Assembly (NCBI GenBank): GCA_947627215.1
Contig: CANQVD010000006.1
Location: 62,001 to 126,000 of the forward strand
Direction of reading: 5' to 3'
DNA length: 64,000 bases
From: an uncultured Eisenbergiella sp.
GTDB lineage: Bacteria > Bacillota > Clostridia > Lachnospirales > Lachnospiraceae
In this document: one piece after another, positions 1 to 64,000 of the stretch
How positions within the stretch are numbered: the first letter of the stretch is position 1
Layout: each line of letters opens with the position of its first letter
Translations under genes and position numbers: made by a program
Notes under the pieces: generated by a model
The model's database searches: none
What the model was told of the DNA's origin: nothing
The model's input: only the letters and a program-made list of their open reading frames with translations

Positions 1-1262
1 TGCACATTCAGATCATCAGCGTAGACCTTTCCGATCTGCGGCCTCAAAAGTCCAAGGATCACATCCACCATAGTCGTTTTCCCGGCACCAGAGGGCCCGA
101 TGAACGCTGCCGTCTTCCCCTTCGGAATGGAAAAGCTCACCTGCTCCAGGACATTTTCCTCTGCATCCGGATAATGATAGCTGACATTTTTCACGGAAAT
201 ACTTTTCTGAAAATGCCAGTCCATCTTTTCCTTCACCTTGACCTCAGGCGCTTCCTCCACCTGCTTCAGATCATGGTAGATCAGTTCCACTGATGGGAGG
301 GAATACAGAATATCCGCCACATGCTCATTGATCTTTCCCACCGCAGGCAACAGCCGGAAGGCCGCTACCGCAAAAACCGCCAGCTGTGTGATATAGCCGC
401 TGATATCCCCCTGTCCCCAGTACATCTTCACCAGAATTGCCAACAGCAGGCTGGACATACAGACAGCCTCCACCACATGCTTGGGAAGCATGGCAATCAG
501 CCGGTTAATGCGGAGCCCGTATATATATTTTGAAAAATAATCCTCATAAGAATCGATGAAATAATCTTCCCGGTTTAAGATCTGCAGCTCTTTAATCCCG
601 CCCAGAGACTGATTCACCCACTGATAAAGCTTCCCCTTGTAGGTCTGGCATCTTGCACCCAGGCTTTTGGAATATTTCCGGGAGATTGACGTGAACAGTC
701 CCACACAGACCACCAGCATCACCAACACGATCACTGTGATAGACTGACTCTCCCGAAACAGAAAGATTCCCAGCACCGCGCAGACTGCCAGCTCCGCTAC
801 CAGCTCCATAGCATGAATCAATCCTTTGGCAAAGAGATCGGTATCCTCCTGCAGACTTCTCTGGAGCACCGCAACATTTTTGTTCAGATGGAACGTATAC
901 GGCTCCCGCATATAGGCTTTCAAAAGCTGAACGGAAAGCTTTTTCTGAATGCCGTAGGAAAACCGGTAAATCCAGTTTTTCTCCAGCGCCAGAAAAACAT
1001 TTTTGAAAATATAGATAAAGATGATGACACCCGCAATCGCCGCGAGGAAATCTCTGGATGAGACAAACCCGCCCAGCGCATAAAGCTTCTGCAGAATCCT
1101 GTTTTCTTCGATCACGGACGGATCCATGATCACGTTGATGAACGGCGTGAAGATCGCCACGCCCATGAGTTCCAGAAAACTGCCGAGCACGACAGCAGCC
1201 AGCAGAAACAGAATTTTAAACTTGTCCCTTCTGTCAAAAATATATCTCAACTGTGCGAACAT
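1..1262 (-). CDS. ABC transporter, fused permease/ATPase (MsbA/PglK-type flippase), 3' end cut by window edge
   Basis: About 420 codons are visible, and the gene runs off the left edge. The N-terminal part is a hydrophobic exporter transmembrane domain with several membrane segments (residues about 15-300). The nucleotide-binding domain begins near residue 355 and shows a Walker A, GPSGAGKTT, near residue 390. The window ends just after it, so the signature and Walker B are not seen. Layout matches the other ABC exporter at 19372-21129. Polysaccharide-locus members of this family flip lipid-linked oligosaccharides, and that role is inferred here. The start at 1262 follows AGGTG with a 4-base gap. 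The same 13-base block precedes the next gene's start. An in-frame ATG at 1274 overlaps the upstream stop as ATGA and is an alternative. Confidence 0.9.
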   Translation of the reverse strand, partial: MFAQLRYIFDRRDKFKILFLLAAVVLGSFLELMGVAIFTPFINVIMDPSVIEENRILQKLYALGGFVSSRDFLAAIAGVIIFIYIFKNVFLALEKNWIYRFSYGIQKKLSVQLLKAYMREPYTFHLNKNVAVLQRSLQEDTDLFAKGLIHAMELVAELAVCAVLGIFLFRESQSITVIVLVMLVVCVGLFTSISRKYSKSLGARCQTYKGKLYQWVNQSLGGIKELQILNREDYFIDSYEDYFSKYIYGLRINRLIAMLPKHVVEAVCMSSLLLAILVKMYWGQGDISGYITQLAVFAVAAFRLLPAVGKINEHVADILYSLPSVELIYHDLKQVEEAPEVKVKEKMDWHFQKSISVKNVSYHYPDAEENVLEQVSFSIPKGKTAAFIGPSGAGKTTMVDVILGLLRPQIGKVYADDLNV

Positions 1263-1270
1263 AAAACACC

Positions 1271-2347
1271 TCATGATCTGTTTTGGAACACCACCCGTCT
1301 CTGCACCTGAAAACTGACAAAGAACAACACCGTATCGACCATTATTTTACACAGTGTCTTTGATACCGGCAGCAAAAGCGACAACACCGATACCAGCCCG
1401 GCGGAACACGCTGCCTGAATGACGCACAACGCATAATACCGCCACAGCGATTTCTTCACATCGCCGGATGCTCCGAACACCACGTTGCGATTCACAAAAT
1501 AATTATAAAGCGAGGAAACAGCACGCGCAAACGCAGTCGCGATCCAGATGCCGGACACCCCCGGGATCCAACACGACAGCAAATGAAACAGACTGATATC
1601 GATCACAGATGCGCTCAGGGAGGAAAACAAATACCGGAAGAACTCCCCAAACAGGAGCCCGTATATCTGTACAGAATCCTGCAGCGGGCGGAAATGCGTT
1701 CCGCTGTTGTTTTCCAGATAGACCGTTTCTATGGGGATTTCCTCAATGGGAATCTTTCTCCGTACAGCCTCGATGAGCATGGAGGTTTCATATTCAAAGC
1801 GCTCTCCCTTCAGGGTCAGAAACGCAGGCAGAACGGCCGTAGTGCCTCCCCGAAGCCCCGTCTGCGTATCCCGGATGCGTTTCCCATACAGCAGCCGAAA
1901 CCAAAATCCCGTCATCCGGTTGCCGAAGCTGCTTTTAAACGGCACATTCTGTCCGCCAAAATCCCGCGCCCCCAAAAGCAGGCATTTCTGTCCTGCCCCG
2001 ATTTCCGACAGCCGCCGGTCCATTCGGACCACATCCTTCACCAGATGCTGACCGTCCGAATCAACAGTAATCACACCGCATACGTCTTCTGCCTTTCCGA
2101 AACGGTTCAGGAACTCGTGAAACCCGTTTTTCAACGCCCGCCCTTTTCCGCAATTGACAGCATGCTTCAAAACAACACAACCCATATCCGCAAGCTGCAT
2201 AAAAATCGGTTCATACAACTCTCCGCTGCCATCATCCACGATAATAATACGGCGGAATCCCTCCTCGAACAGCGCCCTCACATATGCTGCCAGCTTTTCA
2301 TCCGGATGAAGCGAAGGAATCAAAATTACGCTTTGCCTCATTTTCAT
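1271..2347 (-). CDS. Glycosyltransferase family 2 fused to a C-terminal GtrA-like membrane domain
   Basis: Residues 1-222 are a GT2 (GT-A) domain with VDDGSG near residue 37 and a VDSDGQH metal-binding motif near residue 95, the layout of dolichyl/polyprenyl-phosphate glucosyl- or mannosyltransferases. Residues about 232-358 form four hydrophobic segments with the NYFVNRNVVF pattern of the GtrA family, which is linked to moving polyprenyl-phosphate sugars across the membrane. One protein could therefore charge undecaprenyl phosphate and present the sugar outside. The start at 2347 is chosen over an upstream in-frame start because AGAGGTG lies 4-5 bases ahead. A promoter at 2408-2436 lies just upstream, so this gene and the ABC gene may form a separate transcript. 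Confidence 0.88.
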   Translation of the reverse strand: MKMRQSVILIPSLHPDEKLAAYVRALFEEGFRRIIIVDDGSGELYEPIFMQLADMGCVVLKHAVNCGKGRALKNGFHEFLNRFGKAEDVCGVITVDSDGQHLVKDVVRMDRRLSEIGAGQKCLLLGARDFGGQNVPFKSSFGNRMTGFWFRLLYGKRIRDTQTGLRGGTTAVLPAFLTLKGERFEYETSMLIEAVRRKIPIEEIPIETVYLENNSGTHFRPLQDSVQIYGLLFGEFFRYLFSSLSASVIDISLFHLLSCWIPGVSGIWIATAFARAVSSLYNYFVNRNVVFGASGDVKKSLWRYYALCVIQAACSAGLVSVLSLLLPVSKTLCKIMVDTVLFFVSFQVQRRVVFQNRS

Positions 2348-2407
2348 AAAACACCTCTGCCAAAATCCGGTCACGCTGAACGCTTCCGACAGGTAAAATC
2401 TGGATTT

Positions 2408-2436
2408 ATTCTATCATATCCCTCCGGTTCTTTCAA
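2408..2436 (-). promoter_or_regulatory. Sigma-A-type promoter with extended -10, ahead of the GT2-GtrA gene
   Basis: On the minus strand a TTGAAA -35 (2431-2436) is followed by a 17-base spacer and TAGAAT -10 (2408-2413) preceded by TGA. It sits in the 175-bp gap between the GT11 stop and the next start, 60 bases before the ATG. The same TTGA-A/17/TGA-TAGAAT layout recurs at 35931-35959. Confidence 0.6.
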
Positions 2437-2522
2437 CTAAACCTATCCACTTTTCACGCTTTTCTCCAAAGCACAGGTATCGGATCCTGTGAACAAAATG
2501 AATCACAATTTTCCCCGGTCTC

Positions 2523-4112
2523 TCAGGAAATCACCTTTCCCTCCTCATCGATCAGCACCCATCCCGCCCAGAGCTCTTTCATTTCCTCCGGCCTGGCCGT
2601 CTGGCTGTTCTTATGCTTCAGCGGCCGAATCTTGATCTTGTCCGGATCCGGATTCAGTCTCGCCCCCCAGAAGCTGAACGTGGAGTTGGCGCAGATATTA
2701 TGCCTGCAGCAATTCATGAGCCGGATATCCAGGAAACTGTTCTCCCCGGTATTCCAGTCCACCACGGTACAGCGTTCCGAAAAAAGCGCGCGTTCCCGGC
2801 CTTCTGCTTCTCCCGGCATCAGCTTTCGGCCGTCTCCCTGTCCGCCCTCCTGATTGACTTTCCGATCCTCCTTCCGGAAGCTATGCAGTTTGCAGAATTC
2901 CCTGGCGTATCCGCTGTCGTCAGAAAACACATAAAAATGTGCGTCCGGATATCTCTCCAGAATATAACGGACCGCGGTCTCATAGTAAGCGTCCGTACAG
3001 ATTCCTCCGAACAGCGCCGCATTGTCCGGATCCAGGTAATCTCCTCTGCGCAGATGAATGCTGACGGATTCCTTTTCAGCCATTTCCTCACGGATCATTT
3101 CATTCAGCAGATCGGTAAATATGCCGTCCAGATGCTCCTGCGCAGATTTTTCTTCGGGCAATTCCGTTGCATTCTTTGCGCTTTCCTCTCCTAACGCGGC
3201 ATTCAGATAATAAGACGACAGGTTCTTGAAATCCGGTTCACGGATTGTCCCTTTGGATTGATTCTCATTTTCCTCCTCTGATTTATCAGTTTTTTTATAT
3301 TCTATATCTTGAATAGTCTTTCTATTTTCATTATTGTTTTTATTTTTTTGCAATTTCCCTTCTATATATATATTATTATTTGTATTATATATATTTTTTG
3401 CATTACATATATTTTTGATATTATTCTTATTTTCTGAATTAAATATGTTTTTTCTATTTTCTTTATTTTCTGAATTATTTATATTATCACAATTATTTGT
3501 TTTTAATATATTTTCGTGTTTTTCTGTATTATTTGTAAAATATCCGTTTTTTAAATATTTTGAATTTTTCGTTCGATCCCTGATTTTTGAGTTATATTCC
3601 TCATTCTGTTCCTTTATTTTCAGTTTATATATATCTTTTTCAATATTTTCCTGACTTTTTATTCCATATTCATCCTCCTGCCGCCTGCTGTTTTCCCTCC
3701 ATCTTTCCGGAAAGCTGATCACCTCCCGCAGCATCGGCAAAATATCCGCGTAATATTTTTCACATGCCCAGTATCCGCTCAGATACATATCATCAAACCG
3801 AAAAATCTCCGGATGATACATTTCACTTTCCCGGAAATACCGGTTCTGCCCCGGCAGGCGGCGCTTCAGCTTTCCCCACAGACTGTCTGACCCGACCAGC
3901 CGTGCCTTTTCCGCCTCCGTGCACACCTCCATGGGCAGATCCACAAAGCGCGTCAGCTCCAGCTTCCTGGGTGCGGCCATTTTTTTCTGGACCTCTTCCG
4001 AAAACCAGGACAGATCCAGCTTCACGTCTTTTCCCAGCGATTTCATTTTCTGATACAGCGCATACTGCTGAAGCTGATTTCCCAGTCCGCCCATCACCTC
4101 TATGATGATCAT
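2523..4112 (-). CDS. Glycosyltransferase family 11 (alpha-1,2-fucosyltransferase type) with a large Asn/Lys-rich insert
   Basis: This 529-residue protein begins with the GT11 nucleotide-binding signature GGLGNQLQQYALY and carries HLRRGDYLDP (residues about 353-362) and NSTFSFWGARLNPD, all typical of GDP-fucose-dependent alpha-1,2-fucosyltransferases. Usual GT11 length is about 290. The GT11 at 21176-22054 is 292 and aligns by eye on both sides of the excess. The extra sequence is mainly residues 145-330, in the linker just before HxRRGDY, plus a charged insert of about 30 residues after SFRKEDRK. The reading frame stays open throughout. The start at 4112 (MIIIEV) matches family N-termini and follows a GGAAAGGCGG stretch. 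The longer frame to 4187 has no family support. Confidence 0.88.
   Translation of the reverse strand: MIIIEVMGGLGNQLQQYALYQKMKSLGKDVKLDLSWFSEEVQKKMAAPRKLELTRFVDLPMEVCTEAEKARLVGSDSLWGKLKRRLPGQNRYFRESEMYHPEIFRFDDMYLSGYWACEKYYADILPMLREVISFPERWRENSRRQEDEYGIKSQENIEKDIYKLKIKEQNEEYNSKIRDRTKNSKYLKNGYFTNNTEKHENILKTNNCDNINNSENKENRKNIFNSENKNNIKNICNAKNIYNTNNNIYIEGKLQKNKNNNENRKTIQDIEYKKTDKSEEENENQSKGTIREPDFKNLSSYYLNAALGEESAKNATELPEEKSAQEHLDGIFTDLLNEMIREEMAEKESVSIHLRRGDYLDPDNAALFGGICTDAYYETAVRYILERYPDAHFYVFSDDSGYAREFCKLHSFRKEDRKVNQEGGQGDGRKLMPGEAEGRERALFSERCTVVDWNTGENSFLDIRLMNCCRHNICANSTFSFWGARLNPDPDKIKIRPLKHKNSQTARPEEMKELWAGWVLIDEEGKVIS
3230..3660 (-). other. Extremely AT-rich, low-complexity in-frame insert inside the GT11 gene
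   Basis: Bases 3361-3480 contain only 14 G or C out of 120, whereas flanking genes are clearly GC-rich. The minus strand encodes residues about 155-295, almost all Asn, Lys, Ile, Glu and Tyr, with imperfect repeats of NIxNSENK and NAKNIYNT type. Homopolymer T7 runs on the plus strand (for example 3342-3348) could be slippage sites. No stop or frameshift breaks the frame. The hydrophobic plus-strand ORF opposite it is only the shadow of AAT/AAA codons. Confidence 0.85.
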
Positions 4113-4199
4113 TTCCGTTTTCCGCCTTTCCTTTGACCGCTGGCCCGTCCGGACCGCCCGGCCTTCTCCCGCCGGCAGCCCTGCCATTTTGATTCGCCT

Positions 4200-5735
4200 T
4201 TATCCCAGCCGGTCCTTTACCAGCCGATACAGATACCGGAACTCCTCCGTCCGCCCGAACGCCGTCAGAAAAATCCCGTTGAATACGCCGGTGATAACGC
4301 CCATCATCAGAATAAATTTCCAGACCGTCACCTGCGGCATGATCACCGCCTGCGCCGGGAGCAGAATGGCCAGCGAAACGCCGATCACCGCCAGATATTT
4401 CAGGGAATCCCAAAAATAGGAGGCCGCCGACCGCCCGAAGCAGACCCGATAAATGATCACGGGTTTTGTGAGGTTCGCGATCAGCCCCGAAACCACCGTC
4501 CCGATAAAAATGCCGGCCAGCCCGATGCGCTGTACCAACAGGACAGAAAGCACGAGATTCACCGCACCCTGCAAAAGCGTCAGATATTTATCCTGCTCGA
4601 ATACGCCGGCCGCCGTTTTAAAATTGGAAAGCACGATCCGCTCCCCTTTGAAATAATAATCCGTCAGATACCAGGCGATGGCCGCCGCGGGCAGCACCAG
4701 CTCCTTCCCGATGAAACGGCCCGCCAGCTCCAGGAGCGGCGACAGCAGCAACAGGAATCCCACCGCCGAAAAACCGTAGATCCATACGGCAAAAAAACGG
4801 TATACCCGAAACAGCGCCAACTGTTTTTCCCGGCCCTCCGTAGCGATCAGGTTGCCGAAGCCGGAGATCACGGAATTGAAGATCACATTCACATAGTTGG
4901 AAACGGAACTGACGATGAGCTTGTAATTGCCGAGCAGTCCCACCATGGCCACATCCAGGAATGAGGAAATGATGACCTCGTCGGTCTGCAGCCGGGCCAT
5001 ATCCCCCACCCGGTGCAGCACCAGCGCTTTTGTATTGCGCACCATCAGCCCCGTTTCTTCCTTCGTCAGCGGTTCCACCTGTTTCTCTTTCAAGAGCGGA
5101 TACCGACGGTCCAGATAACGGCTGATGAAAATCTTCTGGGCCAGCTCCACCCCGGCCTGGATCAGCAGATACAGAAGATAGTTCGGCAGCGTCAGGAGCG
5201 CCAGCATCTGCAGCGCCACCGTGACCATCTTCGTGACGGTGATGGTGTTGGTCTGGATGTAATTCTTCTGTTCCGCGTTGGCCAGACTGTATTTCCACGC
5301 CACGAAATAGGAGCTCACGGTGTTGAACAGGAAGATCAGATAATAAAGCCGAAGCTGTTCCGCCGATATCTCCTGCGTATGCACGATCGCGGGCAGAAAA
5401 GGCAGCAGCGCCAGCCCCAGCACGGCAATGACGACAGCGATCACCCGATACGCCTTTTTGTACAGCAGCATATAGGACTTGACCTTTTCCTTTTCTCCCC
5501 TCGCCACAGGACCGTACAGGCTGAAATTCACCGCCGTCCCCACTCCCAGCTCCGCGAAGGAGAGCATGGTCAGCACCGAGGTATACAGATCCTCCACGCC
5601 GAACAGCGTTTCATCCAGCTTCATCAGAAAAATGCCGCGCAGCGCAAAGCGAAGCAGCATGGTCGCCACGTTGCCGCCCCAGCCGAATATGATGTTTTTC
5701 ACCGCATACTTCACCCTGCCCGCGTTTTTTTCCAT
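4200..5735 (-). CDS. Polysaccharide flippase, MOP/MATE superfamily (Wzx-like)
   Basis: This 511-residue polytopic protein has about 12-14 hydrophobic segments. The N-terminus VKYAVKNIIFGWGGN is typical of polysaccharide-transport proteins of Gram-positive capsule loci. The family moves undecaprenyl-diphosphate-linked repeat units from the inner to the outer leaflet. It lies between a GH88/105-like gene and the GT11 gene. GAGGAGGAT precedes the ATG closely. It is one of three candidate flippases in the window, together with the ABC exporters at the left edge and at 19372-21129. Substrate specificity cannot be read from sequence. Confidence 0.88.
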   Translation of the reverse strand: MEKNAGRVKYAVKNIIFGWGGNVATMLLRFALRGIFLMKLDETLFGVEDLYTSVLTMLSFAELGVGTAVNFSLYGPVARGEKEKVKSYMLLYKKAYRVIAVVIAVLGLALLPFLPAIVHTQEISAEQLRLYYLIFLFNTVSSYFVAWKYSLANAEQKNYIQTNTITVTKMVTVALQMLALLTLPNYLLYLLIQAGVELAQKIFISRYLDRRYPLLKEKQVEPLTKEETGLMVRNTKALVLHRVGDMARLQTDEVIISSFLDVAMVGLLGNYKLIVSSVSNYVNVIFNSVISGFGNLIATEGREKQLALFRVYRFFAVWIYGFSAVGFLLLLSPLLELAGRFIGKELVLPAAAIAWYLTDYYFKGERIVLSNFKTAAGVFEQDKYLTLLQGAVNLVLSVLLVQRIGLAGIFIGTVVSGLIANLTKPVIIYRVCFGRSAASYFWDSLKYLAVIGVSLAILLPAQAVIMPQVTVWKFILMMGVITGVFNGIFLTAFGRTEEFRYLYRLVKDRLG

Positions 5736-5762
5736 ATCCTCCTCGCAAATTCCGGCCCCGGC

Positions 5763-7196
5763 TCACCCGTTCCGCCATTCCTCCGCGCCGAAAAAATCCA
5801 GGACACTCCCCTGTCCCCAGGGATACCATCCGTAAACCTGCGGATATTCTCCAAATCCTCTGCACTCTCCGGAGCAGTCCTGCACCAGACCGCCGTCCAC
5901 GGACCGTTCCAGCGCCGCATACAAAAGCTGCAGGGACATTTCCACCGCATCCGGATCCAACTGTCCGTTTTCCGACAAAGCCTGCTGCCCGCCGGACCGG
6001 CATCCGCCCGGGCTGCCCCCGGGAACACCGTACCGACCGGCCCTGTCCCCGAGAAGACCGCAGCGCAGTCCCAGGGATATGGCCGCGCCGATCATTCCCT
6101 CCGCGGAGCTGTCCCGGTTTCCTTCCCTTGCGGGCAGGAGCCAGGAAAATCCGCCGTCCGTCCTCTGGCAGCGCAGCACCGCCCGGATCAGTGCCCGATA
6201 CGCGCCATATATCGTTTCAAACGCGGCCCTGCTGCCCGGCCACCCGGACGCGGCCTCTTTTGCGGGATCCGATATCCCCCCGGCAAAGCCGTCGGATCCC
6301 GCCTCAGACATGCCGCCGGATATGCCCCCGGCCGCATCCTTCCACGTTTCCTCTACCGCCTTTTTCTCCAGCCAGGGCAGGCTCTCCGCCATCCCCTTCA
6401 GCAACCAGCCGCAGGCTCTTCCCCAGCCCACCGCACCGTATTTCACGCCTGTCTTTTCATGGTATCCGTGATAGGGAAGACCGCTTTGTGCATCCATTCC
6501 CTTTTCCAGAAACCGCAAAAGCTGCAGCGCGCCCAGACGGAAAAGCGCTTCGTCCCGCTTCAGCGCGCCGTACCGGCACAGAAACGGACATACCATCCCT
6601 ACGGTATCCGCAAAGATCCAGTCGGGATGCTGCGGCCGATACGCCAGGATCCCGTCCGATGTCCTGGGCGCCCGCCTGAGCCACTGCGCACATGCCTCCT
6701 GCGCGTCCCGGCAGGCGGTCCGCACGCCGCCCCGTTTGCCGCCAAAGGCTTTTGCAGCCCTTCCGATCAGGCTGTCCCTTCCGGCTTCGGCGCTTTTTTG
6801 CCGCCCTGACCCGGCCAGGTCTCTGTTTCCGCCCTCTTCCGCCGATCCGGCAGCGTTTTCTCCTCCGTCCTGCGGCTCCAGCAGGCCCTCGATCCACAGC
6901 GCCAGCGCACCGTTCATCACATTGTCCACAGAATGGATCCGATATTTCTTCCGCCCCCACTGCTCCAGATAGGCTGCAGCATCCAGCAGGCCCTGTTGCT
7001 GTCCGCTTCCGGCGAAGGCCGTCAGCAGCCCTCCCGCCAGCATGGCATTGGGCCAGGAAAACGGGTCGATGGGCGCCTGCTTCTGCCGCAGCACCAGCCG
7101 CCGGACCAGCCGTTTCAGCCGTTCTCCGTCCGTGATCTCAGGATACAGAAAGAGCTGCCGCCCGGCCGTATCCATCATTTTTTTCAGATCCGCCAT
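5763..7196 (-). CDS. Glycoside hydrolase family 88/105-like protein (unsaturated uronyl hydrolase fold)
   Basis: This 477-residue protein has the order of conserved blocks seen in (alpha/alpha)6-barrel unsaturated glucuronyl/galacturonyl hydrolases such as YteR: SWPNAML, FADTVGMVCPFLCRYG (Asp197 is the likely catalytic acid), GLPYHGYHEKTG, GWGRACGWLLKGMAESL and DSSAEGMIGAA. No signal peptide or membrane segment is visible, so it should be cytoplasmic. Family enzymes remove unsaturated uronic acids left by polysaccharide lyases, which is unusual inside a synthesis operon. Three Gly/Ala/Ser-rich stretches (residues about 107-150, 287-325 and 383-405) look like linker expansions. Activity on this glycan is not shown by the sequence. 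Confidence 0.75.
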   Translation of the reverse strand: MADLKKMMDTAGRQLFLYPEITDGERLKRLVRRLVLRQKQAPIDPFSWPNAMLAGGLLTAFAGSGQQQGLLDAAAYLEQWGRKKYRIHSVDNVMNGALALWIEGLLEPQDGGENAAGSAEEGGNRDLAGSGRQKSAEAGRDSLIGRAAKAFGGKRGGVRTACRDAQEACAQWLRRAPRTSDGILAYRPQHPDWIFADTVGMVCPFLCRYGALKRDEALFRLGALQLLRFLEKGMDAQSGLPYHGYHEKTGVKYGAVGWGRACGWLLKGMAESLPWLEKKAVEETWKDAAGGISGGMSEAGSDGFAGGISDPAKEAASGWPGSRAAFETIYGAYRALIRAVLRCQRTDGGFSWLLPAREGNRDSSAEGMIGAAISLGLRCGLLGDRAGRYGVPGGSPGGCRSGGQQALSENGQLDPDAVEMSLQLLYAALERSVDGGLVQDCSGECRGFGEYPQVYGWYPWGQGSVLDFFGAEEWRNG

Positions 7197-7212
7197 CTCC
7201 GTCTCCCTTCCC

Positions 7213-8205
7213 TCATCCCTTTTTCCACAGATGATACAGCCCCATATAGAGCGCGGGACTCATCAGGAACAGCGCCGTTTTGAGGCGATATCCTCCCGGC
7301 AGCTGTGCCCGGGCCCCCGGCGTCTGCAGCGCTTTTCGCACGGTATCCCGACATTCCTTCACACAGTCCCCATAACGACTCCGCTCACGGCCTGACAGCG
7401 CGGACAGCTTGCCGGCCGCCAGCATGGCGGAAACCGCCAGGATGCCGTTCACCCGCGCCCGATTCCCCGGATATTCCCGTTCGATCATTTCCGCCGCCAG
7501 CCGCCAGCTTCGGATCTCATCCATATACGAGGGCGTAAAAGGCCGCAGCATGGCCCCGTTCTGATTGACGCGGTAAAAATATCCGGGATAGGAGAGGCGC
7601 GCCGCCCGATCCAGCTTCGGCAGCAGATCCATCAAAAACATCATATCCTCGCCGATGCTCAGATCCTCCCGAAACCTCGTATCCCCGACGAACGCCTTGC
7701 GGTAAAGGATTCCCCAGCACCGGGTAACCCCATGCAAAAGACAGTCTGACAGCCAGCCTTCCCGGCCATAGAGCTTCAGGCCATCTTCCGAAAGGTCCGT
7801 TCCCGCCGGGCCGGAAGGGCTCTGCTCCTTTCCGTTCCATGTGAGAAAATCGCAGGCCGCAAGATCGGCCCCTGTCTCCTCAAGTCCCTTTGCCAGAAGC
7901 TCCAGAAGCCGTTTTTCGATCCGGTCGTCCGCATCCACAAAGGTGAGAAATTCCCCGCGCGCCTCCCCGATGCCCTGATTGCGCGCGGCGGATACGCCCT
8001 TTTTCCCGCAGACCGCATAACGCACGCGTTTATCCCTCTGCTCCAGCCGTTTCGCCGCCCGGTCCGTTCCGTCCGTGGACCTTTCATCCACAATCAGGAC
8101 CTCCAGATCCCGCCGGCTCTGGACCAGAATACTGTCCACACAGGTCTCCAGCCATGCCGCCCCGTTATAGACCGGAACGATCACACTGATCTTTCCCTTT
8201 TCCAT
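7213..8205 (-). CDS. Glycosyltransferase family 2
   Basis: This 330-residue protein starts with KISVIVPVYNGAAWLETC, the GT2 nucleotide-sugar-binding strand, and has VDADDRIEKRLLELL with the DxD-type metal site near residue 90. The C-terminal part is amphipathic and lacks clear membrane spans. It probably adds one sugar to the lipid-linked repeat unit on the cytoplasmic face. Donor and acceptor are unknown. One base pattern stands out: VDERSTDGT replaces the usual VDDGSTDGT, so the first Asp-rich motif is altered at residues about 39-47. It is closely spaced with the pyruvyl transferase upstream (10 bases) and the GH-like gene downstream (16 bases). Confidence 0.88.
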   Translation of the reverse strand: MEKGKISVIVPVYNGAAWLETCVDSILVQSRRDLEVLIVDERSTDGTDRAAKRLEQRDKRVRYAVCGKKGVSAARNQGIGEARGEFLTFVDADDRIEKRLLELLAKGLEETGADLAACDFLTWNGKEQSPSGPAGTDLSEDGLKLYGREGWLSDCLLHGVTRCWGILYRKAFVGDTRFREDLSIGEDMMFLMDLLPKLDRAARLSYPGYFYRVNQNGAMLRPFTPSYMDEIRSWRLAAEMIEREYPGNRARVNGILAVSAMLAAGKLSALSGRERSRYGDCVKECRDTVRKALQTPGARAQLPGGYRLKTALFLMSPALYMGLYHLWKKG

Positions 8206-8215
8206 CCGTCCCGCC

Positions 8216-9418
8216 TCACTCTCCGCACAGCGCCCGGATCACATCGGCCCCTTTTTTCGCCCGTTCCCGGTATTCCGGCATGACCTGCTGCAGACGGTCG
8301 CGGACGGACGTCTCCCGTTCCAGGAGCCATTCAAATGCACGGACCAGTTCTTCCCCTTTTTCCATCTGCTGCACCGTAATCACATAATGCTCGTCGCTGC
8401 CGAACAGATCCTTCGCGATGCCCCTGGCCTTCACCGAATATCCCGCCGCCAGCGTGGGCACACAGCTCGAATAGGCCGCGATGGTGGCATGGGTCCTGGC
8501 CCCCACAAAAAAACGGCACCGGGCGATAAAGCCCTTCAGCTCCGCTGCGGAAGCATCCTCCACGAGCACGACCCGGCCGGTCCCGGCGAAGCGTTCGTAC
8601 AGCGACCGCAGCGGCTTCCTGTCGTCGCCGCCCTTCCATACCACGTGGGGGATCAGCGCCACGCTAAAATCCGTCTGTTCCAGGATATGGGAAAGGAGCG
8701 CCGCATAATTTTCCATGACAACGCCGGCCTTTTTCTCATTTTCCACGATCATGGGACTGATATTCAGCCCCACCGTCTTGTTTTCCTTCCACCCCGCCGG
8801 CAGCGGAAGATATTCCGTTTCCAGTAAAAAAGCGGGATCCGGGTACAGGAACAGCCGTTCCGGAGGGAGCGCCTGCCGCAGCGCCTCCCAGGTGATGCTC
8901 TCCCGGGCCACAACGGCATCATAGAGCCGCAGATCCTCCGCAATATCCGGCCTCTTAATCAGCTCCGGTTCGATGGAACAGCCATAGAGCAGCGTCTTCG
9001 CGCCCTGGCGGTGAAACATCCGGTTGCTCATGATGAGCCGCTCCAGCATATTTTCATAGCAATAATTGTCCCCGCCGATGGAAATGTTCAGCGCGTGCAG
9101 ACGCTTCCCGCACACCGCCCGGTAGCGGTAGCGCATATAGCTCTCCGGATCGTGCAGGAAATGCTTTCTGATATAGTAAAAAGCATGAACCGGCAGGCTC
9201 GCCTCTACATGCCTTTCTTCGATGATCTCCGCACACAGCCCGGGAAGGGAATACCTGTCATCCTCAGCCTTTCTGCTGGTGATGAGGACCGCCGGCCTGG
9301 GAAGCATCCGGCACAGACAGCCGGCAATGGCTTCACTGCCGTGATTGTCGCTGCCCGCATGCATATACAGTACAATTTTGTCATGTTTCATACAGTTCCC
9401 ATCTCCTGATATCCGCAT
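8216..9418 (-). CDS. Polysaccharide pyruvyl transferase family protein
   Basis: The 400-residue protein has the N-terminal YMHAGSDNHGSEAI block and the C-terminal VGARTHATIAAYSSCVPTLA block typical of the CsaB/WcaK pyruvyl-transferase family, in which an Arg and His near the C-terminus bind phosphoenolpyruvate. Family members add ketal-linked pyruvate to a sugar residue, giving an acidic polymer. The ATG at 9418 is chosen because GGGAGGAG sits 5 bases ahead. The ATG at 9391 (MKHDK) fits family N-termini better but its AGGAG is 11 bases away, so it remains an alternative. A similar protein could also act as a pseudo-glycosyltransferase. Confidence 0.85.
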   Translation of the reverse strand: MRISGDGNCMKHDKIVLYMHAGSDNHGSEAIAGCLCRMLPRPAVLITSRKAEDDRYSLPGLCAEIIEERHVEASLPVHAFYYIRKHFLHDPESYMRYRYRAVCGKRLHALNISIGGDNYCYENMLERLIMSNRMFHRQGAKTLLYGCSIEPELIKRPDIAEDLRLYDAVVARESITWEALRQALPPERLFLYPDPAFLLETEYLPLPAGWKENKTVGLNISPMIVENEKKAGVVMENYAALLSHILEQTDFSVALIPHVVWKGGDDRKPLRSLYERFAGTGRVVLVEDASAAELKGFIARCRFFVGARTHATIAAYSSCVPTLAAGYSVKARGIAKDLFGSDEHYVITVQQMEKGEELVRAFEWLLERETSVRDRLQQVMPEYRERAKKGADVIRALCGE

Positions 9419-9473
9419 TTACTCCTCCCGAAACGGTACAGAGCCCTCTATCGCCCTTCCCCAGGGCGTCTTT

Positions 9474-10517
9474 TCAACGCTGCCTGACGTAATACAATAC
9501 CATGGCAAAGCGCAGCAAACTGAGCATGACAAAATCAGGATGCTTCAGCACGGCATAGAGAAGCCGGTTGGATGCCGTCCTGATTTCCAGCGGAACGGCA
9601 TTCACCAGCGCGCTGACCTCCGGATCGCAGCCAATGGCCCGGATATTCTTCCGGTATCCCCTGGGATTCCCTCTCGCCTCATTCTTGAGCACCAGAAGCA
9701 GCATGAGCAGAAATTCCCGGTCTGCCCGCCGCAGCATTGCCGCCTGTTCCTCCGGGCCGTATTTTTCCCGCACGATCCGTTCAACGGCCGCACGAAGCCA
9801 TCGCATGTTTTCATAAAGATTCCGATCATAATGATGAACCAGGGAGGACTCCAGATACAGATAGTGATAATAGGCCTTATGATCCAGGATCACCAGCCGT
9901 TCACAATCCAGCAGCGCCGGGACGATGATCAGCGTATCGTCTCCCATACCGACCCGCGGATCACAGAACGTGATATTCCCGCAGATCAGCTCTCTGGAAA
10001 TCAGCTTCATACATTTGGAAAAAGAAACCAGGCGTTCTTCCTCGCCCAACAGCGCCGGGGCAATCTCCCGGCGCAGCCGCTCCCCCTCATATTCTCCCGG
10101 CAGAAGCTTCTGCCATACAAACTGCTGCCGCCCGCCGCTTCTCTCGATCACATAGTCGCAGGCGACGATCTCCTTCCGGCCTCCGAGCAGGTGTTTTGCC
10201 ATTTCCTCCAGCATCTCCGGATCCACCCAGTCGTCGCTGTCCATGAAATTCAGGTATTCTCCGACGGACTCCCGCACGCCTCTGGTCCAGGCGGAGTAAA
10301 CGCCGCCGTTCTCCTTATGAAAGACCCGAATCCTGGAATCCTGCTTTGCCAGCGCATCGCAGATGTCCCCGCTCCGGTCCTGAGAACCGTCGTCAATGAG
10401 CAGAATCTCCAGATTCCGGTAGGTCTGTGCCAGCAGGCTTTCGATACTGCGTTTCAGATACGGTTCTTTATTGTATACGGATACGATAACGCTGATTTTA
10501 CACCGTTCCTGTTCCAC
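9474..10517 (-). CDS. Glycosyltransferase family 2
   Basis: This 347-residue GT2 has KISVIVSVYNKEPYLKRSIE at the N-terminus, IDDGSQDRSG near residue 43 and MDSDDWVDPEM as the DxD motif. It resembles capsule GT2 enzymes such as CpsJ/EpsJ types. The start is taken as GTG at 10517 because AGGAGG lies 6 bases upstream. The ATG at 10532 would place that AGGAGG inside the coding sequence. The gene overlaps the end of the preceding GT4 by 20 bases, suggesting translational coupling. Its donor sugar is unknown. Confidence 0.88.
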   Translation of the reverse strand: MEQERCKISVIVSVYNKEPYLKRSIESLLAQTYRNLEILLIDDGSQDRSGDICDALAKQDSRIRVFHKENGGVYSAWTRGVRESVGEYLNFMDSDDWVDPEMLEEMAKHLLGGRKEIVACDYVIERSGGRQQFVWQKLLPGEYEGERLRREIAPALLGEEERLVSFSKCMKLISRELICGNITFCDPRVGMGDDTLIIVPALLDCERLVILDHKAYYHYLYLESSLVHHYDRNLYENMRWLRAAVERIVREKYGPEEQAAMLRRADREFLLMLLLVLKNEARGNPRGYRKNIRAIGCDPEVSALVNAVPLEIRTASNRLLYAVLKHPDFVMLSLLRFAMVLYYVRQR

Positions 10518-11550
10518 GCAGAACCTCCTCATATATATCCGTCAACCGTCCGATGCTTTTCTCCAGCGAATAGGACTCCTCCACCGTTTTCCTGGCATTC
10601 TCTCCCAGCCTTCTGCAGAGCGCCGCATCCGACAGAACGCACCGCAGCCCCTCCGTCAGGGAAGCAGGATCCTTCGGCCGGATCAGAATCCCGTTTTTCC
10701 CGCGTTCCAGGATATGCGGAATACCTCCCGTATCGGACGCCACCACCGCACAGGACGCTTCCATGGCCTCCATCAGCGCCACCGGCTGGCCCTCAAACCA
10801 GGACGGCATCACGAAGATACCGCACGCCGACAAATATTTTTTCTTTTCCTCTCCTGTGATCCAGCCCAGCCAGCGAACGGTCTCTCCGAGCTGCTCCGCT
10901 TCCCTTTTCAGAGAAGCATCCTCCCAGATGCCGCCCAGATACAGGCACAGCCCCGGAAATTCCTCCCGCAGCACTTCGACGGCACACAAAAGCTCCCTGA
11001 TCCCCTTCTCCCGACACAGTCTGCCCAGAAACAGAAGCTCCCGCTTTTCATACGATTTCACCCGCCGCGGCAGAACAGATACGGTATTGGGAAATACCAG
11101 GATCTTATCCGGTTCGGTGATCTCTCCGAAAAACCGCTTCCAGGACGGCGTCAGCACCAGCATCACATCCGCCATATCCAGGATCCGCCTGAGCCGACGC
11201 TTCCCGCGCGCCGACAGCGCTCCATAGAAATTCTCAAAATCCCCTCCGTGCTGATGCAGGACGATCTTCCTCCGGAAAAGCTGCGCCGTCTCGATAAACA
11301 CAGACTTCCGGTAATAGCTGGCGTCCGACGCCATATTTACATGCACGATCTGACATCCGGGCAGCCGGAGGAGAAAGAGAACCCACGCGCCCACGGCGCA
11401 CAGCAGCTTGCGCAGCCTGCCCCCCTCCGCCATGGTGCCGATATAGCACAGCGATACTTTTTCATCCAGCCCGGCGGCATAGTAATTATTGACCATGGCA
11501 GAAATTCCGCCGTGCACACTTCGGGCAGGCCCGATCATCAGAACTCGCAC
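10498..11550 (-). CDS. Glycosyltransferase family 4
   Basis: The 350-residue GT-B protein has an N-terminal HGGISAMVNNYY glycine-rich loop (residues 13-24) and the C-terminal family motif WFEGQPVALMEAMEASCAVV with the E-x7-E pair that contacts the nucleotide sugar. SDTGGIPHILERGKNG follows. These retaining enzymes act on the inner membrane face to extend the repeat unit. The start is GTG at 11550, with AGGTG 5 bases ahead. The upstream acyltransferase ends 9 bases before. Confidence 0.9.
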   Translation of the reverse strand: MRVLMIGPARSVHGGISAMVNNYYAAGLDEKVSLCYIGTMAEGGRLRKLLCAVGAWVLFLLRLPGCQIVHVNMASDASYYRKSVFIETAQLFRRKIVLHQHGGDFENFYGALSARGKRRLRRILDMADVMLVLTPSWKRFFGEITEPDKILVFPNTVSVLPRRVKSYEKRELLFLGRLCREKGIRELLCAVEVLREEFPGLCLYLGGIWEDASLKREAEQLGETVRWLGWITGEEKKKYLSACGIFVMPSWFEGQPVALMEAMEASCAVVASDTGGIPHILERGKNGILIRPKDPASLTEGLRCVLSDAALCRRLGENARKTVEESYSLEKSIGRLTDIYEEVLRGTGTV

Positions 11551-11559
11551 CGGATCACC

Positions 11560-12618
11560 TCATTTCCCAAGCGCGCGCCGCTCCAGCAAAAACCAGGACG
11601 CGCTGCCAAACAGGCAAAAGAGCAGGCAATAAACCGCCAGCAGGACCGCGTGATGGACCCTGGCCGGCAGATCATAACAGAAGAACACATTGATAATCAG
11701 CCAGTGATAGAGAAAAATGCCATAGGAAATATCATTTTTCCGACGGTGCCGTCCCAGCGCATAGGCCGTCCCCACCGTAAGGCAGGGCAGCAGGAGACTC
11801 ACCGCAATATCCTCATAATATCCCGCCACCGGCCATGCATATTTCTGCCAGAGAACCCTGTAAGTCACATAAAAGATCCACAGAGCAGGCAGACACCTGA
11901 TCAGCCGCCCCATGATGCGCTCCCGATACTGATACAGACAAAACCCTCCCAGGAACCAGACCAGATAGGGCAGACAGCTCCGTTCCAGAAGAAGCGCGGC
12001 ATACGACGGCAGCGACGCCTGGACGAACCCGCAAAGCAGATTTCCCGCTGCGGACAGACAAAAGCAGACGAGCCAGAAGCTTCGTTTCCTTTTCCGCCAA
12101 AAATCCCAGAAAAGAAAAAGCAGCAGATAAAACTGCATTTCCACCATGATCGTCCAAAGCGTACCGTTAACGCTTCCTGTCCCCAGCCCTTCAAGAAAAT
12201 GCGGCGTGTAGGCCACGCCCACCGCCTGAACCCCAGTCCATACGATCAGCGATTTCAGATTCTCTGCGGAAGGCCGCAGGATCCCGACGATCAGGACTGC
12301 CGTCACCGCGACATTGGCCCACAGCCCCGGGTATACGCGCAGGAGCCGTCTGCGAAGGAACCGCTTCCGGTCAGAACCGCTTTCCAGAGAATGCCCCATT
12401 AAGAAACCGCTGATCGAAAACAGCAGAATCAGCCCCGGGAAAACGGTAAACAGCTTTCTGACGGACCACAGCCGCACATCCAGCATCCCCGGTTCCTGAT
12501 AGGAGATCAGCATCAGGGCCAGAAAATGCGATACGGCAATCTGAACAGCCGCAAACAGCCGGCACCAGTCCAGGCTGTTGTTTTCAAATACGAACTCAGA
12601 TTTCTTTTCTCCGGCCAC
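11560..12618 (-). CDS. Acyltransferase-3 family membrane protein (OafA/WecH-like)
   Basis: This protein of about 352 residues has roughly ten membrane segments. The first carries LDWCRLFAAVQIAVSHF with the conserved Arg and His of the acyltransferase-3 family, which O-acetylates (or otherwise acylates) polysaccharide sugars using acyl-CoA. A long in-frame upstream extension to 12759 falls inside the preceding polymerase gene and has no family likeness. The best start is GTG at 12618, with GGAGG 8 bases ahead, giving a 23-base overlap with the upstream gene. The target sugar is unknown. Confidence 0.85.
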   Translation of the reverse strand: MAGEKKSEFVFENNSLDWCRLFAAVQIAVSHFLALMLISYQEPGMLDVRLWSVRKLFTVFPGLILLFSISGFLMGHSLESGSDRKRFLRRRLLRVYPGLWANVAVTAVLIVGILRPSAENLKSLIVWTGVQAVGVAYTPHFLEGLGTGSVNGTLWTIMVEMQFYLLLFLFWDFWRKRKRSFWLVCFCLSAAGNLLCGFVQASLPSYAALLLERSCLPYLVWFLGGFCLYQYRERIMGRLIRCLPALWIFYVTYRVLWQKYAWPVAGYYEDIAVSLLLPCLTVGTAYALGRHRRKNDISYGIFLYHWLIINVFFCYDLPARVHHAVLLAVYCLLFCLFGSASWFLLERRALGK

Positions 12619-13819
12619 CCGCACGTCCTCCAAACAGTTCCCAGAACCGCCACCAGTATGCCTGCCGTCCCCCGCTCTTTCCGGACGCGGCAATGCCTGT
12701 CCAGTACGCTCCCAGAAGCAGCAGCACATAATTTCTCGCAATATACACAGAAACCGCATGGGCCTCGATCACTGTATAAACAGCAAACGACATGGTCAGT
12801 ACAAATCCCATATAGTCATTTTGTTTCCGCAACTGCCGGATGAGCAATAACACGGCCGCAATGCAGCAGATCCCCGGAATGATTCCATACCAGAAAAACA
12901 GACGTACATAACCCATATCAAAGTATTCCACATAATCCGGATCCCCGAACAGCTTCCAGTTTTCCAGTACGCCGCCTCCGTTTTCATAAGCGCAGATACT
13001 TGTGATGCGCCCCGTGAGAAGGCGGTCGATCCGAACCACCCATGCCGGAAGGAATTCATACCAGTCGGAAATATAGGCCGCAAAGACGGAAAATCCCAAT
13101 TCCGCCAGAATGATAAACACGCCGCACCAATACACCCAGACCGCCTGCCGCAGCTTCCCGCAGTATTGCATGAGGGCAGCCAGAATCAGAGTACCGCTCA
13201 TCACCAAAAGCGTCGTACGCGTTACCGTCGCGAGATAAGTCACGCCCGTCAGCAGCGCCAGGAATCCATAATGCCAAAGCCGCATTCTCTCATGATACAG
13301 ATAAAGGCCCAGCGTCATCAGCGCCCAAACCATTGTGGCAAGCGCATTGGAATTTCCTACTCCCAGGCAAAGGCGGGGAATATTTTCCTTAAAACCGTAT
13401 CCCGCACCGGCGTCAAACACTTCTCCCAGCACGCCGGCGAAGGCCAGTCCCGCCAGAACAAGCATGCCCGCAATGGTTCCCCAGAACACTGCCTTCATGG
13501 CCTTTCGGTGATCCACCCCCTTCATGGCCGCCACAAAAACCACCATCCGCACCGCTTCATCCCGGGTGGAGACAAGATAGCAAAGTCCCGCGATCAGGCC
13601 CGCCAGAACAATGGCGCACCATTCCCGAACGGAATATTTCGTCATGCACACTTTCAACGCAAAAAACAGAAAGCTCACCCGGAATATCTGACCTTCCACC
13701 GGATTGGTCCAGGAGCTTTTGTCCAGGATCAGGATCAGGATTTCGATCAGCAGCCCAGCATAAAAACAGACCGTCCCCGCTTTTTCCATTTTCTTTTCCC
13801 GCTCAATGGAAAGTTCCAT
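12596..13819 (-). CDS. O-antigen polymerase-like membrane protein (Wzy-type candidate)
   Basis: The 407-residue protein has about 10-12 hydrophobic segments and a long soluble loop near residues 270-320, the usual topology of Wzy polymerases, which join lipid-linked repeat units outside the membrane. Sequence motifs are weak in this family, so the call rests on topology and context between acyltransferase and GT2 genes. The start at 13819 follows AAAGGTG with a 5-base gap. The open frame continues to 13975 into the preceding gene, but that extension is unlikely. Another polymerase/ligase-type protein is at 51572-54085. Confidence 0.72.
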   Translation of the reverse strand: MELSIEREKKMEKAGTVCFYAGLLIEILILILDKSSWTNPVEGQIFRVSFLFFALKVCMTKYSVREWCAIVLAGLIAGLCYLVSTRDEAVRMVVFVAAMKGVDHRKAMKAVFWGTIAGMLVLAGLAFAGVLGEVFDAGAGYGFKENIPRLCLGVGNSNALATMVWALMTLGLYLYHERMRLWHYGFLALLTGVTYLATVTRTTLLVMSGTLILAALMQYCGKLRQAVWVYWCGVFIILAELGFSVFAAYISDWYEFLPAWVVRIDRLLTGRITSICAYENGGGVLENWKLFGDPDYVEYFDMGYVRLFFWYGIIPGICCIAAVLLLIRQLRKQNDYMGFVLTMSFAVYTVIEAHAVSVYIARNYVLLLLGAYWTGIAASGKSGGRQAYWWRFWELFGGRAGGRRKEI

Positions 13820-13865
13820 TTCGACACCTTTTCTCTCTCGGTTCCTTGCCTTTCTTTCTCCCGGC

Positions 13866-14951
13866 TCACGCGCCGTTTCTCCGCAGTTTCCGTTTCGCCG
13901 CATCCAGGAAAAAAAGCAGATCGGCAGCCCATTTTTCCCGCCGGGCCCTGCCGTAAGCTCTTTTTCCGATCCCATAAGGCTTCAGTGCGGCATAAGGCTG
14001 TCCATACTGCGTGGCGATCTCCAGGAGCCGGCCGGAATACGTCTTGCCGTCCGGCGCCCCGTCCAGGGAAAATTCCTGATAAACATAACCGTATTCCCTG
14101 ATATTCAGCGCACCGTTTCCGCTGCACGCCCGCGTCAGTTGTCCACCGCTGATACCGATACATACCAGCGGATCCCCGGTGCAGACGAACCCCGGCGCAG
14201 GTCTGTCCGCAGCAAAAGTCCCCAGGGCAGACCCGACCGCTCCGCCCTGGCTCAGCGCCCCTGTCCGGGCCGTATCCATACGATTTTGGTGTTCCGCTTT
14301 CCGCAGCAGCCGCATATAAAATTCCATATCAACCAGCCAGGTCAGTTCTTCTGCAAACAACTGATCGTTTCTGCGCCAGATCACCGCGCTGGGCGCTCCA
14401 ATCACATTGCCTAAGAACAGATTCCGCCAGTCCGCCCGGATCAGGGTGAGCTTTTCCGCGCTGATATGCCGTGCGAACCGATCCGGAAGATCCTTTTCAA
14501 ACGCCATGCCCGTCCTCAGCGTCCCGGCTTCCGCGGCCGCCTTTCTCTGGGATTCCAGCTCTTCCTTCGCTTCTGCTCCCAGCGCCACCTGCCAGCTCCC
14601 GGAAAAGGCCAGGACCGCCTCCGGTGCGTCATCCAGCAGCGCCGCGAAGCGCCCCAGGCTGTCCGGCCCGGCAAACCAGTCGTCGTGATGCATCATTTTG
14701 ATGTAATCGCCCCGGGCCTGTTCCACCGCCCGGTTCCAGTTGGCCGCGGCGCCCTTTCTCGTTTCATTCCTGAAATAGCGCAGCTTTTCAAGGCCCGCCT
14801 GCCGGGCTGCCGCCTCCACCGAGCCGTCCGGCGAGTCGTCCGTCAGAATCACCTCATAATCCGAAAACCGCTGCTCTCTGACGGACGCCAGCAGCCTTGC
14901 GATTCCTTCCGGATTCCGATAGGCGGGAATGCAGATCGATACCTTTGGCAT
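13866..14951 (-). CDS. Glycosyltransferase family 2
   Basis: The 361-residue protein opens with KVSICIPAYRNPEGIARLL and has LTDDSPDGSVE (residues about 36-46) and MMHHDDWFAG as the metal-binding DxD-like block. This is the layout of capsule and O-antigen GT2 enzymes. The C-terminal 100 residues are basic and helical without an evident membrane segment. GGGAGG precedes the ATG. It ends 46 bases before the polymerase start. Donor and acceptor are not predictable. Confidence 0.88.
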   Translation of the reverse strand: MPKVSICIPAYRNPEGIARLLASVREQRFSDYEVILTDDSPDGSVEAAARQAGLEKLRYFRNETRKGAAANWNRAVEQARGDYIKMMHHDDWFAGPDSLGRFAALLDDAPEAVLAFSGSWQVALGAEAKEELESQRKAAAEAGTLRTGMAFEKDLPDRFARHISAEKLTLIRADWRNLFLGNVIGAPSAVIWRRNDQLFAEELTWLVDMEFYMRLLRKAEHQNRMDTARTGALSQGGAVGSALGTFAADRPAPGFVCTGDPLVCIGISGGQLTRACSGNGALNIREYGYVYQEFSLDGAPDGKTYSGRLLEIATQYGQPYAALKPYGIGKRAYGRARREKWAADLLFFLDAAKRKLRRNGA

Positions 14952-15047
14952 GTCCAGCCTCCCTTCCGCAGCATATATGACGCAGAATTCCTGCCGCCTT
15001 TTCCGGACAGTCGTCCTGCCGGAACCGCCCGGCCTTTTCCGGACGGT

Positions 15048-15929
15048 CTACTTTTTCCCGAACAGCCTCCCCAGAACCGGCTTTTTCCGCGGATACCGCA
15101 AATAAGCGTATTCCTCCAGATGTTCCCTCAGATAAACCGGATAAGTCTCATCGATGGGAACGATCTCGAACCGACTCTCTCTTCCCAGGATATCCTGATG
15201 ATTCCGGATATTCCGTTTCACCCGGGAAAGGGTGGCGCGGTTATTATATTCCTGATGGGCCGCGCTTTTGATTTTATATTTTACCCTCTGCTCCACGGAC
15301 TCGTTTTTTCCGCCGCCCATATAGGAAAAATGCCATCCGCCCTCCGGCACCCGCACCATTATGGGTCTCTGCTCCTTATCCCGAAGCTGCTCCGTGGTGT
15401 ATTTTTCCAGCATGCTGTACTTACAGATTTTGGTGCCGAGCCATTTCCGGTCTGCTCCCGCAATCCCTTCAAATTCCCCGGTGATGGACAGTAAATTGCC
15501 GGAGGTTTCCTCCATATCCAGATAACAGTAAAAGTTGCGCTGGGCCAGCGCATAAATCCTGCTGTCGTCAAAATGATCCAGCACCCACTTCACCGCCTCC
15601 GGATTCGGGATCTCATCCACATCGGAAAAAATCACCACATCCTCCGGCCGGGCCCCGGCAAGTCCCCTGGCCACTGCGCACTTCTGATGGCTGTCTCTGA
15701 GAAACGCGCTGGTATCCATAGGCGTATCATCCACGATTTGGTGAATGATCCGTCCCTCAAATTCGGCGAACATATCCCTGTTCTCCTGGAAATACAGCGG
15801 TTTCTTATCCCCGGAAAAGGTTACGGTGGATTCACTGATCACAAATTTATCCACCACATCGCTCAGCACATGCAGTCTCAGCTTTAAGATATCCAGCTCA
15901 TTAAAAAACTGAAAGCAATCGTATACCAT
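15048..15929 (-). CDS. Glycosyltransferase family 17-like protein
   Basis: This 293-residue protein begins MVYDCFQFFNELDILKLRL and carries VVIFSDVDEIPNPEAV and GWHFSYMGG, the blocks that define GT17, named for the animal bisecting beta-1,4-GlcNAc transferase and also found in bacterial surface-glycan loci. Inverting transfer of a HexNAc-type sugar is the family expectation. Actual specificity is unknown. It follows the DUF5672 gene by 10 bases. The 96-bp gap downstream (14952-15047) holds only a 13-bp direct repeat. Confidence 0.85.
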   Translation of the reverse strand: MVYDCFQFFNELDILKLRLHVLSDVVDKFVISESTVTFSGDKKPLYFQENRDMFAEFEGRIIHQIVDDTPMDTSAFLRDSHQKCAVARGLAGARPEDVVIFSDVDEIPNPEAVKWVLDHFDDSRIYALAQRNFYCYLDMEETSGNLLSITGEFEGIAGADRKWLGTKICKYSMLEKYTTEQLRDKEQRPIMVRVPEGGWHFSYMGGGKNESVEQRVKYKIKSAAHQEYNNRATLSRVKRNIRNHQDILGRESRFEIVPIDETYPVYLREHLEEYAYLRYPRKKPVLGRLFGKK

Positions 15930-15939
15930 CGTTCGCTCT

Positions 15940-16680
15940 TCACCGATCCCTTCTCATCCTTTTCAGCTTCCGCTCCGCGCGCAGAAGCAGCTCCGGTTTT
16001 CCCCTGAATTTCGGATATCCGGCATTGCTTCCCGCCCATTTATGAAAGGCAAAAGGCGTGATTCCCTCTATCTCCGGAATCATGCTCTCATGAGAAAAAT
16101 ATTTCGCCACCTCCAGCGGAGCGATGCGCATGCCGGCCCCTTCCACCAGATGACGGTTTTTACAGCATAAGAATCCGTCCTCATGAAAATAACCGTGATC
16201 CGCTTCAAACGGAATCCCCGCTTTCTTCGGGAATTCCAGCAGCCGCCTGCTGCGGATGCCTACGCTGTTGCCCACCCGGCAAAGATTGCCGTGAATGTCC
16301 CGATAAGTGAAATCATCCTCCGGCACCGGCCAGGGAGCGCCGATATAATCATAATCCAGAAATTCATCCCGCCACATCTCGGGATGTACCACAAATCCAT
16401 CGTAATGCACCAGCATTACAAACTCCGTGTTCACATACTGCCCCATTTCATAGAGCATCTGATAGTTAAAGCAGTCTATATTCTCCAGGCGCTGGGTCTT
16501 CGCGAAACGGATGGTCTTCGGCAGAAACAGCGGTTTTTTATGCGTCACCAGAACACAGTCCCCGAAATCGATTCCCCGCATGCTGTACTTCATCGCCTGG
16601 ATCGTCTCCAGAAGCTTCACGCTGGTGACGGCCATCAGCGTCACATTGGGAAGCTGCAATCTGCCGTTTTTCACTTCCAT
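15940..16680 (-). CDS. DUF5672 family protein, probable glycosyltransferase
   Basis: The 246-residue protein has LPNVTLMAVTSVKLLETIQA at the N-terminus, VMLVHYDGFVVHP in the middle and YIGAPWP after it, the hallmark order of DUF5672, a GT-A-like family found in polysaccharide loci. The HYDGF segment looks like a DxD-type donor site. It has no membrane segments. The ATG at 16680 overlaps the end of the GT11-like gene by 10 bases and fits the family start. The longer frame to 16773 lies inside that gene. Its biochemical role is inferred from fold and neighbours. Confidence 0.75.
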   Translation of the reverse strand: MEVKNGRLQLPNVTLMAVTSVKLLETIQAMKYSMRGIDFGDCVLVTHKKPLFLPKTIRFAKTQRLENIDCFNYQMLYEMGQYVNTEFVMLVHYDGFVVHPEMWRDEFLDYDYIGAPWPVPEDDFTYRDIHGNLCRVGNSVGIRSRRLLEFPKKAGIPFEADHGYFHEDGFLCCKNRHLVEGAGMRIAPLEVAKYFSHESMIPEIEGITPFAFHKWAGSNAGYPKFRGKPELLLRAERKLKRMRRDR

Positions 16681-17708
16681 TTCATCACCGTCCTTTTTAT
16701 CCGACACCATGCGCCCCTGCACAGTCTGGCCGCACGCCACCGCCGGTAAAGCATCTGACTCTTCAGTTCCCATAACCGTTTCGTCAGTCCCTCCGGCTTT
16801 TGGTTCAGACGGCGGTAATCCGCGGAATGGGCTTTATATTCCTCCAGCTCCCTGCGGCATTCCTGAGCGGTGAACACCCGTCCTCTTCTGTCCATATAAT
16901 GCCAGCCTGTATAAATATTCTGTTCCGATGCCCAGTATCCGTTGGACACATTATGTCTCGCCCAGTATTTTGGCGCCAGAATATACTGCACGGTTTCCGA
17001 ACACAGCGCCGGAAAATAGGCAAAGGAAGAATTGGCCAGCAGCAGGTACCTGGCATTTTTCAAGATGGCATAATCCTTCGCCAGATCAAAATTGCAGGCC
17101 GGGATACCGGGCAGAAGCTTTCCCGCTTCCCGTACGTCATTGGTCACGATGAGGAATTCCATCTCCGGATCGATCTCCCGCATCCGCTTCATGCCGTTCT
17201 TCCAGTATTTTTTTCTCAGATACATCTCCGGGAAATCCATATAATCGGAACAGCGCAGATGCATCACGCACAAATGCTCCCGGGAATATTCCCGACAGTC
17301 ATATTCCGGTTTGACCCGAAGCCATTCGCGGATTTCCTTCCGATACTCATAGAAATAGTCCTCTGCCTGCATGTTGCCCAGCAGCAGGGTATGATCCGGC
17401 ACGGCAAACATTTTCGGATCGGCTCCCGTCACATAACAGCCGTGCCTCATATCATGCCGGGAATTCCCCATATACAGACGGTCTTCCCGCTCCCGGTATA
17501 CCGAATCGAAATCGGACTCACTGGCCTCCTGTCCAAAATCCAGATCCATGAAATAAAGTCCGCACTGACTGTGAATATTATTGGCCAGCGTTTCCTTCCC
17601 CAGAATGGAAAAATCCAATCCCCGCTTTCTGGCGATGCAGCGGCAGGTCACATAACAAAAAAGCTGATTTCCCAATCCCTGTCCTTTTGACAGCTTCGTT
17701 CCGATCAT
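16671..17708 (-). CDS. GT11-related glycosyltransferase with divergent HLRCSDY motif
   Basis: The 345-residue protein has the GT11 entry motif GQGLGNQLFCYVTCRCIA and the later LANSSFAYFPALCSE block, so it belongs to the GT11/GT-B fucosyltransferase group. The normally invariant HxRRGDY motif, whose Arg residues help bind GDP-fucose, reads HLRCSDYMDFP here. The second Arg and the Gly are replaced, so the donor may differ. It overlaps the upstream DUF6056 gene by 4 bases (ATGA) and the downstream DUF5672 gene by 10, implying coupled translation. Confident as GT11-like, not as a fucosyltransferase. Confidence 0.75.
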   Translation of the reverse strand: MIGTKLSKGQGLGNQLFCYVTCRCIARKRGLDFSILGKETLANNIHSQCGLYFMDLDFGQEASESDFDSVYREREDRLYMGNSRHDMRHGCYVTGADPKMFAVPDHTLLLGNMQAEDYFYEYRKEIREWLRVKPEYDCREYSREHLCVMHLRCSDYMDFPEMYLRKKYWKNGMKRMREIDPEMEFLIVTNDVREAGKLLPGIPACNFDLAKDYAILKNARYLLLANSSFAYFPALCSETVQYILAPKYWARHNVSNGYWASEQNIYTGWHYMDRRGRVFTAQECRRELEEYKAHSADYRRLNQKPEGLTKRLWELKSQMLYRRWRAARLCRGAWCRIKRTVMKWK

Positions 17709-19333
17709 TCCGGCGTTCCCTCCACTACCGTCACACTGTTCTTTCGGTAATAACCCACCACGGAAATGTTGATCCAGTAATCGGGGCTCCCTTCATTCCC
17801 CACATCCTCCTTAAACAGAAGATAAGGCTTTGCCGTCAGACAGGAGATGGTTACATCCGGCAGCGATTCATCATTGTAAAGCTCCATGCGCTGTGCGTTC
17901 TCCTCATAAAACCGCTCCGCCTCTCCGTTTACCAGAGAACGGAAAGCCGATATGGAGGTGTATGTGTTTTTGTTCGCCGGAAACAGAAAAAGCAATGCCA
18001 TGCCCACACTGCACATCGTAAGCCAGAACGCGTAGCTCTCTTCCGCGTTCCCGATCATGCGGCGCAGCAGATTCTCCTTCTTCTGAACCCTCAGCCAGCC
18101 CAGCGCATTGAGCAGATTAAAAAAGACGAGCAGATACATCGCAACGCGCATGATATTTTTGCACCGGTCAGGCCCCTCGCTGGAGGTCGCGAACAATGTA
18201 GGCGTGAACATGGCGGCAAATATACAGAAGCTCACAGCCGCGGCCGCGGCGGGATGAAAAAATTCCGCCCTGCTGTTCTCCGTCAGCTTCCAGAGCACCG
18301 GGAGCATCAGCAGAAAGCCGATTAACACCAACGGTGTCATCCACTCCGTGAAAAACACGGCCGCCCAGTAAAAGGAGAGCAGGATGGCTTTTACCGCGCC
18401 CATACCTTCCGCGGTCGTCTCCCGCACCGCATTGCCGGGAGCCAGAACATTGACGGCAAAACCGGCCAGATTTACCGTCAGCACGGAAAGCACCCAAAAT
18501 GCCGCGGTCATCCGGCTGTTCTTCCTGTCCTCTCCGTTCTTTCGTCCCCTTCTTCCCGTCCAGAGCAGATACAGCTCCAGAAAAGCCGTCAGAATACAGG
18601 ACTGCAGCCCGGTCAGCAGATTTGCGCCTCCCAGCACAGCCGCCAGCAGCAGGGAAACCGCCCATAACAGGAAACGCGCTTTCTGACCGGTCCCGGTCAT
18701 CCGGCAAAACGTCAGAAGCGCCGCGGCCTGAAAGAAAAGCACCGATTCCATGAACACATAATGCAGCGCTCCGTTATACCAGTAAAGTCCGTCGGAAGGA
18801 GCCACCATCGTCTGCAGGCTCAGAAAGCAGAGCACCAGCACACACAGCAGAATCCGCCAGCGCCGCGATGCCCGCCGCTCAGCCGCCGGATTTCTCCCCG
18901 GAGCGGATATATCAACCTGTGCATCCGGTCTGATCCTGTCTTCCACACAGACGTACCGGCCGATCACCGCATACACAAGCGTGCAGATACTGCCGCAAAG
19001 CATCCCCGCCATGAGAAATGTAGTGAGAAAATACCACCTTTCTTTCAGGATTCCCGGCGATAACGTCATCAGGAAAATAGATGAATAGGTCCCCTGCCAC
19101 CGGTACCAGTATTCCGCCGCGGTCTCCGCCGCCGCGCGCAGTACCGCCGCCAGAGAATGTGTATCCAGCCAGGCGCCGTGCGTTTTCATGCCGTAAGTGT
19201 AGTCATCACAGCCCGGCACGGCATAACGGGAGAGATACAAAAGCGGCAGCATGGTCACGCAGAAGGCCGCAAGCCAGAGAAGAGCAAGCCATCGGTCCGT
19301 ATTCTTTTTCACACACAGCCAGATTTTTTTCAT
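17705..19333 (-). CDS. DUF6056-like polytopic membrane protein, possible GT-C enzyme
   Basis: The 542-residue protein has about 12 membrane segments and an early extracytoplasmic motif VPGCDDYTYG. An acidic pair in the first loop is typical of GT-C transferases that use polyprenyl-phosphate sugars, and the whole resembles the DUF6056 family. The C-terminal 110 residues form a soluble domain outside the membrane. The start is placed at ATG 19333, where GAGGGG is 7 bases ahead. A TTG two codons upstream is less likely. It may add a side sugar outside the cell, supplied by the GT2-type polyprenyl-phosphate enzymes of this locus. That link is inference. Confidence 0.65.
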   Translation of the reverse strand: MKKIWLCVKKNTDRWLALLWLAAFCVTMLPLLYLSRYAVPGCDDYTYGMKTHGAWLDTHSLAAVLRAAAETAAEYWYRWQGTYSSIFLMTLSPGILKERWYFLTTFLMAGMLCGSICTLVYAVIGRYVCVEDRIRPDAQVDISAPGRNPAAERRASRRWRILLCVLVLCFLSLQTMVAPSDGLYWYNGALHYVFMESVLFFQAAALLTFCRMTGTGQKARFLLWAVSLLLAAVLGGANLLTGLQSCILTAFLELYLLWTGRRGRKNGEDRKNSRMTAAFWVLSVLTVNLAGFAVNVLAPGNAVRETTAEGMGAVKAILLSFYWAAVFFTEWMTPLVLIGFLLMLPVLWKLTENSRAEFFHPAAAAAVSFCIFAAMFTPTLFATSSEGPDRCKNIMRVAMYLLVFFNLLNALGWLRVQKKENLLRRMIGNAEESYAFWLTMCSVGMALLFLFPANKNTYTSISAFRSLVNGEAERFYEENAQRMELYNDESLPDVTISCLTAKPYLLFKEDVGNEGSPDYWINISVVGYYRKNSVTVVEGTPE

Positions 19334-19371
19334 ATACAATCCCCTCTTCCCACAGCTTCCTCCTGTCAGCG

Positions 19372-21129
19372 CTAATGCACCGCCGTCAGCGCAGTCTGCA
19401 CGATCTTGCCCTTATCCACCTTATAAATAATATCACAGTTTTCAATGGTGCGAAGCCGGTGCGCGATGATGATCAGCGTCTTGCGCCCGTGAAAACTGTC
19501 AATCGCTTCCATGATGGCGCTTTCCGTATCCGTATCCAGCGCGCTGGTAGCCTCATCGAACACCAGGATCTCCGGATCATGGTACAGCGCCCGGGCAATG
19601 CCCAGCCTCTGCCGCTGACCTCCGGACAACCGTACCCCTCGTTCGCCGATAGCGGTATGAATCTGATCCGGCATCTGCGCGACAAACTCTTTCATCTGAG
19701 CTTCCTCCAGCACCTCCCATACCCGGTTATCATCAATGTCTTCCCTGGCCACGCCGAAAGCAATATTTTCCCGAATGGAATCATCTGTGAGATATATGCT
19801 CTGAGGAATATAACCGATATGGGACAGCCAGGATTCATAATTCTCGAACACGTTCCGCCCGTCACACAGAATGCTTCCCTCCTTCGCCTGTAAAAGTCCC
19901 AGCAGTACATCCACCGCCGTAGATTTTCCGGCGCCGGAAGGACCCATAACGCCTACGGATTTTCCCATGGGAACCACCATCTGTGCGTGATCCAGAATCA
20001 GCTTGTCCGTTCCCGGATACAAATAAGTCACATTCTCCATCCGGATCTCCTTTTTCAACTCCATAGGGGGCGCAGCCGGCTTTTCCTCACGGACATATTT
20101 CCCATGAAGACGGTAGGAGGTGAAATCCACATTTTCTGCAACATAATTGACGCTGGGCTCGTAAAAGGCGATATTGCTCATATGCGTGTTGATCCGGTTG
20201 ACGGAGGGCATCAGCCGCATGGCCGCCACTGCAAAAGCGGAAATATGAGGCACCAGCTCGGACAGGTCCGCGCCGCTGAGGATGCAGAAAGCCAGATATC
20301 CCAGAATTCCGCTGACGCTGAAGGTTTCGATCAGCAGACGGGGCGTATTGTTGAGCACCATATACCGGGTCTGCAGCCTGGCATTCCGCTCTGAATAGCG
20401 GCCAAAGCTGGAGGCAAAATAATGCTCCTTATTCAATATTTTCACGTCCTTGATCCCATAAATGGACTGCAGACGCCATTTTCCCATCTGACTCTGCAAA
20501 CGCTGGGATGCCGTTCCCAAACGGTTCAGCGTGGGCTTCAGCACCGTGATGACCAGCACCGTCAGCCCTACCATGATCACCATGATCATGATGGTCATCA
20601 CCGGGTCCACCGCCAGCAGCGTAATGACCAGCACCCCGGACACCATCAGTTCCGTAGCCAGCTGAATAAATTCCATCAGCACAGTGAACACCTTGGGCAC
20701 ATCACCGTCAATGGTGCGAAAAATTGTCGGAATATCCGCGTTCAGATAATACTCATAGGGTCGGTTCAGATATTCCTCCAGCATATAGCTGATGGTATTC
20801 GACTGATTCAGATTGACAAACCTGCTCTGGACATAGGTCTGCAGCAGCAGATAACCGTTTTTGGCAAAGAAAACCGCAATGATGGCCGCCACCAGAAACA
20901 AAAGCCACTGCTCCGGCTCCTGAAATGGCAGAAACCTTCCCAGAAAACGAATATAGGTTTTCTCCAGCAGGCTGTCCGCCCTCATCACGCCCTCCACCAC
21001 AGGCATGATCAAACCGACTCCCAGCATCTCCAGCAGAGCGCCGCCGAAAATCATCACCATCAGTGCGGCCACCCGGCGCTTCTGTTCTTTGTTCAGAATG
21101 CCCATCAGCTTTTTTAAAATAGCGATCAT
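19372..21129 (-). CDS. ABC transporter, fused permease/ATPase (MsbA/PglK-type)
   Basis: The 585-residue protein has a six-segment exporter domain (residues about 15-310) and a nucleotide-binding domain with Walker A GPSGAGKSTAVDVLLG, signature LSGGQRQRLGIARAL, Walker B ILVFDEATSALD and an H-loop IIAHRL. As a complete half-transporter it should work as a homodimer, or as a heterodimer with the related protein at the left edge. PglK-like members flip lipid-linked oligosaccharides. The neighbouring GT11 gene lies 46 bases upstream. Substrate is inferred from context only. Confidence 0.92.
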   Translation of the reverse strand: MIAILKKLMGILNKEQKRRVAALMVMIFGGALLEMLGVGLIMPVVEGVMRADSLLEKTYIRFLGRFLPFQEPEQWLLFLVAAIIAVFFAKNGYLLLQTYVQSRFVNLNQSNTISYMLEEYLNRPYEYYLNADIPTIFRTIDGDVPKVFTVLMEFIQLATELMVSGVLVITLLAVDPVMTIMIMVIMVGLTVLVITVLKPTLNRLGTASQRLQSQMGKWRLQSIYGIKDVKILNKEHYFASSFGRYSERNARLQTRYMVLNNTPRLLIETFSVSGILGYLAFCILSGADLSELVPHISAFAVAAMRLMPSVNRINTHMSNIAFYEPSVNYVAENVDFTSYRLHGKYVREEKPAAPPMELKKEIRMENVTYLYPGTDKLILDHAQMVVPMGKSVGVMGPSGAGKSTAVDVLLGLLQAKEGSILCDGRNVFENYESWLSHIGYIPQSIYLTDDSIRENIAFGVAREDIDDNRVWEVLEEAQMKEFVAQMPDQIHTAIGERGVRLSGGQRQRLGIARALYHDPEILVFDEATSALDTDTESAIMEAIDSFHGRKTLIIIAHRLRTIENCDIIYKVDKGKIVQTALTAVH

Positions 21130-21175
21130 ATCCCGATTTTCATCCTCCCTGCCGGCGCGGCACGTCGCTTCCGTT

Positions 21176-22054
21176 TCACAATACGATCATCTCTTTCGTA
21201 TAAATATCCACACAGGCCTCCCGCACGCCGTTTATCCCTTCCGGATCCACATTCAGCCAGCGCTTCGGGGCGATCACCCGTTTCCCGGGATCCGCGTTCA
21301 GCCAGGCGCCCCACCAGGAGAACGAGCTGTTGGCGAGGATGTGGTGACGGCAGCGGCTCATCAGATACAGATCCGCATACCCCGCATCCTCTCCGTTTCC
21401 TTCTACCATCACGAAATCCGCAGCGGCATATTTTTCTCTGACCCACTCCGGATCGTTGGAAAAGAAGAAGAACGCGGCCCCCGGAACCAACTGCCGCATC
21501 CGGGCGATGGCGGACGCATAATAGGCATCCGTGCAGATCCCCTGATAAAGCGCGCGGTGCTCAGGATCCAGATAATCTCCCCTGCGGATATGAACGCTGA
21601 CGGAGGCGCACCCGAGGATCCGCTCCTCCATCGCCCGCATCCGCGCATCCGGAGCGAAATTCCGAAATCGGAACGCTTCCCGCACCTGACCGGCGATGTC
21701 CGCAAAATATTTCTCGCTCTGGTAATACCCCAGAAACAGAGCCGGCTCCCGGACGAAAACCTCCGGATCGAAATTGCTGCTCTTTTCCCGATATGACAGA
21801 TTCTTCCTCCCAAAAAGCTTCCGGCGGATCCTCTGATCCGGCCGCATGCCGGAATCTGTCAGACCGATATATTCTTCCCTGGACAGCCGCTCATAGGAGA
21901 CGCCGAAGACATCCAGCATCTTCCTGCGTTCTCCCGGCCCGTAACAGGTGAAATCGTCTATTTTCACTTCTTTTCCCAGGGACTTCAGCTTCAGATAAAG
22001 CGCATATTCAAACATCTGATTGCCCAGCCCGCCGGACAACTGCACCGCAACCAT
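21176..22054 (-). CDS. Glycosyltransferase family 11 (alpha-1,2-fucosyltransferase type)
   Basis: This 292-residue protein is a canonical-length GT11: AVQLSGGLGNQMFEYALYLK at the N-terminus, SVHIRRGDYLDPEH in the middle and LANSSFSWWGAWLN near the C-terminus. Those motifs bind GDP-fucose in characterised homologues. The start at 22054 has GAGGAG 6 bases ahead. The open frame extends 60 codons further into the upstream gene but is not used by the family. It serves as an internal yardstick showing that the GT11 at 2523-4112 carries a large insertion. Confidence 0.92.
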   Translation of the reverse strand: MVAVQLSGGLGNQMFEYALYLKLKSLGKEVKIDDFTCYGPGERRKMLDVFGVSYERLSREEYIGLTDSGMRPDQRIRRKLFGRKNLSYREKSSNFDPEVFVREPALFLGYYQSEKYFADIAGQVREAFRFRNFAPDARMRAMEERILGCASVSVHIRRGDYLDPEHRALYQGICTDAYYASAIARMRQLVPGAAFFFFSNDPEWVREKYAAADFVMVEGNGEDAGYADLYLMSRCRHHILANSSFSWWGAWLNADPGKRVIAPKRWLNVDPEGINGVREACVDIYTKEMIVL

Positions 22055-22064
22055 GCCGCTCTCC

Positions 22065-23765
22065 TCATCGGGGCGCGAACCCGTCCGCGAGGGAATCCCC
22101 CCGCAGGGTGCTGCGCTCCGCCATGAACCTGTACGCCGTTGCCGGAAAGGCATGGTAGCTGATGTTATCCCCCTCCGCCGGATAAAATACCGGGAGCCCG
22201 CCCATGTCCAGCGTATCCGTTTCCACACTGTCATAGCTCTGCTGCAGAAGGTACGCCGGATCTCTCAGATGCGCTTTGGTCCAGTTCACATCATACAGGA
22301 AATAATAGCTCATATAATAGCACAGTGCGCCGCAGACGGCCACGCTTCCGAACCCGGCCGCGATCCTGACCGGATCCAGCCGCATGGGACGAAGCCATTC
22401 CCCCACTGCCAGAAGCGGATAGGCGAGCAAAAAGGCAAGACCGTACCGGATGAAGGGGGCCAGGAAAAACCAGGCCAGGATCCCCGCCAGAACGCTCAGA
22501 TGCAGAACTGCCTTTTCCGGGCATATGCGTTTCCTGCGCATCAGTCCCCGGAAAACGGACAGCACATCCACCGCAGCCGCGGCCAGATTGGCTTCGATGA
22601 GCATTTTTTCATAGGTGTCCCTGGCCCCCCACCAGACCGGCGCCCATTGTCTGACGGGAAGATCGATCAGCGAGACATCAAAAAGGCATCGCCCCCAGAC
22701 CTTGATCTGTGCGCTGTCGATCTCCACATAGGAGGCCGGGATCTTCCAGTCCACCTGAAACAGATCCAGCGCCGGGAACGGATAGAGCAGCCAGCCTGAG
22801 ATCAGTACATTTCGGATCAGATACGGCGCAAGGACAGCGATCCCGGATATCAGATATACGAGAATACGCTTCCGGTCTTTTCCCCGGATCAGGACCCACG
22901 CCGGATAACATGTCAGCAATACCAGAAGCCCCGCGGACAGCTTGAAGGTCGCGGCGCTGACAGCGGACACGCACAACAGCGCGTAGTCATCCACGCCTGC
23001 CCCCTCTTTCTCCCCGCCGGCCAGCTCTGCCCAGCGCACGATCACATAGAGAATCAGATACATGGTTCCGAAATCCGTGGCGGGAGACATGATGTATTCC
23101 GCGTTGACCAGAGCATAGATCAGAACGCCGGCACGCATCGCGTCCGTCAGATTGCTCTTTCTCCGTTTGAATCCGCGCAGCCCGTTCACCGCCCAGATAC
23201 AGAGCACCGCCTGCAAAAAGCCGTTGGTTCCGTGAAGAGAACGCCCCAGCAGCCATTTCATGGAAAAAGCCGCTGCATATCCGAGGTATGCGCTGTTATA
23301 GGCGAAATGAAGCTGAAGATTTCCCAGTCCCTTTACCAGACCGTATTCCTCATACCACCGAATCGCCTGAGCATGGTAGATCCCGGTATCCGTATGCTGC
23401 AGACCGCGGGAAGCAAAAAACGCCGTTCCTGCGGCAAGACATCCGTAAAGCAGAAAGATCCACCGATTTTCCTCCTGTTTCATCCTGCCGAACCAGTCTG
23501 ACCAGATTTCTTTTCCGGCCCGGGCCGACAAAACAGCCAACGCCAGAAGCAACAGATGCGCCGCAGCACCGATCCTGTAAAAGATGCTGAAAACGGAGAC
23601 GTACGCGGAAATCGCCACTACCCCCGTCATAACGGCGGGAACAACCTCCACCCGTACGGTTCCTGCCCACCTTCCAAAGATCCGGCGGTACAGCTTGATC
23701 ACGCCTATTCCAACGGAGGCGTTCACAAGGAACATGTAGCCCCAGAGCAGCAATAATTCAATCAC
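22065..23765 (-). CDS. LIC_10190-like polytopic membrane protein, possible GT-C glycosyltransferase
   Basis: The 566-residue protein has about 12-14 membrane segments and an early block QHTDTGIYHAQAIRWYEEYG (residues about 124-143), which resembles LIC_10190-type membrane proteins. An acidic residue in the first outer loop fits GT-C chemistry with polyprenyl-linked donors. The C-terminal 100 residues are hydrophilic. GTG at 23765 has GGAGG 7-8 bases ahead and overlaps the preceding GT2 by 8 bases. The donor and acceptor are unknown, and a polymerase role cannot be excluded. Confidence 0.62.
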   Translation of the reverse strand: MIELLLLWGYMFLVNASVGIGVIKLYRRIFGRWAGTVRVEVVPAVMTGVVAISAYVSVFSIFYRIGAAAHLLLLALAVLSARAGKEIWSDWFGRMKQEENRWIFLLYGCLAAGTAFFASRGLQHTDTGIYHAQAIRWYEEYGLVKGLGNLQLHFAYNSAYLGYAAAFSMKWLLGRSLHGTNGFLQAVLCIWAVNGLRGFKRRKSNLTDAMRAGVLIYALVNAEYIMSPATDFGTMYLILYVIVRWAELAGGEKEGAGVDDYALLCVSAVSAATFKLSAGLLVLLTCYPAWVLIRGKDRKRILVYLISGIAVLAPYLIRNVLISGWLLYPFPALDLFQVDWKIPASYVEIDSAQIKVWGRCLFDVSLIDLPVRQWAPVWWGARDTYEKMLIEANLAAAAVDVLSVFRGLMRRKRICPEKAVLHLSVLAGILAWFFLAPFIRYGLAFLLAYPLLAVGEWLRPMRLDPVRIAAGFGSVAVCGALCYYMSYYFLYDVNWTKAHLRDPAYLLQQSYDSVETDTLDMGGLPVFYPAEGDNISYHAFPATAYRFMAERSTLRGDSLADGFAPR

Positions 23766-24840
23766 GTTTTTTCCCTCCTCCCGCCATCCGTACCTTGACC
23801 GGGATGAGAAAGGTATCGTTCAGCCGCATCGCCGCCAGATACAGGCGCGGTGAGCACAGGAAAAGCTTCAGCTTCCGGTATTCGTTGGGATTGGCCTGCG
23901 CGATCCCGAATATGGCAGGATACTGCGCCCTTCCCGCCTCCAGCCTTTCCCGCAGACAGGCCTTATGCTCGCCCTTCTGCGGATCAGCGCTCCTTGACAC
24001 GGCCGTATAAAACAGCAGCAGCCTTTTGTACAGAAAATAATCCTGCAGAAGCGCCAGGTCCTCCCGTCCGATGGAACGCAGATAAGCGCTGCGGTCATAC
24101 AGATTGGGGATCAGATCGGAGAAAATACGGGGATTCACGCCTTTGTTCATGATGCTGCCGCTTCTGTCACAGATATAATTGTGCCCGGCCCGATCCAGAT
24201 ACACGCTCCGCTTCGGCTTCGCCAGAAGCTGAACGGTATAAAGCATGTCCTCATACCAGCGAGCCGGGAATTTCAGGTCTCCCAAAATGGACCGCTTGTA
24301 CAGCTTGTTCCATGCGGCATTCTGGATCTGATAGGCTTCATCCTCCTCCAGATACTTCGCCAGCATTTCCTGCCCTTCCATGACCGCCGCCCGATCGGTG
24401 GAACGGTCCACCGTGCCGTCCCGATAGACGCATCTGTACCGGCAGACCGCCAGATCCGCGTCCTGCTCCCACAGACTGGAAAGCATGCGCTCATACATAT
24501 CGGGATCCAGCCAGTCGTCTCCGTCCAGAAATGCCAGATAAGTTCCCGTGGCGTGCTCCATCCCCACATTGCGGCTGGTATACAGGCCGCCGTTTTTCTT
24601 ATGGATCACCTTCACCCTGGAATCCAGGGCCGCATACCGGTCACAGATATCGGGACACGCGTCGGTGGAGCCGTCGTCCACCAGGATCACCTCCAGATTC
24701 CGATAGGTCTGATCCAGCACAGACCGGATGGATCTGTCCAGATACGCTTCGCTGTTGTAAACCGCCACGGCCACGGAAATCGTTTCCGTCTGTTCCTTTG
24801 GCGGAATCGGTCCCGGCCGGTACTGTTCCATGATCTTCAA
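23758..24840 (-). CDS. Glycosyltransferase family 2
   Basis: The 360-residue GT2 has ISVAVAVYNSEAYLDRSIRS, LVDDGSTDACPDI and LDGDDWLDPDMYE, all standard for capsule GT2 enzymes of the EpsH/EpsJ type. A basic stretch forms the C-terminus. The start is assigned to TTG at 24840, where AAGGAG lies 6 bases ahead. ATG at 24831 has the same signal 15 bases away and is the alternative. The longer frame to 24906 lacks family support. It ends inside the next gene's start, an 8-base overlap. Confidence 0.88.
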   Translation of the reverse strand: MKIMEQYRPGPIPPKEQTETISVAVAVYNSEAYLDRSIRSVLDQTYRNLEVILVDDGSTDACPDICDRYAALDSRVKVIHKKNGGLYTSRNVGMEHATGTYLAFLDGDDWLDPDMYERMLSSLWEQDADLAVCRYRCVYRDGTVDRSTDRAAVMEGQEMLAKYLEEDEAYQIQNAAWNKLYKRSILGDLKFPARWYEDMLYTVQLLAKPKRSVYLDRAGHNYICDRSGSIMNKGVNPRIFSDLIPNLYDRSAYLRSIGREDLALLQDYFLYKRLLLFYTAVSRSADPQKGEHKACLRERLEAGRAQYPAIFGIAQANPNEYRKLKLFLCSPRLYLAAMRLNDTFLIPVKVRMAGGGKKRD

Positions 24841-24906
24841 GGATAACTCCTTTCCGCAGTTCACGCGAAGGCCCATTCTTCCGGCCCTCCGCCGCGGCAT
24901 CCGCAT

Positions 24907-25872
24907 TTACCGCCCGAAAAAGGCCGCCAGCCTGCGTACCCCCTCCTGCAGGGACACGGGGGAAAACGGTCCGAAATCCTGCCGGAACCGGCTGATATCC
25001 AGCACATTGACCGGGACATCCACCGGACGCCCCGGCAGCCATTTCACCTTTGGAGCAGCGCCCAGCACCCCGGTGATGGCGCCGATCACATCCAGTACCG
25101 TACGCCCCTCTCCTCTGCCCAGGTTATATAGCCGGTGGTTTCCCGGCAGCCGGGCGATTTTCAAAATACCCTCCACCGCATCGTCGATATAAATATAATC
25201 CCGGACCACGGAGCCGTCTCCGTAAACCTCAATGGGCAGTCCCGAAAGCGCCCGGTATGTGAATGTGGTCACGACGCCCTGCACGCCGTCCGGCCTCTGA
25301 TAGGGGCCGTACGGATTGGACAGCCGCACGATGCGATAGTCCAGACCATACATTTCCCGATACAGATAAAGTATTTTTTCAATCGAAAGCTTCTGTACGC
25401 CATAAGAGGTGATGGGGAACGCCTCATCCGCTTCCCGGCAGAGCCCTGTCTGATGCTTTCCGTACACCGTTCCGCCGGAGGATAAAAACACCACTTTTCC
25501 GACGCCTGCCGCCGCACAGCGGTCCAGGAACCGAATGGTCGCCAGCAGATTGTCCTCCATTTCCCCCGCCACATTCCGATTGGAATTTGTGGGGCAGGTG
25601 GTGCTCACCAGATGATAGACCGTGTCCACTTTTTCCAGGAGATCCTGCGCAATGCATCCTCCCCTCCCCGCCTCCGCCAGCGAACCGGATACCAGGCATG
25701 CCTGTCCCTTTTCCGCGGCCTCCCGCACCCCGGCGGAATATACGGCTTCCGGCCGGTCAAAAAGAACCGGCTGTTCTCCCTCTGCCAGCAGCCGAAGCGT
25801 CAGATTGGTGCCGATAAATCCGGCCGCGCCCAATATCAATATGCGGTTTTTTTCCTTCTGCTCCCCGCTCAT
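24907..25872 (-). CDS. NAD-dependent sugar epimerase/dehydratase (extended SDR)
   Basis: The 321-residue protein has a Rossmann loop GAAGFIGTN (residues about 15-23), the Ser block SSGGTVYG and the catalytic SYGVQKLS (Tyr-x3-Lys). LSNPYGPYQ is shared by UDP-glucose 4-epimerase-like enzymes. It most likely interconverts or modifies an NDP-hexose for the glycan. Exact substrate is not clear. The start at 25872 (MSGEQ) comes after AAGGCGG and suits the family. It lies 65 bases after the asparagine-synthase gene and 66 bases before the GT2. Confidence 0.82.
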   Translation of the reverse strand: MSGEQKEKNRILILGAAGFIGTNLTLRLLAEGEQPVLFDRPEAVYSAGVREAAEKGQACLVSGSLAEAGRGGCIAQDLLEKVDTVYHLVSTTCPTNSNRNVAGEMEDNLLATIRFLDRCAAAGVGKVVFLSSGGTVYGKHQTGLCREADEAFPITSYGVQKLSIEKILYLYREMYGLDYRIVRLSNPYGPYQRPDGVQGVVTTFTYRALSGLPIEVYGDGSVVRDYIYIDDAVEGILKIARLPGNHRLYNLGRGEGRTVLDVIGAITGVLGAAPKVKWLPGRPVDVPVNVLDISRFRQDFGPFSPVSLQEGVRRLAAFFGR

Positions 25873-25937
25873 GCCCTTACCGCCTTTGTATTTTTCCCGT
25901 TTTCCTTCCTCTTCCGGCGCGGCCCGGCCGAAAACGG

Positions 25938-27827
25938 TCAGCCGGCGTTTTTCTGTGTCCGCCCCGCAAGCCACGCCTCAAACTGCAGAAGATGCCAGAT
26001 CTGCCTGCGCCAGATCCCCTTCTGTTCAAAATCCTCCCACAGCCGACGCACGGCCGCCGGATCAAAGAAGCCCTCCCTGCGGATCTTCTCCTCCCGCAAA
26101 AGCTCCGCCGCCCAGTCATGAAGCTCCCGCTCCTTAAGCCATCGGGAAACGGGAATCGAAAAGCCATGCTTGGGGCGGTCCATCAGCTCCTTCGGCACAT
26201 ACCGGTACAGCACATCCCGGAGCACCTGCTTTCCCACCCCCTCCGACAGCTTCATGGAAGGAGGCAGCGTCCAGACGAATTCCATCACATCCCGGTCCAG
26301 CATCGGGATCCGGCTCTCCAGGGAGACCGCCATGGCGCACCGATCCACCTTCACCAGGATATCGTCAGGCAGATACATCGACAGATCCATCAGCATCAGA
26401 TTGTTCAGGGGACCGGGCAGAAATCCGCTTTCATATTCATCGTACGCGCAGCGCGCCCCGCCCGCCTGCAGGGACAGCCGGCCAAGAAAGGGCTCCGAAA
26501 GAAGGGACAGACGGTACAGTTCCTCCACGGTTCCCGCGGTCAGCAGGTTCCCCCGGATCACATTGCCCTCCTTTTTGGCAAAGGGTCCGGCCGAAAGCAC
26601 CCGTCCCGCGGCCGCACGGACCGGGCCGGGAATTCTTCCCATCCATTTCCAGGCCCGGGTCAGGGAAATATAATCGCCGTATCCGCCGAACAGCTCGTCT
26701 CCGCCGTCCCCGCTCAGGGAAACGGTCACATGCTCCCGGGTCATCCGGCTCACGAGAAACGTAGGGATCTGGGAGGAATCCGCAAAGGGCTCCCCGAACA
26801 TATCCGCCAGCTTCGGCAGCACCGCCTTCGCATCCCGTTCGGAAATATACAGCTCCGTGTGCTCCGTGCCCAGACGCGCCGCGATCTGCTTCGCGATATG
26901 GGCCTCGTCATGATCCCGCCGGTCCATGCCGATGGTGAAGGTCTTCACCTTCCGCTCCGACAGGGACTGCATCAGGGACACCACCGTGGAACTGTCAATG
27001 CCTGCCGACAAAAAGGCGCCCAGCGGTACGTCCGCCTGCATCTGCCCGCGGACGGCATTCTTCAGAAGCCGCTCCAGCTCCTCGGCAGCTTCCCTCCTGC
27101 TCCCCGCAAAGGGCGCAGCCTGACCGGTTCTGGCCGCCGCGCGCATGGACCACCAGGTTTCCTCCGTAAACTCCCGGTAGGGAGCCCTTGTCCGCAGGAG
27201 CTTTCCCGGCTCCAGCTTGAAGATCCCCTCGTAAATCGAATGGGGCGCAGGGATATAGCCGTAGATCATGTAAAGATCCAGCACGTCCCGATTGACGGGA
27301 TTGTAAAAACCCGGCAGCGCCGCGATGGTGCCGATCTCCGACGCGAAAACAAAGCTTTCGCCCACAAATCCGTAATAAAGAGGCTTCTCCCCCGCCCGGT
27401 CCCGCAAAAGCCAGAGCTCCCGCTCCCGCCTGTCGTACAGAGCGATGGCGAACATTCCCTTGCACAGGGAAATGCCCTCCCGCACGCCGTAAGCCTCCAG
27501 CGCCTCCAGAAGCACCTCCGTATCGCAGCCGCTTCGCAGAAACGTCAGCTTCCCGTCGGCCTTCAGCTTTTCTTCCACCTCTTTATGATTGTAAATTTCC
27601 CCGTTATAGGAAATGACATACCGCCCGCTGTGGGAAACCATGGGCTGTGCGCCCCGATCCGACAGATCCAGAATGGAAAGCCTTCGATGCCCCAGCGCCA
27701 CATCCCCTTCTTCGCTGATCCAGCTTCCCTCTCCGTCCGGTCCGCGGTGCGCCATGCGCTCTTTCATGCATTCCAGATCCCGTTTCCAGTTTTCCTGCCG
27801 GTTGCAGAATCCCGCGATCCCGCACAT
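25938..27827 (-). CDS. asnB: Asparagine synthase (glutamine-hydrolysing)-like amidotransferase, copy 1
   Basis: The 629-residue protein begins MCGIAGF, so Cys2 can act as the N-terminal glutaminase nucleophile, and has HRGPDG nearby. The synthetase domain shows the ATP-pyrophosphatase loop LSAGIDSST (Ala replaces the usual first Gly of SGGxDS) and SLSGDGGDELFGGY. In glycan loci such enzymes often amidate uronic acids (for example WbpS-type) rather than make free asparagine. A second copy at 32102-34003 and uronic-acid genes in the locus favour that reading, but plain asparagine synthesis cannot be excluded. It starts with GGAGGCGG upstream. Confidence 0.88.
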   Translation of the reverse strand: MCGIAGFCNRQENWKRDLECMKERMAHRGPDGEGSWISEEGDVALGHRRLSILDLSDRGAQPMVSHSGRYVISYNGEIYNHKEVEEKLKADGKLTFLRSGCDTEVLLEALEAYGVREGISLCKGMFAIALYDRRERELWLLRDRAGEKPLYYGFVGESFVFASEIGTIAALPGFYNPVNRDVLDLYMIYGYIPAPHSIYEGIFKLEPGKLLRTRAPYREFTEETWWSMRAAARTGQAAPFAGSRREAAEELERLLKNAVRGQMQADVPLGAFLSAGIDSSTVVSLMQSLSERKVKTFTIGMDRRDHDEAHIAKQIAARLGTEHTELYISERDAKAVLPKLADMFGEPFADSSQIPTFLVSRMTREHVTVSLSGDGGDELFGGYGDYISLTRAWKWMGRIPGPVRAAAGRVLSAGPFAKKEGNVIRGNLLTAGTVEELYRLSLLSEPFLGRLSLQAGGARCAYDEYESGFLPGPLNNLMLMDLSMYLPDDILVKVDRCAMAVSLESRIPMLDRDVMEFVWTLPPSMKLSEGVGKQVLRDVLYRYVPKELMDRPKHGFSIPVSRWLKERELHDWAAELLREEKIRREGFFDPAAVRRLWEDFEQKGIWRRQIWHLLQFEAWLAGRTQKNAG

Positions 27828-27864
27828 GGCTGCCGCCTCCTTTCCCGTACGATCCTTCGCTGTC

Positions 27865-28938
27865 TCACTCGATCACTTCCGGCGCCCATTTCCCGTCCGC
27901 AATATCCGCCAGACAACTGGCCTCCGCCCCTGCCTGCTGCCCAAGATAGAGCTGATACGCCGCGTCCCAGCTCTCATACCCGTCCTGTCCCCGCCGATCC
28001 GGCAGCGTATAATGGGAATGCAGATACTCCCCCAGAAACGCGGAACACTTCGCTTCGCCCAGGGCGTTCACATGATCTCCGTAATCATAAAAATCCGTGG
28101 CGAAATCAATTCCGGTCTCTGCCGCATGCTCATTCAGATCCAGCATCGCATAGCCTGCCTCCTCAATGACGGCGCGCATGTAATTATACCGCATTTTTTC
28201 TTCCGGTTCCATCGTATAGGGAGATACGAGAAAAAGAGCGTCCTGACCGCTCTCCCGGATATAGGAAAGCAGGTCATAGAGCACCTCTGTCTGCTCCGGC
28301 ACCAGAGGCTCCGCTTCCGTCACGCCGCTCACATCCGGCGCCTGCGTGGGGCCCACACCCAGTTGGATTTTCAGTCCTTTCAGCGGATGGGACTTCTCAT
28401 AGCGCCAGCACGCAATCTGACTCGGCAGGACCAGCGTCTTCCAGTTGGAATGATATTTAAAGATATCAAAATAATAGGTATAACGCTCCTTTTTATCGCT
28501 GACCAGCGCGTTGATCGCCCGGACCCGGTTAAGGGAGTATTTCAGATTGTCGGTGACGCCGCGGGTGAACGCCATGGTATCCTCCCATTCCTCATCCGGC
28601 ATCGTGAACATTTTCAGCTCAATGACGAACAGCGAAGGGGTCTGGGTTTTCTGTGCCTCCTCCAGAAGGTAACGGATCGCCCTGGGCCGCTGGTTATTGG
28701 TGGAGAGCGGATAGGCGGCGATACCGAACTCCCCGTAGAGCTTCGGCGCGCTGTAGGCCGGATACACCGGACTGGACCCGACCAGGATCACATCGATGGT
28801 GTTCTCCTTTTCTGCGTAAAAACCCACAAAACGGTCCTTCACATCCCCGTTGGTGCGTATGATATACGTCACCGTTCTCAGTATGAAAATGAACAGGGCG
28901 AGAAAGAGGATCGCCCGTACCGCCTGCTTTTTCGTCAT
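27865..28938 (-). CDS. Membrane-anchored SGNH-hydrolase-like acyl-transfer protein (DltD/AlgJ-like role)
   Basis: The 357-residue protein has one N-terminal membrane anchor (residues about 8-28) followed by an extracytoplasmic SGNH-type domain: VILVGSSPVYPAY supplies the Ser block and YDYGDHVNALG the C-terminal Asp-x-x-His. It directly follows an MBOAT gene and an acyl carrier protein gene, the partnership seen in DltBCD and alginate acetylation. It probably moves an acyl group from the MBOAT step onto the glycan outside the cell. The acyl group is unknown. Confidence 0.8.
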   Translation of the reverse strand: MTKKQAVRAILFLALFIFILRTVTYIIRTNGDVKDRFVGFYAEKENTIDVILVGSSPVYPAYSAPKLYGEFGIAAYPLSTNNQRPRAIRYLLEEAQKTQTPSLFVIELKMFTMPDEEWEDTMAFTRGVTDNLKYSLNRVRAINALVSDKKERYTYYFDIFKYHSNWKTLVLPSQIACWRYEKSHPLKGLKIQLGVGPTQAPDVSGVTEAEPLVPEQTEVLYDLLSYIRESGQDALFLVSPYTMEPEEKMRYNYMRAVIEEAGYAMLDLNEHAAETGIDFATDFYDYGDHVNALGEAKCSAFLGEYLHSHYTLPDRRGQDGYESWDAAYQLYLGQQAGAEASCLADIADGKWAPEVIE

Positions 28939-28990
28939 AACCTTCCCGGGCTCCGCCCACCTGTCCGGGGCGCGTCCCGTTTCCTTCCCT

Positions 28991-29019
28991 ATTATGCCCG
29001 TACCCGGCGGCTTCGTCAG
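28991..29019 (-). promoter_or_regulatory. Weak promoter candidate before the SGNH gene
   Basis: The 102-bp gap between the MBOAT and SGNH genes contains CTGACG (29014-29019), a 17-base spacer and CATAAT (28991-28996) on the minus strand. Matches are only 4/6 and 5/6, and the region is GC-rich, so read-through from the MBOAT gene is equally likely. Confidence 0.3.
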
Positions 29020-29040
29020 ACACGCGCCGCCTTTTCCGTT

Positions 29041-30528
29041 TCAGGCCCGGAAATTCTGATAGATGAATTCCGACGCGCTGTAACCCGGTCCGTACTGTCC
29101 CAGCAGAATCACATAAAACAAAAGCGCATAGAGCAGGATCCACCGTACCGCCAGAGGCTTCCTCTCCAACATCTCCCGCACGCTTCCTTTCTGCCCCAGC
29201 AGTGTGACCGATACAAAAAGGAGCAAAGAGACCAGTGCCACTGAACATTCGATCCAGTCCAGCCCCAGAGAAAACAGCGTGCCGTTCACGAAAATCTGCG
29301 GATTGAACGCGCCGAAGGCCCGTCCGATCATGCGCAGCGCATCCGGCACACGGGGATTGCGGAAAAAAATCAGCCCCACCGTCACCAGGAAAAAGGTGCG
29401 CAGCCGCTGAAGTCCGGTAAACCAGCCCTTCCTGCGGTCAATATGCCAGGCAGCGCACCATTTTGCGAACCAGGGCTCCAAAAGCTCCCCGGAGACGATA
29501 TAAAACCAGTGAAGCAGCCCCGATCCGATGATATAATTCCAGGTCCCGCCGTGCCAGTAACCGATGGTGAACCACAGAAGGAACATGGCCGCAAAGGTGG
29601 TGATCTGCTTCGCCCGCTTTTTGCCGAACCGCGGCTTCAGCCTTCCCGGCAGCGCCATGAAAAACCGGGTGCGCAGCAGCGGATAAAACAGATATTCCCG
29701 CAGCCAGCTTCCCAGCGAGATATGCCATCTGCGCCAGTACTCCGAAATGCTCCTGGCCAGAAACGGCGCGTTGAAATTTTCCGGCAGCGTGATGCCGAAG
29801 CATTCCGAAATGCCCAGCACGATGTCCATACATCCGCCAAAATCCGTATACAACTGCAGGGTAAAGGCCGCCGCGCCCACCCAGATCTCAAAGCCGGCAT
29901 ATTCCGTATAATGGTCGAACACCTGATCAGCCACCAGCGCCATGCGCTCCGCGATCACCAGCTTTTTGAAAAAACCCCACAGCATGCGCTGCAAGCCGAA
30001 GGTCACCCTGCGGTAATCGAACCGATGGCCCCCGAACAGTTGTCCCTCCATCTCTTTATATCTGACGATGGGTCCAGAAACCATGGTGGGGAAATAGCAG
30101 CCGAACAGCAGCAGCTTTCCGTAGCTGTTCTGCACCGCGCCGATTTCATAATAGACGTCGAACAGATATCCCAGCAGCGTCAGCGTATAAAAGGAAATGC
30201 CCGCCGGAACCAAAAGCCCCAGCCCCAAAAACTTCAGGGAACACAGCAGGCCGACACAGAAAAGGACAGCGCAAATAAGAGCAGCCCTTTTTACCCTCTG
30301 CTCCTTCGCCCTGTCGATCAAAAGCGCCGCAACATATACCGCGGCCACCGCCGCCATCGGATACAAGACGACATACCAGCCGCCGCTCTCCGCCACCTCC
30401 GCCGTAGTCATGAACCAGAGGAAGCTGACGAACAGCAGAAAACCCCACTGCAGCTTTTTCGGAAGGATATAATACAGCCCGAGCACCACTGTGAAAAAGC
30501 ACAGGAAGTAAAAGGAAGTAATGCTCAT
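29041..30528 (-). CDS. MBOAT family O-acyltransferase (DltB/AlgI-like)
   Basis: The 495-residue polytopic protein carries the MBOAT active-site region IGYWHGGTWNYIIGSG with the essential His near residue 325 and the ISEYWRRWHISLGSWLREYL block characteristic of AlgI/DltB proteins. It should pass an acyl group from a cytoplasmic carrier across the membrane to an outside acceptor, working with the adjacent ACP and SGNH protein. The gene lies 25 bases downstream of the ACP gene. No DltA-type adenylating enzyme is in the window, so the donor chemistry is open. Confidence 0.92.
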   Translation of the reverse strand: MSITSFYFLCFFTVVLGLYYILPKKLQWGFLLFVSFLWFMTTAEVAESGGWYVVLYPMAAVAAVYVAALLIDRAKEQRVKRAALICAVLFCVGLLCSLKFLGLGLLVPAGISFYTLTLLGYLFDVYYEIGAVQNSYGKLLLFGCYFPTMVSGPIVRYKEMEGQLFGGHRFDYRRVTFGLQRMLWGFFKKLVIAERMALVADQVFDHYTEYAGFEIWVGAAAFTLQLYTDFGGCMDIVLGISECFGITLPENFNAPFLARSISEYWRRWHISLGSWLREYLFYPLLRTRFFMALPGRLKPRFGKKRAKQITTFAAMFLLWFTIGYWHGGTWNYIIGSGLLHWFYIVSGELLEPWFAKWCAAWHIDRRKGWFTGLQRLRTFFLVTVGLIFFRNPRVPDALRMIGRAFGAFNPQIFVNGTLFSLGLDWIECSVALVSLLLFVSVTLLGQKGSVREMLERKPLAVRWILLYALLFYVILLGQYGPGYSASEFIYQNFRA

Positions 30529-30553
30529 CCTCTCCGTTCTCCCAACCGTATTC

Positions 30554-30793
30554 TCAAAGCTTCTGCAGAATGATATCGGCCATCTCGCCTACGTTCTTCA
30601 TGGACACGACCTGACCCATGGAGAACTTGATGCCGAATTCGGCCTCCACCGCCGCCACCAGATTGATGTGCTCCAGAGAATCCCAGCCCTCGATATCGTC
30701 CGCAGTCGTTCCGTCATTCACCGTGATGGAGCCGTCATCGAATACATCCTGAAAGACCGCATTCAGCCGTTCAAACACCTCTTCACGCGTCAT
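30554..30793 (-). CDS. Acyl carrier protein
   Basis: The 79-residue protein is acidic and helical and has the phosphopantetheine site IEGWDSLEHINLV with Ser39. Length and motif match ACPs and DltC-like carriers. Its position immediately before an MBOAT acyltransferase suggests a dedicated carrier that supplies the acyl group for glycan O-acylation, not the housekeeping fatty-acid ACP. AGGAGG lies 6-7 bases before the ATG. A promoter candidate stands 64 bases upstream. Confidence 0.9.
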   Translation of the reverse strand: MTREEVFERLNAVFQDVFDDGSITVNDGTTADDIEGWDSLEHINLVAAVEAEFGIKFSMGQVVSMKNVGEMADIILQKL

Positions 30794-30856
30794 CTGTCAA
30801 CCTCCTGATATCCCGCGGCCAGACCGGTTCTCCCGGCCGCTTTTCCTCATCATGAT

Positions 30857-30862
30857 AGTATA
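30857..30862 (-). promoter_or_regulatory. Extended -10 promoter candidate for the ACP-MBOAT-SGNH cassette
   Basis: The minus strand reads TGT-TATACT here, an extended -10, in the 128-bp gap ahead of the acyl carrier gene. No good -35 is present at 17 bases, as expected for an extended -10 promoter. It would let the O-acylation cassette be expressed independently of upstream genes. Confidence 0.45.
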
Positions 30863-30921
30863 ACACGAAACGTCCTGTGCCGCCAGCCATTTTTCAGAAA
30901 AATATCCGCGCTGAAAACCGT

Positions 30922-32031
30922 TCACTCCCACTTTTTCCCGACGATACGGGCAAAATACGCCTCCCATTCGCCGTTCACCCGCTCCGGCCGATAGGCGTCC
31001 TGCAGCCTGGCGGCCGCCCGCCCCAGCGCATCCGCCTTCTCCGGACAGGACAGCAGCTCTGCCAGCCGGTCCGCCAGGGCCTGCGTATCTCCCGTCGGAA
31101 TCAGAAAGCCGTTCACGCCATCCTCGATCAGATCCCGCGGGCCGCCGCAGGGACAGTCCGTGGAAATACAGGCCAGCCCCAGGGACATGGCCTCGATCAG
31201 CGTATTGGGCATTCCCTCCGTAAAGGAGGCCAGCACAAAAACGGCCGCCTTCTGAATGCGGTCCGGCACGTCCGTCACCGTGCCGGGCAAGACGACCCGG
31301 TCCGCCAGTCCGGCCCTCTCCGCCTGCTCCCGCAGCGCCTCCCGCAGAGGCCCGTTTCCGTAAAGAAACAGACGGCTGTCCGGGAAACGTCCCGCGATCC
31401 GGGCAAACGCCTCCAGGATCATTTTCTGATTTTTATTTTCATCCATCCGGCCGACGGCCACGATATCCTGTCCGCGCACGCCCTCATATCTGGGCCGCAC
31501 GAAGGCCGGATTCAGGGAATTTTTCAGGATCACGCAGCGTCTTTGCAGACCTTTGGAGAAGAAGGATACCGCTTCCCGGGTCTGCATCACGATCCCGTCC
31601 GCCAGATAAAACAGCGTTTTGGCCAGGATGCGCATCAGGCCGTTCGGATATTCCTCCTTCGGATCCGCCACCACGGAAACCACCACGCGGGTGGGCAGGA
31701 AAAGATTGGAGAGGATCGCATTGATATTATTTTTCCCGAAAGTGGAAAGGACCAGATCCGCTTTTATATCGCGGAAAATCCGCCTCAGCTTTCGATAGCG
31801 CCGCCAGACGTTGCCCAAACGTCCGCCGGTCTCTTCCTCCGTGATATCGGAAAGGATACGCACAATCCCCTGCGGCAGTTCATACTCATTTTCCCGCTGA
31901 TACTGCGTCACCATGGTGACCCGATAGCCCATCGCCAGAAAATACTCCGCCAGATTGACAAAAACCCGTTCCGCTCCGCCTTTGCTCAAAGAACCGATAT
32001 AAAAGGCGATATGTCTGCCTTCCTTTCCCAT
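30922..32031 (-). CDS. Glycosyltransferase family 4
   Basis: The 369-residue GT-B enzyme has SLSKGGAERVFVNLAEY at residues about 14-30 and SFTEGMPNTLIEAMSLGLAC with the E-x7-E pair, followed by STDCPCGGPRDLI. It is similar to the GT4 at 34795-35898, which has nearly the same two motifs, suggesting duplication. A TGG-type start region with GGGGAG lies 6 bases before the ATG. Retaining transfer of one sugar to the lipid-linked unit is the expected role. Confidence 0.9.
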   Translation of the reverse strand: MGKEGRHIAFYIGSLSKGGAERVFVNLAEYFLAMGYRVTMVTQYQRENEYELPQGIVRILSDITEEETGGRLGNVWRRYRKLRRIFRDIKADLVLSTFGKNNINAILSNLFLPTRVVVSVVADPKEEYPNGLMRILAKTLFYLADGIVMQTREAVSFFSKGLQRRCVILKNSLNPAFVRPRYEGVRGQDIVAVGRMDENKNQKMILEAFARIAGRFPDSRLFLYGNGPLREALREQAERAGLADRVVLPGTVTDVPDRIQKAAVFVLASFTEGMPNTLIEAMSLGLACISTDCPCGGPRDLIEDGVNGFLIPTGDTQALADRLAELLSCPEKADALGRAAARLQDAYRPERVNGEWEAYFARIVGKKWE

Positions 32032-32101
32032 AGGCCTCTCCCCGTTTTACAAATCCAACCCTTTTCACAAAGATCAAAGCTTCCGACCGCCGAAAGCGTT
32101 T

Positions 32102-34003
32102 TCAGTTCTTCCCGCAGTCCGACATATACCGGGAATACCACTGCTGAAATACAAAGAAGGCCCAGACCAGGCGGGAGTAGTTCGCTCCGCTGGACGCTCC
32201 GCCGTCCCCCTTCGCCAGATAGCCCCGAAGCATTTCCTGCACATAATCCGCATTAAAAAGCCCCTGCCGCCGCAGGAAATCCATCCCGGAACAGTCCAGC
32301 AGCGGCTGCCGCAGAGGCCCTCTGAGCCACTGATCCAGAGGGACGCCGAACCCTGTCTTGGGGCGGTCCAGAAGTTCTCCGGGAATATATTCCCGGGCAA
32401 TATCCTTGAGAATGTGCTTTTTATCTCCCCTGCAATACTTAAAGGAATGCGGAATCCGGAAAGAATACTCCATGACATCCCGATCCAGAATCGGGCAGCG
32501 GGTTTCCAGAGAATACTTCATGGAGGCCCGATCCACCTTGCACAGAATATCTCCCGGCAAATAAGTGTCCATATCCAGCAGCATCCGCTTGATCTGCCAG
32601 TCCCGTACCGGATATTCCTCTTCAACTTCATAATGACAGGGCAGACTGATTCCCGCGTTTTCCACCATTTTCTCCGCACAGATCACATAATTATCAACGC
32701 CGAACTGCACCTTTGTGCTGCGGTTCCGGTTCTGCGCAATAATCCTGACACGGAAGGGAAGCCGCTGCAGAACCGGAAGCCTGCGCAGCCCCGGCATTTC
32801 CAGCAGACGGTACAGAAGTCCGCCCGCGGGATCCAGCCGCTGCGCCTTCGCCAGCATCTGATAGATATTATATCCGCAGAAAAATTCATCTCCCCCGTCT
32901 CCGGAAAGCGCCACCGTCACGTCGCGCCTCGCCAGCCCGGCCACAAGCATGGACGGGATCTGGGAACTGTCCGCAAAGGGTTCGTCATAATACTGCGGAA
33001 TGCTCTCCACCAGATCAAACATTTCCTTCTCGCCGATATACAGCTCTGTGTGATCGCAGCCCAGATACTCCGCTACCCGCTTCGCGTACCGGGCCTCATT
33101 ATAACGTTCCTCCCGAAACCCGATGGAAAATGTCTTGACCGGTTTTTCTGCACATTCCTGAGCGATCGCGGTGACGAGAGAAGAATCATATCCGCCGCTC
33201 AGAAAAGTACCCAGCGGAACATCCGCGATCATCCGCTCCGCCACAGCGGTCTTCAGGCGTTCCTTCAGGCCTTCCCTGGCCTGTCCGTAATCCGATACGA
33301 TATCCTTCTGACAGCGCGCATATACATCCCGGATATCCCAGTACTTCCTGACAGAGACGTTCCCCGCTTCCCAGGTCAGGACTGCGCCCGGCTCCAGCTT
33401 CCAGACATCGGAAAAGATCGTTTCCGGCGCATTGATATATTGCTGATACAGATAGCGGGAAAGCACATCCCGGCGGATTTCCCCCCGAAATCCGCTGCAC
33501 GCCAGAATCGGCTTCAATTCCGACGCGAATACCAGCTCTCCCCCCTGCTGCCAGTAATACAACGGTTTTTTCCCGATCCGGTCCCGCACCAGATACAGCC
33601 TTTGCTCCAGATGATCCGCAACCGCAATGGCGAACATTCCCCGGAACCGTTCCACACAGGATACGCCCCACCGACGCCAGGCGGCCAGAATGACCTCCGT
33701 ATCGCAGTTGGAGCGAAACGGGTAATCGGACAGTTCCTTTTTCAGCTCCTGAAAATTATAAATCTCCCCGTTGAAAACGACGCTCAGCCGCCCGTCCCGG
33801 GAATGCATGGGCTGATGTCCCAGAGGGGACAGATCCAAAATGGCCAGCCTCCTCTGCGCCAGACCCAGCTGCCATCCCCCATGCCAGCAGAAAAGCTCTT
33901 CTCCGCTGTCATCCGGGCCGCGGTGTACCATCGTATCGTTCATCTGTTTCAACTGTTCCGGCGTTCTCCCGTGTCGGGAAAGGAATCCGCAAATTCCGCA
34001 CAT
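32102..34003 (-). CDS. asnB: Asparagine synthase (glutamine-hydrolysing)-like amidotransferase, copy 2
   Basis: This 633-residue protein starts MCGICGF (Cys2 nucleophile) with HRGPDDSGEE nearby, and its synthetase domain has the full LSGGYDSSL pyrophosphatase loop and ALSGDGGDEFFCGY. It is full length for AsnB. Two AsnB paralogues 6 kb apart within a glycan operon fit amidation of one or two hexuronic acids in the polymer. It starts 4 bases after the deacetylase-like gene stops, so the two are probably translated together. Confidence 0.88.
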   Translation of the reverse strand: MCGICGFLSRHGRTPEQLKQMNDTMVHRGPDDSGEELFCWHGGWQLGLAQRRLAILDLSPLGHQPMHSRDGRLSVVFNGEIYNFQELKKELSDYPFRSNCDTEVILAAWRRWGVSCVERFRGMFAIAVADHLEQRLYLVRDRIGKKPLYYWQQGGELVFASELKPILACSGFRGEIRRDVLSRYLYQQYINAPETIFSDVWKLEPGAVLTWEAGNVSVRKYWDIRDVYARCQKDIVSDYGQAREGLKERLKTAVAERMIADVPLGTFLSGGYDSSLVTAIAQECAEKPVKTFSIGFREERYNEARYAKRVAEYLGCDHTELYIGEKEMFDLVESIPQYYDEPFADSSQIPSMLVAGLARRDVTVALSGDGGDEFFCGYNIYQMLAKAQRLDPAGGLLYRLLEMPGLRRLPVLQRLPFRVRIIAQNRNRSTKVQFGVDNYVICAEKMVENAGISLPCHYEVEEEYPVRDWQIKRMLLDMDTYLPGDILCKVDRASMKYSLETRCPILDRDVMEYSFRIPHSFKYCRGDKKHILKDIAREYIPGELLDRPKTGFGVPLDQWLRGPLRQPLLDCSGMDFLRRQGLFNADYVQEMLRGYLAKGDGGASSGANYSRLVWAFFVFQQWYSRYMSDCGKN

Positions 34004-34007
34004 GACC

Positions 34008-34778
34008 TCATCCCCTCTCCGGGATCAGCCCGGCGCGCAGAAACTCCTCCTTATATTCGAAAAAGTCCTTGCATTCATTGTTGATGCTTTCGACCAGCTC
34101 CCGGTATTTCTCCCGGATCAGTACCGCATAATTATCCCGGTTATCGTATCCTTTTGGACTCCAGGCAAACGGATGAACCAGGATCTGCACCCGGTCATGG
34201 TCCATGATATTTCTTTCATCCGGATATCCGTATCTCCAGATATGATTCGCGTCCGACATATATTTCACCCGGACAGGCGTATCTTCCGTTACGGTTTCCG
34301 CAAACGTGAAAAAATCATCCTGATAGGCGTTGAGAATGCCCGGAAGCCTGATATTTTCCCGCAATACATCCCGGGAGGGACGGTGAATGGAAAACGTATC
34401 GATCTGAAACCCAAACATTTCCTGCAGGATCCCGATCTCCTTTTTGATCTGCTTTCGGATCATTTCCATATCCTTCATCCCGTTCAGCGCGAAATGCAGG
34501 CCGATCCGATGCCCTCTCTCCTGCATATCCTTGATAATATCCATATTTTTCCGGGAGAGAATATTGTAGGAATTATTGGTCCACTGAAAGAACCAGGTGG
34601 ATGTAAAATCCATGCTTTCTTCCACCTTGGACAGCGCATAGGCCCGGTCCACACTGTATTCCACATCATGCCGCATGATAATGAACCTGTCCCTGCCCAG
34701 CGCTTCCCTGTAGCCGGCCTGCCTTCCTGTCGCCTGAATCAGCCGGATGATTTCTCTGTAATCGTCATATGAAAACAT
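34008..34778 (-). CDS. Polysaccharide deacetylase-fold protein (NodB-like)
   Basis: The 256-residue protein has FIIMRHDVEYSVDRA, resembling NodB motif 1 with Asp-His, RIGLHFAL in place of motif 2, and ILVHPFAWSP near the C-terminus. No signal peptide is seen, so action is probably cytoplasmic on an NDP-sugar or lipid-linked intermediate. Characterised members remove N- or O-acetyl groups with a divalent metal. AGGAG sits 6 bases before the ATG. It is flanked by a GT4 and an asparagine-synthase-like gene. Whether the metal site is intact needs alignment. Confidence 0.7.
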   Translation of the reverse strand: MFSYDDYREIIRLIQATGRQAGYREALGRDRFIIMRHDVEYSVDRAYALSKVEESMDFTSTWFFQWTNNSYNILSRKNMDIIKDMQERGHRIGLHFALNGMKDMEMIRKQIKKEIGILQEMFGFQIDTFSIHRPSRDVLRENIRLPGILNAYQDDFFTFAETVTEDTPVRVKYMSDANHIWRYGYPDERNIMDHDRVQILVHPFAWSPKGYDNRDNYAVLIREKYRELVESINNECKDFFEYKEEFLRAGLIPERG

Positions 34779-34794
34779 CTTCTTCTCCTGTTCG

Positions 34795-35898
34795 TCATTT
34801 CTCCCGGAGGATTTCTTCTATATAATCCCGCCACTGCTCAAAAACTGCCCCGGGATTCACCAGCTCGCGGATCCTGGCGGCATTCCCGGCCAGCCTCTCC
34901 GCAAGCTCCCGGTCCTCTATCAGCCTGTTGATTCCTTCCGCCATCGCTTCGGAATCCCTGATCGGAACCAGAATGCCGTTCTCCCCGTCCCTGATCACTG
35001 TCCGCGGCCCTCCGCAGGGACAGTCCGTAGCTACCACGGGCAGCCCCAGGGCCATCGCCTCCAGAAGCGCGTTCGGCAATCCTTCCCAGTCAGATGAAAA
35101 GGCGAAGACGCTGGCCGAAGAAAGCTGTGTCTCCAGCTCATCGCTGGCCCCCATGAGCCGGATGAACCGCTCCGCCCGGTTCGCCCGTATCTTCTCTTCC
35201 AAAAGCTCCTTCGTCCCGTCGAAAGAATCTCCGCCATATATTTCCAGCTCATAATCCGGATGCTTCTCATGCACCTTCAGAAAGGCATCGATCAGCATGG
35301 GCTGATTTTTGAAATCCACCAGTCTGCCTGACTGCATGACCACCTTCCTTCTCTCTTTCGGGGCCGGCGCATTGAGATATTTTTCATGAACCGGGTTCAG
35401 AATGATCCGGGATTTTTTTTGTACATAGGACGGGAAAAAGGCCTTCTGTCCTTCGGTCTGGAACACGCAGCCTGCCGCATGCGGGAACAGGAGGGGAATC
35501 TGCAGCCTGTCCGAAAGAGAATCGTAATGCCCCACCGGATTGGTCCGCACGGAAATCAGCACAGGCAGCTTCATTCCCACGGTCGCCGCCAGCGCCCTGT
35601 AATTGGCCTTATGGGCAAAAGCGATGAGGATATCCGGCTTTTCCTCCTGAAGAAAACGCCGCAGATATTTATGCCGCAGATATATCCGGGCAATTCTCCC
35701 CTTTTTCTCATCCTCCTCCCGCAGCCCCACATGAACCCGGCGCACACCGTCATCCAGACGGAATTCATTTTCCCCGTACCATTCTGTGGCTACGATCACC
35801 TCATAATTTTCCCTGGAAAACTGGTTGGCAAGATTGCTCACTACCCGTTCGGCGCCGCCCTGTTCCAGACAGTTCAGGTGAAACACGATCCTGGTCAT
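34795..35898 (-). CDS. Glycosyltransferase family 4
   Basis: The 367-residue enzyme has CLEQGGAERVVSNLANQ and SDWEGLPNALLEAMALGLPV with TDCPCGGPRTVIRDG, the standard GT4 donor-binding features. The stretch strongly resembles that of the enzyme at 30922-32031. It is the first gene after a good promoter at 35931-35959, so it may head a sub-operon reaching through the amidotransferase and O-acylation genes. Sugar specificity is unknown. Confidence 0.9.
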   Translation of the reverse strand: MTRIVFHLNCLEQGGAERVVSNLANQFSRENYEVIVATEWYGENEFRLDDGVRRVHVGLREEDEKKGRIARIYLRHKYLRRFLQEEKPDILIAFAHKANYRALAATVGMKLPVLISVRTNPVGHYDSLSDRLQIPLLFPHAAGCVFQTEGQKAFFPSYVQKKSRIILNPVHEKYLNAPAPKERRKVVMQSGRLVDFKNQPMLIDAFLKVHEKHPDYELEIYGGDSFDGTKELLEEKIRANRAERFIRLMGASDELETQLSSASVFAFSSDWEGLPNALLEAMALGLPVVATDCPCGGPRTVIRDGENGILVPIRDSEAMAEGINRLIEDRELAERLAGNAARIRELVNPGAVFEQWRDYIEEILREK

Positions 35899-35930
35899 AC
35901 CGCACCCGTACCTTCCCTTTTTGATGCCTC

Positions 35931-35959
35931 ATTCTATCACATTCTGCGGCACATCTCAA
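35931..35959 (-). promoter_or_regulatory. Internal sigma-A-type promoter with extended -10
   Basis: On the minus strand TTGAGA (35954-35959) is followed by 17 bases and TGA-TAGAAT (-10 at 35931-35936). Five of six bases match consensus in each hexamer. The 116-bp gap ahead of the GT4 contains it. The layout is the same as the promoter at 2408-2436. Confidence 0.65.
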
Positions 35960-35983
35960 GCGCTGCCGCATTTACGGCGCAGA

Positions 35984-36016
35984 GAGAGGAAGAAACCGTT
36001 CCCGCTTCTTCCTCTC
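35984..36016 (-). repeat. Perfect 11-bp inverted repeat at the end of the upstream GT4 gene
   Basis: GAGAGGAAGAA (35984-35994) and TTCTTCCTCTC (36006-36016) can pair perfectly around an 11-base loop, and the right arm overlaps the GT4 stop codon. Neither strand has a U tract afterwards, so it is not a standard intrinsic terminator. It could stall or stabilise the transcript end just before the internal promoter. Confidence 0.6.
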
Positions 36017-37235
36017 AGCGCCCTGAAGCCAGCCTTAAAAACTGTTCCGCATAGCTCTCAAAGGTAAAAAGCCGGGCCCGCTGTACGGCGGCGCTGCGGT
36101 AATGCTCCAGCAGCGCGTCATCCTTCAGCAGCCCTGTCACAACAGACGCAAAATTCCGTTCTTCCTGCGAAATATCTCCGGCCTCCAGATTCCGTTCCCG
36201 CGCCATCTCCGGGACCAGGATCCCGTATTCTCCATAGATCACCGGCATTTCCCCGTCGCTCCTCTGCCGTTCAAACCGGGAAGTATCCCCATCCTCCAGC
36301 AGGATCTCCGCCGGTCCCGTCATACAGTCTACACTCACCGCCGCCAGTCCCAGCGCCATTCCCTCAACCAGCGCGTTGGGAAATCCCTCATTCCGTGAGG
36401 TGAGCAGATAGATTTCCCCCTTCTTCAGATATTTGTACGGTTCTCTCTGCATCCCCGCAAAATGGACGGCACCGGATATTCCAAGCTCCGATGCCAGCTG
36501 TTTATACAGGGAAAAACTGCCCGCTCCCAGCAGAATCAGCCTGGATTCCGGAATTTCCCCGTGTATCAGGGAAAATGCCTTAAGCATATGCCAGAATCCT
36601 TTCATATCGTCATCCCTGCCCATGGACACCAGATACCGGATTTTCCTGCCCTCCTCATCCTTCTCTCCCCAGGGCAGATCAGGTTCCTTCCGCTCCGCTT
36701 CCCTCCGGATGGCCGCTATATCGTACAGATTATACAGTGTACAGGTTTTGTCAAAATGAAACCTGCGGCGCAGTTCTTCCTCAATCCTTTTGGAACAGCA
36801 GATCATCAGGTCTGCCAGATGCACGAACAGCCGTATCTTGACCGTTTCCTCCACATCCGTATAATTGCGCAGTCCCAGCCATACCTTTTCCCACCCCGTC
36901 CTGGAAAACGCATTCACCATATTGGCGCTTGGCCCGAAGCTGTAAACGATATCGGGACGCATTTCCTTTTTCAGCCGCCTGAGTCTCAGACTCCTTCGCA
37001 TGATATTGAGAATTTTTCCCAGTTTTCCCTTTCGCACCCCCAGATGCAGATCGACAATGTGCAGACCGCTCACATCATAGGCGATATCGGCAGCGCTGAA
37101 CACCACGATGGTCACATCAAAACAGGCCTCCATCAGCCGTGCCGTGGTGATGCAGACCCGTTCAAAGCCCCCCTGATGCAGCATGGGAGAAACCAGCATC
37201 AGTTTTCTTTTTCCTTCTGTCCCCGTATTCTTCAT
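36015..37235 (-). CDS. Glycosyltransferase family 4
   Basis: The 406-residue GT4 has MLHQGGFERVCITTARLMEA near its N-terminus and NEGFPNALVEGMALGLAA with a VDCMTGPAEILLEDG tail, close to poly(glycerol-phosphate)- and capsule-type GT4s such as TagE/EpsD relatives. The insert GDTSRFERQRSDG near residue 335 is charged and probably a surface loop. Its ATG overlaps the preceding GT4 stop as ATGA. An 11-bp hairpin closes the gene. Confidence 0.88.
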   Translation of the reverse strand: MKNTGTEGKRKLMLVSPMLHQGGFERVCITTARLMEACFDVTIVVFSAADIAYDVSGLHIVDLHLGVRKGKLGKILNIMRRSLRLRRLKKEMRPDIVYSFGPSANMVNAFSRTGWEKVWLGLRNYTDVEETVKIRLFVHLADLMICCSKRIEEELRRRFHFDKTCTLYNLYDIAAIRREAERKEPDLPWGEKDEEGRKIRYLVSMGRDDDMKGFWHMLKAFSLIHGEIPESRLILLGAGSFSLYKQLASELGISGAVHFAGMQREPYKYLKKGEIYLLTSRNEGFPNALVEGMALGLAAVSVDCMTGPAEILLEDGDTSRFERQRSDGEMPVIYGEYGILVPEMARERNLEAGDISQEERNFASVVTGLLKDDALLEHYRSAAVQRARLFTFESYAEQFLRLASGR

Positions 37236-38368
37236 CGCCAGACCCCGCTTTCGTAAAACGCCATCATTCTTTCCGCCTGGCTGCGGACATCAAATCCCGA
37301 CCGACCGACCTCATCTGCATGACTGCTCCTGTCATATCGCGCGGTTTCTTCAATTTTCTCAGCCCAGACACGGGGATCCGCCTCAATACTCATACATCGG
37401 ACCAGCTCCGTAACAGCCGCCTCATCGCAGACAGCGTCCGACATGAGACACTTCAGACCGCTGGCCTGAGCCTCAATCATGGCGCCCGGCAGGCCCTCAT
37501 AGCGGGACGGATATACAAAATAATCCATGGCCTGATAATAATCGCTCACATTTTTCCGATTCCCCAGGAAAAAAACCCACTCCGCAATGCCCAGCTTCTC
37601 AGCGAGCTGTTTCATGGCATCCATCTGAGGCCCCTCTCCGAGAAGCAGCAGCAGATACTGCAGTCCGCTTCCGGACCTCTCCCGCTGCCCGTCACACAGA
37701 GCCGCGAAAATCCGCAGCAGATATTCATGATTTTTCGCGTAATGAAACCGTCCCACATGGCCGATCACATACCGGTCCCCGATGCCGAGTTCCGCACGTA
37801 TCCTCTCCCGCACGCCTTCATCATAGGCAAAGGCCTGACAGTCGATGGCGTTGGGGATGAACACGGTCCGCCCTTCCTCCACCGCTTTCTTCCCAAATAC
37901 CGAAATGCCGGCCAGCCTGGAACAGGTAAACATGTAATCTGTCCGCTGCGAAAGCCGGAGGCGCATCAGTCTGGTGAGCGCGCCCTTAAGCCCCGCGTCC
38001 ACGCCGGCGCTCCTGGCATGGGCGATGGTCACGCGCACCCCGGCCCGCTTTGCAATGGGCAGATAAACGGCGGCGCTGCTGGTAATATGTCCTTCCACCG
38101 CCGCGAATTCATGATGCCCGGCGAAGAAAGACCGCATTGCCTTTCGATAGGCAAAAAAGTTATAAAAACGAAAACGGGGGACACGATAAATCCGTCCTCC
38201 CAGCTTTTGAATCTCCTGATCAAAAAAACCGTCCTGCTGCGTGTGAATCAAAAAGTCAAACTGCACCCTGCCCCTGTCCATATGGCGGTACAAGTCCATG
38301 GTACGGCTTTCCGCACCTCCAAGCTGTGTTGTACCCAGAACATGCAGCACCCGAACCGGTCCGTCCAT
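37232..38368 (-). CDS. Glycosyltransferase family 4 (EpsF-like)
   Basis: The 378-residue enzyme begins VRVLHVLGTTQLGGAESRTM and has YEGLPGAMIEAQASGLKC, the variant GT4 motif seen in EpsF-type exopolysaccharide transferases (Gln replaces the usual Met of EAM). IGHVGRFHYAKNHEYLL marks the start of the second Rossmann domain. The start at ATG 38368 has GAGGAG 6 bases ahead. The ATG at 38374 would be too close. It is translationally coupled to the next GT4 through an ATGA overlap. Confidence 0.88.
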   Translation of the reverse strand: MDGPVRVLHVLGTTQLGGAESRTMDLYRHMDRGRVQFDFLIHTQQDGFFDQEIQKLGGRIYRVPRFRFYNFFAYRKAMRSFFAGHHEFAAVEGHITSSAAVYLPIAKRAGVRVTIAHARSAGVDAGLKGALTRLMRLRLSQRTDYMFTCSRLAGISVFGKKAVEEGRTVFIPNAIDCQAFAYDEGVRERIRAELGIGDRYVIGHVGRFHYAKNHEYLLRIFAALCDGQRERSGSGLQYLLLLLGEGPQMDAMKQLAEKLGIAEWVFFLGNRKNVSDYYQAMDYFVYPSRYEGLPGAMIEAQASGLKCLMSDAVCDEAAVTELVRCMSIEADPRVWAEKIEETARYDRSSHADEVGRSGFDVRSQAERMMAFYESGVWR

Positions 38369-38386
38369 CGGCATCTCCTCCCCTTC

Positions 38387-39229
38387 TCAATGTTTCCGGA
38401 GCAGACTGGCAGCCAGGCACTTTCCCGCCGCCATACAGTACTCCCGTCCTCTGGAAAACAGGCCCGCGCGCACGGGCTGCTGGTTCAGATACGTTTCCCA
38501 GGAAATCCATTCCACCTCCGGGCTGGAAAAATATGCTTCGTAGCGGGCAAGCGCATCCGCCGTAACGGTCGCAGGATGGATCACCAATGTGGAAAAACCG
38601 TCCTTTCTCCGCAGGGTATGACGCAGTTGAAACGAGATGGGATAAAACACCAGCCCCTTCCAGCGGTAGGGCCGGCTCCCAAAGCCGTCCGTCACCGCCG
38701 TAAAACCGGCCTTCTTCAGCACGCGCAGCGTGTTCCTGTCATAGGAATGTGCCGGCGCCATAAAAATCCGCGTTTCGATTCCATACTTCGCCAGAAGCCG
38801 TTTTCCTTCCAGCAGCATTTCTTCCTGCCGCTCCGGAGGCAGTCCCGCAAATTCGGAAAAATGATTCAGCGGAAAACAGCCGCCCTTTTTTGTCGTATAA
38901 AGGTGCCGGTAACCATGCATGGCGACCGTCCAGCCATCCTTCCGCAGATTTCCGATATAACGCCAGAGAATCTCCTGCCCGCCGTCAGAGCTTCCGTCCC
39001 CGGATACGCCCTCCGTACACCCATCCTCCGCCGCCTGCATCAGCCGGATTTTTCTTTCCGCTTCATACGATGCCTCTGATTTTCCCCGCAGCAGCTCATC
39101 CCGGTTGTCGGGAACAACGCCGATCAATGGCTTAATCCGAAAACGGTCCAGCAGCGCTTTCATTTTCAGAAAGCCGGCCCAATCCATATCGGGAGTGATA
39201 TCGTCCAGTCTGACCGCAATTTTGATCAT
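38387..39229 (-). CDS. DUF2334-like polysaccharide deacetylase-fold protein
   Basis: The 280-residue protein starts IKIAVRLDDITPDMDW (Asp-Asp metal motif) and has VAMHGYRHLYTT and FMAPAHSYD, the layout of the DUF2334/NodB-like deacetylases. No export signal is visible. A Gly/Ser/Asp-rich segment (residues about 86-100) looks like a surface loop. It may deacetylate an amino-sugar precursor next to the formyltransferase gene that precedes it by 10 bases. The substrate is not evident. Confidence 0.75.
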   Translation of the reverse strand: MIKIAVRLDDITPDMDWAGFLKMKALLDRFRIKPLIGVVPDNRDELLRGKSEASYEAERKIRLMQAAEDGCTEGVSGDGSSDGGQEILWRYIGNLRKDGWTVAMHGYRHLYTTKKGGCFPLNHFSEFAGLPPERQEEMLLEGKRLLAKYGIETRIFMAPAHSYDRNTLRVLKKAGFTAVTDGFGSRPYRWKGLVFYPISFQLRHTLRRKDGFSTLVIHPATVTADALARYEAYFSSPEVEWISWETYLNQQPVRAGLFSRGREYCMAAGKCLAASLLRKH

Positions 39230-39239
39230 ATCGCTTCCT

Positions 39240-40160
39240 TTATTCCAATATATCCCCCACAGCGGGCCCGCACTGACAGACATACCGGTCTATCAGCAGA
39301 GAGCCATCCACCGTCCTGACGATCAGCTTTCCGTCAAATATATCGATGATCTGTCCCGGCCGGTATGCGGAAAAATCCATCATCTCATCAAACGGGTGCG
39401 CCTCCCAGATCGTGATCCTCTCTCCGTTCAGAAAAGCAAAGGCCCCCGGAAACGGTTCGGAAACGCCCCGGATCAGATTATAGATCTCCCGGGTCCGTTT
39501 GCGAAAATCCACCTTCCCGTCCTCCGCCGTCCGCTTCCCGTACCAGGAATCAAAATCCGCGGATTCCGTACGGATGGCGATATTCCCGGTCGCATAGGCC
39601 GCCAGAAGCTTACGGATCAGATTTTTGGAGCAGATCATGTTTTTATACTGCGCCGTCCGGATCGTATCATGGGGCGTCAGAGAAAACAGTTCCGTCGCAA
39701 AAACGTTGGGGCTGTCCGCCCTTTCATCATAGCGGAACAGATTCAGGTTAAAGCGGGTATCCCCCAGAATGATTGACCAGTTCAGCGGGGAGCGCCCCCG
39801 TCCGAAAGGAAGATATCCGCAGTTGCCGTGGAATCCGTAAATGCCGTACCGAAAACGCTCCAGCACAGAAGGCGGGACCAGCCGCTGCCAGCCCATGGAA
39901 ATTCCGATGTCAAATTCATTTTCCGCCAGAAAGCGCTGTGTCTTTTCATCTGTCAGGAAATAGCTGTCAGCCTCATGCACGGGAATTCCATATTTTTCCG
40001 TCATTCCCGCAAGCCCCTTATAGCCGGACACCTGGTTGCGCTTCGTGACCTCCTGACTTATCGTGATGATCAGATCCACCGGACAGATCTGTTCCTGGAT
40101 GAAAGAAACAATATTTTCCGTGGTATCTTTTACGCCGAAAACTACCACGCTGTATTTCAT
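39240..40160 (-). CDS. Formyltransferase-family protein, probable sugar N-formyltransferase
   Basis: The 306-residue protein has the formyltransferase core GFHGNCGYLPFGRGRSPLNWSI, with the conserved His and Arg-Gly of the 10-formyl-tetrahydrofolate-dependent family (shown here in two parts, GFHGNCGYLPF and GRGRSPLNWSI). A C-terminal OB-like domain from about residue 215 resembles methionyl-tRNA formyltransferase. In glycan loci these enzymes N-formylate 4-amino- or 3-amino-dideoxy sugars on a nucleotide. The 4,6-dehydratase and aminotransferase at 48-51 kb would supply such a substrate. A housekeeping Met-tRNA role is unlikely in this context. Confidence 0.8.
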   Translation of the reverse strand: MKYSVVVFGVKDTTENIVSFIQEQICPVDLIITISQEVTKRNQVSGYKGLAGMTEKYGIPVHEADSYFLTDEKTQRFLAENEFDIGISMGWQRLVPPSVLERFRYGIYGFHGNCGYLPFGRGRSPLNWSIILGDTRFNLNLFRYDERADSPNVFATELFSLTPHDTIRTAQYKNMICSKNLIRKLLAAYATGNIAIRTESADFDSWYGKRTAEDGKVDFRKRTREIYNLIRGVSEPFPGAFAFLNGERITIWEAHPFDEMMDFSAYRPGQIIDIFDGKLIVRTVDGSLLIDRYVCQCGPAVGDILE

Positions 40161-40214
40161 AAATCCTTCCTCCGCGTCTCCCGCCTTTTCCGTCTGTTTG
40201 ATCCGCAGGCTTTT

Positions 40215-41189
40215 TCAAAGGTTCTCTCTGTACCAGTCAATGGCCAGCCGGATCCCCTTTTCAAAATCGTATTCCGGATCATATCCCAAAAGCTCCCTCG
40301 CCCTGGAAATATCTGCATTGGAATCCCGAATGTCTCCTTTTCTGGGCGGGCCGAAAACGGGTTCGACGGAAATTCCCAGCGCATCGCACAGCGTATGGTA
40401 CAGATCCAGCAGAAAAACCCTTCCGCCGGAACCGATGTTATAGGCTTTTCCGGCCGCTTCTCCAGACGCGAGGCAGGCTTTCAGATTTGCCTCGATGACA
40501 TTGTCCACATAAGTAAAATCTCTGGACTGCATTCCGTCCCCGTTGATCACGGGGGCCTCCCCCTGCAGCAGCAGTTTCAGAAATTTCGGGATTACAGCCG
40601 CGTACATTCCCTCCGGATTCTGTCTGCGGCCGTACACATTGAAATAGCGAAGCCCGTAAGTGTCCAACCCGTACAGTTCCTTATATAATCTGCCGAATTC
40701 CTCATCCGTCCGTTTGGTCAGCGCATAGGGCGAAAGCACATTCCCCTCCGCTCCTTCCTTTTTCGGAAGGCCCGGATGATCCCCGTAGACGGAAGAGCTG
40801 GATGCATAGACAAATTTTTTCACACCGTTCTGCCGCGCGGCTTCCATCATATTCAGCGTGCCGATGATATTGTTCTGCGCATAAAAAACAGGCATCTCAA
40901 TGCTTCTGGGTACGCTGCCCCACGCCGCCTGATTCAGCACATAGGTGACACCCTCGCAGGATTTCATACAGGTATCAAAATCCTTAATGTCCCCTTTCAC
41001 AAAGGTATAGTTGGGATTGGAAAGAAACATATCCACATTCTTCCGGCTTCCCGTGGAAAGATCGTCCAGGCAGCGAACCCGATATCCCATATTCAGGATC
41101 GCCTCACACAGATTGGAGCCGATAAACCCCGCACCGCCTGTCACCAGAAAAACACTGTCCCTGTCAAATGTCAGTTCCTTATAGCCCAT
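40215..41189 (-). CDS. NAD-dependent epimerase, probable UDP-HexNAc/HexNAcA 4-epimerase (WbpP/TviC-like)
   Basis: The 324-residue SDR has [26 protein letters not shown] and the catalytic SPYALTKRTDE (Tyr-x3-Lys), with LRYFNVYGRRQNPEG typical of the WbpP group that interconverts UDP-GlcNAc/GalNAc or their uronic acids. With the UDP-HexNAc dehydrogenase at 44800-46119 it would give UDP-GalNAcA. The ATG overlaps the ATP-grasp gene by 11 bases. The ribosome site is weak, in keeping with coupling. Neutral sugar versus uronate preference is not known. Confidence 0.85.
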   Translation of the reverse strand: MGYKELTFDRDSVFLVTGGAGFIGSNLCEAILNMGYRVRCLDDLSTGSRKNVDMFLSNPNYTFVKGDIKDFDTCMKSCEGVTYVLNQAAWGSVPRSIEMPVFYAQNNIIGTLNMMEAARQNGVKKFVYASSSSVYGDHPGLPKKEGAEGNVLSPYALTKRTDEEFGRLYKELYGLDTYGLRYFNVYGRRQNPEGMYAAVIPKFLKLLLQGEAPVINGDGMQSRDFTYVDNVIEANLKACLASGEAAGKAYNIGSGGRVFLLDLYHTLCDALGISVEPVFGPPRKGDIRDSNADISRARELLGYDPEYDFEKGIRLAIDWYRENL

Positions 41190-42135
41190 GCTCTTTTACC
41201 GCCTGTTTGTTTTCGCTTTTTTCCGGGAGACGGATCATATCTCCCAGCTTCCGGTCCCATTCCTCCGGCGTAAATACGATGAAGCCGTTCAGGGTATAAA
41301 AAGTCATTTCACCAAAATAAACGGTTCCGTCAATGACATAGGTATCCACCCGAACCTGCGGGATCCCCTGAGAAAGAGCTTCGGAAATGCGGATGATTTC
41401 ATCCATTTCCTTCGGCTTCTCAATCGGATGGGTATTTTTATAGAACGCATAAAAGGGAAGGTAATTGAAATCACGATCATAATTGTCTTTTGTTCTGTCG
41501 GCATAGGTCCGGTGCGGAATGCCGCGGCAGATCGTGATCAGCCCCACTCTCCCGTCAAAGCAGGTGAGGTTGTATTCCACAGAATCCTTATTCCCCAATG
41601 TCGGAATATATTGCTCCGCCAGGATACGGGGTTTCACATCCTTATATACCCACTGCCGTCCCACCTTGTAAAAATTCCGCTGCAGACGCGGATTCAGTCG
41701 TTTCCTTGCCGCCTTTATATCGAACGAAGCCTTATCCCGGCATACCACGGAGCCTCCGCTGTCGTGCGTACATTTCAGGACAAACTGATCCGGCAGACTG
41801 TCAAAATCGATTTCGTCAAAGCTGTCCCATACGCCGTATGCGGGAATCGTATGTCCTTCCCCCAGAACGGAATCCACATATTTTTTGACCTCATATTTGT
41901 CCACCATTTTGTTATAGGCGGGATTGCGGTCATACAGCTTCAGCCACTGCAGCTTTTCACAATACGTCTTCGGATCGTCCAGATTCAGTTCCTTCTTCAT
42001 ATAGAGCCGGAATGCCTTTTTCAGCCATTCCTCATCGGAAACCCGGTCATAAAAACCCCGGGAAGAGAGAAACAGCATTCTTTTAAACGGATCCGTCATG
42101 ACCTTTACTCTGGCCGTCATTTTTGAAGTATTCAA
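41179..42135 (-). CDS. TupA-like ATP-grasp family protein
   Basis: The 318-residue protein matches TupA-type ATP-grasp enzymes: CEKLQWLKLYDR, FVLKCTHDSGGSVVCRDK (nucleotide loop), ILAEQYIP and VDTYVIDGTVYFGEMTFYT with the metal-binding acidic residues. TupA family proteins are linked to teichuronopeptide-type amino-acid attachment to uronic-acid polymers. Here the enzyme may attach an amino acid to a sugar carboxylate. The start is TTG at 42135, with AAGGAG 7 bases ahead. The ATG at 42120 lacks a signal at useful spacing. Function beyond the family is inference. Confidence 0.82.
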   Translation of the reverse strand: MNTSKMTARVKVMTDPFKRMLFLSSRGFYDRVSDEEWLKKAFRLYMKKELNLDDPKTYCEKLQWLKLYDRNPAYNKMVDKYEVKKYVDSVLGEGHTIPAYGVWDSFDEIDFDSLPDQFVLKCTHDSGGSVVCRDKASFDIKAARKRLNPRLQRNFYKVGRQWVYKDVKPRILAEQYIPTLGNKDSVEYNLTCFDGRVGLITICRGIPHRTYADRTKDNYDRDFNYLPFYAFYKNTHPIEKPKEMDEIIRISEALSQGIPQVRVDTYVIDGTVYFGEMTFYTLNGFIVFTPEEWDRKLGDMIRLPEKSENKQAVKEHGL

Positions 42136-42162
42136 ATCTTTTCTCCTTCTGTGAATCTGCCG

Positions 42163-43263
42163 TCAGCTCTGCCGGTCAAAATCATAGGTATTCCCGGAAA
42201 CCTGCCCCTCCTGCCCGAACACCAGACAGGACGCCACCGCTCTGGCATATACATCCCGCCCTTTTTCATTCAGATGGACGCCGTCTTCAATATATGCATC
42301 CGCCGTGTACGGATCAATCCCCAGCCCGGAATAGCCATCCACACAAAGCGTCCCTTCTCCCTTCGCCACATCCATGGCTATGCTCGCGTAATTGCTCAAC
42401 GCCTTCTCTCCCATATTCGATACCGAGATTGGGAAATAGGAGGCATACGTGGGGGCTACGATCATGATCTGCGCCTTTGAACAGATCCGCCGGATTTCTC
42501 CTACGGCATGCACCAGCGCCGTCCCGTACCCCTTCCAGGGCTCATCTGAATTGTTGATGGCCGCCTGCTCCAGGAAATCATTCATTCCATAAGCCAGGAT
42601 GACCACATCCAGCTCATCCTTTCCTTCGATCGCCGCCGCCATTTCCTCGTACGCCGCTTTCCCCTGCAGATACCCCACATCCGTTTTTTCATCCAGAATG
42701 GAAATCATCTTCGGCAGATCATTGTTGCTGCCCGGTCCGAATTCCCAGGGGCTGTCCTCCGGATCCAGGGTCGCCTTTGTTCCGCCAATGGCGGCGTTAT
42801 AAATCACGGCATCATATCCCAGCCGGCCCATGTAACCCTGCACCTTTACCGCCACGCCGGTATCGTCCCGATAATTTCCCCAGATGCTGTCCCCCAGCAC
42901 CAGAATCCGGACAGTTTTCTCTTCCTCTGCATCCGCGTTCCCTTCCGTTTCCGCGGGAACCGTTTCCGGAGCCGACTCCGTTTCCTCCACGGTTTCCTCG
43001 GAAAACGCCGTCCCGGAATCACTCTGGGTTTCCGCGGTTTCCTGCGTTTCCTCCTCTGTCCCGGGGGATGCCGCTGATCCCTCCAGCAGCGCCAGGCGCT
43101 CCTGCAGCGCTTCGTTTTCCTGCATCAGCGCCTCCAGTCGCTCCTGATATCCCCGGATCTCTTCCGTATAATCCGTGCTCTGGGCGCAGCCCGCGGCCAC
43201 GGTCGCGGCCAGCAGGGCCGCGGTCAGCGCAAGAGCGCACAGAAACTTTGATCTTTTACGCAT
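42163..43263 (-). CDS. Lipoprotein with SGNH/GDSL hydrolase domain
   Basis: The 366-residue protein has a lipoprotein signal ending VAAGC (Cys26). It then has a heptad-like coil (residues about 31-62) and a Glu/Thr/Ser-rich linker (about 65-112). The SGNH domain shows VLGDSIWGNYRD, YGMNDFLEQ and DGVHLNEKG, that is, blocks I, III and V with Ser, Gly-x-Asn-Asp-like and Asp-x-x-His. It should be tethered outside the cell and may remove or transfer acyl groups on the polymer. It is preceded by its own promoter candidate at 43306-43334. Confidence 0.85.
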   Translation of the reverse strand: MRKRSKFLCALALTAALLAATVAAGCAQSTDYTEEIRGYQERLEALMQENEALQERLALLEGSAASPGTEEETQETAETQSDSGTAFSEETVEETESAPETVPAETEGNADAEEEKTVRILVLGDSIWGNYRDDTGVAVKVQGYMGRLGYDAVIYNAAIGGTKATLDPEDSPWEFGPGSNNDLPKMISILDEKTDVGYLQGKAAYEEMAAAIEGKDELDVVILAYGMNDFLEQAAINNSDEPWKGYGTALVHAVGEIRRICSKAQIMIVAPTYASYFPISVSNMGEKALSNYASIAMDVAKGEGTLCVDGYSGLGIDPYTADAYIEDGVHLNEKGRDVYARAVASCLVFGQEGQVSGNTYDFDRQS

Positions 43264-43305
43264 CGCTCTTTTCTCCTTCCTGAAAGCCTGACTTTTTCGG
43301 TCTTT

Positions 43306-43334
43306 AGTATATCCCCTTTCCCGGCCTCAGGCAA
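43306..43334 (-). promoter_or_regulatory. Promoter candidate ahead of the SGNH lipoprotein gene
   Basis: The 77-bp gap holds TTGCCT (43329-43334), a 17-base spacer and TATACT (43306-43311) on the minus strand, 42 bases before the ATG, which has AGGAG. No terminator separates it from the gene upstream, so it would add to read-through. Confidence 0.55.
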
Positions 43335-43340
43335 CGGATT

Positions 43341-44774
43341 TCATGAAATCTTAAACTTTTCCCTGCAAAGGAGCAAAAAGCCGACATAGAGCAGAGGCAT
43401 GCCGTAGATCATATAACGGGACAGGCACATGATGATCAGAGAGGTGGCGCACACATTGGCCGCGGCCGCCGCCAGAGAAAACGCCGCCGTCCACGCCGCC
43501 CTGCTGTCCGGATTCTTCCAAAAGGACCGGCACAGCAATCCGGCAAAGATAAGGTAAAAGGCCAGAGCGTACCAGCCGAAGGGCGGACGCGCCACAGCCG
43601 CGGAACGGAGGAAGCCGCAGACGGAAAGCGCGGCATAATCGTACAGCCACCGGAATACGATTTTCGGAAAAATCCCCCGGATAATCTGCGCCGCGATCCG
43701 CTCCTGTTCCAGATTTTCCGGAATATAATCCGTAAGGCCGGTCTCGTCATGGACCGCCCGCCACGGCTCCTCGATCAGATGGAATTTCAGTTCATCATGA
43801 TACTGTTCCAGATGCGCCGCCCTGTTTCGAAAGCCCCCGGGCGCATACCGGTAATTGGCGCCTTCGGCATCGGCCAGATCCCAGGACAGTTCAAAATACC
43901 ACCGCGCTTCCTCCTCCGCGATGGCCGCTCCGTCCTCCCGGTCCGCTGCATAGAGCATATTGGCCAACAGCCCCACATTGCCGAAGGTATTGTTCACAAA
44001 ATATCCGTTAAATACGAGATTATAGCAGCGCACCGTAAGCGTCCGCGCGCCGAATGCCAGCACGACGCACAAGAGCACGCCCGGGACCGCGGCAAAAGAG
44101 CCGCATCCCCGCCGCACATCCGCGTTCCTGCCTTTGCGGTCCGCAGCGCGCAGCAGAAAACGCCGCCTCGCCTCCAGCGCCAGCGCCAGCACGCCCCAAA
44201 GCAGGATCGCCGTCATCATCTGCCCCCTGGTCAGAGCCAGCAGCACCGCCAGCACCAGGGCGGAAACGGCCGCACTCCTCTGCTGCCGGACCGGCTTTTC
44301 CTCCTGCGCCCGGAAAATCATTTTCAGGCACTGGGCCGCAAACAGATAAAAAAGCGGAAGCCCCAGCGCTTCGCTCAGGATCCCGTTGGAAAGCACCAGA
44401 TGGGTGACGGAAAAGAAGGGCGTCGCCGCATGAGGCGCGAGGAGCAGGAGACAGAAAAGGAGAGACAGAAACGTCCCGCCCCGAAACGCCCGGCGCAGGC
44501 AGTCCGCCAGCCAGATCACCGAGAACGCGGCGAATATGTTCTGGAGCAGCCGCACGGCCTCCAGATAGCTCCCGTCGCCCAGGGCCGTGCGAAATATCCA
44601 CAGGAAAAACGAATACAGCGGCTCCCTGTGGATATGCATGGCGATATACTGCTGGCTGTCGCTGTAAAGGCCCGTTTCCCCGCAGATCCAGAGCGCCGCA
44701 AAGAACAGCGCCGGCACCAGCCAGGCCGGAGAAAAACCTCCCGTTCTTTTATCCTTCGGACCTTTGCTTTTCAT
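43341..44774 (-). CDS. Polytopic membrane protein of unknown function, possible GT-C glycosyltransferase
   Basis: The 477-residue protein has about 11 hydrophobic segments and an outer loop near residues 280-370 rich in charged and aromatic residues. The first loop has an acidic pair, GLYSDSQQYIA, which is compatible with a GT-C catalytic Asp. I do not recognise a named family. Its place between a UDP-HexNAc dehydrogenase and an SGNH lipoprotein suggests a role in assembling or decorating the same glycan. Polymerase or chain-length roles remain possible. Confidence 0.6.
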   Translation of the reverse strand: MKSKGPKDKRTGGFSPAWLVPALFFAALWICGETGLYSDSQQYIAMHIHREPLYSFFLWIFRTALGDGSYLEAVRLLQNIFAAFSVIWLADCLRRAFRGGTFLSLLFCLLLLAPHAATPFFSVTHLVLSNGILSEALGLPLFYLFAAQCLKMIFRAQEEKPVRQQRSAAVSALVLAVLLALTRGQMMTAILLWGVLALALEARRRFLLRAADRKGRNADVRRGCGSFAAVPGVLLCVVLAFGARTLTVRCYNLVFNGYFVNNTFGNVGLLANMLYAADREDGAAIAEEEARWYFELSWDLADAEGANYRYAPGGFRNRAAHLEQYHDELKFHLIEEPWRAVHDETGLTDYIPENLEQERIAAQIIRGIFPKIVFRWLYDYAALSVCGFLRSAAVARPPFGWYALAFYLIFAGLLCRSFWKNPDSRAAWTAAFSLAAAAANVCATSLIIMCLSRYMIYGMPLLYVGFLLLCREKFKIS

Positions 44775-44799
44775 CTGCGCGCATCCCTCTCAGCGTTCT

Positions 44800-46119
44800 T
44801 CACAGTCTCCAGTAAATATAAGAATCGTCGTCCTGATAGGTCTTCCGGTCGAGGATCCCCTTCACGTCCGCCAGCACCTTCTTTTCATTCGTCTTCTTAA
44901 AACAGGCATCGATGGCCGCCCGGTCCAGCCCGGCGAACTCCCGGTGCGCCACCGCGATCACCAGGGCGTCCACCTCCTTCACCGAGCTCCTGTCCGCCAG
45001 CTCCACGCCGTAAAGCGCTTTCGCCTCTTCCCGGTCCGCCGTCTCGTCCGCGATCACCGGATCGATACCGTATTCCCGCAGTTCCTTCACGATGTCGATG
45101 ACCTTCGTATTTCTCGTGTCCGGGCAGTTTTCCTTGAACGTAAAGCCCAGGATGGCGACCCTGGCAGTCTTCACGGGCACATCGGCCCGGATCAGGTTCT
45201 TCACCACGTTCTCCGCCACATACCGTCCCATGTCGTCGTTGATGCGGCGTCCTGCCAGAATGATCTGGGAATGGTAACCCATCTGTTCCGCCCGGTAGGT
45301 CAGATAATAAGGGTCCACTCCGATGCAGTGGCCTCCCACCAGCCCCGGCGTAAATTTCAGGAAATTCCACTTGGTCCCGGCGGCCTCCAGAACGCTTCTG
45401 GTATCGATGCCCATTTTGTTGAAAATGATGGACAGCTCATTCATAAACGCGATATTGATGTCGCGCTGGCTGTTCTCAATGACCTTGGCCGCCTCTGCCA
45501 CCTTGATGGATTCCGCCCGGTATACGCCGGCCTCCACCACCAGCTCATAGACCTTCGCCACCACGTCCAGCGTTTCCTCGTCCATGCCGGATACGATCTT
45601 GGTGATGGTCTCCAGGCGGTGTACCTTGTCACCGGGATTGATGCGCTCCGGCGAATAGCCGATCTTAAAATCCGTACCGCACTTCAGCCCTGACTCCGCC
45701 TCCAGGATCGGCACGCAAATCTCCTCTGTCACGCCGGGGTACACGGTGGACTCAAACACCACAACGCTGCCCTTCGTCAGGTTCCGGCCCAGCACGCGGC
45801 TGGCCCCCTCCACGGGCCGCAGATCCGGCGTCCGGTCGTCGTTGACCGGCGTGGGCACGGCCACGATATGAAACCTGGCTTCCCGCAGCTTCGTCTCATC
45901 CGACGTGAACTCCACCTTCGTATTCTTTATGACCTCATCGCCCACCTCTCTGGTGGGATCGATGCCGGCGCGGTACATCTGAATTTTCCTTTCATTCAGA
46001 TCATAACCGATCACCTGGATCTTCCTGGCGAAGGCCACCGCGATGGGCATGCCCACATAACCCAGTCCCACCAGCGAAAGCTTCTCTTCTCCGGCCAGAA
46101 TTTTCTCATACAGATCCAT
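44800..46119 (-). CDS. Nucleotide-sugar dehydrogenase, probable UDP-HexNAc 6-dehydrogenase (WbpA/WbpO/TviB-like)
   Basis: The 439-residue protein has NAD-binding GLGYVGMPIAVAFA, the catalytic-Cys block GGHCIGVDPYYLTY and the C-terminal GFTFKENCPDTRNTKV of the UDP-GlcNAc/GalNAc dehydrogenase branch. It is clearly distinct from the Ugd at 57653-58966, whose Cys block is GGSCFPKDTKAL. The enzyme oxidises C6 to give a HexNAc uronic acid. The start at ATG 46119 follows GAGG by 5 bases. The frame extending to 46242 overlaps the upstream GT4 stop and is not used by the family. GlcNAc versus GalNAc (or another HexNAc) is not resolved. Confidence 0.9.
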   Translation of the reverse strand: MDLYEKILAGEEKLSLVGLGYVGMPIAVAFARKIQVIGYDLNERKIQMYRAGIDPTREVGDEVIKNTKVEFTSDETKLREARFHIVAVPTPVNDDRTPDLRPVEGASRVLGRNLTKGSVVVFESTVYPGVTEEICVPILEAESGLKCGTDFKIGYSPERINPGDKVHRLETITKIVSGMDEETLDVVAKVYELVVEAGVYRAESIKVAEAAKVIENSQRDINIAFMNELSIIFNKMGIDTRSVLEAAGTKWNFLKFTPGLVGGHCIGVDPYYLTYRAEQMGYHSQIILAGRRINDDMGRYVAENVVKNLIRADVPVKTARVAILGFTFKENCPDTRNTKVIDIVKELREYGIDPVIADETADREEAKALYGVELADRSSVKEVDALVIAVAHREFAGLDRAAIDACFKKTNEKKVLADVKGILDRKTYQDDDSYIYWRL

Positions 46120-46238
46120 CTCATCCTCTTTTCCGCCGCCGCAGCGGCTGCTTTGGTATTTTCCGGCGGCCGGCCGCCTCCGTGTTTGCAGCGGTACGGC
46201 GCCCGGCTGACTGCATATCCGCGTCCATGCGCGGTACG

Positions 46239-47417
46239 TCACCCTGTCGCCGCGCGTATGGCCTCCAGATAGGCCTCCACCACCTGCCGGCGGTCAAAAC
46301 GCTGCTCCACATGGGCCCGCGCCCGCCGTCCCATGGACGCCCGGTCCGCGGCGGACAGCGACAGAAAGGACCGGAGGGCCGCGGTCAGGCTCCCGGCGTC
46401 CCCGGGCCGGAACGCGATTCCCGAAATGCCGTCCTCGAAAATCTCCCGGCAGCCGCTGATGTCGCTGGCGATCACGGGTCTCCCCGTGGCCGCCGCCTCC
46501 TGCATCACATTGGACATTCCTTCGTGGTAGGAGGGATGGATCAGCGCATGGCAGTCCACATACAGGGCGTTCATGTCGTCCCGATATCCATAATACCGCA
46601 CGACCCCCTTTTCCTGCAAATCCCCGATCCGCGGCTCGTAAACGCTGCGGCACTCTTCCTCATAGGCGCCGGCGATCCCGAACACGGCCTCCGGATGCTC
46701 CCGATGAATCGTCTCCGCCGCCGTCAGAAGCTCTTCAATCCCCTTGTCCTTCATGATGCGCATGACGGACAGAAAAAGAATCTCCCCGCCCGCCGGATAT
46801 TCCCGGAACGGATGCTCCTCCAGATTCACGCCGGAACCGGGCAGAAGCAGGCCGGGGGCATCCCGCCGGACACAGCCTTTTTCCGCCATGAATTCCCGGT
46901 TCTGCCGGTTCTGAAAAAAAACGCGGTCCGCGGCCTTCAGGCCCTCCCGATACATCAGGATGAGCATTTTCTGCAGCGCACCGCCGTGCTCCAGCGCGGT
47001 GCCAAGCCCGGTGATATTCGCCAGATACGGCGTGCGCGTCAGCCTGCACGCCAGTCCGCCGTAAATATTGGGCTTGATCGTATATGTGAGTACCGCCGAG
47101 GGCCGTATCTTACGGATCAGCCGCAGATAGAACCCAAACAGCTTCAGATCCTTTCCGGGATTCATGCCGCGCCGGTCCAGCGCCGTTTCGTGGCAGACGC
47201 AGCCCATCGCCCGGAGCTTCTCCACATACCCGGTGTCCGGCACGGAAAGATGGACGCCGTATCCGTCCTGCAGCAGAGCCAGGGCCAGCTCCCTGCGGAA
47301 ATCGTAAAACCCGGAATCCAGATTGCCCAGGATCAGGATTTTTTTCTGCTCCGCCGCCGGTTTCGCCTGCGCCGCTTTTCTTTTTCCGCTTCCCGCCGCC
47401 TCCGCCGCGCGGGCCAT
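46239..47417 (-). CDS. Glycosyltransferase family 4 (PglA-like)
   Basis: The 392-residue enzyme has NLDSGFYDFRRELALALLQD and TYTIKPNIYGGLACRL, followed by NITGLGTALEHGG, a layout that matches PglA/EpsD-like transferases adding the second sugar after an initiating PglC. The GT4 motif is YHEGMSNVMQEAAATGRPV with SDISGCREIFEDG. A charged Lys/Ala-rich tail (residues 1-26) precedes the fold. ATG at 47417 has AGGAGG 7 bases ahead. The gene lies 28 bases after the phosphoglycosyl transferase, supporting a consecutive-step role. Confidence 0.87.
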   Translation of the reverse strand: MARAAEAAGSGKRKAAQAKPAAEQKKILILGNLDSGFYDFRRELALALLQDGYGVHLSVPDTGYVEKLRAMGCVCHETALDRRGMNPGKDLKLFGFYLRLIRKIRPSAVLTYTIKPNIYGGLACRLTRTPYLANITGLGTALEHGGALQKMLILMYREGLKAADRVFFQNRQNREFMAEKGCVRRDAPGLLLPGSGVNLEEHPFREYPAGGEILFLSVMRIMKDKGIEELLTAAETIHREHPEAVFGIAGAYEEECRSVYEPRIGDLQEKGVVRYYGYRDDMNALYVDCHALIHPSYHEGMSNVMQEAAATGRPVIASDISGCREIFEDGISGIAFRPGDAGSLTAALRSFLSLSAADRASMGRRARAHVEQRFDRRQVVEAYLEAIRAATG

Positions 47418-47444
47418 ACCGCTCCCTCCTTTCGTCTGTCCCAT

Positions 47445-48068
47445 CTATCGGATATCCTTTCCTCTCCTGCACTCATCCAGGGGCGGTACCGTCTGCTGTG
47501 CGCCGGAAAGCACGTCCGCCCGCTCCGCCACCTTCCGCACCGTCTTCAGAAGGATCGATACATCCATGCAGAAGCTGCAATGCTCCACATACTGCAGATC
47601 ATAGGCGAACTTTTCTTCCCAGTTCAGAGCGTTGCGCCCGTTGACCTGCGCCAGCCCCGTCAGGCCCGGCCGGACGCTGTGCCGCGCCCGTTCCCTCTGC
47701 GTATAATAGGGAAGATAACGCACCAGCAGCGGTCTGGGGCCGACCAGGCTCATATCCCCTTTCAGAATATTGAAAAATTCCGGCAGCTCATCCAGACTGG
47801 CGGAGCGCAGGAACCGTCCGAAGGAGGTCAGCCTGTCCTCGTCCGGCAGAAGATCCCCCCGGGCGTCCCGCGCGTCGGTCATCGTCCGGAATTTGTACAG
47901 CTTAAAAATTTTCTCTCCCAGTCCGGGCCGTTCCTGCCGAAACAGCACGGGACGTCCCAGCTTCACCCGCACCAGCGCTGCCAGGACCAGCAGAATGGGA
48001 CTCAAAAGCAGCAGCATGAACAGGGAGATCAGAATATCCAGAAGCCGTTTGATATACCTTTGATACAA
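47445..48068 (-). CDS. Initiating phosphoglycosyl transferase (PglC-type, monotopic)
   Basis: The 207-residue protein is PglC-sized: a re-entrant membrane helix near residues 8-32, KFRTMTDARDA, the catalytic Asp-Glu in SASLDELPEFFNILKGDMSL and VGPRPLLVRYLP. Such enzymes move a sugar-1-phosphate from a UDP-sugar to undecaprenyl phosphate, starting the lipid-linked repeat unit. It is the only candidate initiator in the window. Context with the 4,6-dehydratase and aminotransferase suggests a bacillosamine-like or acetamido sugar, but UDP-GlcNAc or UDP-GalNAc cannot be excluded. The start is TTG at 48068 with AGGA 6 bases ahead. Confidence 0.92.
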   Translation of the reverse strand: MYQRYIKRLLDILISLFMLLLLSPILLVLAALVRVKLGRPVLFRQERPGLGEKIFKLYKFRTMTDARDARGDLLPDEDRLTSFGRFLRSASLDELPEFFNILKGDMSLVGPRPLLVRYLPYYTQRERARHSVRPGLTGLAQVNGRNALNWEEKFAYDLQYVEHCSFCMDVSILLKTVRKVAERADVLSGAQQTVPPLDECRRGKDIR

Positions 48069-48142
48069 TCCAGGTCCTCTCCTTTCCCCTCTCCGCCCCG
48101 CGGTCCCGCGTTTCCCTCAGCCCGCATTTTCCGCCGCGCCCC

Positions 48143-49276
48143 TCAGGCAAACAGTCCGCGCACGACGGAAATGATCAGCTCCATGTCCTCCGGCGTGTTC
48201 TTGATGTCGCTGGGCAGACACAGCCCTCTGTTGAACACATCCTCACAGACGCTCATGCCTTCCTTCACCTGAATGAAGTCGTTCTCCGCAAACACCGGCT
48301 GCAAATGCATGGGCTTCCAGATCGGTCTGGTCTCGATATTGTACGCTGCCAGCGCATCCATCACCTGATCCGGCGTCACAGGGCAGCCTTCTTCTATGGT
48401 CATACAGGAAAGCCAGTTGTTGGCAATTCCCTCCGGATTCATGGGGTTCATGGAAATGGCGCCGATATCCGCAAAGGCGTCCCGGTACTGCCGGTAAATC
48501 GCCTGTTTTTTTGCCAGATGCTCCTCCATGTGCAGAAGCTGTCCCCTGCCGATGCCCGCTACCACGTTGGACATCCGGTAATTGTAGCCAACGGTGGAAT
48601 GCTGATAGTGCCGGGCGGGATCCCTGGCCTGTGTGGCCAGAAAACGCGCCCTGGCCACCACCGCCTCATCCTTTGCCGCCAGCATGCCGCCGCCGGAGGT
48701 GGTGATGATCTTGTTGCCGTTGAAGGAATAGATGCCGAAATCGCCGAAGGTCCCGGTCATCTGCCCTTTGAACACAGCGCCCAGCGATTCCGCCGCGTCC
48801 TCGATCAGCGGCGTGTGATGCTCACGGCAGATCTCCCGGATCTCCCCGATCTTCGCCGGCGTCCCGTACAGGTGTACGGCGATCACCGCCGCCGGATGGG
48901 GATATTTTTCATAGGCGGCGCGCAGCGCGGCCGGATCCATGTTCCAGGTATCCGGCTCCGAATCAATGAAAACCGGAACCGCCTTCTCGTAACAGGCGGG
49001 ATTCACGCTGGCGGAAAAGGTCAGGGAAGGCGCGAACACGATATCCCCCTCCTTCACTCCCGCCAGAATCGTGGCCAGATGCAGGGCCGCTGTCCCCGCG
49101 GAAAGCGCCGCGGCGTGACCGCAGCCCGTATAGGCGGCCAGCTCCTTCTCAAACGCGTTCACATTGGGGCCCAGCGGGGCCACCCAGTTGGTGTCGAACG
49201 CCTCCTGCACAAACCGCTGCTCGTCCCCGTGCATCGTGGGAGACGACAGATAGATCCTTTTTCTTTCCATACTCAT
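48143..49276 (-). CDS. DegT/DnrJ/EryC1/StrS aminotransferase (PglE-like)
   Basis: The 377-residue protein begins with YLSSPTMHGDEQRFVQEAF and has the pyridoxal-phosphate Lys in SFNGNKIITTSGGGML and the AAESLGAVFKGQMTG block of sugar aminotransferases. It probably converts a UDP-4-keto-6-deoxy-HexNAc from the 4,6-dehydratase encoded two genes upstream to the 4-amino sugar, as PglE does. The ATG overlaps the VOC gene stop (ATGA), so the three genes are tightly coupled. The product could be acetylated by the GNAT or formylated by the formyltransferase of this locus. Confidence 0.9.
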   Translation of the reverse strand: MSMERKRIYLSSPTMHGDEQRFVQEAFDTNWVAPLGPNVNAFEKELAAYTGCGHAAALSAGTAALHLATILAGVKEGDIVFAPSLTFSASVNPACYEKAVPVFIDSEPDTWNMDPAALRAAYEKYPHPAAVIAVHLYGTPAKIGEIREICREHHTPLIEDAAESLGAVFKGQMTGTFGDFGIYSFNGNKIITTSGGGMLAAKDEAVVARARFLATQARDPARHYQHSTVGYNYRMSNVVAGIGRGQLLHMEEHLAKKQAIYRQYRDAFADIGAISMNPMNPEGIANNWLSCMTIEEGCPVTPDQVMDALAAYNIETRPIWKPMHLQPVFAENDFIQVKEGMSVCEDVFNRGLCLPSDIKNTPEDMELIISVVRGLFA

Positions 49277-49665
49277 ATATCCTCCAGAAGTTCGATCATG
49301 CCCAGCGAAGAATGCATGAAAAACACCACCCGTCTGCCGCGGATGGCGGGCGCCGCCTGCGGCTCTCCCATGCGGGTATATCCGTTTGCCTCCAGCCAGG
49401 CCGCATCCTTTGCGAAATCATCCGCCGTATAGCAGATATGATAGGGGGCATTCTTATACAGTTTAACCAGCCCGGCCACCACCGATTCCGGCGTATAGGG
49501 GCTGATCAGCTCGATTCGGTATCCGTCCTTCTCCAGAAAGAGGATGTCCGCGCCGCGGCCCTCATCCCGGACGGCGGAGCCCTCCGGCACATAACCCAGC
49601 GCCTCGAAAGCGACCGCGGCCTTTTCCATTTTTCTGACCAGATATCCGATGTGATGGATCTTCAT
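49273..49665 (-). CDS. VOC (vicinal oxygen chelate) superfamily protein, glyoxalase/methylmalonyl-CoA epimerase-like
   Basis: The 130-residue protein starts MKIHHIGYLVRKMEKAAVAF, with the first metal-ligand His of the VOC fold, and has RIELISPYTPES and a second half, YHICYTADDFAKDA, as a repeated beta-alpha-beta-beta-beta unit. The likely metal ligands (His, Glu) are visible. It lies, with ATGA overlaps on both sides, between the UDP-sugar 4,6-dehydratase and the sugar aminotransferase, so it presumably acts on that sugar, perhaps as an epimerase or isomerase. No characterised example is assumed. Confidence 0.75.
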   Translation of the reverse strand: MKIHHIGYLVRKMEKAAVAFEALGYVPEGSAVRDEGRGADILFLEKDGYRIELISPYTPESVVAGLVKLYKNAPYHICYTADDFAKDAAWLEANGYTRMGEPQAAPAIRGRRVVFFMHSSLGMIELLEDI

Positions 49666-51575
49666 ACCGTCTGTTCCCCGTCCTTTTTATAATGATAGGT
49701 GGGCACGATCTCCTGTACCATGGGACGGATATCCTGACACTCATTCTTCGAGGCCGCCTCCAGCGCCTTAAGCTGCACGAAGAATTTTCTTTCATCCAGC
49801 TCGATGGGCCGCCCGATATGAATCTGCCGGTTTTCCGTCTCCTGCAGCCCCTCCTCGTCCATCAGGAGCTCCTCATAGAGCTTCTCCCCGGGCCGCAGTC
49901 CCGTGAATACGATCCTGATATCCTCGTCCACCCGGTAGCCGGACAGACGGATCAGGTTTTTCGCCAGATCCAGGATCCGCACGGGTTCTCCCATATCCAG
50001 GACGAAGATCTCGCCGCCCTTCGCATAGGCCCCGGCCTGCAGCACCAGAGACACCGCCTCCGGGATCGTCATGAAATAACGGATGATATCGGGGTGCGTC
50101 ACCGTCACCGGGCCCCCCGCGGCGATCTGTTTTTTGAACAGCGGGATCACGCTGCCGTTGGAGCCCAGCACGTTGCCGAAGCGCACCGCCACAAACTCCG
50201 TTTCAAAATTCCGGTTGAAGGTCTGTATGATCATCTCGCAGATCCGCTTGCTGGCCCCCATGATGTTGGTGGGGTTCACGGCCTTGTCCGTGGAGATCAT
50301 GACGAACTTTTTCGTGCCGTTCTGCGCCGCGGCCATGGCCGTCTTCCAGGTGCCGAACACGTTGTTCTTGATCGCCTCGTTGGGGGAATCCTCCATCAGC
50401 GGCACATGCTTGTGCGCCGCCGCATGATAAACGATGTCCGGCTTCCAGGTCTCAAAGACCGCATTGATGCGGTTGGTGTTGCGGACGCTGCCGATGAGCA
50501 CGGTCAGCTTCAGCTCCGGATGCTTTTCCTGCAGCTCATGCTGAATATCATACGCGTTATTTTCATAAATGTCAAAAATGATCAGACGGGAAGGCCTGTG
50601 GGTGGCGATCTGCCGGCACAGCTCGCTGCCGATGGAGCCGCCGCCGCCCGTCACCAGCACCACTTTGTTCTGCACATAGCCCAGAATGGAATCCAGATCC
50701 ACACGGACCGGCTCACGGCCCAGAAGGTCCTCCACCTCCACGTCTCGCAGCTTGCTGACGTTCACCTCGCCGTTCACGAGCTGATACAGGCCGGGAAGGG
50801 AACGCAGCTTGCAGCTCGTCTCCTTGCAGATCTCCAGAATCTCCCGGATCTGCGAAGGCGAAGCGGAAGGAATGGCCAGAAAAATCTCGTCAATATCGTA
50901 CAGATCCACGGATTCGATGATCTTTTCCCTGCCGCCCACCACGCGGATGCCCTGGATGAACTGTCCCCATTTGTTCCGGTCGTCGTCGATGATGCAGCGG
51001 ATCACCATGGTGGAATAATTGCTGGTGATGATCTCCTTGATGATCGTGTTGCCCGCTTCTCCGGCGCCGATGATCATGACGGAAATGCTGTTCCGGCGGT
51101 TCTGCAGCTTATGCTTCTGGCTTCGCAGGAACCGGTAGGAAAAACGGCTGGCGAACAGGAACAGAAGCAGGAAAAAGAAATAGCCGAAATAATAGCTGTC
51201 CGGCACCGCCTTGACAGCGCCCTCCACCCGGAAAAAATTGACCCCGATCCCCGTCACGACGCTGGATGTCAGACAGGACAGCACGATGTTCTGCAGCTCC
51301 GTTTCCCCGGCAAAGGCCCAGAGGCTGTTATACAGCCGGAAAAGATAGAAAATAAATATGGTCAGGAGCACATTGAGCCCTACAAAATTCCGCACCGGGA
51401 TCAGGAATTCCGTCTGCACCGCATCCAGCCGGAAATCGTACCGGAACAGGAGCGCCAGAAAGCTGGACGCCACCACGCTGATGATATCATAGGCGATCAG
51501 CGCGGTCCTGCGGTAGAATTTCTGATAATTTATGTGAAGCTTTTTCTTTTCTCCGTTTACTTTCCACATCATCAC
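49662..51575 (-). CDS. Membrane-bound UDP-HexNAc 4,6-dehydratase (PglF/CapD-type)
   Basis: The 637-residue protein has four N-terminal membrane segments (residues about 20-130), a first Rossmann domain (IIGAGEAGNTIIKEI) and the catalytic SDR domain with VTGGGGSIGSELCRQ, AAAHKHVPLMEDSPNEAI and ISTDKAVNPTNIMGASKR. The Met in place of the usual catalytic Tyr is characteristic of this large-dehydratase branch. The product is a UDP-4-keto-6-deoxy-HexNAc, feeding the aminotransferase downstream. The GTG at 51575 overlaps the upstream ligase gene by 4 bases, and ATG at 51572 is an alternative. Confidence 0.93.
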   Translation of the reverse strand: MMMWKVNGEKKKLHINYQKFYRRTALIAYDIISVVASSFLALLFRYDFRLDAVQTEFLIPVRNFVGLNVLLTIFIFYLFRLYNSLWAFAGETELQNIVLSCLTSSVVTGIGVNFFRVEGAVKAVPDSYYFGYFFFLLLFLFASRFSYRFLRSQKHKLQNRRNSISVMIIGAGEAGNTIIKEIITSNYSTMVIRCIIDDDRNKWGQFIQGIRVVGGREKIIESVDLYDIDEIFLAIPSASPSQIREILEICKETSCKLRSLPGLYQLVNGEVNVSKLRDVEVEDLLGREPVRVDLDSILGYVQNKVVLVTGGGGSIGSELCRQIATHRPSRLIIFDIYENNAYDIQHELQEKHPELKLTVLIGSVRNTNRINAVFETWKPDIVYHAAAHKHVPLMEDSPNEAIKNNVFGTWKTAMAAAQNGTKKFVMISTDKAVNPTNIMGASKRICEMIIQTFNRNFETEFVAVRFGNVLGSNGSVIPLFKKQIAAGGPVTVTHPDIIRYFMTIPEAVSLVLQAGAYAKGGEIFVLDMGEPVRILDLAKNLIRLSGYRVDEDIRIVFTGLRPGEKLYEELLMDEEGLQETENRQIHIGRPIELDERKFFVQLKALEAASKNECQDIRPMVQEIVPTYHYKKDGEQTV

Positions 51576-54085
51576 TTCGACACTTTCCGGTCATTGCGGC
51601 GCGCGTTCTCCGGGGCCCTCTGCTTTTTCCGGCCTCCCGTATACAGAAGCGGCGCCAGCACGACCATTACGGAAAACCCCATCGGATTGCAGGGATGGAA
51701 CAGCCACTCCACGAGCCCCGCCACCGCGAAACCGATCAGGACCGCCAGCGGGAGCGCCGCATACGGGTCCCTGCGGCATCCGTGCAGGGCATATGATGCC
51801 ATCAGTCCCGCGCTGACGGCGCCCAGCAGCAGGAACACGCAACCCACCGGCAATCCGTGGTCGTGAATGACCTGCAGGTAAATATTGTGCGCATGAACGC
51901 TCACAGAACCGTCCGCCAGCGTTACGCCCATACCGTCATGTCCGGTCAGATTCCATTCCCGGATATAACGTCTGAAAATGTCCAGCCTCCCATTGGAAAA
52001 CGATGCGGCATCGCTCAGCCCGGCGTCCCCTTCGGATGCCACCAGCACGGAATCGGGCAGCACATACAGAGTATCCCCAAAGCAGCGCAGAAAATCACGC
52101 ACCGGCTCCGGTTCCGCCGCCTCCGCGAACAGCTTTCCCTCCATTACAAAACGGAAATAGGAAACGGACATATAGGCGTTGGAATCCTTCGGATCATCCC
52201 GGTGTATCGCCGCCGCGGACTCCTCCACGCTGTAAATATAAGGATCGTTATACAGCGCCGGCAAAATACGGATCCCCGTATAGGTCATCGGCAGACACAC
52301 GGGAAACGCCAGCGCCATGATCAGAACATCCCGCAGGAGCGCTGAGAGCCTCTGCCGGAAACAGAACAGAACCGTGAAGGGAACCATCACAACAGTCATT
52401 ACGAGCACCGCCAGATAGCCTGTCCTGGAAAGCGTCAGGAACAAAAGCGATACCGCCGTCCCATAAAGCAGAAGCGTTCCCCCGATCTGCGAAAAACGCA
52501 TCCTTTTTCCGGACAGTCCGGCCAGCAGACGCACCGTCAGGGCACAGATCACCAGCGTCAGGTAATACGCATTGACCGTGACCGTATGGAAGATAAAATT
52601 ATAGCGGGTGAATTCCCACGCCCGGTAAGGACGCCGCGCCATCGCGAAGATGACGGCCGTCACGAAATGCAGAAGAATGCCGCTGCAGAAATTGCGCATC
52701 AGCCTGTCCCGGTTTTCCCAGCCCGCGAAAAAAAGGTAAAACAGGCCGAAGACGACAGCGAGATAGACCGGCCATCCCCTGGTGTTGCGGAAAATCACGA
52801 GAAGCCCCAGGAAAGCCGCCAGGAAACCCGCATAGGGGCGGTTCAGCCCCGCCGTCTCAAAACGCCGGTTCCGGATCTTGTCCACCAGGGAAAGCAGTAC
52901 AAGCCCTGCGGCCGCAGCGGCCAGGATCTCATACCTCACCAGGGACAGCTCGGGTTCCCGGGTCCGAAGGCCGAATCTGCAGTAAAGATCGTATCCGATC
53001 CCCGCCGCGGCGGCAAACAGGCACCAGACGGCCCCCCGCCGGTTCCACACCGCCCGAAGGGATCCCATGGTCAGCAGCAGAAGGAAAACCCAGAATAACA
53101 CCTCCCGGCTGGCCAGATCCTGCCAGATCTGATACTGGGCATTCATGAAATGGACCGTTCCCCACAATATCCCGGCAAAGCACGCCGTCTGCAGCCAGTC
53201 CATTCCATGGGCAGCAGCCGCCTGCCGAAGCGATATCTGTTTTTCCGATGGCCGCTTTCCAAAGAGAAACCACGCGAAACAGACCGCAGCGGCCGCGATT
53301 CCCAGCGCATATACCAACTTATCGTCCGCTTTCCCGCCGAATATCCCCCGTATGAAAATGCCGTCGGTCAGAAAAACCAGCGCCGCCAGCCCGACCGGGC
53401 CCGCCGTCAGTTGGACTGCCAGTCGGAAACGGATCTCGTCCGACAGCCTCCCGGAGCGTCTGCCCCGGCATTCCGCGAATCCGATCCCGGCGCCTGCGGC
53501 CAGCACCAGCACGGCATACAGAAGGAACATCTTCTTTCCGGAAGGGCTGTCCGTATAGATCAGACGCATGACGATATTCTGCGCTTCCCGCATCCGGGTC
53601 TGTCCGTCCTGAATGACATAAAAATTACCGAAGGCAGAAAGCCCCGTCTCTCCCGTATTCTCATAGGAGAGCTCCATCGGCACCGTCATCCCCTTCAACT
53701 GCCAGACATAGGCGGTCCCCGGCACGGTCCTGACCCCGATGGGGATCCGCAGGAAACCAGGCAGCGTCACCTCCGGCATCGCCACGTCCCGGTCAACCAG
53801 CTTTTCATTCTGTTCATCATAGAGATAAAGATGGTAACTGTCCCCGGCCGAATCCTCCGAGGTCACATAAAGCTCCAGATACCGCAGGTAAGTGCCCTCC
53901 GCCAGGAACACCTGCTGAACCTGCCGGTCCATCCGGACCTCCACCGTTCCGACGGGCGCTTCCTTTCCCGCCACCGTCCGGTCCTTTTTCAGAATCCCGC
54001 AGTGTCCCAGCAGAAAAAAGGCGACGGCGGTATAAAAAAGGATGATATATGTAATTGCGCGATAGACTCTGATCCTTCGATTCAT
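51572..54085 (-). CDS. O-antigen ligase/polymerase-type membrane protein (Wzy_C/WaaL domain)
   Basis: The 837-residue protein has an N-terminal anchor and an outer beta-rich region (residues about 40-180). About 14 further membrane segments follow. A large soluble loop ends in VHAHNIYLQVIHDHGLPVG, the signature of O-antigen ligases and polymerases (conserved His and Asn). It is much longer than a standard Wzy because of the extra N-terminal domain. It could polymerise repeat units or ligate the chain to a surface acceptor. It shares ATGA overlaps with its neighbours on both sides, and transcription begins two kilobases or so upstream. Confidence 0.82.
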   Translation of the reverse strand: MNRRIRVYRAITYIILFYTAVAFFLLGHCGILKKDRTVAGKEAPVGTVEVRMDRQVQQVFLAEGTYLRYLELYVTSEDSAGDSYHLYLYDEQNEKLVDRDVAMPEVTLPGFLRIPIGVRTVPGTAYVWQLKGMTVPMELSYENTGETGLSAFGNFYVIQDGQTRMREAQNIVMRLIYTDSPSGKKMFLLYAVLVLAAGAGIGFAECRGRRSGRLSDEIRFRLAVQLTAGPVGLAALVFLTDGIFIRGIFGGKADDKLVYALGIAAAAVCFAWFLFGKRPSEKQISLRQAAAAHGMDWLQTACFAGILWGTVHFMNAQYQIWQDLASREVLFWVFLLLLTMGSLRAVWNRRGAVWCLFAAAAGIGYDLYCRFGLRTREPELSLVRYEILAAAAAGLVLLSLVDKIRNRRFETAGLNRPYAGFLAAFLGLLVIFRNTRGWPVYLAVVFGLFYLFFAGWENRDRLMRNFCSGILLHFVTAVIFAMARRPYRAWEFTRYNFIFHTVTVNAYYLTLVICALTVRLLAGLSGKRMRFSQIGGTLLLYGTAVSLLFLTLSRTGYLAVLVMTVVMVPFTVLFCFRQRLSALLRDVLIMALAFPVCLPMTYTGIRILPALYNDPYIYSVEESAAAIHRDDPKDSNAYMSVSYFRFVMEGKLFAEAAEPEPVRDFLRCFGDTLYVLPDSVLVASEGDAGLSDAASFSNGRLDIFRRYIREWNLTGHDGMGVTLADGSVSVHAHNIYLQVIHDHGLPVGCVFLLLGAVSAGLMASYALHGCRRDPYAALPLAVLIGFAVAGLVEWLFHPCNPMGFSVMVVLAPLLYTGGRKKQRAPENARRNDRKVSK

Positions 54086-55794
54086 GAACGCTTTCTCCGC
54101 GGGGCGAAAACCGTGCGGGCCGCTCCGCTTTTCCCATTATCCATAGCAGTATAGCACATTTGGGATTTGATGACAATTGGCAACAGCGGCAGCGCAAACC
54201 AAAAAATCAGCACATAACGCACCAGGTACGTGGGGCCCAGCATCACCGTCAGCAGATTCAGATAAACCGGAGCCAGTATGCCGATCCCCCGCCATTTTCC
54301 CTCCGAGAGCAGATACAGTCCGGCCAGCACATAGATCCAGCACAGGAAGCCGGGAGAAAATGCCCAGGAAATCACCGGGACCCGATGGATCCGATCCCGC
54401 CAGGAAATTTCCTGGTACACCCGCTCCAGAAGCGGGATCCGGCTCCGGCGCATTCCGGGCGGTTCCGTTTCGCAGCTAAAATAGGAACTTCCCGTATAAT
54501 AACGGTTCCCGTTATAGACGTCGATGACGGTAAACGGATACCAGAAGCCGTAGGATGTCATCAGCCAGGCGTTGAGATAAGTGAGCGGCGCCTTTTTCCC
54601 GATCTGCAGCCAGAGCTTCGCGTACCGGCCCGGAGCCTCCCGGTACTTCTCCGTCCGGAAATCGATCTTCACCAGATCTGAAAGCTTCGGCGTATAGCGC
54701 TCCAGCACTTCCTCCGGAAGAACCTCAAACAGGACTTCCCTCTGCGGACCATCGAACAGCTCCGGGCTGTAATTCCAGGCCCGCGCCAACTGCTGGATGG
54801 GGACCGTGAGGGTTTCCTGCGCATCCGTACTGACCGGCTCCAGGGAAATGTTCAGAACCGCCCTTGTCCCCAGACAGGCAGCCAGTGCCGCCCCACAGAC
54901 AAACGCCGCCCTTTTTCGCTCCGTTTTCCCCGCCACTCCTATTATGACCGGAATCATCGCCAGAAAAACATAAAACCCGTTGTTCCGGAAAACCGCCGTC
55001 ACAAACAGGGAGAAAAACAGTCCCGCCGCGCTTTTCCATCCGCCCTTTTCCTCCCCCCGCCAGAGCAGAACCATGACGGCCAGCATGCCGGCCGTATAGG
55101 GCATATCCTTGGAGGTGCACAGCACGAACATGGGGATCACCGGGAAAAAGGCGAAAAAAAGAAACGACAATGTGCAAAACCACCGTTTTGCACCTGCACG
55201 CCCGATCGCCTCCAATATCCAGGACAGCAGAAACGCCATAAGAAGCATCTGCGCCAACACATAAACGGCAATTCCTCCATTGCAGCTTCCGGTAAGCCGT
55301 TCTCCCCAGACCACTGTTTTGCCCAAAAGAAGCACATGCAAAAGCGGCTGCCGCGTCACATAGGCGCCGGACAGTACCTCCTCCAGTTCCTCCGTCGCAT
55401 CATAGGCAAAAAAACCCGGATACACGGCCAGGAATACGGGCAGCCACGCAAGGAACAGAAGCGCGGCGCGCAAAATAACAGGTTTCCGGGCGGCAATCCC
55501 CGCGCCGCGGGCACACGTCAGGTTCGCGGGCTGCGTCCGCACCGCGCTGCCGCTCTGCAGCCTTTCCGAAAGCATGCGGAAAATCCGCACCAGGGCCAAT
55601 GTCAGCAGAGCGGTCAGGGCAGCCGTTTCCAGCCAGAGCCGTCCGGAAAGAAGGTCTACGGCCCCTGCCGCGTCCAGCCGCCTTCCCCAAAGAAAGGTTA
55701 CGGCCACAAACAGGCCTCCTGCCAGGGCACAGACGCGTCTTCGCACCGGCATCTTATTCTGCTTTCTCCGTTTTCCCGCCGCTTTCCTCTCCAT
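54082..55794 (-). CDS. DUF6020-like polytopic membrane protein, possible GT-C glycosyltransferase
   Basis: The 570-residue protein has about 13 membrane segments and the block VYPGFFAYDATEELEEVLSG (residues about 124-143). Later it has VLCTSKDMPYTAGML, which is shared by DUF6020 membrane proteins. The Asp in the first outer loop fits a GT-C catalytic site using polyprenyl-phosphate donors, which the GT2 immediately upstream could make. The first ATG (55794) overlaps the upstream GT2 by 41 bases. ATG at 55752 just after that stop is an alternative with a weak ribosome site. Confidence 0.7.
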   Translation of the reverse strand: MERKAAGKRRKQNKMPVRRRVCALAGGLFVAVTFLWGRRLDAAGAVDLLSGRLWLETAALTALLTLALVRIFRMLSERLQSGSAVRTQPANLTCARGAGIAARKPVILRAALLFLAWLPVFLAVYPGFFAYDATEELEEVLSGAYVTRQPLLHVLLLGKTVVWGERLTGSCNGGIAVYVLAQMLLMAFLLSWILEAIGRAGAKRWFCTLSFLFFAFFPVIPMFVLCTSKDMPYTAGMLAVMVLLWRGEEKGGWKSAAGLFFSLFVTAVFRNNGFYVFLAMIPVIIGVAGKTERKRAAFVCGAALAACLGTRAVLNISLEPVSTDAQETLTVPIQQLARAWNYSPELFDGPQREVLFEVLPEEVLERYTPKLSDLVKIDFRTEKYREAPGRYAKLWLQIGKKAPLTYLNAWLMTSYGFWYPFTVIDVYNGNRYYTGSSYFSCETEPPGMRRSRIPLLERVYQEISWRDRIHRVPVISWAFSPGFLCWIYVLAGLYLLSEGKWRGIGILAPVYLNLLTVMLGPTYLVRYVLIFWFALPLLPIVIKSQMCYTAMDNGKSGAARTVFAPRRKRS

Positions 55795-56860
55795 TCCCCG
55801 CCGCTGCCTTCCCGTTTCCTTCCGTATTCATCGCGCGCCCCGGACAGCCTTCCTCCGCGCGCCGTTCCTCTTCCCACAGCGCATGTCCGCGTCCGCCTTC
55901 CCGGAATGCGCTTCCGCGCCGTCCGTCCCCGCCGCTCACAACCTCCCGGACCACATACTGAGGCGCATGATTCATGCAGATATACATCCGGCCGATATAC
56001 TCCCCGATCAGCCCCAGCATCAGCATCAGCATTCCGCCGATAAACATGACGGCCGACATCAGCGCCGAAAATCCCATCGGGACGTCCGGCACCAGAAATT
56101 TCTTGATCACCGTATAGATGCCGTACAGGAAGCCGAGCCCCGCGCACCCCACGCCGGCCATCGTGGCGATCCGCAGCGGTTTCTCGGAAAACGCCGTAAA
56201 GCCGTTGAACCACAGCGCCAGCAGCTTTCCGAAGGTATAGCCGGACACCCCCGCCTTCCGGTCCCGGTGCTCCACCGTCACATTCACAATGCTGCGGGTC
56301 GTGCGCAGCACGAGGCCGATCACATAGGGAAACGCGTTCTCATACCGCAGCATTTCCTCCAGCACGAACCGGCGCGCCGCGAAATAGCTGGAAACATACA
56401 GATCCTTCGGCTTCCGGAGCATGAAGCAGAGCATCCAGTCGTTGACCCTGCTGCCGAAATTGCGGAAAGCGTTGTGATGCTTATGTTCGTATCTGGCATA
56501 AACCACATCCGCCCCTTTCCCGATCGCGTCCAGCAGCTTCCCCACTTCGGCCGCGGGCGTCTGTCCGTCGTCGTCCAGACAGACCAGGATATCGCCCTTC
56601 ACATGACGGAAGCCCGCCATCAGCGCCGCATGCTGCCCGAAATTCCGCGCCAGATTCACCCCGGTGATCCGCAGATTTTCCGCGCACAGCCTCCGGATCA
56701 CGGCAAACGTATCGTCCGGGGAACAGTCGTTGACGAGAATGATCTCATAATCGTACGCCTCCAGCTTCTCCATCGAGGCGCGGATTTCCTCCGTCACGCC
56801 GCCGACCGTCGCCGCCGAACGGTAACAGGGTATCACAAAGCTCACCAGTTTCTTTTCCAT
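55754..56860 (-). CDS. Polyprenyl-phosphate glycosyltransferase, GT2 with two C-terminal membrane segments (GtrB/DPM-like)
   Basis: The 368-residue protein has SFVIPCYRSAATVGGVTEEI, LVNDCSPDDTF and VCLDDDGQTPAAEVG, then two membrane segments (residues about 220-280), as in GtrB/dolichyl-phosphate mannose synthase-like proteins that charge undecaprenyl phosphate with one sugar. An unusual low-complexity Gly/Glu/Arg-rich tail of about 60 residues ends it. Start ATG 56860 has GGAGG 5 bases ahead. It probably serves the DUF6020 membrane protein encoded next. Confidence 0.87.
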   Translation of the reverse strand: MEKKLVSFVIPCYRSAATVGGVTEEIRASMEKLEAYDYEIILVNDCSPDDTFAVIRRLCAENLRITGVNLARNFGQHAALMAGFRHVKGDILVCLDDDGQTPAAEVGKLLDAIGKGADVVYARYEHKHHNAFRNFGSRVNDWMLCFMLRKPKDLYVSSYFAARRFVLEEMLRYENAFPYVIGLVLRTTRSIVNVTVEHRDRKAGVSGYTFGKLLALWFNGFTAFSEKPLRIATMAGVGCAGLGFLYGIYTVIKKFLVPDVPMGFSALMSAVMFIGGMLMLMLGLIGEYIGRMYICMNHAPQYVVREVVSGGDGRRGSAFREGGRGHALWEEERRAEEGCPGRAMNTEGNGKAAAGNGEESGGKTEKAE

Positions 56861-56907
56861 ACCAACCTCCACCCGGCGATCCGTTTCCGCGGCCGCGCCG
56901 CGAAAAT

Positions 56908-57444
56908 TCACGCATTTTCCGGAAAGATCACCGCCATCAGCAGCAGATCCCGGTACGCGTCCCCCTGCCGGATCTCCTCCCGCAGATGCGCCTCCTGTAC
57001 AAAGCCCGCGTTTCGATAGCTCTTCACCGCGCCCGCATTGTCCGCAAACACACGCAGCCGCAGCTTGTGCAGCTTCAGGACGTCCCTGGCATACGTCACC
57101 GCCAGCCGCGCGGTTTCGGAGCCGAGCCCTCTTCCGGCGGCATCCGCCTCCCCGATGAAGATCCCGTACTCCGCGCTCCTGCCCGCGGGGTCGATATCCC
57201 GAAAATAGACGCTGCCCACGGGCCTGTCCGATGCCTTCTCACAGATGATGAACTGCACGGCTTCTCCGGAGGCCACCTTCGTGCGCATCCACCTTTCATG
57301 GCTCTCCTCTGTGAACAGGGCCTGGTCGATGAAATTGTGCCGCACCCGGTCCTGGTTGCGCCAGCGCACGATCCGCTCCGTATCCTCCAGGGTGATCGGA
57401 CGCAGATAGATATTTTCTCCTTCCGGATAATTCGCGTTCCCCAT
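56908..57444 (-). CDS. GNAT family N-acetyltransferase (RimJ/RimL type)
   Basis: The 178-residue protein has IYLRPITLEDTERIVRWRNQ, AEYGIFIGEADAAGRGLGSE (acetyl-CoA P-loop GRGLGSE) and VFADNAGAVKSYRNAGFV, typical of the GNAT fold. First gene of the leftward operon. In amino-sugar loci GNAT proteins such as PseH acetylate UDP-4-amino sugars, and this is a plausible role next to the PglF/PglE-like genes, although ribosomal protein or other amine acetylation cannot be excluded. AAGGAAGGAAT precedes the ATG. Confidence 0.85.
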   Translation of the reverse strand: MGNANYPEGENIYLRPITLEDTERIVRWRNQDRVRHNFIDQALFTEESHERWMRTKVASGEAVQFIICEKASDRPVGSVYFRDIDPAGRSAEYGIFIGEADAAGRGLGSETARLAVTYARDVLKLHKLRLRVFADNAGAVKSYRNAGFVQEAHLREEIRQGDAYRDLLLMAVIFPENA

Positions 57445-57482
57445 ATTCCTTCCTTTCAGATGTCCCGGCCTTTCTGCCCTCC

Positions 57483-57511
57483 ATTATACACATTCTTCGC
57501 GCGCTTGTCAT
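57483..57511 (-). promoter_or_regulatory. Main promoter of the leftward glycan operon
   Basis: On the minus strand ATGACA (57506-57511), a 17-base spacer and a perfect TATAAT (57483-57488) lie 39 bases upstream of the GNAT start. It is back to back with the ugd promoter, with the two -35 elements 8 bp apart. Confidence 0.78.
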
Positions 57512-57519
57512 TCTAAATC

Positions 57520-57549
57520 TTTACTTTGCTTTTCATTCCGTGTTATAAT
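57520..57549 (+). promoter_or_regulatory. Promoter of ugd and the UDP-glucuronate epimerase gene
   Basis: TTTACT (57520-57525), an 18-base spacer and TATAAT (57544-57549) with a TGT extended -10 lie on the plus strand. The roughly 100-base leader that follows is GC-rich with short palindromes, and the frame is open but has no good start before 57653. Confidence 0.7.
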
Positions 57550-57652
57550 AATGCAGTTCGGATGCGCAGGATTCCGGCCGGTGCCGGCCCGGGCCTGCGG
57601 ACCGCGGGACGGGATCCGTCTGATAAAACAAACCGGAAAGGACTGGATAGCT

Positions 57653-58966
57653 ATGAAGCTTGTTGTTGCAGGGACCGGCTATGTCGGCCTGGTAGCGGGC
57701 GTCTGCTTCGCAGAAAAGGGGCACGATGTGACCTGTGTGGATGTGGATGCGGAAAAAATCAAACTGATGGAAAGCGGCGTCTCCCCGATCTATGAGGAGG
57801 GGCTGGCGGAGCTGATGCAGAAAAACTACGCCGCGGGACGGCTTCACTATACGACGGACTACAGAAGCGCCTATCGGGATCCGGACGCCATCTTCATCGG
57901 CGTGGGGACGCCGGAGCAGCCGGACGGCTCCGCCAATTTGAGCTATATCGCCACCGTCTGCCGCCAGATCGCGGAAAATGTGGAAAAGGACTGCCTCGTC
58001 GTGGTGAAGTCCACCGTTCCCGTCGGGACCAACGATCTGGTGGAGCAGTTCATCCGCGATTTTCTGGTTCGGAAGGAGCTGCATATCGAGGTCGCGTCCA
58101 ATCCGGAATTTCTCGCGCAGGGCTCCGCGGTACACGACACGCTGCACGCGGCCCGGATCATTCTGGGCACGGAATCCGAATCCGCAGACCGCCTGCTGCG
58201 CGCCATTTACGAGCCCTTCGGCCTGCCGGTGGTTTCGATGAACCGCCGCTCCGCGGAAATGACCAAATACGCCTGCAACGACTTTCTCGCCCTGAAAATT
58301 TCCTATATGAATGACATCGCGAACCTCTGCGAGCTGCTGGGCGCCAATGTGGACGACGTTGCCCGCGGCATGAGCTATGACGCCAGGATCGGGGCCAACT
58401 TCCTGCGGGCCGGCATCGGCTACGGCGGAAGCTGCTTCCCCAAGGATACCAAGGCGCTGAAATTCCAGGCGCACAAGGCGGGATACCGGCTGCGGACCGT
58501 GGAGGCCGCCGTCGATGTGAATACGGAGCAGAAAACCCGGCTCTTCCAAAAGGCCAGCGACCGGATGATCAGCTTTGAACGGCTGAAGGTCGCGATCCTG
58601 GGCCTTGCCTTTAAACCCGGCACAGACGATCTGCGGGAAGCGCCCTCTCTGGACAACGCCGCGCTCCTGCTGGAAGCGGGCGCCGATCTTTATGCCTACG
58701 ATCCGGCGGCGGCCGCCAATTTCCAAAAGAAATTCCCCGCCGGCCCCCACGGCCGCGGATCCATCACCTATGTTTCGTCCTGTGAAGAGGCGCTGCGGGA
58801 CGCCAATCTCTGTTTCATTTTTACGGAATGGGGACAGATCCGGTCCATCGCGCCCGCCGCTTTCCGGGAGCTGATGCGCACCCCGCTGGTCTACGACGGC
58901 CGGAATCTCTTTTCTCCGGCGGAAATGAAGGCCGCCGGCGTGGAATATTACAGCATCGGCAGATGA
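57653..58966 (+). CDS. ugd: UDP-glucose 6-dehydrogenase
   Basis: The 437-residue protein starts MKLVVAGTGYVGLVAGVCFA (NAD-binding loop) and has GYGGSCFPKDTKAL with the catalytic Cys and GLAFKPGTDDLREAPS at the UDP-binding end, the unambiguous UDP-glucose dehydrogenase pattern. It oxidises UDP-glucose to UDP-glucuronate. AAGGA stands 10 bases before the ATG. The next gene, a UDP-glucuronate 4-epimerase, lies 27 bases on, so the pair makes UDP-GlcA and UDP-GalA for the glycan. Confidence 0.95.
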   Translation: MKLVVAGTGYVGLVAGVCFAEKGHDVTCVDVDAEKIKLMESGVSPIYEEGLAELMQKNYAAGRLHYTTDYRSAYRDPDAIFIGVGTPEQPDGSANLSYIATVCRQIAENVEKDCLVVVKSTVPVGTNDLVEQFIRDFLVRKELHIEVASNPEFLAQGSAVHDTLHAARIILGTESESADRLLRAIYEPFGLPVVSMNRRSAEMTKYACNDFLALKISYMNDIANLCELLGANVDDVARGMSYDARIGANFLRAGIGYGGSCFPKDTKALKFQAHKAGYRLRTVEAAVDVNTEQKTRLFQKASDRMISFERLKVAILGLAFKPGTDDLREAPSLDNAALLLEAGADLYAYDPAAAANFQKKFPAGPHGRGSITYVSSCEEALRDANLCFIFTEWGQIRSIAPAAFRELMRTPLVYDGRNLFSPAEMKAAGVEYYSIGR

Positions 58967-58993
58967 ACGCGACAGCGATGGGGCAGAACGGAT

Positions 58994-60031
58994 ATGAATG
59001 AAGAAAAAAAGGTCCTGGTCACAGGCGCCGCCGGCTTCATCGGATACCATCTTTCCAGCCGCCTTCTGGAACAGGGTATCCCGGTGCTCGGCGTGGATAA
59101 CCTGAATGACTATTATGACGTGAATCTGAAAAAGGCCCGCCTGGGGCTTTTGTCCCGCCATGCGGATTTCCAGTTCATCCGGGCGGATATTTCCGATGAG
59201 GCGGCGGTGCGGGAGTGCTTTCTGCGCGCCCGGCCCGATACCGTCGTCCACCTGGCCGCGCAGGCGGGCGTGCGGTACTCCATCACCAACCCGGAGGCCT
59301 ACCTGCAGAGCAACCTGATCGGGTTTTTCCGCATTCTGGAGGCCTGCCGGCATTCGGAGGAGATCTGCGGGCAAAAGCTGTCGCATCTCGTCTATGCCTC
59401 CAGCTCCTCCGTTTACGGTTCCAACCAAAAGGTTCCCTACAGCACACAGGACCGGGCGGATCACCCCGTATCCCTGTACGCGGCCACCAAGAAATCCAAC
59501 GAGCTGATGGCATACGCCTACAGCAAGCTGTATGGGATCCCCTCCACCGGACTGCGCTTTTTCACCGTATACGGACCTCTTGGCCGGCCTGACATGGCTT
59601 ATTTTTCCTTCACCGACAAAATGGTGCGCGGGGAAAAGATCCAGCTTTTCAACAACGGGGACATGTACCGGGATTTCACGTATATCGACGATATCGTATC
59701 AGGCGTCGTCAAAGTGATGTCGCGCGTGCCCGATCCCGATGAAAACGGCGTGCGGCACAAAATATACAATATCGGAAACAACCGGCCCGAGACGCTTCTG
59801 CATTTCGTGGAAACGCTGGAACGGTGCCTGACGGAAGCGGGCGTGATCGACCATCCCGCCGGGAAAGAATTTCTCCCCATGCAGCCCGGCGACGTCTACC
59901 GGACCTATGCGGATATCGGGGATCTGGAAAAGGATTTCGCCTTCCGCCCCCGGACCGGGCTGGACGACGGGCTCATGAAATTTGCCAGGTGGTACGCCGG
60001 CTTTTATCCGCGGACTGAAAAACCGGACTGA
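58994..60031 (+). CDS. UDP-glucuronate 4-epimerase (extended SDR)
   Basis: The 345-residue protein has [37 protein letters not shown], the catalytic [15 protein letters not shown] and [16 protein letters not shown], features diagnostic of UDP-GlcA 4-epimerases as opposed to UDP-glucose 4-epimerases. The reaction gives UDP-galacturonate. GATATG leads to the ATG with a modest ribosome site, so coupling with ugd is likely. An intrinsic terminator overlaps its stop codon. Confidence 0.92.
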
Positions 60032-60048
60032 AGGCAGTCCGTTTTTTT
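60024..60048 (+). terminator. Intrinsic terminator of the ugd/epimerase transcript
   Basis: CGGACTG (60024-60030), loop AAGG and CAGTCCG (60035-60041) form a perfect 7-bp stem followed by seven T. The stop codon TGA (60029-60031) lies within it. Confidence 0.88.
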
Positions 60049-60099
60049 GCCGAGAGCCCTGAAAAAATATCCGCGGGCAAAAATGCCGGAGGAATCGTT

Positions 60100-60594
60100 A
60101 TGGATCATATTGCACACTATCCGTCGCCCCTCGGGGATATCACCCTCGCCGGAACAGGGGAGGTTCTGACCGGCCTGTGGTTTGACGGGCAGAAATATTT
60201 CGGGGCCGCGCTGTCGGAAATGCGGACGGAAAAAACGCTTCCCGTTCTGGAACAGACAAAGCGCTGGCTGGACTGCTATTTTTCCGGAAGGGAACCGGAC
60301 TTCATGCCGCCGCTGGCGCCGAGGGGAACGCCCTTTCAGCGGGAGGTATGGGCGATCCTGCGCAGGATCCCATATGGCCGGACGGTCACCTACGGGGCGA
60401 TCGCCGAACAAATCGCCGCCGGGCGGGGACTTTCTTCCATGTCCGCCCGGGCGGTGGGCGGGGCGGTGGGGCGGAATCCCATTTCCATCCTCATCCCCTG
60501 CCACCGGGTATTGGGAAGCGCCGGCAGCCTGACCGGCTATGCGGGAGGCACAGAACGGAAGGCGGCGCTGCTGCGGCTGGAGGGTATGGGATAA
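60100..60594 (+). CDS. ogt: Methylated-DNA--protein-cysteine methyltransferase (O6-alkylguanine repair)
   Basis: The 164-residue protein has [20 protein letters not shown], the DNA-recognition helix, and [21 protein letters not shown] with the suicide-acceptor Cys in PCHRV. It repairs O6-methylguanine in DNA by stoichiometric alkyl transfer. GGAGG lies 7 bases before the ATG. It is unrelated to the glycan genes and probably chromosomal background at the edge of the locus. Confidence 0.93.
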
Positions 60595-60640
60595 TTCCCG
60601 CTTTTCGTGCTCATCATCAAAACCGCGGCGGCCTCAAGCG

Positions 60641-60892
60641 GCAGCTTCTCCCACCGGCTTACCGGCCCCCTGCCAAAGCTGCGGAAGGATGTGGGGTACA
60701 TCAGCGGCCTGTACGCGCCGTACAGGCTCCGGCCCGGTTCTGTGCCGGCCGGCATGGATGAATCCAATACAAAATGGGTTCCATGACGCCGGAGCCGGGC
60801 GATATGCGTATCGGACGGAAAAAATGCGCTGACGATATGTAAAAACCTGTAACCCATCAAATCCCGCGGACCCGCTCGGGTCCGTATTTTTT
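60641..60892 (+). ncRNA. Candidate structured RNA or structured 3' UTR with its own terminator
   Basis: On the plus strand several perfect complementary arms are seen. One is GCAGCTT (60641-60647) with AAGCTGC (60676-60682). GCCTGTACG (60707-60715) with CGTACAGGC (60719-60727) is a 9-bp hairpin, and GGCTCCGGC (60725-60733) with GCCGGAGCC (60788-60796) is a 9-bp closing stem. The last encloses CATGGA/TCCATG and a CCGG/CCGG hairpin. The second and third stems share bases 60725-60727, so they may compete. An intrinsic terminator (60866-60892) closes the region. No known family is recognised, and GC content raises chance pairing, so this is a hypothesis. Confidence 0.45.
60866..60892 (+). terminator. 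Intrinsic terminator downstream of ogt and the candidate RNA
   Basis: CGGACCCG (60866-60873) and CGGGTCCG (60876-60883) form a strong stem followed by TATTTTTTAT. No U tract follows on the other strand, so it acts on plus-strand transcripts. Confidence 0.82.
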
Positions 60893-60906
60893 ATGCATTT
60901 TCGCGG

Positions 60907-60993
60907 TTCTCTCCCAAAATCGTTTTCGAAGCCCTCTCCCAAAATCTTTTTTACAGTTTTTTCCAAAAACAGCCTGCAGCTTTCTCCAAAAAG
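60907..60993. repeat. Four degenerate tandem units of about 24-25 bp upstream of the BlaI promoter
   Basis: CTCTCCCAAAATC occurs at 60909-60921 and exactly again at 60934-60946. Two looser versions, TTTTTTCCAAAAAC (60957-60970) and TTTCTCCAAAAAG (60981-60993), keep a 23-25-base period. They end just before the -35 element. They may be curved A-tract DNA or binding sites for a regulator. Confidence 0.5.
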
Positions 60994-60996
60994 GGC

Positions 60997-61025
60997 TTGA
61001 CATGCGAGGTCTATTGTTATAGACT
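60997..61025 (+). promoter_or_regulatory. Promoter of the BlaI-type repressor and M56 protease genes
   Basis: A perfect TTGACA (60997-61002) is followed by 17 bases and TAGACT (61020-61025, 4/6 match). The -10 overlaps the first of two operator dyads, as expected for an autoregulated repressor. Confidence 0.72.
61009..61024. promoter_or_regulatory. Operator dyad O1 for the BlaI-type repressor
   Basis: GTCTAT-TGTT-ATAGAC is a perfect 6-bp dyad overlapping the spacer and -10 of the promoter. It is repeated with an identical half-site at 61040-61055, and the two centres are 31 bp apart. Confidence 0.75.
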
Positions 61026-61039
61026 CATAATCAGATAAA

Positions 61040-61055
61040 GTCTATTCTTATAGAC
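61040..61055. promoter_or_regulatory. Operator dyad O2 for the BlaI-type repressor
   Basis: GTCTAT-TCTT-ATAGAC, flanked so that AGGTC/GACCT nearly extends the symmetry, lies downstream of the -10 and 37 bases before the repressor ATG. Three helical turns separate it from O1, so both would be bound on the same DNA face. Confidence 0.75.
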
Positions 61056-61091
61056 CTCATTTGTAAAAAAACACAGAAAGGGATCAGACGC

Positions 61092-61451
61092 ATGAAAGAG
61101 ATCAGGATGAGTGACAGCGAATGCCGTCTGCTTTCCGTCATATGGGAAAGCGAACCGGTGAACTCCACAGAGCTGGTACGGCTGTGCGAACAGCGCCTTC
61201 AATGGAAAAAATCTACCACCTACACGATCCTCAAAAAGCTGGAGCAGAAGGGAGCGGTGCGCAATGACCGCGCCACCGTCACCGCTCTCATCGACCGGCA
61301 GCAGGTGATCCGCCAGGAAGGGCAGGAGCTGCTGCACCGGACCGGAAGCAGTCTGCCGGATTTTTTTGCCGCTTTTCTGAAGGACCGGACGCTGAGCGCG
61401 GAGGAGGCCGGACGCATCTACCGGATGATCCGGGATTCCCAGGAAAAATAA
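61092..61451 (+). CDS. BlaI/MecI/CopY-family transcriptional repressor
   Basis: The 119-residue protein begins with the winged-helix domain MSDSECRLLSVIWESEP, continues with TYTILKKLEQKGAVRND (recognition region and wing) and ends with a dimerisation helix pair (residues about 85-115). This is the full BlaI size. Such repressors bind dyads in their own promoters and are cut by a BlaR1-type protease on signal. The following gene encodes that protease type, 57 bases downstream, so the pair forms a BlaI/BlaR1-like switch. Its target genes beyond itself are not in view. Confidence 0.92.
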   Translation: MKEIRMSDSECRLLSVIWESEPVNSTELVRLCEQRLQWKKSTTYTILKKLEQKGAVRNDRATVTALIDRQQVIRQEGQELLHRTGSSLPDFFAAFLKDRTLSAEEAGRIYRMIRDSQEK

Positions 61452-61508
61452 AACGCGCCGCGCCCGTTCGGCATACAGGGCAGAATATCATATGAGGAGA
61501 AAATGATC

Positions 61509-64000
61509 ATGAACGGATTGTTAGAGAACCTGCTTATCATGTCACTGGAGGCGACGCTGACCGGCGCGGCCGTCCTGGCTCTGCGCTTCTTTTTCCGCAG
61601 GCTGCCCAAAAGCTATTCCTGCTTTCTCTGGCTGCTGGTTCTGTTCCGCCTGCTCTGTCCGGTCACCGTCACCACCCGTTTCGGCCTGATGCCGTCCGGC
61701 GGAATACTGCCGCAAGGCGTGACGGCCCTCTCCGTCCGGAATAACACCTCCCCGCAGGATATAACCGCGGTTTCCCCGCGGTCTGACACACGGTTTTCTC
61801 CCGACCGGCTTCCCGCCTCCAGCGCCGCGTCCGCTCCCGTTTCCGGAGCCCCTGCCGCCGCCCGTTCCGGCGCCGGTCCGGAAAACCGGGACCGGCTTCC
61901 CCGCACCGCAGGCCGGAGCTTCTTAGACACCGTTCTGACCCTGCTCTGGCTGACCGGCGCCGTTTTCCTGGCATCGGCCTACCTGATCCAATATCTGCGC
62001 TGGCGCAGATGTGTCCGGGGCTGTGAGCGCCGGGCGCTGCCAAAGGAGATTTCCGGCACTTCCGGCAGGCAGAGATTTCCCAAAACGGTCTGGCTGGCGG
62101 AGAGCGGGCGCATCCGCGAGCCCTATGTCTGCGGCATTTTCCGCCCCACCGTCTATCTGCCCGCGGACATGGACCCGGCGGAGAGGAAATACATTCTTCT
62201 GCACGAGCGAATGCACACCCGCCATCTCGACCCGCTGCTGCGCCTGCTCTGGCAGGCCGCGCTGGTTCTGCACTGGTTCAATCCCTTCGTCTGGCTGGCG
62301 CTGTCCCTTCTGCAAAAGGATATGGAAATGTACTGCGACGAAAGCGTGCTCCGCGCCTGCGGCGCTGCCTCGCGGCAGGAATACGCGCTGACGCTGCTGC
62401 GCTTTTCCATGAAAAAGAGCGGCCTCCCTTTTCCGGTGGCCTTTGGGGAAAGCAGCACGGAAAGCCGCGTGAAGCACATTTTAAAATGGCGGAAACCCGC
62501 ATTCGCCGCCAGCGCGCTTGCGGTCCTTGCCATCGCGCTGGCCTCCCTGCTCCTCCTCACGGACTCCGGCCGCAGCGAGTCGGCGGAAAACGGTGCGGCA
62601 GTGAGCGAAACAGGCGGTGCGGACGATGGCACGGCGGACAATTCCGGCAATACGGCGGCAGGCGCGCCGGGTGAATCCGGCGGCATGGCGGCAGACGGAA
62701 CGGACGGCGCGGCTGCAAGTGCGGCAGGTGTATCTGGCAGTGCGGGGACAGATGGCGGCACGGCGGCGGACGATTCCGACAGCATGACCGGCGGCACGGT
62801 CGGCGGTGCCGCCGATACATCGGCAGAGAACAGCACCGGCGATACCGGGGCGGACGCGGGCACCGATGACACAGAGACGGCTTCCCCGGCAGAAGACGCC
62901 GACCGCCCCGAGCAGCTTCTGGAGCTGGGACAGCGCTGGGCCTCGGCCATGGTGCGCCGGGACAACGGCTCCCTGATCCCTCTGCTGGCCGAAGGGGAAC
63001 AGTTGGACGAGCTGCGCCGGATGGACGAAGAAGGGCTCTCCGTCGGCTGGTCTTCCCCCTGGCCCTGGTTCGACGATTACAGGATCAACTACGCCAGCAC
63101 CCGGGATGAGATATCCATCGCTTACTACGCTCACACCTCTGACCCCCGCACATATGCGTGGCGCGAGGTGCTCACGCTGACACGGACCGACGGCGGCTAT
63201 CTCGTACAGGAAAGCGAGCTGCAGACGGACGCCGTCGATTCCCTGGCCGCTTTTGAAGAACGCTATCGCTACGAATCCCCGCAGGACTACGCTCTTTCCG
63301 GCACAGGATACCGTTTCAGCGAAACGCCGCTGGACTGCTTTGCCGCTGCGGAAAGCGCGGAAGCGCTGGGCTTTTCCTGCATGGCGGACTGGTATCTGCA
63401 GCAGGAGTCGGAGGGCCGTACGTTTTCTTCCCTCCGCTCTCCGGCGGATGCCGCCGCCTGGTTTCTGAATCTGGAAGGAGGAACGGCGGAAACGGTGGAA
63501 AGCCCCTGGGAAGACAAAATCTGCCTGCGCTGGCGCTTTTCCGACGGGGCCACGGATGTGATCTGTTTATGCCCCATGGACGCGTACAGCCGTTCCGATA
63601 CGTCCTCCGCGCTCTGGGCGGTGGAGGACATTCTGGAGGAAAGCGCCTATCGGGAGGCGCTGGAAAGGAACCGTCTGATCGACGCCTTCCTGCAGGATCC
63701 CTCCCGGCTCGACGAAAGCGGCCTGAAGGGCGTCGACGGGATCATGCAGGCGGAGTGGCTGGCAGAACCCTCCGTCGTGAAGCTGAACGCTCTGGCCGAC
63801 GGCAGCGTTTCCCTCTACGGGCTGATGCCCTCGGGGACCGGCCTTTTCCTGACCGGAAACGGCGTCTGTCAGTTCTGGGACCAGTCCTGGCTGTCTCCGC
63901 AGACGCTCTGTCCCCGCATGGAACAGGCGGACTTCGATGGAGACGGACAGGAGGAGATCGCCGTGACGCTCTGCGTCAGGACGGGCACCGGCTGTCATGC
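61509..64000 (+). CDS. M56 family (BlaR1-like) membrane metalloprotease, 3' end cut by window edge
   Basis: At least 830 codons are visible and the frame is open to the edge. Membrane segments lie near residues 10-28, 36-52, 143-160, 250-270 and 330-350. The gluzincin site HERMH (residues 232-236) and a downstream Glu278 in CDESVL, the likely third zinc ligand, mark an M56 peptidase. After the last segment a Gly/Ala/Thr/Ser/Asp-rich linker (residues about 352-460) leads to an outer domain of unknown fold, not a penicillin-binding domain by eye. It should sense a signal outside and inactivate the BlaI-type repressor. ATG at 61509 (9 bases after AGGAG) is chosen; ATG 61503 is only 3 bases away. 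Confidence 0.88.
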   Translation, partial: MNGLLENLLIMSLEATLTGAAVLALRFFFRRLPKSYSCFLWLLVLFRLLCPVTVTTRFGLMPSGGILPQGVTALSVRNNTSPQDITAVSPRSDTRFSPDRLPASSAASAPVSGAPAAARSGAGPENRDRLPRTAGRSFLDTVLTLLWLTGAVFLASAYLIQYLRWRRCVRGCERRALPKEISGTSGRQRFPKTVWLAESGRIREPYVCGIFRPTVYLPADMDPAERKYILLHERMHTRHLDPLLRLLWQAALVLHWFNPFVWLALSLLQKDMEMYCDESVLRACGAASRQEYALTLLRFSMKKSGLPFPVAFGESSTESRVKHILKWRKPAFAASALAVLAIALASLLLLTDSGRSESAENGAAVSETGGADDGTADNSGNTAAGAPGESGGMAADGTDGAAASAAGVSGSAGTDGGTAADDSDSMTGGTVGGAADTSAENSTGDTGADAGTDDTETASPAEDADRPEQLLELGQRWASAMVRRDNGSLIPLLAEGEQLDELRRMDEEGLSVGWSSPWPWFDDYRINYASTRDEISIAYYAHTSDPRTYAWREVLTLTRTDGGYLVQESELQTDAVDSLAAFEERYRYESPQDYALSGTGYRFSETPLDCFAAAESAEALGFSCMADWYLQQESEGRTFSSLRSPADAAAWFLNLEGGTAETVESPWEDKICLRWRFSDGATDVICLCPMDAYSRSDTSSALWAVEDILEESAYREALERNRLIDAFLQDPSRLDESGLKGVDGIMQAEWLAEPSVVKLNALADGSVSLYGLMPSGTGLFLTGNGVCQFWDQSWLSPQTLCPRMEQADFDGDGQEEIAVTLCVRTGTGCH

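Follow-up and report, generated by a model that had tools for sequence, protein, structure and literature searches.

The GT11 fucosyltransferase FutC of Helicobacter pylori is phase-variable via simple repeats and frameshifting, and the alpha-1,3/4-fucosyltransferases FutA and FutB of the same species are taken here to be GT10 enzymes, as distinct from the GT11 protein of this study. Heptad repeats in FutA and FutB are described as a molecular ruler, the number of repeats reportedly determining which of the O-antigen chains receive fucose, and changes in their length have been ascribed to recombination between the loci and possibly to slippage (PMC2583950). In Plasmodium falciparum, Asn-rich low-complexity regions are reported to be coded by AT-rich codons (PMC7534687).

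The window, that is the whole 64,000-nucleotide stretch of Eisenbergiella DNA that was analysed, contains a GT11 gene with a long AT-rich spacer in the linker before its HxRRGDY motif. The protein shares its family with FutC, yet differs from it in that no frame break was seen in the window GT11 or in the expanded linkers of its relatives. Unlike in P. falciparum, whose genome is AT-rich throughout, the AT island lies here within a bacterial gene that is otherwise GC-rich, and such islands are confined, in the sample, to GT11 and a GT2 glycosyltransferase. The likeness to P. falciparum consists in Asn-rich, low-complexity sequence and AT-rich codons (PMC7534687). FutA and FutB may serve as the nearest working analogue found, being likewise fucosyltransferases with an in-frame region of variable length (PMC2583950). 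Their 7-aa repeats, however, are described as C-terminal and as accompanied by a 5' poly-C on/off tract (PMC2583950), whereas here the variable region is the linker before HxRRGDY, its repeats are degenerate and no such tract was seen. In the literature searched, the coverage of which was partial, no description on point of such a spacer was found, and its absence from print is not claimed.

On balance, we favor reading the region as a fast-evolving, hydrophilic and probably disordered GT11 spacer whose length changes in whole codons, with selection acting on the open frame and on hydrophilicity. Judged by its sequence, the enzyme that carries it appears intact, with the conserved family columns kept: the PF01531 profile match reaches 62.2 bits (Pfam cut-off 23.9), and in an alignment of 63 sequences there are 55 invariant columns, including H378, R380, R381, G382, D383 and N501-G508. 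The enzyme presumably works, with predicted alpha-1,2-fucosyltransferase activity, and the HxRRGD motif is taken here to be the donor-site motif of GT11. A solved-structure profile search with the protein gave a single match, which was unrelated (E 0.088). Genus matches to the protein break off near residue 431 and restart near residue 471 (compare the GC-rich insert in Table 1).

Table 1. Coordinates of the GT11 gene, the parts of its spacer and the neighboring cluster genes in the window
Feature	Position	Strand	Details
GT11 (alpha-1,2-fucosyltransferase-like) gene	2526-4187 plus stop	minus	554 aa; PF01531 E 6.2e-17
AT-rich Asn/Lys/Glu/Ile-rich core of the linker insert	3258-3662	minus	residues 176-310; 18.8% GC; open frame; AT-ending codons
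Tandem repeat in the core	3392-3485	minus	period 36 bp, 2.6 copies; TRF score 116
Second extra linker piece, ordinary GC	3105-3257	minus	about residues 311-361, about 50 aa; GC 0.41-0.50; insertion rows against G011 and G008
GC-rich insert, C-terminal domain of GT11	2772-2864	minus	residues 442-472, 31 aa; GC 0.62, GC shift +0.18
Wzx-like flippase	4200-5735	minus	no Pfam family; NCBIfam WZX_like below cut-off; 70-74% identity to the genus matches listed
GH88-like protein with GC-rich loop inserts	5763-7196	minus	PF07470 E 1.3e-21; alignment
GT2 glycosyltransferase	7213-8205	minus	PF00535 E 8.8e-32; loop GC-normal here, AT-rich in some relatives
Polysaccharide pyruvyl transferase-like gene	8219-9418	minus	PF04230 E 1.8e-25

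An earlier, sequence-only reading of this DNA had described an AT-rich, Asn/Lys-rich in-frame insert in the GT11 gene, and the insert is real: positions 3361-3480 do hold the 14 G/C that had been claimed, as compared with a lowest 120-bp count of 41 elsewhere in the window (insert and edges excluded, 10-bp steps) and a minimum of 23 per 120 bp in its own genome (400 kb sampled as 20 stretches of 20 kb). The GC content of the core (Table 1) stands against 54% for the GT11 gene outside the linker, and that of positions 3230-3660 (20.9%) against 56.5% for the whole window. On the coding strand, the core consists of 238 A, 91 T, 48 G and 28 C and has no stop in frame, while the two remaining sense frames contain 8 and 26. 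Dinucleotide shuffling, repeated 5,000 times, never gave an open frame (mean 14.2 stops), which bears out the statement that the frame is kept open within a GC-rich gene. The insert also enlarges the linker before HxRRGDY as stated, preceding HLRRGDY of the PF01531 protein, although its size had to be corrected: the linker measures 217 aa, and its strongly AT-rich part accounts for about 135 of these. A further GT11 at 21176-22054 indeed has a short linker, of 25 residues between comparable landmarks rather than the roughly 20 given before. Because the third positions of the core (63 A, 51 T, 14 G and 7 C) are AT-rich too, its AT-richness is not merely the price of Asn and Lys; the Ile codon is ATA in 11 of 15 cases in the core vs 1 of 15 in the remainder of the gene, linker excluded.

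For the tests of hydrophobic residues and tandem repeats, the window linker was reduced to its 405-bp core, and the hydrophobic expectation (residues FILMVWYC) was obtained by drawing codons from the third-position composition with stops excluded. The core contains 30 hydrophobic or aromatic residues where 72 are expected from composition, together with 34 Asn (14 expected) and 22 Asp plus Glu (7.5 expected). Hydrophobic residues lie under the composition-only expectation in all 11 loops, with P<0.01 in ten of them (L006, P=0.10), and therefore selection appears to hold the spacer hydrophilic. In keeping with the flexible spacer that had been proposed, the charge-hydropathy index is -0.37 for the core vs +0.12 and +0.02 for the flanking domains, and by this index all 18 loops are classed as disordered, L006 barely; the spacer is probably disordered. 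Slippage, which had also been suggested, is borne out for the window copy by a tandem duplication at a lag of 36 bp, where the core scores 31 and the best of 200 codon shuffles only 23, and an 18-bp TRF row with a 66% match spans 3367-3485. Tandem repeats beyond all 200 codon shuffles were found in four of the 18 loops, namely in the window (36 bp), L012 (9 bp), the GT2 of G005 (36 bp, GC-rich) and the GT2 of G001 (9 bp); since the other 14 are without a clear tandem repeat, L008 being marginal (4/200 shuffles), slippage is not shown for most loops, and as a general mechanism it may be proposed. Among the GT11 linkers, regular repeats are clear in the window and in L012, marginal in L008 and not seen in the six others tested. 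The idea that repeats are confined to the cluster was rejected, as tandem repeats are common in the ORFs of the sampled genomes.

Linker length was measured from FP to HxRRGDY, identical linkers being counted once, by a landmark method that requires both landmarks in one open frame; it would miss a frame-broken copy, yet all 11 genus orthologues found were measured. The window GT11 protein was matched in 12 of the 13 genus genomes searched (its own included), and an orthologue is present in 11, as G009 has no match and G012 only a paralogue-like form. The linkers of these orthologues, which come from related species, measure 217 (window), 97, 64, 58, 55, 52, 32, 23, 22, 22 and 22 aa, so that six reach at least 52 aa and G001 and G008 are natural short-linker relatives (22-23 aa). 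Length thus varies between species with the frame kept, as the sequence-only reading had anticipated, and the insert is not of one length in all homologues. The other relatives in the linker table (mostly Lachnospiraceae, paralogues included) have linkers of 22-31 aa, except for G119, a genome of another genus, with 81 aa; altogether, the 72 distinct proteins include seven linkers of at least 50 aa and 65 shorter ones. None of the seven expanded linkers, which come from different species, is out of frame, and because the G011 ORF, which has an ATG of its own, stays open for 367 aa, the stops reported within some genus matches, such as that of G011, are harmless to the gene. Eight loci in which the landmark pattern was unmatched (L078, L085, L086, L096, L121, L122, L123 and L126) stand outside the linker tables; the match spans of the first four (837-909 bp) and the ORFs of L121, L122 and L126 (324, 310 and 297 aa) indicate no large expansion. 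In a tree of 72 rows, nine genus members form one clade (support 100/95) of six expanded and three short linkers (22, 23, 32, 52, 55, 58, 64, 97 and 217 aa), in which the sisters L007 (64 aa) and L010 (23 aa) differ (pair support 100/97), and G119 falls outside it, grouping with Candidatus Eisenbergiella sequences whose linkers measure 22 aa (99/97). The label expanded or short requires five changes on this tree, at least three of them forced by well-supported branches, and linker length has therefore changed several times, gains and losses not being separable.

Base composition shifts with the linker as well. Linker GC minus rest-of-gene GC averages +0.03 (SD 0.07) for the 65 short linkers and ranges from -0.05 to -0.27 for the seven expanded ones, of which six have a third-position shift between -0.28 and -0.44 (L006, -0.03); the short linkers, taken as a mean, show no AT excess at third positions. 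Two short members of the clade are also AT-shifted (L011, 22 aa, -0.25; L010, -0.16), and in L011 the 20 codons ahead of the linker are low too (GC3 0.30); L006, at 52 aa, is hardly shifted (-0.05), and G005, at 32 aa, is not shifted, with a linker GC3 of 0.78, so AT-richness and expansion are separable. The shift is centered on the linker: in the clade plus G119 (n=10), the mean GC3 shift is -0.26 in the linker and -0.22 in the linker tail, as compared with +0.07 and +0.09 in the 50 other orthologues, and per flanking segment its size is at most 0.11 in the clade plus G119, with little difference between the groups. In the sampled own genome, the mean GC of the gaps that separate ORFs is 47% (202 gaps; lowest 23% over 74 bp) and other inserts are GC-normal or GC-rich, one of them in the same protein, hence relaxed drift alone does not readily yield 18.8% GC; pure drift to AT was rejected on the gap average and because the amino-acid counts depart from what composition alone predicts. 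The AT-richness may stem from slippage on an A-rich seed or from selection at the DNA/RNA level. Such selection for AT would favor slowly translated rare codons at a domain boundary, an internal promoter or unstructured mRNA, and we consider it unlikely as the main explanation. It is consistent with the extension of the shift to synonymous sites and to the linker tail, with the use of AAT, ATA, TCA and ACA well above that in sampled ORFs, with the AT-rich though unexpanded linker of L011, and with 11 promoter-like sites in 2300-4400, nine of them in the core, vs 3.4 in whole-region shuffles; AT-rich DNA would, however, be expected to give such matches, and shuffling distributes the AT over the whole region. 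AT-richness is moreover not conserved, as seen in the G005 linker and in the 50 orthologues outside the clade, which average above their gene, and the GT2 loop of the own genome is GC-normal.

The GT11, GT2, pyruvyl transferase-like, GH88-like and flippase-like genes of the window form one cluster, the set being shared by most genus stretches examined, and relatives of these cluster genes lie close to the GT11 of G119. Across 146 reciprocal-best ORF pairs (from the parts of the own, G011 and G008 genomes that were sampled), 25 insertions of at least 10 aa were found. Seven of these rows are shifted in GC by -0.29 to -0.32 and trace to four genes, all of them either a GT11 or the cluster GT2; the shifts of the other 18 range from -0.08 to +0.23. 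The GT2 loop, measured in nine genomes (own, G001, G003-G008 and G011; G002 not included), is AT-shifted in G011 (-0.37), G007 (-0.22), G008 (-0.20), G001 (-0.15) and G003 (-0.11), and not in the own genome, G004, G005 and G006; the longest GT11 spacer is therefore found alongside an ordinary GT2 loop. In the stretch of G010 that was examined, the GT2 was not found. A scan for AT-rich inserts over 2.12 Mb and 1,544 ORFs no shorter than 150 aa, in samples rather than whole genomes of five organisms, each relative's sample deliberately including the cluster-bearing contig, returned 21 ORFs at a loose setting. Five ORFs passed a strict filter, the cut-offs of which were set after a first look, and these are the GT11 of the own genome, G011, G119 and G010 and the GT2 of G011; the GT2 (GC 0.20) and GT11 (0.28) of G008 were found at the loose setting and fell short of the strict rule. 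Within the sequence sampled, AT-rich spacers are restricted to GT11 and GT2. That hypervariable AT-rich spacers in two unrelated glycosyltransferases of the cluster are a selected diversification device, in which length and sequence of a disordered spacer, and not an on/off frame, would tune the glycan while a locus-specific DNA-level process or selection would keep it AT-rich, strikes us as quite unlikely.

Further observations concern the same neighborhood. The GH88-like protein has GC-rich loop inserts, one of 43 aa, that are missing from most of nine relatives aligned, its G001 version carries a repeated AGSENAGAKQ unit, and that of G004 (L131:5134-6654) has a Lys/Asn/Glu-rich C-terminal tail of more than 100 aa that is missing from nine other sequences aligned. 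In the GT2 of G005 (L133:12197-13270), a GC-rich 6-aa repeat of the DNSVDR/DNPADR type with a 36-bp period occupies the loop that is AT-rich in some relatives. The part of the contig before the window (C6:1-60000; L104, L183 and L184) is low in GC, with 42% in L183 and L184 and many AT-rich segments in L104, compared with the window, and several L104 ORFs resemble glycosyltransferases by eye.

A slender likelihood is also given to a length-tuned ruler, in which linker length would set acceptor reach or chain-length preference and vary adaptively. Length does vary while the enzyme is kept, with conserved columns in the 11 genus orthologues (22-217 aa), close relatives differ greatly in linker length while family columns are conserved, and the heptad repeats of FutA and FutB offer a reported precedent (PMC2583950); the spacer position differs, however, from that of their C-terminal heptads, and most relatives measured have linkers of 22-31 aa.

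Frame switching had been proposed as well, and a contingency locus in which slippage at A7 runs turns the enzyme on or off is in our estimate very unlikely. The core has two A7 runs, and runs of at least A7 occur in four of the seven expanded linkers (longest A8), but codon shuffling gives an expectation of 2.5 for the core, in line with the two seen, runs at least 7 long are common (66 of 239 sampled own genes), and the offsets of the A7 runs vary from species to species. Earlier thought notable, the T7 runs at 3290 and 3343 are ordinary, the window having 25 homopolymers of 7 or more. Over the region of the window gene, no repeat unit below 9 bp was returned by TRF at a score of at least 30, and neither by this nor by comparison of A7 runs with codon shuffles was a hypermutable simple repeat beyond chance found in the window GT11. 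With the expanded linkers in frame, even though the landmark method would pass over a broken copy, and with A7 runs at chance level, the data lend no support to on/off phase variation.

A mobile or imported in-frame fragment, possibly common to GT11 and GT2, is highly improbable. The composition of the segment is unlike that of the rest of the gene, but no other protein match to it was obtained at E<=10, and the best of 34 weak AT-rich DNA matches (contig C40, E 8.5e-4) extends into a gap between ORFs; no other copy was found in the own genome (about 97% complete) by protein or DNA search. Phage and plasmid matches span the C-terminal part only, and no viral contig was matched. For some pairs of a GT11 and a GT2 loop, the alignment is better than with codon shuffles (L012 with the GT2 of G008, z 7.2), and 28 12-mers are common to at least two loops, where 200 shuffles average 7.6 with a maximum of 21; these pair alignments, however, include periodic sequences, and the 12-mer excess includes homologous GT11 linkers. 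Shared words specific to GT11 and GT2 are borderline at k=9 (60 seen, 10 of 300 shuffles having as many) and show no excess at k=10-13 (48 to 105 of 300 shuffles having as many; four seen at k=12, 105/300), and a shared GT11/GT2 loop element was dropped as the excess of such words is not clear. Four of the loops share the peptide NSEN. A template repeat of a DGR, nearly identical to the segment, was not found in a DNA search of the genome. Two reverse transcriptase matches lie in that genome (G000:C57:18333-18953 and G000:C3:66781-67386), and L101:14821-15590 is an array with a recurring 'FQSTRSHERD / HPLSRAGP' translation and periods of 67-199 bp, which may be a CRISPR-type repeat array read as an ORF. 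An assembly artefact or a decaying gene is barely credible, as the feature, although its own genome is a 108-contig assembly, is also present in other assemblies such as G011 and G004, the frame is open against 14 stops expected, and the family columns are intact.

In the favored reading of a selected, hydrophilic spacer, the segment is located in the linker before the putative donor-site motif of a GT11 in a polysaccharide cluster and changes length by whole codons, by in-frame tandem duplication (slippage) where the origin is traceable. Selection would maintain the open frame and the hydrophilic residues, and codon choice within the spacer would either escape the genome's GC-rich norm or be pushed away from it. 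Low-complexity inserts rich in Asn are usually tied to AT bias across the whole genome; here, a single linker in an otherwise GC-rich bacterial gene is concerned, with AT-rich spacers in two lineages separated on the tree and in one neighboring glycosyltransferase, and in no other sampled ORF by the strict filter. The locus may thus offer a clean natural comparison for the birth of low-complexity spacers, and a way to ask whether the length of a glycosyltransferase spacer is a knob for surface-sugar diversity.
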